This document shows, piece by piece, positions 1-33,846 of a stretch of 33,846 nucleotides of DNA (positions within the stretch are counted from its first letter, which is position 1; every line of letters begins with the position of its first letter). The translations under genes and the position numbers were made by a program. This DNA is from a virus, in IMG/VR virus record IMGVR_UViG_3300010368_000046, positions 1-33,846 of that record; one strand, 5' to 3'. Below the pieces are notes generated by a model. It was not told where the DNA came from. It saw nothing but the letters and a program-made list of their open reading frames with translations, and searched no databases.

Positions 1-73
1 ATGGAAACTGGCCCATGTAGTGACTTGGCATCCACATTGTCTTCTTGGTTACTGTGTTGTAAAGCTTTGGCAT
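1..73 (-). CDS. Small phage protein, partial (N-terminus only)
   Basis: The reading frame starts at an ATG on the minus strand at 73 and stays open to the window edge, giving 24 codons beginning MPKLYNTVTKKT. A good Shine-Dalgarno (AGGAG, seven bases before the ATG) supports the start, and the gene begins 2 bases after the preceding stop, as in the rest of this operon. The opening resembles short phage proteins that begin with a statement of form 'MPKVYNxxTGKTVxVPEHYL', common in actinophages and of unknown function. That resemblance is from memory. The rest of the gene lies outside the window. Confidence 0.65.
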   Translation of the reverse strand, partial: MPKLYNTVTKKTMWMPSHYMGQFP

Positions 74-75
74 TG

Positions 76-327
76 TTACGCTCCTAGTTCTGGATCTTCA
101 TCGGCTAGGAAGCCACCAAAGATCTCATTGACATCTGCATCAGAAACATCGCCGTCAGTTACATATGCACGGCTGATCTCTTCTGCAACTTCCATGATAC
201 CAACAAAAGCTGCAACTGCAGCTGCCTGCCAGACCTCTACTCCAACTACGAATCCACCACCGAGGGTAGCGGAAACTTTTAGTACTACGTAAGCAACTGT
301 GCGCTTACTGATTGATTTAATGTTCAT
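76..327 (-). CDS. Small membrane-associated protein near lysis genes
   Basis: This is an 83-residue protein whose first 45 residues are strongly hydrophobic, in two runs (about 9-28 and 31-45), so it probably inserts in the membrane. The C-terminal half is acidic (about 48-83) and ends in a DEDPE-type tail. I chose the ATG at 327 because it forms an ATGA overlap with the lysin stop codon, matching the coupling used by every other gene in this operon; an ATG nine codons upstream (354) is the alternative. Its position after the M23 lysin and holin-like genes suggests a role in lysis, for example a second holin or antiholin. No family is recognised. Confidence 0.75.
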   Translation of the reverse strand: MNIKSISKRTVAYVVLKVSATLGGGFVVGVEVWQAAAVAAFVGIMEVAEEISRAYVTDGDVSDADVNEIFGGFLADEDPELGA

Positions 328-848
328 TTGAGCTCTTTCTTGCAGTGTGGACATGCGTACACGATTGTCGGGGCTTTTTCGATTTTTTTAGGCTCTGAGA
401 TCGATTCTAAGGGCTTTTCAATGTTCTCTGATAGGTATTTGTACAAATCATACACTGTGCCGTAGAAAACGCCTTTGAGGCTGTCTGAGAGGGTGGCATG
501 TAGATGAGGCCCTGTTGACATGCCCTCGGTGTCCACTTTTCCAATTGTTTGGCCCATTTTGACTTTTTCGCCAACTTTTAGGGTCGGCTCGATCTTCATG
601 TGGCAATATCCGACATAGCGAGTCTTGCGGTCCTTGCCATAAACAGTCTGGACCAAAACCCAGCCAAGTACTTTGCTGTACTGAACTAGCTTGACGGTTC
701 CTGCTGACACTGCAGGGATTGGAGTGCCTTTTGGCATCGCCCAGTCAGTTCCGCGGTGCGGGTTAGTCTTCTTGCCCTTAATAGTGCGAATCTTTCCAAA
801 GTGTCCCGTGATCTTGCTGTCCGGGAACGGAAACATAAACTTAGCCAT
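324..848 (-). CDS. M23-family metallopeptidase, probable endolysin
   Basis: This 174-residue protein is a compact LytM/M23 zinc peptidase that would cleave peptide cross-links in peptidoglycan. The catalytic set is complete: HRGTD (H31, D35) gives the H-x3-D zinc pair, H83 lies in YCHM, and GPHLH supplies H115 and H117. There is no signal peptide, so export would depend on a holin, and holin-like genes lie just upstream. After the catalytic domain (1-130) comes a linker and a C-terminal CPHC pair (about residues 167-170), which looks like half of a zinc knuckle. It overlaps the preceding gene as TAATG and the next as ATGA. The alternative is a virion-associated tail peptidase, but the genome context favours lysis. 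Confidence 0.88.
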   Translation of the reverse strand: MAKFMFPFPDSKITGHFGKIRTIKGKKTNPHRGTDWAMPKGTPIPAVSAGTVKLVQYSKVLGWVLVQTVYGKDRKTRYVGYCHMKIEPTLKVGEKVKMGQTIGKVDTEGMSTGPHLHATLSDSLKGVFYGTVYDLYKYLSENIEKPLESISEPKKIEKAPTIVYACPHCKKELK

Positions 849-1099
849 TACTTCTTCTTCTTTCGAGCTACAGCACCCTTTGCCCGAGAATAAGTCCTAG
901 CCTCTTCGCCACGAAGCGGGCCAACCAAAAACTCTCCGCGGGTGTTGTCGGTCGGTGGATCTGATACCTCAAAGTGGTGGAACTTTGGTCTAGTAGCGAT
1001 TCCTGCGTCATACATGGCAGCGTTGTCTTTTGCGTACCTTCTGCGGTAGGCTGCCTTCTCAGCTAGCCTTCTCATCATTGCTTCGTTTTTGTCTGCCAT
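848..1099 (-). CDS. Small basic protein of unknown function
   Basis: This is an 83-residue protein rich in Arg, Lys and Ala, with an N-terminal helix-prone basic stretch (about 5-25, including RRLAEKAAYRRRY) and a C-terminal ARKKKK tail. No transmembrane segment or catalytic motif is visible. Start and stop are both coupled by TAATG overlaps to the holin-like gene upstream and the lysin downstream, so it is certainly translated as part of the lysis operon. The charge suggests nucleic-acid or membrane-surface binding, but the function cannot be assigned. Confidence 0.8.
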   Translation of the reverse strand: MADKNEAMMRRLAEKAAYRRRYAKDNAAMYDAGIATRPKFHHFEVSDPPTDNTRGEFLVGPLRGEEARTYSRAKGAVARKKKK

Positions 1100-1320
1100 T
1101 AGTCGTCTTTCTTAATCCCTTTGGCACCAAAGTAGCCGCCAAGAATACCGATGACGCCACCAAGTGCGGTCTGCACCAAGGTCATAACCTCTGCAGATAC
1201 ATCTACCGGCTCGCCGGTAACCTGAGTCTCAAGTGCAGATACTACGTAGTCGCCAATGATAGCGACAAGAATGGCAACCATAACTCCAGCTGCCAACACA
1301 AACATTGTCTTTTCCTTCAT
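1099..1320 (-). CDS. Holin-like two-helix membrane protein
   Basis: This 73-residue protein has two clear hydrophobic helices: about residues 6-30 (FVLAAGVMVAILVAIIGDYV) and about 48-67 (VQTALGGVIGILGGYFGAKG). They are separated by a short acidic loop, and the tail GIKKDD is charged. The size, topology and position two genes before the M23 lysin fit a class II-type holin that would permeabilise the membrane and release the lysin. The gene is coupled to the upstream coiled-coil/TM gene by an ATGA overlap and to the downstream basic protein by TAATG. There is no sequence signature for a specific holin family, so the call rests on topology and context. Confidence 0.75.
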   Translation of the reverse strand: MKEKTMFVLAAGVMVAILVAIIGDYVVSALETQVTGEPVDVSAEVMTLVQTALGGVIGILGGYFGAKGIKKDD

Positions 1321-1565
1321 TTAGTAACCAATCCAAATAGCGCAACTCCCAATCCAGCCATGCCAGAAGTTAGTGCTGCCATTACTACTTTTGGCACCCA
1401 GGCACGCTCTGCCTGTACGTTTTCCAAGCGCCTCAGTCTATCAGGGACATCAGACAAGCCATCAAGGCGCTCAAGCGTACGAACTAGCAGCTTCTCGTTG
1501 TCGAGCTGCTTGTCGTAGATCGTCTGCAGAGTTACCCTAACGCTTGGCTGAGTCTCCTCAACCAT
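1317..1565 (-). CDS. Coiled-coil protein with C-terminal membrane anchor, XhlA/holin-like
   Basis: This is an 82-residue protein starting MVEETQPSVRV. I chose the ATG at 1565 because it overlaps the upstream stop as TAATG; the longer frame from 1628 runs back into the fibre gene. Residues about 10-50 form an amphipathic coiled coil with heptad Leu (DNEKLLVRTLERLDGL and on). Residues about 58-80 are one hydrophobic helix ending in a short Lys tail. This coil-plus-TM plan resembles XhlA-type haemolysin/holin accessory proteins and actinophage gene products next to holins. It probably works with the 73-residue holin-like protein. The family name is inferred from topology. Confidence 0.72.
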   Translation of the reverse strand: MVEETQPSVRVTLQTIYDKQLDNEKLLVRTLERLDGLSDVPDRLRRLENVQAERAWVPKVVMAALTSGMAGLGVALFGLVTK

Positions 1566-2050
1566 TATGCGGTTAGGTTTCCGTTTAGGCGGTACTCTCC
1601 AGCAGCAACCTTGGACAGCGTGGTCCACCCGTACTGCCTAAAAGTGTTGCGGTATTCGAGGCTAGAGTGCAATGTAACCCCAGCTCCCTCAGTAAATGTA
1701 ACCTGTGCTCCATCCATAAGGATGTTTACAGTCTGGCCAATGGCAAAGACGTCTGCAATGGTAAATGTAAGAACAAGAGTGTTAGCGCAACGCAGAAGCT
1801 TGTTGGAGTCTGCTGCAACAAGAGTTCTAGCAGTACCAGTTACGGTTTCCAGCGTCATCGGCTGCAGTGTGGCGATCTCGTTTTCTGAAGTAGTTACACG
1901 AGCTTCTAAAGCAGCGTATTCGGTGTCATACTCCTCAGAGAAGGTGTCAATCAGGTCGTAATTGTCATTAATGTCCGTAATGCGAAACGGTTCATTTGTG
2001 CCTGGAGTAGGCTTGAACAGCCCTAGCCGGGTTGTGGTTGTAGACGCCAT
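1565..2050 (-). CDS. Short tail-fibre / receptor-binding protein
   Basis: This is a 161-residue protein. The N-terminus (about 1-38, Thr-rich with ITDINDNYDLIDTF) is the kind of virion-attachment segment seen in phage fibre proteins. A short coiled coil follows (about 40-62), then a beta-rich C-terminal module (about 73-161). That module aligns with the C-terminus of the collagen-like fibre at 20372-22273: LVAADSNKLL pairs with [21 protein letters not shown] with [11 protein letters not shown], and YRLNGNLTA with YILAGDLGI. The two proteins therefore share a fibre tip or trimerisation domain. The gene sits oddly among lysis and packaging genes, far from the main fibre island. The start ATG is 5 bases downstream of the previous stop. 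Confidence 0.75.
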   Translation of the reverse strand: MASTTTTRLGLFKPTPGTNEPFRITDINDNYDLIDTFSEEYDTEYAALEARVTTSENEIATLQPMTLETVTGTARTLVAADSNKLLRCANTLVLTFTIADVFAIGQTVNILMDGAQVTFTEGAGVTLHSSLEYRNTFRQYGWTTLSKVAAGEYRLNGNLTA

Positions 2051-2055
2051 AGGTG

Positions 2056-2793
2056 CTAATCCTTAGTATTAATTTCAACGGTCGTCTCTTCACTCATTAT
2101 AGCATCTGGCATGGGCTCTGGTATGACCGTGGAGCTTGAATTTCCCTGAGCGAGTGAAATTAGTTCTCTGGCGATGTTTCGACGTGTTATCGGGTCGCGC
2201 ACATGTTTCTGGATGATCTCCTGCATAGCAAGCAATAGAGCGCTAACATCCACCTGTGACTTGGCGTTTGCATCAAATCTACCGGTCAACTGGTTGACGA
2301 AGGTAATCGCCTTCATGTCACCCTGCTGGACAAGTTGACCCAAAGCCTGGTCTGCCATCGGGATGTACTTGCGGAGATTCTCTTCGCTCTTGGCGCTCAT
2401 CGCCTCAGCAAAGTGCTTCTGTCGCATCCAACCATCAAGCTCGATCGTGCTGATCTTCATCTGCTTAGCCACGGTCTGCGGTGGCTTTAGGTTCAGCGGA
2501 TTCAAGTAGGCCTGCAGGAATGTCTCCTGACGAAGCGTAAGGTTAGGGTTTTTAGTGCTGGCAATGCCACGATCTTCTAGTGATCGCTGAAACTTGCCTG
2601 TCTGCCATACCAGCTCGATCTGCTCAAGTTCGATGTCATTCGTCTGGTCTTTGACTGTCTGTGGCTCAACAAAAAAGCCACGACGGTCAGCAGCAATGGC
2701 AGCAGCCAGCACTGCTTCAAAGAGCTTCTGCTCCTTAGTCTGTCTCCCGGACTCAAGCCGAGATTCAAACTTTTCTAGGTCAATGTCACTCAT
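2056..2793 (-). CDS. terS: Terminase small-subunit-like DNA-binding protein
   Basis: This 245-residue protein has a central domain (about 80-180) that looks like the phBC6A51/terminase-small-subunit helix-turn-helix family. It shows LTLRQETFLQAYLNP, then KPPQTVAKQMKISTIELDGWMR (helix-turn-helix), then a helical stretch ending MKAITFVNQLTGRFDAN, the usual 'gdvkAikl.lel.Gr' signature. It would recognise the packaging start site and load the large terminase. The N-terminal 75 residues are charged and helical; the C-terminal 40 look disordered. I chose the ATG at 2793, which overlaps the upstream gene by 8 bases; a TTG at 2814 would add seven residues. Unusually it lies on the opposite strand, about 20 kb from the large subunit. 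A general HTH protein is the alternative. Confidence 0.62.
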   Translation of the reverse strand: MSDIDLEKFESRLESGRQTKEQKLFEAVLAAAIAADRRGFFVEPQTVKDQTNDIELEQIELVWQTGKFQRSLEDRGIASTKNPNLTLRQETFLQAYLNPLNLKPPQTVAKQMKISTIELDGWMRQKHFAEAMSAKSEENLRKYIPMADQALGQLVQQGDMKAITFVNQLTGRFDANAKSQVDVSALLLAMQEIIQKHVRDPITRRNIARELISLAQGNSSSTVIPEPMPDAIMSEETTVEINTKD

Positions 2794-2980
2794 GTGGGTT
2801 TTGCAGTTCCTCAATGATCGCTTCTAGTAGATCTTCATATTCTTCATACTCGCCGGAGGCGATCAAGCTATCTATGCAGTCTACGGCGCTCTGCTTCCCA
2901 GCCATGTAGCCAAGCTGGATGCCAATCTGCTGTGCCTCGTCCCAAATCTTCTGGGTTAGCTTTTCCCATAGCCATCTCAT
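2786..2980 (-). CDS. Small acidic protein of unknown function
   Basis: This is a 64-residue protein with an amphipathic N-terminal half (MRWLWEKLTQKIWDEAQQIG) and a very acidic C-terminal half (about 43-64, with EYEEYEDLLEAIIEEL). It is bounded by an ATGA overlap with the regulator gene upstream and an 8-base overlap with the terminase-small-like gene downstream, so it is a real cistron of the operon. The acidity and size would fit a partner that masks a DNA-binding protein, for example an antirepressor-like or terminase-accessory protein, but nothing in the sequence proves this. Confidence 0.72.
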   Translation of the reverse strand: MRWLWEKLTQKIWDEAQQIGIQLGYMAGKQSAVDCIDSLIASGEYEEYEDLLEAIIEELQNPHE

Positions 2981-3486
2981 GCTGCTGGCAGCTTCTCTAG
3001 CTCTACTACGTACTCTGGGGTAATACCGTAAGGCTTAAATGCTTCGATCAGCTTACGGGAGAGAATGTCTGGGAACGCAGACAGCTGGCCGGCCTCATAC
3101 CTGGAGATCACAGCCGGGTTTACCCGGAGCATACTTGCCAACGCCGTAGGCGTTTTCGCAATTTCCAGACGCCATTGCTTGAACGTCTTGTAGTACTGAC
3201 TCAGCGTATACGGCGGTATGACCATTAGGTTCTGCACTGCTGGCGGTGGCGTGATGGTTACTGGCTTGGTGACGTAGTCCTGGATCTGCTTTACTAGCTC
3301 GTCTTCGTCAATACCAAGGCCAGTCGCAATCACATCGATTATTCTCTGAGATGGGTTCTTGGTCCTGCCATCCTCGATCGCTGTAATTGCTGCACGATTG
3401 ACACCAGCCCTGGTGGCTAGGGCCACCTGCGACAAGCCAAGCTGCAGCCTGGCTAATCTCAATGGGTGGTCTGCGATCCGAGCCAT
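2977..3486 (-). CDS. Tandem helix-turn-helix (XRE-type) transcriptional regulator
   Basis: This 169-residue protein has two XRE/Cro-like helix-turn-helix domains. The first (about 8-62) contains LRLARLQLGLSQVALATRAG, then VNRAAITAIEDGRTKNPS, the canonical pattern for the helix pair. The second (about 103-152) contains FKQWRLEIAKTPTALASMLR, then VNPAVISRYEAGQ. A proline-rich linker (about 74-92) joins them. It probably represses or switches phage promoters, and its own operon promoter at 3628-3655 is an obvious target. No peptidase (LexA-like) domain is attached, so release is unlikely to work by self-cleavage. With no integrase in the window it more likely controls early/late timing than lysogeny. 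It is coupled by TAATG upstream and ATGA downstream. Confidence 0.85.
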   Translation of the reverse strand: MARIADHPLRLARLQLGLSQVALATRAGVNRAAITAIEDGRTKNPSQRIIDVIATGLGIDEDELVKQIQDYVTKPVTITPPPAVQNLMVIPPYTLSQYYKTFKQWRLEIAKTPTALASMLRVNPAVISRYEAGQLSAFPDILSRKLIEAFKPYGITPEYVVELEKLPAA

Positions 3487-3620
3487 TACTCGGTGCCTTC
3501 GGTGCAGTTATTTTCTCTACACTTTGCAATTCGTTCTCCACATAGGTTGCAGGGTGAGATCTGCTGGTCATCGATAAATATTGCTCTCCCTGGTGATGGG
3601 TATATCCAAATATAAGTCAT
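3486..3620 (-). CDS. Small four-cysteine (zinc-finger-like) protein
   Basis: This is a 44-residue protein beginning MTYIWIYPSPG. It has four cysteines in its C-terminal half, in CNLCGERIAKCRENNC (pattern C-x2-C-x7-C-x4-C), consistent with a single bound zinc. I chose the ATG at 3620 because a -10 box (TATACT) ends seven bases before it, and the only longer frame would start upstream of that promoter. It is the first gene of the leftward operon and is coupled to the tandem-HTH regulator by TAATG. It could be a small DNA- or protein-binding adaptor. The function is unknown. Confidence 0.62.
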   Translation of the reverse strand: MTYIWIYPSPGRAIFIDDQQISPCNLCGERIAKCRENNCTEGTE

Positions 3621-3627
3621 GTGTATA

Positions 3628-3655
3628 AGTATAGTAGACACCTTTGTAAATGCAA
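3628..3655 (-). promoter_or_regulatory. Leaderless promoter of the leftward operon
   Basis: On the minus strand there is a TTGCAT -35-like box at 3655-3650, a 16-base spacer and TATACT at 3633-3628. The ATG of the first gene follows after seven bases, with no Shine-Dalgarno, so transcription probably starts at or next to the A of the ATG. The spacer contains GTGTCTACTA running into the -10 box, a sequence repeated at the 8091-8132 promoter; it may be an operator. Confidence 0.6.
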
Positions 3656-3684
3656 TGTGATCAGGTTGATTAGCTATATAAATA

Positions 3685-3737
3685 GGAACGGCTGGAACCC
3701 CGGACAACATCCCTTGCCTGTGCCAACAGGGAAACGG
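3685..3737 (+). repeat. Intergenic repeat, divergent copy (copy D)
   Basis: The box GGAACGGCTGGAA (3685-3697) is identical to the core of copies A and B. Slightly downstream, TTGCCTGTGCC and ACAGGGAAACGG (3714-3737) match the flank that precedes the core in copy A. The pieces are therefore present but in a rearranged order, and without the triplet run. The element lies between the divergent promoters and upstream of the first rightward gene. The sequence CAAACTATACC (about 3740-3750) that follows resembles the GTAAACTATAGG after copy A and may be a -10 region. Confidence 0.5.
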
Positions 3738-3777
3738 AGGCAAACTATACCTGTCAAACAATCAAAAGGAGATAGAA

Positions 3778-4233
3778 ATGACAGCAATCAAAGTAAACCG
3801 ACTACAACTAATTGACGCACTAGAGACGGCAATGACCGACATCACTTCTAATTGCGAAGACAGCAGAGCCAAGTGGGAAGAGTATGACAAGCAACGAGAA
3901 GCGTTTGCTGCTGATGTCCTGAAGGAAATGCAAGAACTGGCAGTCAAGGACGGCTACATCAAGCAGGACAGGTTTGGCTTTAACGGCTACTCGCAGGAGT
4001 TCCGCATCTACCTGTCTAACGCACAGATGAAGCGTGCCCCCCAGCAGCCCTCTGAGCCACGACCAACCCAGCGTGAATACAAGAGACACAAGAACAAGTG
4101 GCAGCACATCAGCCTTGACGCTGCTTCACAGGAGAAGATTGAGGAAATAGATAACACACTCAAGCTGCTCCGTATGAGCAATGAGGAGAGTGTAAACGCC
4201 TCGGTCTACAAGTCAGTAGTTCAGTATCTCTAA
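3778..4233 (+). CDS. First rightward early protein, unknown function
   Basis: This is a 151-residue, mostly helical, highly charged protein. The N-terminal half looks coiled-coil (about 8-60, with CEDSRAKWEEYDKQREAFAA), a basic central stretch follows (about 85-110, with PRPTQREYKRHKNKW), and then a second helical part. There are no recognisable catalytic motifs or membrane segments. A strong Shine-Dalgarno (AAAAGGAG, seven bases before the ATG) marks the start, and it overlaps the next small gene as TAATG. Being first in the rightward block, it is probably expressed early. I do not recognise the family. Confidence 0.8.
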   Translation: MTAIKVNRLQLIDALETAMTDITSNCEDSRAKWEEYDKQREAFAADVLKEMQELAVKDGYIKQDRFGFNGYSQEFRIYLSNAQMKRAPQQPSEPRPTQREYKRHKNKWQHISLDAASQEKIEEIDNTLKLLRMSNEESVNASVYKSVVQYL

Positions 4234-4403
4234 TGCCAAAGGTCAATGTAAAGGAGAGCTTCTACTACGAGCTCTGGGTCAATGATGGAGATGACCTACC
4301 TGACACATTCACTAACGAAATGTGCAGTGAAGACAGCGTTTCCCTTGAGTTCATTGATAACGAGCTTGAGTTCTTTGACCTAGATTGGAATGAGGTGAGA
4401 TAA
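4233..4403 (+). CDS. Small acidic protein of unknown function
   Basis: This is a 56-residue frame beginning MPKVNVKESFYYELWVNDGD and ending FFDLDWNEVR. It starts in a TAATG overlap with the upstream stop and ends just before a strong terminator, so it is the natural second cistron of a two-gene unit. The protein is very acidic (many Asp and Glu in 17-56) with one Cys. Small acidic early phage proteins often mimic DNA or bind host enzymes; that is inference only, and no family is recognised. Confidence 0.7.
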   Translation: MPKVNVKESFYYELWVNDGDDLPDTFTNEMCSEDSVSLEFIDNELEFFDLDWNEVR

Positions 4404-4408
4404 AAGCC

Positions 4409-4450
4409 CCCCGCTAGCACCGCCCCCCTCGGTGCTAGCGGGGTTTCTCT
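4409..4450 (+). terminator. Rho-independent-type terminator
   Basis: There is a perfect 14-bp stem: CCCCGCTAGCACCG (4409-4422) pairs with CGGTGCTAGCGGGG (4430-4443) across a 7-base C-rich loop. It is followed by TTTCTCTT, a short imperfect U tract. It closes the two-gene unit 3778-4403 and directly precedes intergenic repeat copy A. Confidence 0.85.
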
Positions 4451-4514
4451 TGCCTGCCCCACAGGGAACGGCTGGAAAATGATGCTGATGCTGATGCTGA
4501 TGATGCTGATGATG
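4450..4514 (+). repeat. Intergenic repeat copy A with ATG/CTG triplet run
   Basis: The element begins TTGCCTGCCCC after the terminator. The 17-base core ACAGGGAACGGCTGGAA (4461-4477) is identical to copy B. A run of twelve ATG or CTG triplets then follows (4479-4514). From the first ATG a 16-codon Met/Leu-rich frame is open to a TGA at 4527-4529. Downstream come GTAAACTATAGG (possible -10, about 4541-4552) and the Shine-Dalgarno of the next gene. The role is unknown. Confidence 0.7.
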
Positions 4515-4573
4515 CCAGCTGTGCAGTGATGCAATCCGCCGTAAACTATAGGTATCTCTTGAAAGGAGACATT

Positions 4574-4681
4574 ATGCAATTAGAAACAACAGCTACATGC
4601 CCGGAGTGCTCCCGGGTGTTTGACCTCTTTGACGTCGATGAGGCCGAGGAGTTTTACTACGGCCACGATTGCGAGGTGTAA
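4574..4681 (+). CDS. 35-residue zinc-ribbon-like mini-protein
   Basis: This short frame begins MQLETTATCPECSRVF. It has a strong Shine-Dalgarno (AAAGGAG, six bases before the ATG). It contains C9-x2-C12 (CPEC) and, near the end, H31 and C33 (GHDC), which together could bind one zinc; the middle is acidic and aromatic. The next gene starts two bases after its stop. It is too short for confident family assignment but the ribosome-binding site and zinc pattern make it credible. Confidence 0.6.
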   Translation: MQLETTATCPECSRVFDLFDVDEAEEFYYGHDCEV

Positions 4682-4683
4682 CC

Positions 4684-5040
4684 ATGCCATTGAATTGGGA
4701 TGCAAGTGAACTACCTAACCTACCCTGGGACGTACAGTCCGAGGAAGAGCGCAACCGTACTGCCAACCTGGCTTGGGTTTGCATGGCCGTCGGTTACCGA
4801 TCTATTAGAGAAAGCAACTGGCAGGACTTTTATGCCAGGTATCGCTTTTACTCTCAATTGCACGGCAACCTGTATGACTACGACGCGGTTGACATTTACC
4901 TGCGAATTGGGTTTGGCACTAATTGCAGTGAAGAGACCGACGCAAAATGGTTCAAGCGTCAAACGGATCAGTACTGCAGTGACCAGCGTGAAAACGCTGA
5001 ACGTGCTGTAGAGAGCTTCCACGAGGGCGCACTGCAGTAA
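4684..5040 (+). CDS. Early phage protein of unknown function
   Basis: This is a 118-residue protein starting MPLNWDASELPNLPWD. I took the ATG at 4684 because it follows the previous stop by two bases and has GAGG upstream; a TTG at 4669 would overlap the mini-protein. The sequence is rich in aromatic residues (about 45-75, with NWQDFYARYRFYSQLHG) and looks mainly helical, with no catalytic motif. It ends just before a near-perfect terminator. No family is recognised. Confidence 0.8.
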   Translation: MPLNWDASELPNLPWDVQSEEERNRTANLAWVCMAVGYRSIRESNWQDFYARYRFYSQLHGNLYDYDAVDIYLRIGFGTNCSEETDAKWFKRQTDQYCSDQRENAERAVESFHEGALQ

Positions 5041-5046
5041 ACAAAT

Positions 5047-5087
5047 CCCTGCCAGCACTTCCCCCAGTGCTGGCAGGGATTTTTTTT
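5047..5087 (+). terminator. Strong rho-independent terminator
   Basis: A perfect 13-bp stem forms where CCCTGCCAGCACT (5047-5059) pairs with AGTGCTGGCAGGG (5066-5078) across a 6-base loop. Eight consecutive Ts follow (5080-5087). It ends the unit 4574-5040 and its T tract runs straight into repeat copy B. Confidence 0.92.
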
Positions 5088-5135
5088 GCCTGCTAAATAA
5101 ACAGGGAACGGCTGGAATTTGATGCTGATGATGCC
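5087..5135 (+). repeat. Intergenic repeat copy B with ATG/CTG triplets
   Basis: TTGCCTGC is followed by the exact 17-base core ACAGGGAACGGCTGGAA (5101-5117), then a TGATGCTGATGATG run. A Met-rich 25-codon frame is open from 5122 to a TAG at 5197-5199. The rest of the 5041-5286 gap contains TGATGCA and AAACTGT, echoing the sequences downstream of copy A. I see no other gene in it. Confidence 0.7.
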
Positions 5136-5286
5136 GTCACTGATGACACTGATGCACTGCCAAAACTGTGCACTACTAGCAATGCACTTACACTTGTAGT
5201 AGTCAATCAGTGTTGGCATCAATTCAAAAATTCACGAACTCGATGCTTCCTCTGGCTACCTAACCAACTATCGAAAGGCAATAACA

Positions 5287-5541
5287 ATGCAAACAACAAC
5301 CAACCTACGCCAGTTCACCGCTAAGCGTGATGGCTACCACGAACAACGAGAGATGCTCCGAGAGACGCTTCTCGCACTATACAAGGGTGCTGACAGCACC
5401 TTCTGGATTCAGAAGGACATCGACCCTAACTACGCTGATCCACGCACCGACTACCTGCTAGGTAAGCGTGATGCGATTAGCGACTTGATCTCTTACATTG
5501 ATAAAACCATGAGCCACCACGGCGTAACAATAAACAACTAA
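5287..5541 (+). CDS. Early phage protein of unknown function
   Basis: This is an 84-residue protein starting MQTTTNLRQFTAKRDGYHEQ. It is helical and charged, with no cysteines, no membrane segment and no recognisable motif. The Shine-Dalgarno is GAAAGG, seven bases before the ATG. It opens a four-gene unit (5287-6759) that ends at the terminator at 6773. The downstream start region CTAACGAAAGGCAACACCATG begins just before its stop codon and is repeated before a later gene. The function is unknown. Confidence 0.78.
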   Translation: MQTTTNLRQFTAKRDGYHEQREMLRETLLALYKGADSTFWIQKDIDPNYADPRTDYLLGKRDAISDLISYIDKTMSHHGVTINN

Positions 5542-5555
5542 CGAAAGGCAACACC

Positions 5556-6005
5556 ATGAAAACAACTAAGTCACTAACCACCAAGCAACTAACCAACCAA
5601 ATCATCAAAATCGCCAAGTCTGGAAGCGCCACCATTAGCGTATTCACTGGCGAACCAGCTAAGCCCAACTACTGGGCTGTTGGTGGCATGGTGAGGCCTT
5701 ACGGTGAAGAGAATGCACTGTATTACTCACCAACTGGCACTCCAGACGCAGAGCGCTTACAAGCCCAGATCGATGCCAACTGGGACATGATCCAGCTAGT
5801 CGGTTACATCGGCATTTGGCGCACCAACGATGGCGAAAGCTTCATCGACTCCAGCTATCTAATCCCATGCTGTTGCGACACCGAAGTCGGCTTTAGCGAG
5901 CCAAGCTTCAAGACCGCCGTAGAGCTAGGCATTAGCAACAACCAAGACGCTATCTGCCATGTTTGCGATTCACTGGCCGAGCCAAAAGATTTTTGGTTGC
6001 GCTAG
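5556..6005 (+). CDS. Early phage protein of unknown function, Cys-containing
   Basis: This is a 149-residue protein. The N-terminal third is Thr/Lys-rich (MKTTKSLTTKQLTNQIIKIA). A mixed alpha/beta region with many aromatics follows (about 38-95, including YWAVGGMVRPYGEENALYYS). A CCC triplet occurs near residue 107 and CHVC near residue 135, which could together bind a metal. It overlaps the ArdA-like gene as TAGTG, so the two are translationally coupled and may act together in counter-defence; that is inference. I do not recognise the family. Confidence 0.78.
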   Translation: MKTTKSLTTKQLTNQIIKIAKSGSATISVFTGEPAKPNYWAVGGMVRPYGEENALYYSPTGTPDAERLQAQIDANWDMIQLVGYIGIWRTNDGESFIDSSYLIPCCCDTEVGFSEPSFKTAVELGISNNQDAICHVCDSLAEPKDFWLR

Positions 6006-6337
6006 TGGACATCGATTACAACCTAGTGAGCTCTTACACCAGCAACCCCGCCCGGTTCATGCTTTGGTTATCGGTTACTGGCAACAGGCCCGATGACCTT
6101 AGCGAACTGGCGTCACTAACCGATGTTGAGGACGAAACATTCATGGGAGAGTACAGCAACCCAGCTGACTACGCCATGGAGACCGCAACCAACAGCTACC
6201 TTGAAGAAATCGAAAATCTACCAACATGGATTAGCAACTGCATCGACTGGAACACCGTATGGCACCGCGAGCTCCAGCACGATTACTACACACTAGACAA
6301 ATCAAACGGCTATACCCTAATCTGGGCAACCATCTAA
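6005..6337 (+). CDS. ArdA-like antirestriction protein (C-terminal module only)
   Basis: This is a 110-residue protein. The GTG at 6005 is taken as the start because it overlaps the upstream stop as TAGTG; a longer frame from 5963 exists. The second half matches the pattern of ArdA antirestriction proteins: an acidic FMGEYSNPADYA stretch, then LPTWISNCIDWNTVWHREL and HDYYTL, comparable to the family's 'F-GEY-S..eyA.. ..YIDw...a.dL..dY' layout. ArdA proteins are acidic DNA mimics that inhibit type I restriction enzymes. The usual N-terminal domain is absent, so this is a short version. The call is from pattern memory. Confidence 0.55.
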   Translation: MDIDYNLVSSYTSNPARFMLWLSVTGNRPDDLSELASLTDVEDETFMGEYSNPADYAMETATNSYLEEIENLPTWISNCIDWNTVWHRELQHDYYTLDKSNGYTLIWATI

Positions 6338-6351
6338 CGAAAGGCAACACC

Positions 6352-6759
6352 ATGAACACCAATACCACCGATGTACTAACCGAGTCCGTAACATTCACTA
6401 TCAAGCACCAGCTACCCGTTACCAGCTTGATCGAGCTAGTCAACGCAGCGTTCGAGACGGGAGCTATCGCTTACTGGGTTGACCTCGCTAGCGACATCAA
6501 GCGGGCCCCAGAAGGGCTCTTTGACTACACCTACTGTTACCGCTTCTTGATCGAAGCTGACGGCGACACACTTGAACTCAATGTTGACACTATCCGAAAA
6601 GGGATACAGCTGATCCTTGACGGCACGGTCGGTGTGAACCAACGACTCAGGGGATACATAGTTAGCGCACTGGCCGACGATGATCTAGGCATGATCGATA
6701 GCGACGCTCTGGATGTAATTGTCCAAGCGGGCCTATTCCAGGAGCTAGTCTACGGATGA
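6352..6759 (+). CDS. Conserved actinophage protein of unknown function
   Basis: This is a 135-residue protein. I placed the start at ATG 6352, which has GAAAGG upstream; the frame is open to 6259 but would overlap the ArdA-like gene. It contains AAFETGAIAYWVDL (about 28-41), DTIRKGIQLILDG (about 83-95) and the C-terminal DALDVIVQAGLFQELVYG. The combination 'GGI-YW' plus 'D-IVQ-A-F-E-VYG' recurs in many actinophage and gammaproteobacterial phage hypothetical proteins as I remember them; the function is unknown. It ends just before a terminator. Confidence 0.8.
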   Translation: MNTNTTDVLTESVTFTIKHQLPVTSLIELVNAAFETGAIAYWVDLASDIKRAPEGLFDYTYCYRFLIEADGDTLELNVDTIRKGIQLILDGTVGVNQRLRGYIVSALADDDLGMIDSDALDVIVQAGLFQELVYG

Positions 6760-6772
6760 TCCAGCACACCAG

Positions 6773-6811
6773 AAAATACCCTGCAGGCTTAGGCTTGCAG
6801 GGTATTTTTTT
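6773..6811 (+). terminator. Rho-independent terminator
   Basis: AAAATACCCTGCA (6773-6785) pairs with TGCAGGGTATTTT (6796-6808) in a perfect 13-bp stem with a 10-base loop. The T tract continues to 6811. It ends the 5287-6759 unit and, as in the other two cases, is followed directly by TTGCC and an intergenic repeat copy. Confidence 0.9.
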
Positions 6812-6859
6812 GCCCGTAGGAGGCCAGCACCGTCGGCCGGAAAATGATGATGATGATGC
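6810..6859 (+). repeat. Intergenic repeat, degenerate copy C, with ATG run
   Basis: TTGCCCGTAGG follows the terminator. CGTCGGCCGGAAA (about 6831-6843) is a diverged form of the GGAACGGCTGGAA core, and then come five ATG triplets and one CTG (6844-6861). A 20-codon frame from 6844 ends at TAG 6904-6906. The position (after a terminator, before a new unit) is the same as for copies A and B. Confidence 0.5.
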
Positions 6860-6910
6860 TGCCCCGTAGGTGCAAAAACACCAAAATCCAGTCGCAACGC
6901 CTATAGAGCA

Positions 6911-6959
6911 CCTACACCTTGCAGATCTACAGAGCTGATGTAGATTTGTAAGGTGTAAG
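6911..6959. repeat. Long imperfect inverted repeat (21-bp arms, 7-bp spacer)
   Basis: The arm at 6911-6931 (ending AGATCTACA) and the arm at 6939-6959 (starting TGTAGATTTG) are reverse complements at 18 of 21 positions, around the spacer GAGCTGA. There is no T tract, so it is unlikely to be a terminator. It lies in the 355-base gap before the DNA-binding gene at 7115, together with further TGTAGA/TCTACA units. An operator, replication origin or structured RNA are the candidates. Confidence 0.7.
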
Positions 6960-7061
6960 TGGTTTACATAGAGCTCAATAGGAAAATGGCTCCTGAGGCC
7001 TAAAATGAGCACTTTTTTACCCCAGTTGGCTTGCACAATCACCCCAATCACCTAAACTGAT

Positions 7062-7103
7062 GTAGAAATGTTGATTTACACTACATTTCTACCTATCTAC
7101 AGT
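7062..7103 (+). promoter_or_regulatory. Promoter with embedded inverted-repeat operator
   Basis: A TTTACA -35 (7075-7080), a 17-base spacer and a TACAGT -10 (7098-7103) give a good sigma-70-type promoter 12 bases before the ATG at 7115. A perfect 9-bp inverted repeat, GTAGAAATG (7062-7070) and CATTTCTAC (7084-7092), straddles the -35 and part of the spacer, the classic place for an autorepressor. It shares TGATGTAGA with the inverted repeat at 6911-6959. Confidence 0.65.
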
Positions 7104-7114
7104 AAGGAAGACAA

Positions 7115-7732
7115 ATGACCACCTATGACCCCATTTACGGCGAACTTTTGACATCCCGCGAAGTGTCAGATCTAACTGGATTTACCATGAACCAGCTACG
7201 CCATTTCAGACAGAAATCAGAGGTCGCCCCATTTCCCATTCTGCGTGCAGGCAACACCTCTTGGTACCGCAAGTCCGACATCGAAAGCTACATCAAGGAC
7301 CATGGCACTCAGACCTTCGAGTACATCGTGCCAGATGGCTTCAATGCGTCACCGCTAGTTGGCTCAATCGATGATGCGTCCCGTCGCGATGACATCACCA
7401 AGATGCGTAATGTCACTACCAGAAACTGCTGGAGCAAGTGGGTTCAGTACCTGACCGAGGACTCTGGCATTCCAATCATCGAAGCATTCGACCGCATTGA
7501 AGCCGAGCAGGTACGCCTATACAGAATGTCCACTGGCGATGATCTAAAGCTAATGTACCCAGACATCAAGGACTTCAACCTAATGCGTAAGCACGACCCG
7601 TTCAGGTTCTGGCCTAGCCACTGCTACGGCGTGCGTAAGGTATTGGCTGAGCACTGGGGCCTTGATGTTACCGATCAGGAGATCCTGGATGCACCAGTGG
7701 GAGAAGTACCACCCAGCAAGCTCGACTCTTAG
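7115..7732 (+). CDS. DNA-binding protein with MerR/AlpA-type N-terminal domain
   Basis: This is a 205-residue protein. Residues about 11-66 form a winged-helix of the MerR/excisionase kind: LLTSREVSDLTGFTMNQLRH, then a wing ending WYRKSDIESYIKDHG. The remaining 140 residues are helical with conserved-looking aromatic and charged positions (about 100-195, such as NCWSKWVQYLTEDSG and DPFRFWPSHCYG) and no known fold. The promoter just upstream carries an inverted repeat, so autoregulation is likely. The gene stands alone between two terminator-like hairpins. It could be a regulator or a replication-initiation protein binding the repeats at 6911-7100; I cannot tell which. Confidence 0.72.
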   Translation: MTTYDPIYGELLTSREVSDLTGFTMNQLRHFRQKSEVAPFPILRAGNTSWYRKSDIESYIKDHGTQTFEYIVPDGFNASPLVGSIDDASRRDDITKMRNVTTRNCWSKWVQYLTEDSGIPIIEAFDRIEAEQVRLYRMSTGDDLKLMYPDIKDFNLMRKHDPFRFWPSHCYGVRKVLAEHWGLDVTDQEILDAPVGEVPPSKLDS

Positions 7733-7741
7733 GAAACAGAA

Positions 7742-7773
7742 AATCCCCTGCACTAACATGAATGCAGGGGATT
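7742..7773 (+). terminator. Hairpin after the DNA-binding gene (weak terminator)
   Basis: AATCCCCTGCA (7742-7752) pairs perfectly with TGCAGGGGATT (7763-7773) across a 10-base loop. Only TTCTCCC follows, so the U tract is poor. It could stop transcription partially or protect mRNA ends. Confidence 0.6.
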
Positions 7774-7790
7774 CTCCCGAAAGGAGATTT

Positions 7791-7823
7791 GTGACCACCG
7801 AACTGACCACGCCATTACTATAG
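7791..7823 (+). other. Possible 10-codon leader ORF, in frame with the next gene
   Basis: A strong Shine-Dalgarno (AAAGGAG, 7780-7786) is placed for a GTG at 7791. The frame reads MTTELTTPLL and ends at TAG 7821-7823, then continues in the same frame, without further stops, into the GTG start of the 7845 gene. It is either a leader peptide with reinitiation or a former N-terminus cut by an amber codon. Confidence 0.35.
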
Positions 7824-7844
7824 CACCAAGAAAGAAGACCGCAA

Positions 7845-8090
7845 GTGACCAAAACACAATTACCCTATTTGCTTCAGGAGGCGCTGTCGACCGGAAACTG
7901 GGAACTCGTCCAAGCTAACAGGAACAATGAGAAGTACCAGCGAGGCGAAGCAACCATAGAGATAGGCACAAAAGCCCTGAACGGCACTGCACCGGCCTCT
8001 TATGTCTTCCGGCTACAATCTGGCGAGGCATCAATCAACAAGGCCGAGAAACTCCCAGATCTTTGCATCAGACTCGCCAAGAAAAAATAG
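7845..8090 (+). CDS. Small early protein of unknown function
   Basis: This is an 81-residue protein from a GTG start with AAAGAAG about eight bases upstream. It is mixed alpha/beta, with a glycine-rich strand region (about 35-60, EIGTKALNGTAPASYVFRLQ) and a basic tail (RLAKKK). No Cys, His cluster or known motif is seen. It ends immediately before the strong promoter at 8091. The function is unknown. The better Shine-Dalgarno lies 54 bases upstream in the same frame, interrupted by a TAG. Confidence 0.7.
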   Translation: MTKTQLPYLLQEALSTGNWELVQANRNNEKYQRGEATIEIGTKALNGTAPASYVFRLQSGEASINKAEKLPDLCIRLAKKK

Positions 8091-8132
8091 TTGACAAAAT
8101 GTCAGACCCATTTGCTATAGTGTCTACTACAG
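8091..8132 (+). promoter_or_regulatory. Strong early promoter with extended -10 and operator-like element
   Basis: TTGACA (8091-8096) is a perfect -35. A 19-base spacer ends in the extended -10 TGC before TATAGT (8116-8121). AGTGTCTACTACAG (8119-8132) overlaps the -10 and start site; its GTGTCTACTA core also occurs at the leftward operon promoter, and a 12-of-14 match lies before the capsid gene. It drives the 8157 gene and probably the replication block. Confidence 0.72.
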
Positions 8133-8156
8133 ATACACCAACGAAAGGAAAGCACC

Positions 8157-8342
8157 ATGAATAAGACTGGACTATTTTCAGTTAGCTACGAAGGACACCT
8201 GCTGATCAGTGCCAAGGATCAGGATGAAGCATTCGCCATTGCAAGTGGCATGCTAGCCAAATCAGGCATCATCAATGACGGCGACTCTGGCGAATGGGCA
8301 ATTGCCGACATCACAGATGAAGATCACTGGACCAATGGCTAA
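8157..8342 (+). CDS. Small phage protein of unknown function
   Basis: This is a 61-residue protein, MNKTGLFSVSYEGHLLISAK onward. It has a beta-hairpin-like start, a helix with Ala-rich DQDEAFAIASGMLAKSG, and a final acidic strand (GEWAIADITDEDHW). Similar small alpha/beta proteins are common in phage early regions and have no known function. The Shine-Dalgarno (GAAAGGAAAG) is good. It overlaps the next gene by 8 bases. Confidence 0.72.
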   Translation: MNKTGLFSVSYEGHLLISAKDQDEAFAIASGMLAKSGIINDGDSGEWAIADITDEDHWTNG

Positions 8343-8637
8343 GTTCAACCCTGGCATGAATTACCAAGTGATCGCTTTCAGGATCAACAGGCTCAACAAC
8401 AGAGCTCTCAAGAAAGCGACCAAGCGATTCGCACAGTTCTTCAACGTAGAGAACGACCTCGAAGAAGTCGTGGCCTGCGCTGAATGGTGGGGATACACCA
8501 TGGGCAACTCGCCCAAGTACATCTTCATCGTTGAGGACCACTCGGAGTATTCCAAGATGGCGATCAACTCTCCTGACCTATGGGACCTAGCCCTTGAGTC
8601 AGAACCCGAACAAGACACAGTCAAAATAATCAAGTAA
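8335..8637 (+). CDS. Early phage protein of unknown function
   Basis: This is a 100-residue protein. I took the ATG at 8335 (8-base overlap with the previous stop); the frame is open to 8275 but the shorter form follows the coupling pattern used throughout. The N-terminal half is very basic (about 15-35, with RINRLNNRALKKATKRFAQF), and the rest is acidic with aromatics. No recognised domain is seen. It lies in the operon fired from the 8091 promoter and just before the recombination genes. Confidence 0.72.
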   Translation: MAKFNPGMNYQVIAFRINRLNNRALKKATKRFAQFFNVENDLEEVVACAEWWGYTMGNSPKYIFIVEDHSEYSKMAINSPDLWDLALESEPEQDTVKIIK

Positions 8638-8647
8638 GGAGAAACAA

Positions 8648-9022
8648 ATGACTACCACCGAAACACGCACTCTCATTGAAGAGGCAAAGTCCAAGCTGAT
8701 CGAGAAGCCTAAGGCTACCAAGGTCAACAAGAAGATCATCGAGTCAGCTGAGCCTGCACTGGTGAACTCACTACTGGCTCAGCTCTCCGAGCTACAGAGC
8801 GAGATGAAACAGCTCAAGGCCCAGGAAGATGAGATCAAGGCCGTCATCAAGGACATCATCGGATCAGCTGAAGAGCTACACGTCCATGGTGCCAAGGTCG
8901 CGTCCATCTCGCGCTGGCGTGAGACATCCCTGATCACCGACAAGGTGAAGGAAACATTCCCATTGGTCGAGTACCCAGAAATGTACAAGGCCACCACCAA
9001 GTCACGATTGAACATCCACTAA
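8648..9022 (+). CDS. Coiled-coil protein resembling the YqaJ exonuclease C-terminus
   Basis: This is a 124-residue protein. Residues about 35-75 form a coiled coil (LLAQLSELQSEMKQLKAQED and on), and residues about 76-124 form a small alpha/beta part ending in KVKETFPLVEYPEMYKATTK plus SRLNIH. This layout, with a long coil, a G-rich turn, a DNA-binding-like strand and the final 'K..yPe.y....k.R.f.i' tail, resembles the C-terminal accessory region of YqaJ-type phage recombination exonucleases, here encoded alone. A Cas4/RecB-like nuclease is encoded 2 kb downstream (11163) and may be its partner. The Shine-Dalgarno is AAGGAG and it overlaps the next gene as TAATG. This is similarity by pattern, not by search. 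Confidence 0.6.
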   Translation: MTTTETRTLIEEAKSKLIEKPKATKVNKKIIESAEPALVNSLLAQLSELQSEMKQLKAQEDEIKAVIKDIIGSAEELHVHGAKVASISRWRETSLITDKVKETFPLVEYPEMYKATTKSRLNIH

Positions 9023-9186
9023 TGGCTAAGATGGCGAGCTTGCACGCTCAGCTCTCAGAGCTACCTGAAAACGTCGTATGGACCTGGGCAGACAATGAGC
9101 TCAAGGTTTACTGCGAATACTGTGGTGACACCGTTGAGGACTGCCGTGATGCTCAGGAATGCCCGATAGGAGTCTCCCGTGTGTGA
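9022..9186 (+). CDS. 54-residue Cys-rich (zinc-finger-like) protein
   Basis: This short frame begins MAKMASLHAQLSELPENVVW in a TAATG overlap with the gene before. It contains CEYCGDTVEDCRDAQEC, giving C-x2-C-x6-C-x5-C, consistent with a single zinc site. It overlaps the following gene by 8 bases. It belongs to a run of three consecutive Cys-rich products ending with WhiB. The function is unknown; a small zinc-binding adaptor is plausible. Confidence 0.65.
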   Translation: MAKMASLHAQLSELPENVVWTWADNELKVYCEYCGDTVEDCRDAQECPIGVSRV

Positions 9187-9343
9187 CATTGAAACCCGAG
9201 AGCCTTGCACCGATGAGGACTGCGAAGGCCTAGACATCCTGGATGCTGAAGAGGACCTTGAAGAATGTTTCTTATGCGACAAGGTCGACTGCATCTGCGA
9301 CGAACTAACCGATCGATACAAGGAACGTGATCTATTTGAGTGA
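9179..9343 (+). CDS. 54-residue acidic Cys-rich protein
   Basis: This is a frame from the GTG at 9179 with TAGGAG about eight bases upstream. It carries seven cysteines, arranged as C2, C10, C15, C33, C36, C41 and C43 (CFLCDKVDCIC), and many Asp and Glu. It overlaps the previous gene by 8 bases and the WhiB gene by 17. The dense cysteines suggest a zinc or iron-sulfur site. I do not recognise the family. Confidence 0.6.
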   Translation: MCDIETREPCTDEDCEGLDILDAEEDLEECFLCDKVDCICDELTDRYKERDLFE

Positions 9344-9632
9344 CAAGCTGAGGTATTTCTGGAGCGCCAAGGGGCATAACCAGTCATGGATGGCACTACA
9401 AGAAGTCATCGAAGAGGTTGGCTACGATCAACTGCCATGTCGGCAGGCACCTGACCTATACCACCCCAATGCTGATGAGAAGTACTTTCTGAAACTCGCT
9501 ACTGATGCATGCCAGAAGTGTCCCATCATCAACGCCTGCGGTGCTTATGCGATCAAGTATGAGAAAGAAGGCATCTGGGGAGGCATGACTGCCAGTGCCC
9601 GGCACAAGATCAGGAAGGCCGGCAAGCTGTGA
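9327..9632 (+). CDS. whiB: WhiB-family iron-sulfur transcriptional regulator
   Basis: This 101-residue protein has the four invariant WhiB cysteines: C38, then C62-x2-C65-x5-C71 (ACQKCPIINAC), followed by the family turn GIWGG (82-86) and a basic C-terminus (SARHKIRKAGKL). WhiB proteins bind a 4Fe-4S cluster and the primary sigma factor domain 4 to redirect transcription; phage copies are known to interfere with host WhiB function. A GTG at 9327 is used as start, though a TTG at 9336 is possible. It overlaps the helicase gene as GTGA. It is the strongest single indicator of an actinobacterial host. Confidence 0.92.
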   Translation: MIYLSDKLRYFWSAKGHNQSWMALQEVIEEVGYDQLPCRQAPDLYHPNADEKYFLKLATDACQKCPIINACGAYAIKYEKEGIWGGMTASARHKIRKAGKL

Positions 9633-11185
9633 GCTTCATCTACGATCACACGCTCTACCCATACCAGCGCGACGCTGTAGATCGGATCACCGAGAACAAG
9701 GTGGCCCTACTTGCAGATCAGCCGGGACTGGGCAAAACACTTGAGGTGCTCGGGTCGCTTGAGCGACTCGGGCTCTTCGAGAGTGGCATCAGTTTGATTC
9801 TGACGCCCATAGTCGCGGCTCAAACTGCATGGAAAGACAGCATCGAGAAGTTCGTACTGCCTTACCATCCTGAGGTCGCACTGGTCGACCTGAGCGTCGG
9901 GAGCTCAGCTAAGAAGAAGTCAGTGCTCGAGCAGGCTGACTTCTCAGGCCCAACCGTTGTGCTCGCTAACCATGGTGCGATCGAGTGGGGCAAGACCGCA
10001 AGGATCCCCGGCATCCACGCTGTAAATTTCGATGCCATCGCCATTGATGAGTCGCACATAGTATTGCCGATCAACAATGACAAGAGCCTTACGCAATTCT
10101 GGAGGGGACTAAAGTGCTTCAGCACAGTCCCAGTACGCATTGCCATCTCCGGCACCCCTGACCGAGGCAAGCTGGAGAACCGCTTCGGCACATACAAGTT
10201 TCTAAGCCCAGGCAAGTTTGGGCCCATCAGCAGGTGGCAGTGGCTTGAGAACAACTTCCACGTCCATGACAAGAAGGTGTCTCGCACTCGTACCATCAAG
10301 GCCATTGGGTCAATCAAGAGCCCGCTGGCCTGGGCTAACCAGGAAGACAGGGTCATCATCCGTCGTACCAAGGGCGAGGTATTGACTCAGCTTCCTCCGA
10401 AGCAATACAGATTTATTGAGCTGGACCTATACAAGGATCAGCGCTCTGCCTACATGGATGCACTGAAAGTCATGGTTGAGGAGCAGGACCTAGCACAAGA
10501 AGAAGATCGCCAAACTGCAGCTGCAATGATCTTTGCTCTTCGTGGCCGGCAGATCTCTACCTGCCAGTGGGAGAACGACAAGCCAGTGGTCGGCGGTAAG
10601 TCAACCAAACTGGAATGGATCTTAGAGTGGCTCAATGAACGTGGCTATGCCAACCCAGACATCACGTCTGGTCAGGTTGTCATCGCATCACAGTTCGTCC
10701 GAGTGCTGTACTGGCTCAAGGAAGAGCTCCGAGCAGCTGGCTTCACCAGTGAGGTTATCGAGGGATCACTCTCCAGCGAGCGCCGGGCCCAGATCCAGCG
10801 TAGCTTCCAAGCTGGTGACCTAGACATCGTATTGCTGTCAGGTCGCATGGGCGTGGGCATCACTCTCGATGCTGCCGACGATCTAATCCTGCTTGACCTG
10901 CCTTATGACCCAGACATGCTGGAGCAGATCGAGGACCGCATCCACCGTGCTAGCAACATGCACCAAGTAACCATCTGGACTCTAGTGACAGTGGGCACCA
11001 TTGAGCAGCTGGTGGCCCAGACAATCAACAAGAGGTACCACACAACACGCTTCAGTATGGATGGAAGACGTGGTGTAGACATAGAAAGAAAAGTTTTATC
11101 AAAGATCCGAATTAAAATGTCGGATGATGGTGATAGAGTGAATCCCCTAGAAGGAGACGACGATGGCAACAATCAAGATTTTTGA
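9629..11185 (+). CDS. SNF2-type superfamily 2 helicase
   Basis: This 518-residue protein has the motifs of an SF2/SNF2-like helicase: Q-motif region YPYQRDAVDRI (about 10-20), Walker A PGLGKT (32-37), a DESH Walker B box (140-143), an ISGTP motif III (about 174) and the C-terminal lobe with the arginine-finger motif EDRIHRAS (about 430). It probably translocates on or unwinds phage DNA during replication, recombination or repair. It starts with GTG in a GTGA overlap with whiB and overlaps the nuclease gene by 23 bases. Phage SNF2 helicases are normally this length, so it appears complete. Confidence 0.9.
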   Translation: MSFIYDHTLYPYQRDAVDRITENKVALLADQPGLGKTLEVLGSLERLGLFESGISLILTPIVAAQTAWKDSIEKFVLPYHPEVALVDLSVGSSAKKKSVLEQADFSGPTVVLANHGAIEWGKTARIPGIHAVNFDAIAIDESHIVLPINNDKSLTQFWRGLKCFSTVPVRIAISGTPDRGKLENRFGTYKFLSPGKFGPISRWQWLENNFHVHDKKVSRTRTIKAIGSIKSPLAWANQEDRVIIRRTKGEVLTQLPPKQYRFIELDLYKDQRSAYMDALKVMVEEQDLAQEEDRQTAAAMIFALRGRQISTCQWENDKPVVGGKSTKLEWILEWLNERGYANPDITSGQVVIASQFVRVLYWLKEELRAAGFTSEVIEGSLSSERRAQIQRSFQAGDLDIVLLSGRMGVGITLDAADDLILLDLPYDPDMLEQIEDRIHRASNMHQVTIWTLVTVGTIEQLVAQTINKRYHTTRFSMDGRRGVDIERKVLSKIRIKMSDDGDRVNPLEGDDDGNNQDF

Positions 11186-11900
11186 TGGAGAAGTAGAAGA
11201 TCAAGACTCAGCTGCAGTAGCAACTGCTGAGGAATGGATCTCCAGGATCCCTGAGCTCTTCATTACCGAGCGCTCACGCCAGATCCAGATCGGCATCAGT
11301 GAGATCGGCATGGACTGCCGTAAGTGCGTTGCCCGTAAGCTTGCACTTACCCCACGAATGATCGATGGCGCTTGGTACCCATTCATTGGTACTGCCGTCC
11401 ATGAGGAATTAGAGCGTGGCTTCCGCGATCGCTGGCCTGACCAGTACATCCTTGAAGAGCGCTTGTATGTACACGAGTACAAAGATTTGAAGCTGACCGG
11501 TTCGTGCGACATGTTCGCTCTGAACGGCAGTGTAGTCAACGATTGGAAGATCGTTGGTAAAGATGTCCTAGCCAAGGCCCGCAAGGGTCAGATCAAAAAC
11601 CAGTACAGGATCCAGGCGATGCTGTACGGTTATGGCTGGGAGCAAAAAGGGTACGACATTACCCATGTTGCACTCTCATTCCTACCCAGAGAGGACAAGC
11701 TAGAGAACGCTGCAGTAGTGCTGGTTCGTTACGACAAGGACATAGCAATACAAGCTCTAGCTGAAGTTGAATCCATGATTGATGCAGCAGAGATCATGGG
11801 CTGGGACAAGGTCATAGACAAGCAACCGAAGGCATCCTTCTGCTTCAGTTGCAAGCGCTATGATCAAACCGATCATCTCTCAGTTGAGAACATGATCTAA
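11163..11900 (+). CDS. PD-(D/E)XK nuclease, Cas4/RecB-like exonuclease
   Basis: This 245-residue protein carries the PD-(D/E)XK nuclease core: GTAVHEELE (H80), GSCDMF (D116), NDWK (D127, K129), then Q151 and Y155 in RIQAMLYGYG. Cysteines flank the core, C52-x2-C55 near the N-terminus and C227-x2-C230 near the C-terminus, as in Cas4/AddB-type nucleases that hold a 4Fe-4S cluster. It would degrade or process DNA ends for replication or recombination, probably with the helicase encoded just upstream and the OB-like protein downstream. There is a good Shine-Dalgarno (AAGGAG) inside the helicase gene. Confidence 0.88.
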   Translation: MATIKIFDGEVEDQDSAAVATAEEWISRIPELFITERSRQIQIGISEIGMDCRKCVARKLALTPRMIDGAWYPFIGTAVHEELERGFRDRWPDQYILEERLYVHEYKDLKLTGSCDMFALNGSVVNDWKIVGKDVLAKARKGQIKNQYRIQAMLYGYGWEQKGYDITHVALSFLPREDKLENAAVVLVRYDKDIAIQALAEVESMIDAAEIMGWDKVIDKQPKASFCFSCKRYDQTDHLSVENMI

Positions 11901-11931
11901 CACTATAAACACTAAAAAACTAAGGAAAATA

Positions 11932-12564
11932 ATGTCAGAATATACAGAGGTACTACCGGATGCTAACGACCTGCTTGCAGGCTCATCGGTACCATCACTT
12001 TCGTTCAAGGATCTCGCTGTAGGCGATAGCTACGAAGGTGTCATCACTGGACTACGTACAGTTCAGGTTCGCAACTACGAAGACCCAACCAAGCTCGAGT
12101 TCTGGGACGACGGTAAGCCAAAGCTGCAGATCGAGGTAACTCTCTCTACCGGCTACGCTGACCCAAGCGACCCAGACGATGAGGGATTTCGTCGTGCGTT
12201 CCTGTTCGGCCAGAAGCTACGTGCAGCCCAGGATGAGATGCGAAAGAAGGGACTGAAGAAGCTGGAGATCGGCTCTCAGTTCATCATTACTCTCACTGGT
12301 ACAAAGCCATCTCAGAACAAGCGTTACAACGACGTAAAGCTGTACGGTATTGAGATCAACCCAGCTAAGTCAGACTCAGCTGCAGACGCACTACTTGCTG
12401 CAGGTGCTACACCTGTTGCCAAGAAAGATGGTAAAATTGCTAAGCTAGACGCTAAGCAGACGAAGGTTGCAGAGACATTGCAGTCCAACGGATTTACAGC
12501 AGAAGAGATTGCCGAGAACCTCGGCGTTGATGTTGCTGTTGTGAACGCTTCTCTAACTTTCTAA
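11932..12564 (+). CDS. OB-fold, ssDNA-binding-like phage protein
   Basis: This is a 210-residue protein. Residues about 22-145 match the actinophage family with 'vGd...G.i......qvr....t..l..WddGkPk.q..vtL.t': here VGDSYEGVITGLRTVQVRNY and FWDDGKPKLQIEVTL, ending in a KLYGIEI strand. That family is usually taken as single-strand DNA binding, by position and predicted OB fold. The C-terminus (about 175-210) is a small UBA/HTH-like helical bundle, TLQSNGFTAEEIAENLGVDV, after an Ala/Lys linker. It sits between nuclease and primase-helicase, as expected for a replication accessory. The Shine-Dalgarno is AAGGAAA. Confidence 0.78.
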   Translation: MSEYTEVLPDANDLLAGSSVPSLSFKDLAVGDSYEGVITGLRTVQVRNYEDPTKLEFWDDGKPKLQIEVTLSTGYADPSDPDDEGFRRAFLFGQKLRAAQDEMRKKGLKKLEIGSQFIITLTGTKPSQNKRYNDVKLYGIEINPAKSDSAADALLAAGATPVAKKDGKIAKLDAKQTKVAETLQSNGFTAEEIAENLGVDVAVVNASLTF

Positions 12565-12575
12565 TTTGACCAAGG

Positions 12576-12614
12576 GAGGCCTGGGATTCTTGATTCCTTT
12601 CTTGCCCAGGCCTC
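12576..12614 (+). terminator. Intergenic hairpin before the primase-helicase gene
   Basis: GAGGCCTGGG (12576-12585) pairs perfectly with CCCAGGCCTC (12605-12614) across a 19-base loop; the sequence after it (TTCAAACTTTTAC) has only a weak T content. It may be an attenuating terminator separating the abundant ssDNA-binding-like protein from the primase-helicase. Confidence 0.6.
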
Positions 12615-12644
12615 TCTTCAAACTTTTACTTCCGAAAGGTAAAA

Positions 12645-15128
12645 ATGCAATACTTTACAGAACTTCTTGAGCGTCTGGGCCGAACCCAAGATGACAACGT
12701 AGCCATCTGCTACCAATCATCAGTGCAGAGGTTTACGGCAAAGACCATCAAGGTTTCGATGGCAGAGTCAACCGTGGCAGCTCTCGACTCACTGGACAAT
12801 AACGTTTGGTTCGAGATAAACCCGTCCACAGTAAACGGTCGAGCAACTGCTCAGGACATCACTGCCCTAGCTGCCCTGTACATCGACATCGACTATAAGG
12901 ATTCAGGCGCTGGCACAATTGCTCAGGCCAAAGAACTCATAGAGCTACTATCAGACTTGATCGGAGTAGGTCCCAGTGCTGTGGTCTACTCCGGTCATGG
13001 GATTCAACCGTACTGGGCAATAGATCCGGAGGAAGACTTTGACCCATCTCTTGCTCAAGGCATTCTTAATCGTTGGGGTGCATTTGCTCGCTTTATTGGT
13101 GGCAGCATCGGAGTCCAGCTAGACAGCGTCTTTGACCTACCTCGGATCTTCCGGGTGCCTGGCTCCCGCAACATGAAGGATGTCACTAACCCAGTTGATG
13201 TAGTCGCAACCTTCCCTAAGGACTGGCGACCAATAACGCTGGATGAGATCAATGATGTACTGATCGCTCACGGCATCACCAGCGAGATGAACATGCCTGA
13301 CAGCTTTGAGCTGGTCTCTAGCTCTGCCGAATGGAAATATGCTGCCCACGATTGCCAGTTCACTCCATCTTTATTTGCAGGCATTCGTCCTACAAACAAT
13401 CCACCAAAGTCTAGGCACGGCTGGCTAGTCCAGCAGCTAGTGCTGGTCAATGCAGCTCACCGTAATGGCTGCTTGACCAAGAACACTTCCGATGAGCTCA
13501 TCAAGAACATTGCTGAAAGGTTCAAGGACTTCTTGAAGCTTGCTCCTGCACGTGAGATGAACCAGAATGAGGTCGGCTCAGCAAACAAATGGGCCATCGC
13601 TAAGGTTGAGGCATTTACTGAGGAAAAACTAAACAGTGAGCTTAGGAACCACAACCACTCGGATTTTTTGATAGGCGACCCGAGCAGCGCCCTTGGGGAG
13701 CCTTCCGCTAACGCTGAGATCTCAAGTGCTGAGATGGTTCACATCTACAAAGTTAGCTTTGACACTTACGGGCGCACCGACGCATCAAACGCACGCCGGC
13801 TGATCCATTACAGCCAGGGAGCTTACAAGTTTATACCCGATGTAGGCTGGCACCGCTGGGAAGGCGGGCGCTACATCTTTGACAAAGAAAAATCTATTTA
13901 CCAAGAAGCAATCGACGCTGCTGAGTTCGTAGAGATCGCTGGAGGTACCGGCGATCAGCTCAAGTGGGCCCAGACTTCACAAAATAAAGAAAGAGTTGTA
14001 AATGCCATTACCCTTGCGAGCACTGACCCCGATGTTCTTGTTGCTGCCATTGACATGGATTTTGAACCTAATAATCTTTGCACTCCTGCTGGTATCGTCA
14101 ATCTTCAGACTGGCGAGCTCAGGCCTGCAGTACGCGCTCAGGACCTTAACACACGCCAAACAACGTGTTCACCGGCTGCGATTTCTACACCGCTATGGAC
14201 CGATTTCCTTAAGAGGGTCGTCCAAGACGAGGACCGGATTGCGTACCTGCAGGAACTGCTTGGAGCCTCTCTTTTCGGAGACTCGAGGTACCATGTGCTC
14301 CCTGTGCTTGCTGGATCCGGAGCTAACGGAAAGTCAACGCTTCTAGACGTTGTCTCCGGCATCCTGGGCGACTACGCTGCATCGATGCCTGAGAACTTCC
14401 TGCTTGATGCCAACGGAGCTGCTCACCCTACTGAGATCGCTAGGCTTCGTGGAGTACGCTTTGCCATGGCATCGGAGACTAGGCCTGATGGCAAGTTCAA
14501 CGAGTCCCGTGTGAAGATGCTTACTGGTGGCGACATGCTATCGGCCCGCTTCATGAACCAGAACTTCTTTGACTTCCGGCCTACTCACACGCTATTCCTA
14601 GCCGTAAACCACTTGCCTGCCGTTAAGTCTGGCGGTGATGGCTTCTGGAGAAGACTTCGTAAGATGGACTTCCGTGTAACTATCCCTAAGGATCAGCAGC
14701 GCGAAAACTTTGCCCAGTCTATGATCGAGGAAGAAGGCCCAGGCATCCTTCAATGGATAGTTGAAGGTGCAGTCCGTGTTACTGCTGCTGGCTTTAATGA
14801 GCCTGACTCTGTCAAGATGGCCACCCTTGAGTACCGTCATGAAGAAGATCACATTGCTAAGTTCGTTGATGAGCACGTCATGCTTGCAGAGAATGGCAGC
14901 GTCACAAAGACTGCTATCTTCAATAGCTACCGCGACTGGTGCATCGAGAACGGTGAAAAGCCTATTACTCAGAACGCCTTGAACCGTGAGGTACGTCAGC
15001 GCCTGAACACTCAAGAAGTATCCGTCGGTGGCGCTAGAATGTTTAGCGGTATCGAACTGGTATCAACTCAGATCGTCCCTGAGCGCATTGTGCAGGACGA
15101 CCGCGAGAAGGATGAATATTGGAGATAA
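12645..15128 (+). CDS. Primase-helicase, D5/P4 type
   Basis: This is an 827-residue two-part protein. The N-terminal part contains the archaeo-eukaryotic primase signature YIDIDYKD (catalytic D81 and D83) and a later RVPGSRN stretch typical of phage and plasmid primases (around 173-185). The C-terminal half is a D5/poxvirus-type SF3 helicase: Walker A GSGANGKST (557-565), the adjoining Walker B/ASETR region, the TGGD turn and FWRRLRKMDF. It would both make primers and unwind DNA at the fork. No DNA polymerase is seen in the window, so the phage probably uses a polymerase coded elsewhere or by the host. The Shine-Dalgarno is GAAAGG. Confidence 0.92.
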   Translation: MQYFTELLERLGRTQDDNVAICYQSSVQRFTAKTIKVSMAESTVAALDSLDNNVWFEINPSTVNGRATAQDITALAALYIDIDYKDSGAGTIAQAKELIELLSDLIGVGPSAVVYSGHGIQPYWAIDPEEDFDPSLAQGILNRWGAFARFIGGSIGVQLDSVFDLPRIFRVPGSRNMKDVTNPVDVVATFPKDWRPITLDEINDVLIAHGITSEMNMPDSFELVSSSAEWKYAAHDCQFTPSLFAGIRPTNNPPKSRHGWLVQQLVLVNAAHRNGCLTKNTSDELIKNIAERFKDFLKLAPAREMNQNEVGSANKWAIAKVEAFTEEKLNSELRNHNHSDFLIGDPSSALGEPSANAEISSAEMVHIYKVSFDTYGRTDASNARRLIHYSQGAYKFIPDVGWHRWEGGRYIFDKEKSIYQEAIDAAEFVEIAGGTGDQLKWAQTSQNKERVVNAITLASTDPDVLVAAIDMDFEPNNLCTPAGIVNLQTGELRPAVRAQDLNTRQTTCSPAAISTPLWTDFLKRVVQDEDRIAYLQELLGASLFGDSRYHVLPVLAGSGANGKSTLLDVVSGILGDYAASMPENFLLDANGAAHPTEIARLRGVRFAMASETRPDGKFNESRVKMLTGGDMLSARFMNQNFFDFRPTHTLFLAVNHLPAVKSGGDGFWRRLRKMDFRVTIPKDQQRENFAQSMIEEEGPGILQWIVEGAVRVTAAGFNEPDSVKMATLEYRHEEDHIAKFVDEHVMLAENGSVTKTAIFNSYRDWCIENGEKPITQNALNREVRQRLNTQEVSVGGARMFSGIELVSTQIVPERIVQDDREKDEYWR

Positions 15129-15718
15129 AGGATCCATGTCCAGCCTGCAGGGCTGGCTTCCAAAATGAATGCCACTATGCCTGGGAAGATGAATCCTGGG
15201 TCTCTTGTGGTGAAATAAAGTTTTCTGCTACAGGAGAGGTAAAGCATGAGGGAATATCTGAGGTCAGCTCGGGAGATCAGGAAGCTTCAACAGGCTATAT
15301 TGAGGACGGGTACGGTGCAGCGAAAGACCTCGACAAGTACAAAGACCCACTCAGCACCGGAAGAAAACGAGCAGCTCAAATGTATCCTATTGAGCCTGGC
15401 ATGGTTTGTGAATGGGCTACTCTTAAGTTCGCTGGTGGTGGCATTGTACCTATTGTTGGCTGCATAGGCAGAGCTGCCTCAGATCGGCACCACGGGCCTG
15501 ATAAGAATACGATGAACAATGCCCCAGGCAACGTTCACAGGATCTGTGACCACTGCCACAACACCTGGCACGCCTTAAACGATCCTGGTTACGGAGATCG
15601 TCCTGACCACACGCTACCGTTTGTACCTGTTGGCGAATGGAAAGAGCATGATGCAACCACCAAAGCTACTCAAGCTGAGATTATTGAAGCTGAGACTAAA
15701 CGCCTGAGCGAGCTGTAA
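15119..15718 (+). CDS. HNH-nuclease-like zinc protein
   Basis: This 199-residue protein starts from a TTG at 15119, which has AAGGA seven bases upstream and overlaps the primase stop by 10 bases. It opens with a Cys-rich stretch (CPACRAGFQNECHYAW). The C-terminal part, about 110-160, has the HNH-like layout: C-x-G-R-A-A (from GCIGRAAS), a DRHHGPDKNTMNN turn, then VHRICDHCHNTWHAL, where His and Asn/His residues flank a CxxC zinc pair. HNH proteins nick or cut DNA in packaging, homing or repair. The active-site His-Asn-His cannot be fixed by eye, so call it HNH-like. It overlaps the convergent phosphoesterase gene by 23 bases. Confidence 0.7.
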   Translation: MEIKDPCPACRAGFQNECHYAWEDESWVSCGEIKFSATGEVKHEGISEVSSGDQEASTGYIEDGYGAAKDLDKYKDPLSTGRKRAAQMYPIEPGMVCEWATLKFAGGGIVPIVGCIGRAASDRHHGPDKNTMNNAPGNVHRICDHCHNTWHALNDPGYGDRPDHTLPFVPVGEWKEHDATTKATQAEIIEAETKRLSEL

Positions 15719-16664
15719 ACTTCTGCCCTCTGAACCAAGCCACTCCATCACGGATCTCAATTAGTTCAAAGTAAGGGATGCCGTTTTCAATAGTAACTAC
15801 GCAAATACCTTGCTGCCAGTTCTCGTAATACTTAGCTGGCGAGCCATCAATGTGAGTGCTTCCGTTAACTGAAGGAACTGCACCGTCAACTCGGCATAGA
15901 CATCCAGGACTAACGGCAACGCTTCGTATAGCTTCGTCACGGTTAAACGCTGTTCGTGACTGAATTTCTAAGCGGTGTGCATGACCAAAGATAGTGCTGA
16001 TGTGAGGATCAGCATTTGTGTAGGCTGCTGCTGTAGATCCGTTTGAGCGAGCCTTGTTTCCATGTACCGCTCTAATAGTAGGCGTAAGCCAGTAAGCTCC
16101 AGCAGGGTAAGCGTCGATGTACTCAACGTCAATCTCGTCCAAGCGAAGAAGGTAAGGGATGCTCATTGTAGGAAGCTCATTGGTGTTGGCTCGCTTCAAG
16201 CCAAAAGCGCTTAGTGCATTCGTCATGATGAATTTCTCCATGCGACGATCGTGGTTGCCTTCTATTAGAACAATCTTAGCTTTGGGTCCAGCGGATTGTC
16301 TTTGCTGCTGCAGAAACAAGTGACCTCTGTCAAAGGCTGCCTGCGTGGTGTTTGCCATAGCAGCTTCTTGTTCAAAGCGCCCCTGCGCCGGTAGATCCAA
16401 AAAGTCACCCAGATTGATAATCGTATCCAACCTATCCGTTTCCTCAAGAAATGAGGTGATTTGCAGCGCAACATCCATAGCACGCTCATCATGAAAAGGA
16501 TCCCATCGGCCATCTAGATTCCTATAACCGATTTGCGGGTCTGGCAGCGCAATATGGACAGTATGCTTGCTTCTTTTAGGTGTGACTTTCTTAGGCGCTG
16601 CCAAGACGACTGGTTGTGCACGGTCAACTGGATCCCAGGCAGGCTTATTTAGATTTTCTAGCAC
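15696..16664 (-). CDS. Calcineurin-like metallophosphoesterase
   Basis: The calcineurin-like metallophosphoesterase motifs are all present in order: DPQIG, NLGDFLD (GD box), EGNHDRRME (GNHD), a later VHGN and FGHAHRL (GHxH). These ligate the two metals. The family cleaves phosphodiesters or phosphomonoesters; in phages the substrate is usually unknown (nucleic acid ends or cyclic nucleotides are suggestions). I chose GTG 16664 because it has AAGGGA about eight bases upstream and only 20 bases of overlap with the HTH gene; an ATG at 16727 would overlap it by 83. It is the last gene of the leftward fibre operon and converges on the HNH gene. Confidence 0.88.
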   Translation of the reverse strand: MLENLNKPAWDPVDRAQPVVLAAPKKVTPKRSKHTVHIALPDPQIGYRNLDGRWDPFHDERAMDVALQITSFLEETDRLDTIINLGDFLDLPAQGRFEQEAAMANTTQAAFDRGHLFLQQQRQSAGPKAKIVLIEGNHDRRMEKFIMTNALSAFGLKRANTNELPTMSIPYLLRLDEIDVEYIDAYPAGAYWLTPTIRAVHGNKARSNGSTAAAYTNADPHISTIFGHAHRLEIQSRTAFNRDEAIRSVAVSPGCLCRVDGAVPSVNGSTHIDGSPAKYYENWQQGICVVTIENGIPYFELIEIRDGVAWFRGQKFTARSGV

Positions 16665-16875
16665 AGTTACATTCCCTTGCTCGATGTTTGCGTAAAACTG
16701 TCTCGCCAACAGAAAATCCCAGATCATCCAGCGCTTTCTTTAAAGCTGCGCTGGACCAACGAGGATCTGCTAGTGATGTTTCTAAAACTTCTTGATCTTC
16801 TTTACTAAGCTCCAGGCTCTTCCTTCCCATCAAGCAAAGAAAGTTTTCAGTGGGCGGTGTTAGTCCTTCTAACAT
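16645..16875 (-). CDS. Small helix-turn-helix DNA-binding protein
   Basis: This is a 76-residue protein starting MLEGLTPPTENFLCLM. I took ATG 16875 because AAGGAG lies five to six bases upstream; an ATG at 16896 is also open. The core LSKEDQEVLETSLADPRWSS followed by AALKKALDDLGFSVGETVLRKHR is a typical phage helix-turn-helix of the 'paired with terminase or packaging' kind, and it ends in a basic CNCARKSK tail. In actinophages such proteins often sit near terminase or recombination genes. Here it is the penultimate gene of the fibre operon, just before the phosphoesterase. It could regulate this operon. Confidence 0.75.
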   Translation of the reverse strand: MLEGLTPPTENFLCLMGRKSLELSKEDQEVLETSLADPRWSSAALKKALDDLGFSVGETVLRKHRARECNCARKSK

Positions 16876-16927
16876 GGCGTCTCCTTCAGTTAACACTTAA
16901 GAACAACCCTAACAAACTTTTAAAAGA

Positions 16928-17809
16928 TTATGAAGGTACTTCAAAGCCCCCACTAGACGTGAACTTGTAAATTCTTTTTTCTATGTAAGGACTTCCTGCC
17001 CCATCTGCTTCATTAATTGTGTAAGTGGTATAGTCTGCAGTTATATTTGCAAGCTCGCCATAGTCGGCTGGGTATTTTATGTAGATAACCCCACTACCGC
17101 CCAGTCCGTTCCCGGCATACCCTCCATTTATTGATCCAGTTGCACCGTTGCCAGTATTTATTGCACCAGGATAAGCGCTTGATGGAAAGCCTAAACTTTC
17201 ATAGTAAACATTTGAGCTACCAGTTATTGTATAACTATATGTAGCATATATACCGGGATTTCCTCCGGCGCCTAGCAGTACTGAGTCAAAAAATGAGGAT
17301 CTGTGTGCAGGAATGAGGCCAGGCCCTGCAAGGCCATTAGACGTATACAGCCTAACCCTATCGTTTCCAGACAGGCCCCAGTAAGCGTACGAGTTTATAT
17401 TTTCGCCCCCCACGCCGGCTCCAGCTCGAGTGTTGTAATAGGTCAGTAGCTCACCGTAGGTAGTGCCACTGTTAGTTGTTCGAGTATAGTTTGTTTCGGG
17501 AGTAATGTAGTCAAGCACTGTGTAGTATTGATCAACAAGGCCAAGCCAGTCCCTGTATACAGATGTCGGATAAGTCGGTGCATAAAAAAGAGTCTGGTTA
17601 TTTTGTCTGATGGTAGAGACGTTGCCGCCAGCCCCCACAAAAACTTGATACGGATGGTAGCCAGTTAAAGTAAACTTTCTTGACACTTGGCAGCCACCAT
17701 TTCCAGGGTATGGCCCTTGAGCGTTCTGGCCCCCACCTTGCAGGAAAACTGCTGCATCTCTCCACACCGCATTGTTTGGGCTATTGATCCCAAGAAGCAG
17801 CTTAGGCAT
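16928..17809 (-). CDS. Glycine-rich tail fibre / adhesin
   Basis: This is a 293-residue protein. Large parts are Gly, Ser, Asn, Thr and Tyr rich, with a glycine-rich core such as GAGGN, GAGVGGEN, GLGGSGVIYIKYP and GNGATGSINGGYAGNGLGGS. The GGSGVIYIKY pattern is the hallmark of phage glycine-rich adhesin tips known in long-tailed and short-tailed phages, where polyglycine helices form the receptor-binding end. It probably binds the host surface. The coding sequence is AT-richer in feel than the replication genes, as in the rest of the island. It overlaps no neighbour and its Shine-Dalgarno is GGAG. Confidence 0.78.
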   Translation of the reverse strand: MPKLLLGINSPNNAVWRDAAVFLQGGGQNAQGPYPGNGGCQVSRKFTLTGYHPYQVFVGAGGNVSTIRQNNQTLFYAPTYPTSVYRDWLGLVDQYYTVLDYITPETNYTRTTNSGTTYGELLTYYNTRAGAGVGGENINSYAYWGLSGNDRVRLYTSNGLAGPGLIPAHRSSFFDSVLLGAGGNPGIYATYSYTITGSSNVYYESLGFPSSAYPGAINTGNGATGSINGGYAGNGLGGSGVIYIKYPADYGELANITADYTTYTINEADGAGSPYIEKRIYKFTSSGGFEVPS

Positions 17810-17811
17810 TT

Positions 17812-18045
17812 TTAAAAGGCTCCTGTATCTTCAGGTGAATGGAAAACGTCTATGTCTTCCCGATAAATGCTACCTATGACCGCAAACGCTCCTCTGATTG
17901 AGCTATTAAACGAAGTCTGTAGCCACCTGCCACCCAATTGCAGATCGACAGCAAGAAATTCTTCACCTCTGTGCTCCTGTGAATCAGGCACTACTAAAAC
18001 CTGTTCAACGATATTATCGTCATTAATTTTTGCAAAATGAGCCAT
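17812..18045 (-). CDS. Small tail protein of the MAHFA family
   Basis: This is a 77-residue protein beginning MAHFAKINDDNIVEQVLVVP and containing GGRWLQTSFNSSIRGAFAVI plus GSIYRED. This matches a small virion-associated family widespread in cyanophages and other tailed phages ('MAHFAxLDENNxVxxVIVV... W-QTSYN...R...a.iG..Y'). Its exact role is unknown but it appears in tail or baseplate gene clusters. No Shine-Dalgarno is seen; a TACAAT box ends six bases before the ATG, which suggests its mRNA may be leaderless in addition to read-through from the upstream gene. Confidence 0.78.
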   Translation of the reverse strand: MAHFAKINDDNIVEQVLVVPDSQEHRGEEFLAVDLQLGGRWLQTSFNSSIRGAFAVIGSIYREDIDVFHSPEDTGAF

Positions 18046-18051
18046 AGGTCT

Positions 18052-18057
18052 ATTGTA
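18052..18057 (-). promoter_or_regulatory. Candidate leaderless -10 box inside the fibre operon
   Basis: On the minus strand TACAAT (18057-18052) is followed by six bases and then the ATG of the small tail protein at 18045; TGA before it makes TGATACAAT. No -35 is convincing. The lack of a Shine-Dalgarno for this gene is what makes the box interesting. Confidence 0.4.
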
Positions 18058-18690
18058 TCAGGCTGCTAGAGGGTTGCTATTTATCTTCTCTATTACCAGA
18101 CTCGCTAGTTCTTCTGGCGAAATATCTTGTCCAGTAAGCTCAAAGATGGATGTAGATTTTGCCCCAATATTGCCACAGGTGACTATGTAGTCATAGGGGG
18201 CCAAGGAGTTGTTGCAGTTTATAACACATCCATACTCAGTTACTCCGTTAGCTATGCCATCCCCTAAGTAGCCAATCTTTGAAAACCCAGTAGGCGTTTC
18301 AACCCAAACCCCCGCTTTACCCGCTATCCTTATTCCCTCAATACCAAATTCAGCCACTGTATCTATGATGATCTGTTCCATCCAAGTTCCGTAGGCAGAT
18401 CCATTGCCCGAATCGGTAAATTTTATTACGGGTGAAATCATAAGCTGCCCAGGACCATGCCAACCAACGTGACCGGGGCGGGAGTCTCTAATCACTCTAC
18501 TGCCGTCCGTAGGCAGCCCCTTCACACCTACTTCCCTTCCAGCAGTATAAACTTCACTGAACTCAAAAAGCAGTACTTGATTTGGCTCTGTTCCTTCTGC
18601 AACAGAAGAATGTTTTTTTTCGCGTATTTTCATCCATTCTCTATAATCTAAAAAGTCTGGGTTGAAGGCTACTTTTATAAACTCAGTCAT
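18058..18690 (-). CDS. lipB: LipB-family octanoyltransferase (lipoate/octanoate-protein ligase)
   Basis: This is a 210-residue protein, full length for LipB (E. coli LipB has 213 residues). The signature is continuous: YTAGRE (48-53), RPGHVGWHGPGQL (71-83, like the family's RGG-x-T-[YW]-HGPGQL), AGKAGVWVET (123-132), SKIGYLGDGI (137-146), EYGCVINCNN (152-161) and IVTCGNIGAKSTSI (169-182). The two catalytic residues are present: K138 and C172, matching E. coli K135 and C169 with the same offset of three. Differences are RPG for RGG and G for T. LipB moves octanoyl from acyl-carrier protein onto a lysine of a lipoyl domain. It lies among tail-fibre genes with ATGA coupling; no LipA or lipoyl domain is seen in the window. 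Confidence 0.9.
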   Translation of the reverse strand: MTEFIKVAFNPDFLDYREWMKIREKKHSSVAEGTEPNQVLLFEFSEVYTAGREVGVKGLPTDGSRVIRDSRPGHVGWHGPGQLMISPVIKFTDSGNGSAYGTWMEQIIIDTVAEFGIEGIRIAGKAGVWVETPTGFSKIGYLGDGIANGVTEYGCVINCNNSLAPYDYIVTCGNIGAKSTSIFELTGQDISPEELASLVIEKINSNPLAA

Positions 18691-19019
18691 CGGATTCGCA
18701 GCCCCGAAGTTAATGCTTGAACCTCAATATCAGTAAGGCCTAAGTCAACAAGTTTCTCTTTAGCCGTTAGAGGAGCGAGTTTGATAGCAAGTTCTTCGTC
18801 TGTAAGATCACGAACAGTCCACACCTGAGTGATAACCCCGTCTACTTCTTGTGGCGGGGATTCATAAAGTACTTCATACTCACTTGCGTATGGAGGGTCT
18901 GTCTCAACAACTGCCTGCCACCCGTCGGGGAGTGGATCTCCGGTTTTCCAGCCCGGAATTACTAGCTGAACATCTCCGATGTGGCGTGGGTATTCGCCTT
19001 CTGCGTTTATGTATATCAT
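18687..19019 (-). CDS. Tail-fibre-assembly-like protein
   Basis: This is a 110-residue protein with a pattern familiar from tail-fibre assembly or chaperone-like proteins next to phage fibres: DGWQAVVETDPPYASEYEVL in the middle and VDGVITQVWTVRDLTDEEL after it, then a helical C-terminus (KLVDLGLTDIEVQALTSGL). It follows the propeller fibre and its stop overlaps the LipB ATG as ATGA. I think it is a fibre chaperone or small tail subunit; the call is by pattern only. It has a good Shine-Dalgarno (AGGAG). Confidence 0.6.
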   Translation of the reverse strand: MIYINAEGEYPRHIGDVQLVIPGWKTGDPLPDGWQAVVETDPPYASEYEVLYESPPQEVDGVITQVWTVRDLTDEELAIKLAPLTAKEKLVDLGLTDIEVQALTSGLRIR

Positions 19020-19031
19020 TGTTATTTCTCC

Positions 19032-20369
19032 TTAGAGCCCTACTTGGTATTGAGTTAAAGAATTAGCGGTTGCACCTGTAAGGGTTCCGCCCCTATTGGT
19101 TACGGTACCTGAATAACTTGTTAGTGAGGTTAGCGCAACAGGATATGTCTGATTTATTGTGCTTAGCGAGCTTGCTGCATAAACCAGGGGCACGCCGTTA
19201 AGAGTATAAGTCCCGGTTAGGCTTCCGTCATTAGGTAGCTTAGCAATCAAAAGGTCAGCGCCACCTGAACCTGCTGAGGCTGTCTGCCCAACGATACAAA
19301 TATTTTCTGCTGAATCAAGTGCTATTGCATGCCCTTGTTCAATACCAGTGCCCCCCAAGGTGCGTTGCCATTGAATAGTTCCTGATGAGTCGTACTTAGC
19401 AATCAAAAGGTCCTCGCTACCTGCACCTGCTGAGGCTGTATAGCCAAGCAAATAAAGATTCTCGCTAGAGTCAATAGCTAACGAAGTAGCGCGGTCAAAA
19501 CCAGTGCCACCCAAAGTGCGTTGCCATTCAAAACCATATACTGAGTCGTACTTAGCGAGAAAGAGACGGTTAGAGCTTGTATAGCCAGCCACATAAGCAT
19601 TATCGCTGCTTCTCGTTGCTACCGAGATGCCATATTCACCACTACTCCCACCCAGCTTGCGCTGCCATATAACAGCGCCGTTAGAGTCGTATTTAATCAG
19701 TGCGAGGTCTTGGGATAAATAACTGGTGCGCCCCTTACGGTAAACTGCCAGTCGTATATACCCAAGTGCATAAACATAATCTAGGGGATCAGTTGTTACT
19801 GATGTTCCCCATGTATAACCAGTCCCACCCAGCAAGCGCGACCATGACTGATTGCCGTTTGAGAGGTACTTAGCAATTAATAAATCAGGCCTGGACCCTT
19901 GCCTTGAATATGTTTCTCCAACCACATAAATGCTATCAGTTGAGTTAACCCTTACCGACAAGCCTTTTTCAGTACCAGACGCACCCAAAGTGCGTTGCCA
20001 TTGAAGAGATCCTGATGAGCTGTACTTGGCAAGCAAAAGGTCACTGCCACCTCCACCTCCTGGCGAGCTTGTAGTGCCAGTTACATAAACGTTATCAGTT
20101 GAGTCAAGTGATACCGATGCGCCATAGTCAAGACCAGTGCCACCCAAAGTGCGTTGCCATTGAATAACGCCGTCAGAGTTGTACTTAATGAGCAAGACAA
20201 CATTATTGGTTACACCTCCTGAGGTTGTCTCGCCAACCACGTAAAAATTATCGCTTGAGTCAATAGCTATTGATCTGCCAGCCTCAAAACCAGTACCACC
20301 TAGCGTTCCTATCCAGTAATCACCTTTAGGTCCATATGGATAACCTAGTAGCGCCATACTCCAAGCCAT
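19032..20369 (-). CDS. Seven-repeat beta-propeller tail fibre
   Basis: This is a 445-residue protein. Seven repeats of about 47-60 residues each follow the pattern [W-Q-R-T-L-G-G-T-G]...[S-x-D-S-x-D-N-x-Y-V-x-G]...[L-L-x-A-K-Y]. Examples are WQRTLGGTGLDYGASVSLDS and then TDNVYVTGTTSS. This is an SBBP/NHL-type propeller unit, so the protein should fold as a seven-bladed wheel. It has a short N-terminal lead (1-18) and a 90-residue C-terminal beta domain. Propellers bind carbohydrate or protein, consistent with a host-recognition role; the repeats are also prone to recombination, which can alter specificity. It lies between the collagen-like fibre and the assembly-like protein. Confidence 0.82.
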   Translation of the reverse strand: MAWSMALLGYPYGPKGDYWIGTLGGTGFEAGRSIAIDSSDNFYVVGETTSGGVTNNVVLLIKYNSDGVIQWQRTLGGTGLDYGASVSLDSTDNVYVTGTTSSPGGGGGSDLLLAKYSSSGSLQWQRTLGASGTEKGLSVRVNSTDSIYVVGETYSRQGSRPDLLIAKYLSNGNQSWSRLLGGTGYTWGTSVTTDPLDYVYALGYIRLAVYRKGRTSYLSQDLALIKYDSNGAVIWQRKLGGSSGEYGISVATRSSDNAYVAGYTSSNRLFLAKYDSVYGFEWQRTLGGTGFDRATSLAIDSSENLYLLGYTASAGAGSEDLLIAKYDSSGTIQWQRTLGGTGIEQGHAIALDSAENICIVGQTASAGSGGADLLIAKLPNDGSLTGTYTLNGVPLVYAASSLSTINQTYPVALTSLTSYSGTVTNRGGTLTGATANSLTQYQVGL

Positions 20370-20371
20370 AA

Positions 20372-22273
20372 TTAAATCCCCAGGTCGCCAGCAAGGATGT
20401 AGGTGTTAGTACCTATACATTTTATGCCTGCTACCGAGTACTGTTCAGCAGTCAAAAGGTTTCCCCCTTTGGAGTTCAGTGTCATGCCAGCACCAGCAGC
20501 GAAGGTGATCTGGGCTACTCCATTCTGCATGAAGTCAACCTGCTGACCGACTGTTAGTCCCTGCACAGTAATAGTAATTGGAGCTGAGTTTAGGATCAGC
20601 TTTCCAGCGTCTGCTGAAGTCAGAGTGTAGCTTACGGCCTTAATGTCAATTACCTGAGTTGAACTAAAGCCACCGTCAGCACCATCAGCTCCGTCAGCAC
20701 CTGCAGGGCCTGTATCACCTTGTATGCCCTGAATACCTTGGTCGCCCTGAATACCTTGAATGCCCTGAATACCTTGGTCGCCTTGGTCGCCTTGAGGTCC
20801 AGTATCGCCCTGAATACCTTGAATGCCCTGAATACCTTGGTCGCCCTGAGGCCCAGTATCACCTTGGACACCTTGTATACCTTGAGGGCCTTGAGGTCCT
20901 GTTGGGCCTGGAACGGTTGAATCTGCGCCTACATCTCCCTGAATACCTTGTGGGCCTTGAGGTCCAACATCTCCCTGAACACCTTGAATGCCCTGAATAC
21001 CTTGGTCGCCTTGAGGTCCAGTATCGCCTTGAATACCCTGAATGCCCTGAATACCTTGGTCGCCTTGAGGTCCAACTTCTCCTTGAATACCTTGAATGCC
21101 TTGAGGGCCTTGAGGTCCTGCTACACCAGTTCTAACAACAACAAAAAGAACACTGTCATTGTTGGTAAATATGTAACCACCTTCAACATAGCTAGCTGGA
21201 ATCTGGTCATAGGTAGAGAACTCAACTGGGTCACCAGTTACTTCCCACTTCTGATAGTTAGCCGAGTTTCCAGTTTCCTGAATAATTAGGAAGTCACCAG
21301 CTTTGATGAGGTGAATAAATAGATTTACATCTTCACCATCTCTGTCAATGTGGCTTGCACTAAGAATAGTTGCATCAATTTGACCTGCCGTGTTCCAAAT
21401 ACCGTGCCCTGAACCTGGGTCACCACTTGTAATTGTAGTTTTTACTGTGTATGGGAAGAATGCAGATGAACCACCATCGGCTCCAGCCAAACCCTGAATA
21501 CCCTGAATGCCTTGAATACCTTGTGGGCCAGTTTCGCCTTGAATACCTTGGTCGCCTTGAGGTCCTGTTGGGCCTGGAACGGTTGAATCTGCGCCTGTTT
21601 CGCCTTGGATACCTTGTGGGCCTTGAGGTCCAACTGGACCTGGAACGGTTGAGTCAGCTCCAGTCTCGCCCTGAATACCTTGAATGCCTTGATCGCCCTG
21701 TGGACCAGTATCTCCTTGGATACCTTGAATACCTTGAATGCCCTGATCGCCCTGTGGACCAGTATCTCCCTGAATACCTTCGATGCCCTGGATGCCTTGG
21801 TCGCCTTGAGGCCCAGTATCACCTTGAATACCCTGAATGCCCTGAATACCTTGTGGCCCAGTCAAGCCAATAGGGCCAATAGGGCCCTCCTCGCCAGTGT
21901 TGCCAGTTGGGCCTTGCAAGCCCTGATCGCCTTGTGGCCCCTGAGGTCCAACTTCTCCTTGGATACCTTGAGCACCAGTAGCACCAGTTAAACCAGTAGC
22001 ACCAGTTAAACCAGTAGCACCGGTGTCGCCAATAAGGCTCTCAAGCCATTGAGCTTCTGTGCCTCCATAGCCGTTTGCTACAGCGATTTGGTAAGCCGAG
22101 AGGCCTGAAGCGCCTTGAGTGAAGTACGGAAGCCCGTTCCAATTTGTAACGCCGTCACCGATTTTAAACTTCTTAGTGTCCAGCTCTACGGCTAGCTCAC
22201 CTTGGGCTAAGACGGGGTTAGCAGCGGTCCATGCGGTCGCGTTTCCACGCCGGATCTGAATAGTTACAGCCAT
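20372..22273 (-). CDS. Collagen-like tail fibre with central and C-terminal domains
   Basis: This is a 633-residue protein. Residues 1-50 are the attachment segment common to phage fibres ([32 protein letters not shown]). Two long Gly-X-Y regions (about 75-275 and 390-530) are dominated by GPQG, GIQG and GDTG units and form triple helices, giving a trimeric shaft. Between them is a folded domain of about 115 residues ([20 protein letters not shown] and on) and at the end a tip domain homologous to that of the fibre at 1565-2050. The protein probably forms the main fibre. It overlaps the next gene as TAATG. Highly repetitive DNA makes it a likely site of copy-number variation or misassembly. 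Confidence 0.88.
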
Positions 22274-22542
22274 TAAATGCCTCCAGCATCCAAAATAGTT
22301 ATGCCACCATACACACTGTCAGGAAGCCCGCCGTCTACGTTCATCCATCCACCTGTAATATCACTAAACTTTATGCGCTTAGAGGTCTTGCCGTCATGAG
22401 CATGATCCCCAGGACTTGCCTGGCTCGCTAGTATTCCTAAGGTGTGGTGCTGTGCTAGGGTACTCTTGTCTACATCAGAGTTAATGTGAAAGTCATTGAC
22501 CTCACTAGCAGAGGCTCCAGCATTTCCGAATACAGCAGACAT
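22273..22542 (-). CDS. Small structural tail protein
   Basis: This is an 89-residue protein starting [20 protein letters not shown]. Residues about 28-55 contain AQHHTLG and SPGDHAHDG, a His-rich turn seen in phage minor tail proteins and fibre connectors. I chose the ATG at 22542 because a -10 box (TATACT) ends seven bases before it, with no Shine-Dalgarno, as for the 3620 gene; longer frames exist but lie across the promoter. It opens the leftward fibre operon and is coupled to the collagen-like fibre by TAATG. It may link the fibre to the tail. Confidence 0.7.
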
Positions 22543-22554
22543 ATAATAAGTATA
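22542..22554. promoter_or_regulatory. Overlapping divergent -10 boxes
   Basis: On the plus strand TATAAT (22542-22547) serves the nuclease gene at 22566, whose Shine-Dalgarno AGGAG lies at 22557-22561. On the minus strand TATACT (22554-22549) ends six bases before the ATG at 22542, so the fibre operon would be leaderless. The two promoters share the same few bases and should compete. -35 boxes are not convincing. Confidence 0.65.
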
Positions 22555-22565
22555 CAGGAGACGAC

Positions 22566-23000
22566 ATGAGTAAAGCCAAGAACATAGGCACAAGAGCAGA
22601 AACCGCTGTCCGCAACTACTTGCTGTCTGCAGGGTACGGAGAGCTTGAAGCACATCGCAATGTGCTTACTGGCTCAGACGATCAAGGCGATGTTTGGCTA
22701 CGAGAGCCAGACCACGGCTTAATTGTTTTTGAGCTTAAAGGTGGCAACATGGCCAAGAACGCTAGCTTTGAACAAGTTAAAAAGTGGTACGCTGAAACTG
22801 AGCGTGAAAAGAAAAACGCTTCCGCTAAGTTTGGCTTTCTAGTTACTCAGCGTGCTGGTGTTGGATACCCGAGAGCTGGTGAATGGTGGGCATACGCAAC
22901 GCTAGGCGATCTGGCCTCGCTGAAGTTCAGCGCTGGCTTAGAAGAAAATACCATAGTTCGGTTAACCCTGAAAGAACTCGTAGAAATTATTCATGGCTAA
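22566..23000 (+). CDS. Holliday-junction-resolvase-like PD-(D/E)XK nuclease
   Basis: This is a 144-residue protein. The early Glu lies in KNIGTRAETAV (E12), followed by SDDQGDVWL (D42) and VFELKGG (E56, K58), which is the G-x(3)-E ... GD ... E-x-K layout of Hjc-like and related phage resolvase nucleases. It would resolve branched DNA before or during packaging. Its stop overlaps the large terminase gene by 8 bases, so it is coupled to it, as is common for resolvases needed by terminase. A general Mrr/VRR-type nuclease is the alternative. Confidence 0.82.
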   Translation: MSKAKNIGTRAETAVRNYLLSAGYGELEAHRNVLTGSDDQGDVWLREPDHGLIVFELKGGNMAKNASFEQVKKWYAETEREKKNASAKFGFLVTQRAGVGYPRAGEWWAYATLGDLASLKFSAGLEENTIVRLTLKELVEIIHG

Positions 23001-24531
23001 AGACTCTGTTGACTTTTCTGAAGCGCTACGACGGCTGGGCGAAGGCCTACAAGAATCGTCGCACCAGCCGAATCTATACGATTACGTACCAAGTGAAAAG
23101 CAACTCCTCTTTCATCAAGATGAGAATCCTGATCGACTATACATCGGAGGAAACCGATCTGGGAAATCACTTGGATCAACTATCGAAGCAATATGGTGGC
23201 TCACTCACACACATCCGTATCGCAAGACCCCAGAAGGACCAGTACGAGGAAGAGTCGTAGCCGTTGACTTCCTAAACGGTGTAGACAAGATTATCCTTCC
23301 GCTGTACAAACAATGGCTACCAAAGTCATACCTTATTAATGGCAGCTGGGCAGATAGCTACTCTCGTGAGCGTCACGTGCTTACACTTAACAACGGGTCA
23401 TTTGTGGAGTTCATGTCCCAGGACCAGGATCTAGATAAGTTTGCTGGTTCGTCCAGGCACTTTGTTCACTTCGATGAGGAGTGTCCCAAGACGGTTTACC
23501 AAGAATGTATTGCACGTCTAGTCGACACTGGCGGTGTCTGGTGGATGTCTCAAACACCAGTACAAGGAATGGAGTGGATCTATGACGATCTTTACCAGCC
23601 TGCAAAAGAAGGCAAAAAAGCTATCGGCGTCGTCGAAGCAACTATGGAGGATAACCCAACTCTTAGCAAAGAAGCCATCGCTAGGTTCGTTAACGAGCTT
23701 TCTGAAGAAGAAAGACTCATTAGGACCAAGGGACAATACGTGCATCTTGGTGGGGCAGTCTTCCCAGATTTCACGCCATCGACACATTGCCTTCCAAAAG
23801 GTAGCTTCAAACCCACAGATGACCACCACATTATCCGGACTATGGATTCTGGCTACACCAATCCAACAGTATGGCTGTGGCTTGCCGTCGATGCAGACAA
23901 TAATGTCACGGTATTCAAAGAACACTATGCTGCCAAGAAAACAGTTGCCGAGCACGCCACAATAGTCAACCAGATCACACGTGACATGGAGCGTGACTTT
24001 GGCGTAAAGGTTTGGCTAACTACTGGCGACCCTGCAATTAAGCAGACCAAAGAACAGTCTGGAACTTCAGTTCAACAGGAATATCAACGAGCTGGGATTT
24101 TCATCGCTGTAGACATGATCCCTAAGGATCGACGTATTGGGCTAGAGCGAGTTCGCCAGTACATGAAGTGGAACAAGAAGTCTAACCGTCCTCACCTGAT
24201 GATCACCGACGACTGCCCTAAACTCATTGCTGAGCTACCAAAACTTCGCTGGCAGAAGTGGGCGAGCGCTAAAGTTGCCGACATGAATAACAAGAAGGAA
24301 GACATTCGTGACAAAGATAACCACTGTTACGACGCGCTGAAATACGCTATGACCTTCCTAACTGACCTCACACCTGATACGCTGGACGAGAAGAAAAATA
24401 CTAGACAATTTCATGACACATTTAGAGACGCGTTTCAGCCGGTGTCCCCAATCTCGGACATTGATGACTCAGATGACTGGGGACCCGGTTGGACAGGATC
24501 TTCCGGCATGAGATCATTGGAAGGATACTAA
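22993..24531 (+). CDS. terL: Terminase large subunit
   Basis: This 512-residue protein is the packaging ATPase-nuclease. Walker A is GGNRSGKS (52-59); the Walker B acidic pair is in FVHFDEEC (D161, E162, E163). The C-terminal nuclease domain starts near residue 280 with MDSGYTNPTVW and its late acidic site is in DKDNHCYDALKYAM (about 447-460). It cuts concatemeric DNA and pumps it into the procapsid through the portal coded at 25158. It overlaps the resolvase-like gene by 8 bases and the next gene as TAATG. The likely small subunit is encoded far away on the other strand (2056-2793). Confidence 0.95.
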   Translation: MAKDSVDFSEALRRLGEGLQESSHQPNLYDYVPSEKQLLFHQDENPDRLYIGGNRSGKSLGSTIEAIWWLTHTHPYRKTPEGPVRGRVVAVDFLNGVDKIILPLYKQWLPKSYLINGSWADSYSRERHVLTLNNGSFVEFMSQDQDLDKFAGSSRHFVHFDEECPKTVYQECIARLVDTGGVWWMSQTPVQGMEWIYDDLYQPAKEGKKAIGVVEATMEDNPTLSKEAIARFVNELSEEERLIRTKGQYVHLGGAVFPDFTPSTHCLPKGSFKPTDDHHIIRTMDSGYTNPTVWLWLAVDADNNVTVFKEHYAAKKTVAEHATIVNQITRDMERDFGVKVWLTTGDPAIKQTKEQSGTSVQQEYQRAGIFIAVDMIPKDRRIGLERVRQYMKWNKKSNRPHLMITDDCPKLIAELPKLRWQKWASAKVADMNNKKEDIRDKDNHCYDALKYAMTFLTDLTPDTLDEKKNTRQFHDTFRDAFQPVSPISDIDDSDDWGPGWTGSSGMRSLEGY

Positions 24532-24977
24532 TGTCACACTTTCACTTTCACGAAAACGGTGGGCCATTCCCAGGTTCCTGTGTTCGATGTGGAAACAACA
24601 AGCAGCTATGGCAGCTAGGAAATATTCCAGCTAGCAACATGGCAGCTCTTCTTTGCGACCGATGCCTACAAGAAATCGCCGTACACACAGGCTTCGTCAC
24701 AGGATCAACTTATGCAACACAGGTTGCAACCAGTATGGAAAAAATTACAAAGCAGAAAGCTCAGCTTGATGCAATGCCAGAACTACTAAGGAGCTTCTCA
24801 AATGACATCAGTAATCTTATCAGCGACTTTGTTACTAGCCTTGCTAGTGTCCCTGTTCCTGATCAGCCTGTACAACCTGAAGGTAATCAAGCCGACACTG
24901 GAAGCGTTGAAGCTAAGCCTGGACTTGCAGCTAAAGCAGGACAAGGAAAGAAGCCGAACGCTAAGTCAGGCTCTTAA
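24531..24977 (+). CDS. Zinc-ribbon-like protein with long overlap to the next gene
   Basis: This is a 148-residue protein from the ATG in a TAATG overlap with terL. The N-terminus has CVRCGNNKQL and CDRC (about residues 17-45), a C-x2-C ... C-x2-C zinc ribbon, preceded by a His-rich MSHFHFHENGG. Residues 60-100 are helical. The last 55 residues are Pro/Ala/Lys-rich and look disordered. That tail overlaps, in another frame, the start of the membrane protein at 24802. The function is unknown; position suggests a role in packaging or head assembly. Confidence 0.75.
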   Translation: MSHFHFHENGGPFPGSCVRCGNNKQLWQLGNIPASNMAALLCDRCLQEIAVHTGFVTGSTYATQVATSMEKITKQKAQLDAMPELLRSFSNDISNLISDFVTSLASVPVPDQPVQPEGNQADTGSVEAKPGLAAKAGQGKKPNAKSGS

Positions 24978-25158
24978 TCTTTTAGCCACAAAAGACCCAA
25001 TGGCATATCAAATGGTTCAGGCAGCAACACCCGAAGCTATGGATCCTGGGGTGTATACTGGACCTTACGTAACCGGTGAAGAATATCAGCAACTTCTCAA
25101 CGCTGAAGAGCGCATGGCAAAGCTATGGAAGACTGCTGAGGAAGGCTTAGAAGATTAA
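24802..25158 (+). CDS. Membrane-anchored coiled-coil protein, overlapping the gene before
   Basis: This is a 118-residue protein. Residues 1-24 form one strong hydrophobic helix (MTSVILSATLLLALLVSLFL and on), followed by a helical charged stem and a DPMAYQMVQAATPEAMDPG stretch. AAGGAG eight bases before its ATG is an excellent Shine-Dalgarno, and the ORF covers 176 bases of the gene before it in the +1 frame. It overlaps the portal start as TAATG. Similar one-TM proteins sit beside terminase and portal in actinophages; the function is unknown. Confidence 0.82.
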   Translation: MTSVILSATLLLALLVSLFLISLYNLKVIKPTLEALKLSLDLQLKQDKERSRTLSQALNLLATKDPMAYQMVQAATPEAMDPGVYTGPYVTGEEYQQLLNAEERMAKLWKTAEEGLED

Positions 25159-27323
25159 TGGCTGAAGATAACGCATTGCCTGAAGAAGTAAATTTGGGCT
25201 TGTACGACAAGATTCCAGCCCCTGAAGAGCAGGGAAGCCTAGCTGACCCTGACTTTCTAAACAAGTACAAGAAGCGCGAAGAAGCTAAAAAGCTAGTTGC
25301 TTGGATGAAGTCAGAGTACTCAAAGTGCAAGACCAACCGCAAGCTTGAAGAAAACGACTGGTACATTAACCTGGCCTTCTACAACGGCTACCAGTACCAC
25401 GACTGGCGTTCAGTTAACAACAAGCAGAGCTTGGCAGAAGAGCCAAACCCAGCCGGCCTACCAAGGATTACCGTTAACCGCATTGAGCCAATCATTCGTA
25501 CGGAGATTGCAAAGACCACTTCTGGACAGCCTTCGGCCTCTGTGGTTCCTGCATCGAACGATGAGGACGACCTACTTGCAGCTACAGCTGCTGAGCAGGT
25601 ATGGCAGTCAACCTACGACAAGAACCGCTTCCAGACAGACGTGCTACAACCAGCAGAGTTCTGGAGAGCAATCACTGGTAACGCATTCATTAAAACCTTA
25701 TGGGACCCTTCCATCACAATCAAAGAGCCTGTCACTGACATCGATCCATTGTCAGGCGAGAAGGTTGTCACCCAGGAGTCAATCGCTCAGGGTGACGTAA
25801 AGTTTGAAGTTGTTTCACCTTTCCACTTGTTTGTATCTGACCTGGCTCAAGAGAAGCTAGAAGATCAGCCATACATCTTTAACGTATACACCAAGAGCGA
25901 GACTTGGGTTAAGCAGACTTTCGCTGACGTGCTACCAAAGGACTTCTCTCCTACTAAGGTGACAATGTCTGACATCGAAGATGCAGCGCTTATGGATCTA
26001 CGTGGCGTAGACAGCGCCCGCCCTGATAGCGTTCTAGTTCTAGAGATGTGGGTAAAGCCAGGTGGCTCAAAGTATCTTCCAAAGGGTGGCCTCGTAACCA
26101 TTGTTGACGACGAGATCGTGCAGTTCTCAGATTCAGGCATTCCTTACACTCACGGCGAGTACCCATTTGCCCACCTGACTGGAATACAAAATGGAAAGTT
26201 CTACCGTCGTTCGGTGATCAAGAGCTTGATCCCATTGCAGCGTGAGTACAACCGAGTGCGCTCGCAGATCATTCACGCTAAGAACCTAATGGCTAAGCCT
26301 CAGATGATGTACCAGGATGGCTCAGTTGACCCTCGCAAGATTACAGCTAAAGCAGGTATCTGGATTCCAGTTCGCCCTGGCTTCCAGTACCCAACTCCTG
26401 TACCAATCCAGCCTCTACCTAACTACGTATTGCAGGAAGTACAGCAGCTTGCAACTGACTTTGAGGATATCTCAGGTCAGCACCAGATTTCCAAGGGAGA
26501 TGCTTCAGGTGGCGTAACTGCTGCTACGGCGCTCGCTTACTTGGGAGAGCGTGACGATGCCTACCTAACTACCATCTTCAATTCAATTGAAGCTGCACTA
26601 GAGAAGGTTGCTCGCCAGTCACTGAGCTTGTTTGTTCAGTACGTCGACACTCAGCGCCTGATTAAGACAGTCGGATCAGATGGCTCATTTGACGCCATGA
26701 TGCTTTCCGGCGCAGACATTGCGTCTGGAACTGACATCCGTATTGAGTCTGGCTCAGCGCTACCTACAAGCAAGGCAGCTCGCCAGTCACTAATCACCGA
26801 ATGGATGAAGATGGGCTTCATCTCTCCAAACGATGGTCTACGTGTTCTAGAAATGGGAATGCTAAAGCAGTACTACAACTTGATCAAGATCGACGAGAAC
26901 GCTGCTCAGCGAGAGAACCTAAGCATAAAGAAGCTTCCAGAGGAAGATATTCAGCAGGCAACCACGGATTGGGAGATGCGTCAGCAGCAAGGCGATCCAG
27001 AGACCATGGCCCAGGACCCAAACACTGGCGAAATGATTCCAGCGCCTCAGCCTCCTATGATTCCGGTACACGACTGGGACAACCACGCTGTACACGTAGA
27101 AGTTCACAACCGTTTCCGCAAGAGCCAGACATTCGAGCTTTTGCCAGAATTGGTCAAAGAAGAGTTCCAGAAGCATATTGTTTTGCACCAGCAGGCCCTA
27201 CAGGCTCAGCAGATGCAGGCTATGATGATGGGAGCAATGCCTGGTGGCGAACAGCCACAGGGTTCAGGTGCACCACAAGATACACCCGAGCAATCAGGAA
27301 TGACTGCAGAACAACTAGGATAA
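25158..27323 (+). CDS. Portal protein
   Basis: This 721-residue protein fits the P22-like large portal family: an N-terminal charged stretch with VAWMKSEYSKCKTNRKLEEN, the DWYINLAFYNGYQY turn, LPRITVNRIEPIIRTEIAK, and after residue 400 a typical helical wing and crown, with ISKGDASGGVTAATALAYL near residue 440. The C-terminal 45 residues are Gln/Met/Pro-rich and disordered. Twelve copies should form the DNA channel used by the terminase coded upstream. It overlaps the previous gene as TAATG and lies just before the scaffold. Confidence 0.9.
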   Translation: MAEDNALPEEVNLGLYDKIPAPEEQGSLADPDFLNKYKKREEAKKLVAWMKSEYSKCKTNRKLEENDWYINLAFYNGYQYHDWRSVNNKQSLAEEPNPAGLPRITVNRIEPIIRTEIAKTTSGQPSASVVPASNDEDDLLAATAAEQVWQSTYDKNRFQTDVLQPAEFWRAITGNAFIKTLWDPSITIKEPVTDIDPLSGEKVVTQESIAQGDVKFEVVSPFHLFVSDLAQEKLEDQPYIFNVYTKSETWVKQTFADVLPKDFSPTKVTMSDIEDAALMDLRGVDSARPDSVLVLEMWVKPGGSKYLPKGGLVTIVDDEIVQFSDSGIPYTHGEYPFAHLTGIQNGKFYRRSVIKSLIPLQREYNRVRSQIIHAKNLMAKPQMMYQDGSVDPRKITAKAGIWIPVRPGFQYPTPVPIQPLPNYVLQEVQQLATDFEDISGQHQISKGDASGGVTAATALAYLGERDDAYLTTIFNSIEAALEKVARQSLSLFVQYVDTQRLIKTVGSDGSFDAMMLSGADIASGTDIRIESGSALPTSKAARQSLITEWMKMGFISPNDGLRVLEMGMLKQYYNLIKIDENAAQRENLSIKKLPEEDIQQATTDWEMRQQQGDPETMAQDPNTGEMIPAPQPPMIPVHDWDNHAVHVEVHNRFRKSQTFELLPELVKEEFQKHIVLHQQALQAQQMQAMMMGAMPGGEQPQGSGAPQDTPEQSGMTAEQLG

Positions 27324-27333
27324 GGAAGAGACG

Positions 27334-28206
27334 ATGTCTGAAGAAAACCTTGACGGCCTCGAAGCGCCAGATAATTTGGATACTACGGAAGTAACAGATG
27401 CTCCCGAAGCTCCAGAAGCAGCTGCGCCTGAGCCAGAAGAGACTAAAGTACACCCAGCTTATGAAAAGCTACTAAACGAGATCCCAGAAGCTTGGCATGA
27501 GAAAGTTAAGCCTCACCTACAGGAGCAGGACAAGAACTTCCAGCAGCAGCTAGAGAAGTTTAGCCCGTATAAGCAGTTTGTAGAGGATGGGGTCGACCCA
27601 AGCTACATCACTCAGAGCATGCAGCTTGCTCAGGCAATTGCTGCAGATCCAGTAACCGTTCACACGAACTTGACTAAAGCTTTGATGGAACAGGGCCTTA
27701 TTGCTGAAGAGGCAAAGCAGGCAGCTCAGGAAATTATGGATGACGCTGAAAGTGACATCTATGAAGAAGAGTCTCTAACTCCAGCCATGAAAAGGGAACT
27801 AGAGAAGCGTGACGCAGAGCTCAAGGAAATTCGTGAGCAAATGAGCAAAGCTGACCTAGACAAAGCGACTGAAGTAGAGCTTCAGAAACTTAATTCTGAG
27901 TTTGACAACCTACGCAACAGCTACGACGTCACACCTGCTCAAGAGAAAGCTATCTTGGAGCTTATGGACGTAGCTAGCGCACGTGGCGAAGATCTTGGAG
28001 TTTTCCAGGCTGCCAAAAAGTTAGTTGACCTAACTGGTGCAGGCTTTAAGAAGAAAGGTGCTCAGCCGTCAGAGCCCGGAGCCCCAAAAGTTCTTGGAGC
28101 AAGCGGTGGCAACGGCGTGCCCTTTGAAGCCGTAGAGATCCCAACGGATGCAAAAGCCAAAAAAGAGATGCTTGCTCAAATGTTCAAGGACCAAATGGCC
28201 AAGTAA
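27334..28206 (+). CDS. Scaffolding-like protein
   Basis: This is a 290-residue, very acidic, helical protein. Acidic Ala/Pro-rich repeats lie at the N-terminus (about 1-40, with ATDAPEAPEA-like composition), a coiled coil in the middle (about 140-200, REQMSKADLDKATEVELQKL), and a basic C-terminus (KEMLAQMFKDQMAK) of the kind that binds coat protein. The position between portal and coat, and the composition, match phage scaffolding proteins. No protease domain is seen. The gene ends 10 bases before a terminator. The Shine-Dalgarno is AAGGAAGAG. Confidence 0.8.
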   Translation: MSEENLDGLEAPDNLDTTEVTDAPEAPEAAAPEPEETKVHPAYEKLLNEIPEAWHEKVKPHLQEQDKNFQQQLEKFSPYKQFVEDGVDPSYITQSMQLAQAIAADPVTVHTNLTKALMEQGLIAEEAKQAAQEIMDDAESDIYEEESLTPAMKRELEKRDAELKEIREQMSKADLDKATEVELQKLNSEFDNLRNSYDVTPAQEKAILELMDVASARGEDLGVFQAAKKLVDLTGAGFKKKGAQPSEPGAPKVLGASGGNGVPFEAVEIPTDAKAKKEMLAQMFKDQMAK

Positions 28207-28216
28207 CTTAAAAGAA

Positions 28217-28258
28217 AAAGCCCGATCTCTTATAGTTTGAGGTCGGGCTTTCCTTTTT
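28217..28258 (+). terminator. Rho-independent terminator between scaffold and coat genes
   Basis: AAAGCCCGATCTC (28217-28229) pairs with GAGGTCGGGCTTT (28239-28251), with one G-T wobble, over a 9-base loop. CCTTTTTTT follows. It separates the scaffold gene from the coat gene and its own promoter region. Confidence 0.88.
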
Positions 28259-28266
28259 TTACATGG

Positions 28267-28290
28267 TACAATAAATACTGTCTAGTACAG
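28267..28290 (+). promoter_or_regulatory. Candidate capsid promoter with operator-like element
   Basis: TACAAT (28267-28272) is a possible -10, although no good -35 is seen. ACTGTCTAGTACAG (28277-28290) differs from the 8119-8132 element (AGTGTCTACTACAG) at only two positions. A TTGACA also occurs at 28311-28316 without a clear -10. The 158-base gap (28207-28363) also holds the terminator and ends with the TAGGAG Shine-Dalgarno. Confidence 0.4.
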
Positions 28291-28363
28291 CCTCTCTGAG
28301 GTCAGGGCGTTTGACATATTCGTGTAAAAAACACTTCACTTAAAACAAACTAGGAGCATCCCC

Positions 28364-29593
28364 ATGGCAGGACAGTCCTTACTGACTTTTGCGTCAGAGG
28401 CTATTAAGCTGGTTTATGGTGACCTACACGAGCAGTTGCGCGACAAGAACCCTGCGCTTCAGCTTATTGAGGCATCATCTTCCAACATCACCCGTAACGG
28501 CAAAGAGGTAATCTTTGACACTCACATCGGACGTAACCAAGGTATTGGTGCACGTGGCGTTCGTGAGAAGCTACCAACCGCCGGAGCACAGAAGTACAAG
28601 CAGGCTCACCTTTACCTAACCAACCTATACGGTTCAATTGAGGTAGACGGTCAGCTATTCGAGCAGGCAGCTGAAGACTACCAGGCTTTCATCAACGTTG
28701 TTGACATGGAAATCACTGGCCTAAAGCGCGACCTTGCAGTCGACCTAAACCGTCAGGTGTACGGCAACGGAACTGGATCACTTGCAGTTATCGTTTCCCA
28801 GCCATCTGCCACCACGCTAGAAGTTGACTCAACTCACTTCTTGCAGGTAGGTATGACCGTTGACGTTGCTGACCCAACATCTGGTGTTAAGCAGCAGTCA
28901 GGCGCAGCTTCAACGATCGAGATCACTGCGATCAACGAGGCAACCAAGGTGATCACCGTTACCGGAACTCTAGGTACCTTCACCACTGACATTAACGTTG
29001 GCGACATCGTCATTCGTTCTTCCAACGGAGTGAACAACTTCGGCAAGGAATGGACAGGATTGGCAGCTATCGTTAGCTCAACCGGTGTTCTTCACGAGAT
29101 CGACCCAGCTACTAACCCAGTGTGGTCAGCAACTGAGAAGGTTCTTGGATCTGTAGGAACCCCAGGCACTCTAACCGAGCTTGACCTAATCAACCTCGTG
29201 CAGAGCGTTGACAAGCAGGGTGGAGATGTCGACGTCATGCTAGCAAGCCCAGGTGTGTTCAACGCATACTGGAACCTACTACAGGGCCTACGTCAGTTCA
29301 CCAACGGTGCTACCCTAACCGGTGGACAGCGTGCATTCAGCTTCGACGCATTGGGCAAGCCAATCAAGTTCGTATCTGACTACGCTGCTCCAAAGGGCAC
29401 CCTCTACGCTCTATCGAGCAAGGAGCTTGTGGTTAACCGCAAGAAGGACTGGTCATGGATGGACCGTGACGGTTCAATGTGGTCACGTGTCGCTGACACT
29501 GACGCATACGAAGCTCGCTACTACCAGTACAGCCAGCTAGGAACTTACCGCAGAAATGCACACGCGGTAATGTCCAACATCGCTGAGCTCTAA
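28364..29593 (+). CDS. Major capsid protein
   Basis: This 409-residue protein is placed between scaffold and head-tail genes and starts after its own terminator and promoter region, as highly expressed coat genes do. The N-terminus (MAGQSLLTFASEAIKLVYGD) and the helical HL-YLTNLYGSIEVDG stretch match HK97-fold coats. Residues about 145-225 (LEVDSTHFLQVGMTVDV and GTFTTDINVGDIVIRS) form an inserted beta domain seen in several coat families with an extra surface domain. The C-terminus (YQYSQLGTYRRNAHAVMSN) is the expected beta/A-domain end. It is followed by a terminator. Confidence 0.9.
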   Translation: MAGQSLLTFASEAIKLVYGDLHEQLRDKNPALQLIEASSSNITRNGKEVIFDTHIGRNQGIGARGVREKLPTAGAQKYKQAHLYLTNLYGSIEVDGQLFEQAAEDYQAFINVVDMEITGLKRDLAVDLNRQVYGNGTGSLAVIVSQPSATTLEVDSTHFLQVGMTVDVADPTSGVKQQSGAASTIEITAINEATKVITVTGTLGTFTTDINVGDIVIRSSNGVNNFGKEWTGLAAIVSSTGVLHEIDPATNPVWSATEKVLGSVGTPGTLTELDLINLVQSVDKQGGDVDVMLASPGVFNAYWNLLQGLRQFTNGATLTGGQRAFSFDALGKPIKFVSDYAAPKGTLYALSSKELVVNRKKDWSWMDRDGSMWSRVADTDAYEARYYQYSQLGTYRRNAHAVMSNIAEL

Positions 29594-29608
29594 ATAGCGG
29601 AATAAACG

Positions 29609-29653
29609 CCCAGTGGCGCAGGTATCGTCTCGCCTGCGCCACTGGGTTTTTTT
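29609..29653 (+). terminator. Strong rho-independent terminator after coat gene
   Basis: A perfect 14-bp stem forms: CCCAGTGGCGCAGG (29609-29622) pairs with CCTGCGCCACTGGG (29633-29646) across a 10-base loop, followed by seven Ts. It isolates the high coat transcript from the downstream head-tail genes. Confidence 0.93.
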
Positions 29654-29668
29654 CGTTAGGATATATAC

Positions 29669-30097
29669 ATGATTGAATTTGACAAAATTGATGGACTGTA
29701 CAGTTCTTCTCACCGCCGTATTGCTGAAATTATCAATGACGTATTCCCTAGCGTGCGCTTAATGCGCCTTGATGCCCTGCACCCTAGCTTTGACCCACAA
29801 CGCCCTTTTGCGCTGGTTGATGAGCCAAAGCTAATTGGCCGAGACCTGCCTTCTTATGTGATTAGGACGGTCCGGGAGAGCGAGATCGACGCTCGCTTGT
29901 TGGCCGAACTACTTGAGAACAACACCCACGATCCAAACTCCACAGTAAACCGACTCGAACTCTTAGGTATGGCTGAGGCTGCCATAAAAGCCAAAGCTGA
30001 GGTAGAATGGATGGAGGAGAGGCGAGACGTCATGAAGTCAATCATGAAGTCCAATAAGAACACCTATAAGCATGACGGACATACACTAAGGAAGTAA
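29669..30097 (+). CDS. Head-region protein of unknown function
   Basis: This is a 142-residue protein with an N-terminal alpha/beta part (IAEIINDVFPSVRLMRLDAL, then PKLIGRDLPSYVIRTVRESE) and a helical C-terminal half with a Lys-rich tail. The start ATG has AGGA seven bases upstream. It overlaps the next gene as TAATG. Phages of this type usually place one small decoration or head-completion protein here, so that is the likely role. No domain is recognised. Its own terminator-isolated start suggests it begins a new transcript unit. Confidence 0.78.
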   Translation: MIEFDKIDGLYSSSHRRIAEIINDVFPSVRLMRLDALHPSFDPQRPFALVDEPKLIGRDLPSYVIRTVRESEIDARLLAELLENNTHDPNSTVNRLELLGMAEAAIKAKAEVEWMEERRDVMKSIMKSNKNTYKHDGHTLRK

Positions 30098-30768
30098 TGC
30101 CAGCCGAATCCTTTACATACACAACATTCGATGTTTACGAGCGCGTTCGCTCGCTGTTCGGTGACACTTCGGGTGCCCAGATTACTGACCAGATGGTTCT
30201 CCGCTGGATCAACGACGGCCAGCAGGAGATTGTAAACAACAACCCTGTTCTTAAAAAGACTAAGTACTCTAACATTGTCGCAAATCAGTCGGAGTATACT
30301 TTCCCAACTGATGCAGTGCAGTACATTGAGGCCGTTTATGTAAACGGTCGCCCAGTCAGGTCAATGACCCCTCAGGGCTTCAGGGAGTTCATCCTTGCAG
30401 ATGACCCAACAAAGTCAGCCAATGGTCAATACCCAGATGTTTGGTACGAGCGAGCCGGCACACTTACTTTTTATCCAACCCCAGACACCTCGTTTACAAA
30501 CGGACTAAAGCTGGAGTACGTAGAGCAGCCAACCAAGAAGGTCATTATCAGCACCTCAGAGGTCCTCTCTGTACCTGATCGCTACCTAAATGAGCTAGTT
30601 AACTACGTAATGACCCAGGCCCTAGAGCTTGATGAAAACTACACAGGAGCAGAACTAAAGCGTTCTCAATTCCGGGAAGGGCTAGACCGACAGAGCTTGC
30701 GTGAGAACATCGTACAGATTGCCTCATACCCACAGGTTCTAGCTGACCCGGAAGACTATTATGTCTGA
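30097..30768 (+). CDS. Head-tail adaptor/connector protein
   Basis: This 223-residue protein matches the phage adaptor family (P22 gp4-like and its relatives): an N-terminal helical segment FDVYERVRSLFGDTSGAQIT, then MVLRWINDGQQEIVNNNP, a beta segment with QSEYTFPTDAVQYIEAVYVN, then a PDVWYERAGTLTFYPTPDTS stretch and a helical C-terminus (VNYVMTQALELDEN). It attaches to the portal ring to close the head. The gene is coupled upstream as TAATG and overlaps the nozzle-like gene by 8 bases. Confidence 0.82.
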   Translation: MPAESFTYTTFDVYERVRSLFGDTSGAQITDQMVLRWINDGQQEIVNNNPVLKKTKYSNIVANQSEYTFPTDAVQYIEAVYVNGRPVRSMTPQGFREFILADDPTKSANGQYPDVWYERAGTLTFYPTPDTSFTNGLKLEYVEQPTKKVIISTSEVLSVPDRYLNELVNYVMTQALELDENYTGAELKRSQFREGLDRQSLRENIVQIASYPQVLADPEDYYV

Positions 30769-32368
30769 GCTAATTAGGCAAAGAGCAGTAACGCTTAGCA
30801 ACTTTTCTGGTGGATTAAATAACTACTGGGACCCGTCGGCAATTTCCGACACGGAAGTTGCAAATTTAGTAAACATGGAGTTCAGCCCCAACGGCGCATT
30901 GATGTCCAGGCCTCCTATCGTGGACCGTGGGCTGGGCCACCCTTTAGGTGACTTGAGCGTAGAGGGCATCGACATACTTGGGTATTATTCTCCAGAAAAT
31001 GGCAAGGTGCACCTAATTGCATCAACGAGGGAAAAAACTTGGGCGATCGAAGTCCAGCAGTATGGGTTCGGTTCTTGGGTTGAGATCTGGGACTCATCAG
31101 CAACTGCATTCATCCAGTATGCAAACGAGGCTGTAATGTCAAAAGCTACAGCCGGCGGAGCCAGGTGGGACGGCACCACCACTACCGCAATCCCCCAAAT
31201 GCCAGCTCTCTTTACTCTTGTGCTGTTTAAAGAGCGCATGCTGGGCAGTGGGCTCCACGCCACCTCAAGTGAGACTGCGATCTACTGGAGTGACATTATC
31301 TCACTTGATCAGCCAGCAGGCGTCTACGAATGGAATGCAGACTCTTTTGTGTACGTAAACAGAGGCGATGGCCAGCCAATTACAAAACTTATTGCTGACT
31401 ATAACGGTCTTATCGTTTTTAAGCGTAACTCTACTTACAACTTTGTCTATGCGGGTCTCCCCGAAGAGGGAACAGTGTCTCTGGTCCAGGCGAACATTGG
31501 TGCCCACAACAAAAGAAGCGTCTCCGGCTACCGGAATGGCTCAGTAGTGCTGCATAACAGGACTCTATACAAATTCCAAAACAACGTGTACGAGGCAATT
31601 AACGCCCAGAAGGTGCGCTTTGATTACGACGAAGGTTTTGGAGAGCTTGACGTTCTATTTTCAGAATCTGTTTCCGTGGTGGGTGACAAGTGCCTAGTTT
31701 TTACTTCTGGCAACCTGTACTCGCTAAACCTCATTACTGGCACTTGGTCGAAGTGGGAAAGCACAACTAACCTTGCTTACGTTATGGAAGTGCCTAAAGC
31801 AAGGGGTTTTCAGTGGCGCTACCCTAGAGCCCTTGGCACGCCCGCCAAAAGTGCTACGACGGTATTTTTCTTGCAGGAATACCCTATTTCCGAATGGTAC
31901 GAAGAGGTCGGCGGAGTGGCAACCCTCACAGGGGGATCGGAGTCGTTTGAATGCGCTATGCGTACAAAGATTTACGACTTTGATACACCGTCAGAATGGA
32001 AGCGAATGTTCTGGTGGGCTGCTGACGTCTCCGCAAACAACGAAGTAAGAGGCATAGTTACGCCAATTGGAATACCTGAAGTCTCTCCTACCTGGGACAA
32101 AATGGACCAGTTTACTTGGGACCTGCTTGACGTCAGGCAATGGGACGACCTATTCAGTGGCTCCGTGTCCATCAGCACTACCCAGCAGATCTCAGGAACG
32201 CTTCCTAGTCGAGTTTCTTTGAAACTTGATGATGGCGTACGCTTCAGAAGGGCGTACTTTGAGTTATACTTGGACTGTGATGGTACGGCAGCAACTGCCC
32301 CCGCACAAATCTTTAGCTTGACACCAATGGTCGGGATAAAGGCCAAGATGACAAAGGACGTAGCTTAA
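30761..32368 (+). CDS. Tail nozzle-like protein (P22 gp10 / T7 gp12 type)
   Basis: This is a 535-residue protein. Its start RAVTLSNFSGGLNNYWDPSA and NLVNMEFSPNGALMSRP is the 'f.GGln...dp..i.d.ea..l.N....g.l..R.g' signature of the phage nozzle/stabilisation family. The remainder is beta-rich with repeated strands, as in a beta-propeller-like tail nozzle (for example VFKRNSTYNFVYAGLPEEGT). It is therefore the likely tail-tube closing protein of a short tail. Overlaps: 8 bases with the adaptor and TAATG with the next gene. The call is by pattern. Confidence 0.72.
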   Translation: MSELIRQRAVTLSNFSGGLNNYWDPSAISDTEVANLVNMEFSPNGALMSRPPIVDRGLGHPLGDLSVEGIDILGYYSPENGKVHLIASTREKTWAIEVQQYGFGSWVEIWDSSATAFIQYANEAVMSKATAGGARWDGTTTTAIPQMPALFTLVLFKERMLGSGLHATSSETAIYWSDIISLDQPAGVYEWNADSFVYVNRGDGQPITKLIADYNGLIVFKRNSTYNFVYAGLPEEGTVSLVQANIGAHNKRSVSGYRNGSVVLHNRTLYKFQNNVYEAINAQKVRFDYDEGFGELDVLFSESVSVVGDKCLVFTSGNLYSLNLITGTWSKWESTTNLAYVMEVPKARGFQWRYPRALGTPAKSATTVFFLQEYPISEWYEEVGGVATLTGGSESFECAMRTKIYDFDTPSEWKRMFWWAADVSANNEVRGIVTPIGIPEVSPTWDKMDQFTWDLLDVRQWDDLFSGSVSISTTQQISGTLPSRVSLKLDDGVRFRRAYFELYLDCDGTAATAPAQIFSLTPMVGIKAKMTKDVA

Positions 32369-32586
32369 TGGCCATAAACTACGGAACCCCAGGGTTCAAT
32401 CCGTACGCTGCTGGTGCCAAGATTTATGGCGGTAGCAGGTATAACCCTACCATGGGCCCTGTCGACAAGGCTGGCTACAAAGAACGAGACCGCTTGCGCC
32501 AAGTAAGACGCAACGCAATTAACGCACGCTTGAAGTCTCAGACAAAGGGCGCTTACGGAAGTTCAGATGTAGGACGGTACATGTAA
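32368..32586 (+). CDS. Small structural-region protein of unknown function
   Basis: This is a 72-residue basic protein rich in Gly, Tyr and Arg (MAINYGTPGFNPYAAGAKIY), coupled upstream and downstream by TAATG overlaps. It has a single Asp-Lys-Ala tripeptide (GPVDKAGY), which looks like a lipoyl-domain motif only by chance, since the rest is not a lipoyl fold. It probably belongs to the tail or internal virion. The opening is similar to the next gene (MAITYGASGMPSYITGY), suggesting an old duplication of the start region. Confidence 0.72.
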   Translation: MAINYGTPGFNPYAAGAKIYGGSRYNPTMGPVDKAGYKERDRLRQVRRNAINARLKSQTKGAYGSSDVGRYM

Positions 32587-33674
32587 TGGCAATAACTTAC
32601 GGCGCATCAGGAATGCCTAGTTATATTACTGGCTACAAAAAGCCAACTGTAAGCAATGCTGCAGGCTCAGATAACAGGTTTAAAGCAATAAAACCAAGCC
32701 CTGCAGTTGTAGCTCCAAACCCATGGGACACTGCAGTTACAAAAATCGGCTCTGGCAGTTCAAGCCGTGCTGCAGCAATTGCTGCTGGTGTAAATGCTGG
32801 AAATAGATCGTCAACTTCTGGATCTAACAGCACTCTATCTGTTTCAGGATCTGGCCTTACACCTGGAAGAACAACCTCTACTACTGGCATGTCAAGTAGG
32901 CCAGCTGCTCTTGCTGCTGGAGTTGACGGTGGCAATAGATCATCTACTTCTGGCAGTGGCAGCACCCTTAAGGTTTCAGGTTCAAATTTAGGGCCAGGAC
33001 AGACTTCTACTGGTGCTTTGGTTCCAGCTCCAGATCCTGGACCGGCTGCACCAGACTTAACTGCACCAGATCCTGCGCCAAGCGGTAATGGTGCCAGTGA
33101 ATCACCTGAGAGTTTTCCTGAGCCAGCACAGGCCGAAGCTGCTGGAATGAGCCCGGAAGAGTATCAGGCAATGCTTGACTCTGCAATCAATGCACTTCTT
33201 GACCCAGAATTTATTGGCTTCCAAGGCGACCGTGCTGAAGAGCTACGCAGGCTTCAGAACTACCGCAACCAGCTTTTCGGGTATACCACTGATGATGGTC
33301 GAGAGATGATTGGCTCTGTTGGCCGTCAGCAGCAAGCCGACTTGCTTGACAGGCGACGCCTAGCAGCTCAGCGAGCTACAGCAGGAATGCTTCAGGGCGG
33401 TGCTTATGCTGGGACTGAGCGTGGTCTTGGAACCATTCAAGAAGGTAACCAGGCTTACGCATTGCAAGAACTACAAAGGCCTTTCCTTGAGCAGACTCAA
33501 ACTGACAGACTAAATGAGTTTGGACTACTATTTGACCCTAGCAATAGGGTATTTAACCAGACTGACTGGATGATGCCTGATTGGGCACAAAACACATATG
33601 CTGGCCGAGAGGCAGGCTCAAGGGCTCGTAACCAAGCTCTCCAGCAACTACTAGCGCAAGGGATAACACTTTAA
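32586..33674 (+). CDS. Repeat-containing probable internal virion or tail protein
   Basis: This is a 362-residue protein. Residues about 55-135 hold two imperfect copies of a unit, first AAAIAAGVNAGNRSSTSGSN, then PAALAAGVDGGNRSSTSGSG, each followed by a TL-VSGS stretch. A Pro/Ala/Asp-rich linker comes next. The C-terminal 170 residues are helical (LLDPEFIGFQGDRAEELRRL, then QQQADLLDRRRLAAQRATAG) and resemble the extended coiled parts of phage ejection or internal core proteins. Placement after the nozzle supports a role in DNA ejection. No enzymatic motif is seen. It is coupled on both sides by TAATG. Confidence 0.72.
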   Translation: MAITYGASGMPSYITGYKKPTVSNAAGSDNRFKAIKPSPAVVAPNPWDTAVTKIGSGSSSRAAAIAAGVNAGNRSSTSGSNSTLSVSGSGLTPGRTTSTTGMSSRPAALAAGVDGGNRSSTSGSGSTLKVSGSNLGPGQTSTGALVPAPDPGPAAPDLTAPDPAPSGNGASESPESFPEPAQAEAAGMSPEEYQAMLDSAINALLDPEFIGFQGDRAEELRRLQNYRNQLFGYTTDDGREMIGSVGRQQQADLLDRRRLAAQRATAGMLQGGAYAGTERGLGTIQEGNQAYALQELQRPFLEQTQTDRLNEFGLLFDPSNRVFNQTDWMMPDWAQNTYAGREAGSRARNQALQQLLAQGITL

Positions 33675-33846
33675 TGGCTAACTGGTGGGATATATTTACT
33701 TCAAGTGGAAACAATGGCATGGCAAGCGTACAAGGCATGCCTCTTAAGGGGTCAGTTCCCGCAACAATGGCTAATGCGTATGGCTCTTACCGGGCCCCTG
33801 CCACCTCAATGGCTAATGCCAGGGGCGCCTACCAGGCTCCTGCGCA
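33674..33846 (+). CDS. Repeat-containing virion protein, partial (N-terminus only)
   Basis: The frame starts in a TAATG overlap and runs to the window edge (57 codons), MANWWDIFTSSGNNGMASVQ onward. It already contains a tandem unit: MANAYGSYRAPATS then MANARGAYQAPA. Similar repetitive N-termini are common in phage tail or internal virion proteins. The rest lies outside the window. Confidence 0.72.
   Translation, partial: MANWWDIFTSSGNNGMASVQGMPLKGSVPATMANAYGSYRAPATSMANARGAYQAPA

Follow-up and report, generated by a model that had tools for sequence, protein, structure and literature searches.

A conserved, oriented and probably promoter-side element at the heads of early gene units in a group of uncultured actinophages

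The window analysed here is a whole 33.8 kb IMG/VR contig (33,846 nucleotides), which its primase, tail, portal, capsid and WhiB-like genes place among phages of actinobacteria; no near relative was found among the phage isolates searched. Its early region comprises a leftward gene for a predicted regulator and a series of rightward units, of which D, A and B are closed by terminators (Table 1). Elsewhere in the window, long arrays of 9-, 18- and 54-nt repeats at 20372–22273 (−) look like collagen-type G-X-Y sequence, and a beta-propeller-type gene (19032–20369) adjoins them.

The rightward units are headed by a 13-base box, GGAACGGCTGGAA, which is present in three exact copies (D, A, and B), while sites with up to three mismatches number 21 in the window against 7.85 expected, a count reached by none of 100 shuffles. 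The initial annotation had described a recurrent order of terminator, TTGCC, box and ATG/CTG triplet run, and both the terminators and the runs were found where it had placed them, with T..TTGCC following each terminator. Copies A and B lie directly 3′ of terminators and precede triplet runs, and the stretch they share exactly was confirmed to be 17 nt long (ACAGGGAACGGCTGGAA). Copy C (CCGTCGGCCGGAA) is weak, differing at five of 13 positions, but it stands where expected behind a terminator and its AATGATGATG tail is the same. The claim that copies A and D share a similar spacing to AAACTATA did not hold, as this sequence begins, counted from the box start, at 57 nt for copy D and at 78 nt for copy A.

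Table 1. Features of the early region (window coordinates).
Feature	Position	Strand	Remarks
Divergent regulator gene, 169 aa, two tandem Xre-type HTH; candidate box binder	2977..3486	−	HTH_3, AlphaFold, MBF HTH match
Second conserved motif, AGTAGACAC	3633..3641	+	HTH-side promoter region; shared, with at most one mismatch, by the divergent regions of most examined relatives
Box copy D, GGAACGGCTGGAA, then GGACAACATC	3685..3697	+	Divergent region; GGACAACATC likewise follows the D copies of relatives
Putative −10 of unit D, AAACTATA	3742..3749	+	From sequence
Unit D, first gene	3778..4233	+	Homologues (about 30% identity) follow an early box in G007, G014, G018, G020, G022
Terminator closing unit D	4409..4443	+	
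Box copy A	4465..4477	+	
TGATGC triplet run, expanded box to −10 spacer	4480..4515	+	Variable-length runs at the same place in L115, L117, L118, L146
Putative −10 of unit A, AAACTATA	4543..4550	+	TAAACT at 4542; next genes at 4574, 4684
Terminator closing unit A	5043..5082	+	
Box copy B	5105..5117	+	
Unit B triplet-rich spacer	5119..5154	+	−10 uncertain, TACACT at about 5189
Unit B gene, weak match to ArdA C-terminal part	6005..6337	+	Start codon by eye; PF07275 E=0.022, below curated cut-off; phrog_36653 anti-restriction E=0.0036
Terminator closing unit B	6771..6810	+	
Degenerate box copy C	6830..6842	+	5/13 mismatches; ATG run 6844–6858 and TATAGA 6902–6907 downstream

A matrix built on the first box copies was used to scan the early regions of relatives, 21 related contigs having been found via the primase. 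The element was present in the same early region, as GGAATGARTGGAATGTGATG in one group and as GCAACGARTGGAATG in another, and two near-complete genomes that had appeared to be without it (G012 and G015) have three to four boxes of GGGACGGCTGGAAAG type, in the divergent region and at unit heads. Searching with the divergent HTH gene yielded 39 loci, and the box was found in every new locus with enough early sequence. The element (consensus AG-GRRAYGRNTGGAA-WG) occurs two to five times per genome, confined to the early region and without exception on the transcribed strand. Over 35 whole records, 86 matches to the strict pattern GRRAYGRNTGGAA were obtained, on one strand within each record; all of these lie in the early region except two apparently unrelated ones (G031 and G032), and the records without an early strict match carry variants such as GCAACG.. 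and GTGACG... One copy per genome separates the regulator from the rightward early genes, mostly 70–90 nt from the regulator start, and each further copy stands at the head of a later unit. Of 59 copies outside the divergent gap, 31 have a terminator within 100 nt (median 25 nt). Other genomes thus do have the box next to a terminator, the recurrence on which the initial annotation had staked its reading. That A3, G5, and GGAA never vary in the count table follows from how the search was set up, and the evidence is carried by the freely varying columns (−2 to 2, 4, 6, 13, and 14) together with the comparison within genomes, where paralogous copies are 73–100% identical over the first 10 box columns and their flanks mostly 20–30%, which is the random level. 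We concluded that the box is a conserved, oriented early-promoter element of one uncultured actinophage group. A 16-base query, CAGGGAACGGCTGGAA, had 18 matches in IMG/VR, a number close to the chance expectation, and these lay in unrelated, apparently coding contexts. It was also observed that about 70–100 nt upstream of the divergent box copy are unusually conserved across distant relatives (L045:4912 region and equivalents), where AGTAGACAGGTGTTGCAAAT..ATTTTTGGAGGGGTG..GCTAG.TATAAG precedes the box and CACAACATC stands just after it.

Of 88 box copies, 27% have a −10-like hexamer (TANNNT-like, score ≥3) beginning 36–41 nt downstream of the box start, compared with 12% (sd 3.4%) in shuffles, none of 500 of which reached the observed value; the signal is modest. 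No −35 signal accompanied it (2.17 of six matches versus 2.27 by chance). If the hexamer is the −10, the box therefore spans about −50 to −36. The stretch between the two is somewhat T/G-rich, and in the window as well as in L115, L117, L118, and L146 it is filled by ATG/TGATG runs of variable length; thus, the triplets are read as an expanded spacer rather than as a separate element. The box is asymmetric, not palindromic, and stands about 80–330 nt before the first start codon in most units. Two other readings of this geometry were rejected. Helical phasing of the box to the −10 was suggested by spacings of 25, 36, 47, and 58 nt after a 15-mer in a few copies only, and was dropped when a larger set added spacings of 0, 3, 4, 11, 13, 14, and 35 nt (hand count). 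The TATAAG found directly before some boxes was rejected as their −10, as its sixth position is G in 75 of the 88 copies where a −10 needs T.

The divergent regulator gene is the likeliest source of a protein reading this site. HTH_3 was found in two stretches of its 169-aa product, the AlphaFold model (pLDDT 85.6) has two helical HTH units, and the second half of the protein matches MBF HTH. Apart from the short fragment G050, all box-bearing relatives of sufficient length have a homologue (52–73% identical), and among the contigs fetched by the box alone four of five carry the HTH gene, the fifth being a 7.3 kb fragment. A fold search returned mostly single-HTH matches, none at E ≤ 0.001, the recognition-helix residues do not track the box variants, and no HTH relative was confirmed in an 84,980-species genome set. 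The conserved AGTAGACAC beside the regulator gene is possibly its own, autoregulatory operator, and the regulator might bind there instead of at the box. Since AGTAGACAC could be such an operator, the two-HTH protein is regarded as no more than the probable binder of the box.

The initial annotation had offered a protein-binding site, a regulatory RNA or a recombination junction as explanations. The first of these is the one supported by dozens of related contigs, in which the box lies on the transcribed strand at unit heads with a −10-like hexamer downstream. The likeliest role of the box, ahead of an RNA or a recombination site, is to bind a regulator on the promoter side. In its fuller form, to which we give about even chances, the box would be a double-stranded, asymmetric site of about 17 bp upstream of early promoters, which ties insulated units to one regulator, likeliest the two-HTH protein. 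Each unit would then run from box through T/G-rich spacer (the ATG/CTG run in this phage), −10, leader and genes to a terminator that would insulate it from the next, while the shared box would place all units under one regulator. The two-HTH Xre protein may bind the asymmetric site via its two DNA-binding domains, and would shut down, or less likely switch on, the early anti-defence and host-takeover units together. We infer working promoters, HTH protein binding and the sign of regulation.

A rather less probable explanation is that a host factor, either an activator or an RNA polymerase-associated protein such as a Wbl, recognises the box and thereby drives strong immediate-early transcription, the phage HTH protein acting elsewhere. 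Early genes must start before phage proteins exist, a box centred near −42 without a −35 occupies the place of a class II activator, and a WhiB-like gene (window 9327–9632; PF02467, 5e-10) is present in most, not all, relatives. However, the gene is undetectable in the box-bearing G012 and G015, on which account a WhiB-dependent promoter was rejected as a general rule, and the 20-bp form of the box, admittedly a narrow pattern, occurs in none of the sequenced bacterial genomes searched. Moreover, box-to-−10 spacing differs by tens of bases within the window and the triplet sub-group, more than an activator acting from a fixed position would tolerate; this counts against the two-HTH reading as well.

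The preferred reading, a promoter-side site for the phage regulator, has its closest parallels in mycobacteriophages. Cluster A phages (L5, TipsytheTRex) possess operators and stoperators together with a monomeric immunity repressor that has two DNA-binding domains (PMC9283540, PMC6550527). The box resembles these sites in being short (about 13 bp), asymmetric, intergenic and of one orientation relative to transcription, with one copy at the early promoter, in drifting in sequence between sub-groups, and in its co-occurrence with a regulator that is predicted to have two DNA-binding domains. It differs from them in consensus and in distribution, since two to five sites stand here only at early unit heads, while cluster A genomes have 20–30 genome-wide, most of them not at promoters; in addition, cluster A phages are temperate and have integration or partition genes, while no integrase was found here, and the second domain is an Xre-type HTH by sequence and model. 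An unlikely variant draws on this parallel (PMC9283540, PMC6550527): the box-bound regulator would act as at a stoperator, blocking polymerase that reads through the upstream terminator and so insulating the units doubly. The single orientation, the asymmetry, the two-domain regulator and the frequent position just 3′ of terminators would suit it, but the low copy number and the restriction to unit heads would not, and no terminator precedes any of the 29 divergent copies. Cluster K mycobacteriophages carry the SAS and ESAS elements (PMC3203893, PMC11373665), which like the box are repeated, conserved intergenic elements of actinophages, contain or adjoin a SigA-like promoter (a predicted one for the box) and head small non-structural genes. 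Unlike the box, ESAS is built on an imperfect inverted repeat of 17 bp and has −35 and −10 elements 17–18 bp apart, whereas the box has its −35 matches at chance; SAS is a 13-bp sequence with AGGAG 3–9 bp from the start codon, whereas the box lies far upstream, before the −10. In function the box comes closest to cluster A promoter operators or cluster K ESAS promoters, and it lacks defining features of each.

Whether the box could be a recombination or boundary sequence for exchanging early gene units bears on the turnover of the units themselves. Close relatives do differ in units: one of about 0.8 kb, present in G022 and G018, is absent from G007, where the left flank is the divergent box and the right flank the promoter of the next unit. 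The join in G007 falls between box and −10, not at the box core, and no tyrosine or serine recombinase (PF00589, PF00239) was matched. By sequence comparison the loss of a unit between tandem promoters is real and, as far as the searches show, involves no recombinase. The recombination-junction proposal of the initial annotation fits units that come and go, but it would leave the orientation and the promoter context of the box unexplained. This reading is disfavoured because the place of the box relative to promoters explains its conservation better, and we consider it improbable. Least credible, and highly improbable, is the proposed regulatory RNA or leader element made of box plus triplets: the repeated AUG/UGAUG text is leader-like and read-through transcripts would contain it, but six of the seven box regions folded show no advantage over shuffles (z-scores near 0), and the value of the seventh (−1.98) comes from a hairpin 3′ of the −10. 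The purine-rich core offers little for base pairing, and no Rfam match was found in the window.

The promoter-side binding site gains interest from the genes it heads. When 80 representatives from the units were compared with Pfam and PHROGs, the genes proved to be short and mostly without family match. Anti-restriction families, assigned throughout by homology only, were represented by ArdA (PF07275, best 5e-10) and an Ocr-like family (phrog_2568, best 8e-7), and a sliding-clamp-like family and SSB genes also occur in box units. In L146 an ArdA gene directly follows box and triplet run, and a family with weak Ocr-like matches in two rescanned members lies 260–470 nt behind the box in most of its genomes. 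The box marks early units in which known anti-restriction families stand beside many short genes without an assigned function; the actinobacterial phages concerned have no close isolate among the collections searched. In tailed phages, moron-type accessory units are small genes between their own promoter and terminator. The present units share this bracketing, the promoters being predicted, and their accessory features comprise the terminators, the −10 enrichment and the one unit present in G022 and absent from G007; unlike morons, several stand in tandem under one common regulatory box. New anti-defence genes of archaeal viruses were found directly by way of a conserved regulatory sequence in front of early genes (PMC11065993). 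As there, one promoter-side sequence precedes several early genes, some of them anti-defence, and the regulator may co-occur; the sequence is unrelated, the phages are actinobacterial and the anti-restriction roles are homology-based. The box offers the same handle on anti-defence genes here as in that system (PMC11065993), and may be a further instance, beyond the cluster A mycobacteriophages, of an oriented, asymmetric operator paired with a two-HTH regulator. More tentatively, the units may form a plug-in early regulon. Its two-HTH regulator would act like an anti-CRISPR-associated (Aca) repressor, but on many units at once, by reading one box at the head of every insulated anti-defence cassette, and triplet spacers prone to slippage, lying between box and −10, would adjust cassette strength. 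If so, any new gene landing behind a box would join the regulon, and the box would serve to fish for unknown anti-defence genes among phages of uncultured actinobacteria.

Some further observations concern the early units. A sliding-clamp-like gene lies inside box units at L122:3338–3928, L126:3170–3781, and L128:3188–3823 (−) (phrog_947, PF02767 weak). Repeats resembling a tRNA T-arm (CCAGCAGACACTGGGGTGCAAGTCCCCAGCGGGCACGA) stand between the early genes of relatives (L102:1545, L102:1832, L103, which is the G015 early region, L045:4520, and L107:4338 and 5255); ARAGORN called no tRNA at them, and they are possibly RNA-processing or tRNA-derived linkers. Finally, a 37-nt repeat of AACTAACGAAAGGCAACACCATGAA type occurs three times inside unit B of the window (5262–5298, 5532–5568, and 6328–6364), spanning the ribosome-binding site and start codon in a manner reminiscent of start-associated sequences.

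Follow-up and report, generated by a model that had tools for sequence, protein, structure and literature searches.

The stretch of DNA analysed here, which we call the window, comprises the 33,846 nucleotides of IMG/VR virus record IMGVR_UViG_3300010368_000046; the record is a fragment and thus represents a partial phage genome. Table 1 lists the features to which we refer. Among them is an intact reading frame of 210 amino acids, with no internal stops, which resembles lipB and lies in a series of tail genes. LipB is a bacterial enzyme that attaches a fatty acid to lysines of proteins: it moves octanoate from acyl carrier protein (ACP) to lipoyl domains.

Table 1. Features of the window and their coordinates
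Feature	Coordinates	Strand	Remarks
M23 peptidase, likely a lysin	324..848		oriented like the tail cassette
Protein with two Cro/C1-type helix-turn-helix domain matches	2977..3486		
WhiB-family regulator gene	9327..9632	+	actinobacterial hallmark, host clue
Metallophosphoesterase	15696..16727	-	other boundary of the cassette; 64-82% identical in relatives that cover it well
293-aa protein	16928..17809	-	16% Gly; GGSGVIYIKYP-like end recalling glycine-rich phage adhesins
77-aa phrog_7759 protein	17812..18045	-	downstream of lipB; 12-nt gap, no overlap
lipB-like gene	18058..18690	-	ATG at 18690, stop 18058-18060; HGPGQL 78-83, K138, C172, RPG 71-73, Y153
110-aa small tail-associated protein (phrog_4998)	18687..19019	-	upstream of lipB; overlaps its start as ATGA
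445-aa SBBP beta-propeller protein	19032..20369	-	putative tail tip
633-aa collagen-like tail fibre	20372..22273	-	Mtd_N N-terminus
Conserved gene	22273..22653	-	lies where the variable tail cassette is entered; coordinates use the ORF start as listed, the real one may be internal
Terminase large subunit	22993..24531	+	related to 80 viral contigs, near Arthrobacter phages

The variable tail region lies between the conserved gene at its entrance and the metallophosphoesterase. Its content varies strongly between relatives, where it includes fibres, glycine-rich adhesins, lysins, small partner proteins and one HNH gene. The lipB-like gene sits inside these conserved ends and on the same strand as the tail genes. 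An earlier note on this DNA, made from the sequence alone, had placed it in a tail-fibre operon and described it as translationally coupled (ATGA) between a fibre-assembly-like gene and a small tail gene. The setting is borne out by the collagen-like fibre with its Mtd_N domain, the beta-propeller, the phrog_4998 and phrog_7759 proteins and the adhesin-like 293-aa protein. The coupling stands for the upstream gene, whose stop overlaps the lipB start by 4 bases, but the downstream gene starts only after a short gap. A scan for promoters gave no signal above that of shuffled sequences.

The neighbours on the two sides recur elsewhere. In relatives, homologues of the phrog_7759 protein directly follow an adhesin-like gene with 27-35% Gly in 16 of 17 cases; these adhesin-like genes match phrog_2295 in the three tested, and for one there is phrog_863, 'tail fiber assembly'. 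In the window it is lipB that fills this adhesin slot directly upstream of phrog_7759, while the less glycine-rich, adhesin-like 293-aa protein lies beyond. The likeness to the glycine-rich tail adhesins that have a phrog_7759 partner (L043, L062, L023 and others) is one of position, since those are structural receptor-binding proteins with no sequence relation to LipB. On the other side, a 61% relative of the 110-aa protein directly follows the beta-propeller gene in phage L187, where there is no lipB. Given the propeller/110-aa pair in L187 and the adhesin/phrog_7759 pair in relatives, lipB appears to be set between two tail-tip modules. Two relatives of the propeller, 31-41% identical and without lipB, were found in our scan, which revealed no close relatives of the 293-aa protein. 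The latter has no family match; it is probably a receptor-binding tip.

Some observations on these cassettes deserve mention in their own right. The phrog_7759 family (MAHFAxIDENNIV...) follows a glycine-rich adhesin-like gene at L043:5262-6350, L062:5357-6486 and 14 other places, and occurs also in L189, which suggests that these proteins are dedicated adhesin partners or chaperones. The SBBP beta-propeller gene together with phrog_4998 forms a mobile pair in phages that are otherwise different (the window and L187:4674-5996). Further, tail cassettes contain a family of 229-aa proteins, represented by L040:5061-5750 and six similar genes, which has no Pfam match.

The protein itself is, in the earlier note, a full-length LipB-like protein with the HGPGQL box and both catalytic residues, K138 and C172, and this description holds. 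The Pfam model PF21948 (LplA-B_cat) matches residues 15-203 with an E-value of 6.6e-18, above its cut-off, and among solved structures the closest relative is LipB of M. tuberculosis (1w66, 1.4e-25). The profile that had been proposed for checking, PF03099, gives no match to the window, whereas PF21948, the newer LplA/LipB catalytic model, does so in the same type of search. The protein reaches 157.2 bits with the NCBIfam LipB equivalog PRK14345 (cut-off 155) and 77.7 bits with the more general TIGR00214 lipB model, slightly below the cut-off of 83.55. An AlphaFold2 model made from 57 sequences has a mean pLDDT of 91.7 and a pTM of 0.90. Its top Foldseek match is again 1w66 (TM 0.90, 1.4 Å), the comparison that the earlier note had suggested, followed by LipB of T. 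thermophilus (2qhs, TM 0.83); LplA does not exceed TM 0.72, and biotin ligases are mostly lower still. Thus a LipB fold, rather than that of LplA or a biotin ligase, is predicted with high confidence. Together with the E-values, the fold excludes a chance match, and the view that the phage protein is a LipB by descent and by fold is supported.

The viral structure library that we searched contains only three significant matches, all lipoate-ligase-like proteins (Siphoviridae sp. ctVCm11 and ctg6c78, and Bodo saltans virus), two of which are named LplA, the ATP-using branch. They share with the phage protein the superfamily fold and a viral carrier, but with TM of about 0.6 and 11-13% identity they are not LipB-like.

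The two catalytic residues align with K142 and C176 of the M. tuberculosis enzyme, and the distance of 34 between them is that of the published pairs, K135/C169 in E. coli and K142/C176 in M. tuberculosis (PMC9307952), as the earlier note had said for E. coli. It had also noticed RPG in place of RGG, and alignment proves this change to be real: the loop reads R71-P72-G73 at a position where glycine is invariant in 62 cellular LipBs. In addition there are H44F, T76G, Y86S, L91F and H153Y, so that, with G72P, six of the columns invariant in the 62 cellular LipBs are substituted in the phage. The remaining 17 of the 23 invariant columns, including R71, H78, K138 and C172, are kept, as against a match to the consensus at 62 of the other 185 columns (Fisher p = 0.0004), which indicates that the catalytic core has been selectively retained. 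In a leave-one-out comparison the phage protein has lost 7 near-invariant positions, and no cellular LipB has lost more than 2.

It is relevant where these changes fall. In M. tuberculosis LipB, the residues equivalent to the lipoyl contacts of LplA are L47, T54, R76, T81, H83 and H157, and full activity requires the RGG loop (R76-G77-G78); E. coli LipB retains 39% activity as the G72A/G73A mutant and 21% as R71A (PMC9307952). At 28% identity to the M. tuberculosis enzyme, the phage protein retains T49, R71 and H78, whereas T81 has become G76, H157 has become Y153, G77 has become P72 and L47 has probably become F42. Three of the six invariant-column changes, G72P, T76G and H153Y, therefore sit at published RGG-loop or acyl-pocket positions. 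The earlier note took the intact pair as an argument for enzyme activity; the pair is indeed intact, but the argument is tempered by the six changes and by the place of these three. With catalytic residues kept and pocket residues changed, the machinery for transfer is present and the acyl pocket is altered, that is, either a shifted specificity or a weakened activity. The loss of all six invariant residues could abolish catalysis, and the long branch of the phage protein, at about 4 changes per column, would likewise agree with a loss of the enzymatic constraint.

The reading frame gives further evidence. The phage gene differs from its cellular counterpart in L086 by 126 replacements, which would have been accompanied by about 6.3 nonsense changes without selection, while none is found (P ~0.002); the expectation is rough in that it assigns the replacements to the phage side, as branch lengths suggest. 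The retained core, the intact frame and the lost invariant residues, taken together, point to selection that maintains the protein, under a regime unlike that of cellular LipB.

As to its origin, the closest LipBs among 84,980 species genomes belong to lake-water Micrococcales and Rhodoluna, at about 40% identity. Of the LipB matches in 300 genomes of the same family, the top seven all came from genomes of 1.3-1.7 Mb and none exceeded 42%. Phylogenetic analysis separates the phage protein and four LipBs from genomes of 1.3-1.5 Mb (L193-L196) from all 57 others with support 96/85; in an earlier tree without these four, the phage protein grouped with L086-L088 (unstarred support). Within the set of sequences compared, W103 and K178 are common to the phage and the Luna group only. 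The phage branch measures 3.8-4.2 changes per column, about 15 times the median length (0.23-0.28). Branches of this length may be placed wrongly, but here identity, tree and common residues agree. On this agreement we take it as shown that the gene descends from the LipB of small-genome Microbacteriaceae (Luna/Rhodoluna group). The cellular relatives (L086-L088, L193-L196) are likewise full length, have the catalytic Lys and Cys and are 40-42% identical to the phage copy, in which their H44, G72, T76, Y86, L91 and H153 are absent. Further, cellular lipB (L086) adjoins lipA, whereas the phage copy sits in the tail cassette. Thus, by its tree and its flanks, this is an intact metabolic gene of cellular origin with phage genes on both sides.

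The WhiB gene, the kinship of the terminase (45%) to that of Arthrobacter phages and the LipB tree all point to a host that is probably actinobacterial. More narrowly, we infer a freshwater Luna host.

How rare is such a gene among viruses? Among the 80 viral contigs that share the terminase, tblastn found no LipB; nor did a six-frame search of the terminase-related contigs with a profile HMM which, although built without the phage sequence, recovers the gene of the window at 5.5e-52. PF21948 found no LipB in 50 whole related records, with the window as positive control. No LipB was found when IMG/VR was scanned with the phage protein and with the alignment, and the 20 stretches of IMG/VR that carry the exact DNA pattern for WHGPGQL contain none; such pattern scans miss relatives without the motif, and the window itself was excluded from the scans. 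In PHROGs neither the phage LipB nor the cellular one of L086 has a match. INPHARED, with 50,697 phage records, yielded six LipB matches, all in bacterial or bacterial-looking DNA. Two are near-identical 'Acinetobacter phage' contigs, one of which (CAKLQH020000002.1) carries rpoD, gltA and sdhC. In Mcat17 (KR093641.1) the match falls past an att mark, where no genes are annotated, and MT835496.1, a scaffold of fecal origin, has an actinobacterial lipB-lipA region and lpd/sucB-like and glnA-like genes. The other two, MT837824 and MT837987, are scaffolds without annotation whose genes look bacterial.

In the literature we found no paper that treats lipB or a lipoate gene as an auxiliary gene of phages, nor any case of a LipB acylating a lysine of a virion protein; the word 'lipoyl' in two phage papers refers to spanin lipidation. 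The collections and papers searched thus offer no phage precedent, in line with the earlier note, which knew of no described phage tail operon with this gene. Within these collections, no other LipB lies in genuine virus DNA, and one genome carries this one. The presence of an intact, strongly altered LipB gene in a phage tail cassette is confirmed, and it is so for a single incomplete genome.

What could such a protein do? The reading that we favour, with about even confidence, is that of a captured Cys/Lys acyltransferase, still selected as a protein, with a shifted specificity, which is kept in a host-recognition (tail tip) cassette. A LipB would have been captured from a small-genome Microbacteriaceae host of the Luna/Rhodoluna group. 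Cys172, activated by Lys138, would form a thioester with an acyl group from acyl-ACP or acyl-CoA and would then pass this group to a lysine. Given that the pocket is changed and that hosts of this lineage possess their own LipB, the donor or the acceptor would probably be other than the pair of octanoyl-ACP and lipoyl domain. Because lipB lies among tail-tip genes, with which it is presumably co-expressed, the likeliest acceptor would be a lysine of a fibre or an adhesin, or else a host protein encountered late in infection, and at a guess we lean slightly towards a virion protein. The sharper proposal, that the captured LipB now acylates lysines of the phage's own tail tip, or a host surface or regulatory protein, seems to us unlikely as it stands. 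Nothing in the window matched a lipoyl domain or GcvH. We considered the 77-aa neighbour as a lipoyl-domain-like acceptor and rejected it: its lysine is not conserved, its model has a pLDDT of 76 and it has no lipoyl-like match.

One may ask whether the gene is simply an auxiliary metabolic gene, an octanoyltransferase that raises lipoylation of the host pyruvate or 2-oxoglutarate dehydrogenase or of the glycine cleavage system and thereby feeds energy and one-carbon supply during infection. The score above the LipB equivalog cut-off, the intact catalytic pair and HGPGQL box, a predicted fold near-identical to that of M. tuberculosis LipB and a donor lineage that is a probable host lineage all accord with this. 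However, bacteria of that lineage already have lipB beside lipA, the phage copy lies among tail genes and not among early metabolism genes, residues of the acyl pocket and RGG loop are altered, and the very long branch would be unexpected if function were unchanged. In our opinion this makes the explanation rather improbable; it is for the host LipB, the tail-gene neighbours and the altered pocket that we prefer a shifted substrate to a supplement of host lipoylation.

It is also conceivable, though again we would not expect it, that the fold has been reused without catalysis, as a tail-assembly partner, as a chaperone for the fibre, or as a decoy to which octanoyl-ACP or host lipoyl domains bind. 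The place in the adhesin slot beside the usual partner gene, the translational coupling with a small tail protein and the six lost invariant residues would suit such a role. Against it, the residues kept at the catalytic site include K138, C172, H78 and R71, for which a pure scaffold would have no use.

The earlier note had itself proposed to look for the gene in related phages, and regarded its absence from all of them as counting against its view. The conservation that it looked for is not there: lipB is absent from all 37 related loci that hold the cassette from end to end. Since the cassette is highly variable between relatives, one could take lipB for an unused passenger at a recombination hotspot, heading for loss. 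We do not regard it as a decaying passenger despite its absence from these loci, because about six nonsense changes would be expected and none is seen. A passenger would also be hard to reconcile with the preferential retention of core residues, with more change than a recent arrival would show and with a codon composition that is already cassette-like (GC3 of 0.40, against 0.35-0.40 in the cassette genes and 0.50-0.53 in Luna lipB), so that we consider this explanation quite improbable. An assembly chimera or bacterial contamination, which the six misleading 'phage' records might bring to mind, is very improbable indeed, as phage genes lie on both flanks, the upstream one in a 4-base overlap, GC3 is like that of the genes around it and the LipBs of the bacteria searched do not exceed 42% identity.

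The acyltransferase of shifted specificity that we favour is a LipB far diverged at acyl-pocket and loop positions with its catalytic pair kept, and it occupies the slot of a host-range adhesin. Lipoylation governs entry into the TCA cycle. If the protein is active, it would give the virus a handle on lipoylation, or else provide a lipid-type modification of a virion protein; thus the phage may use LipB to change either the metabolism of its host or its own particle.
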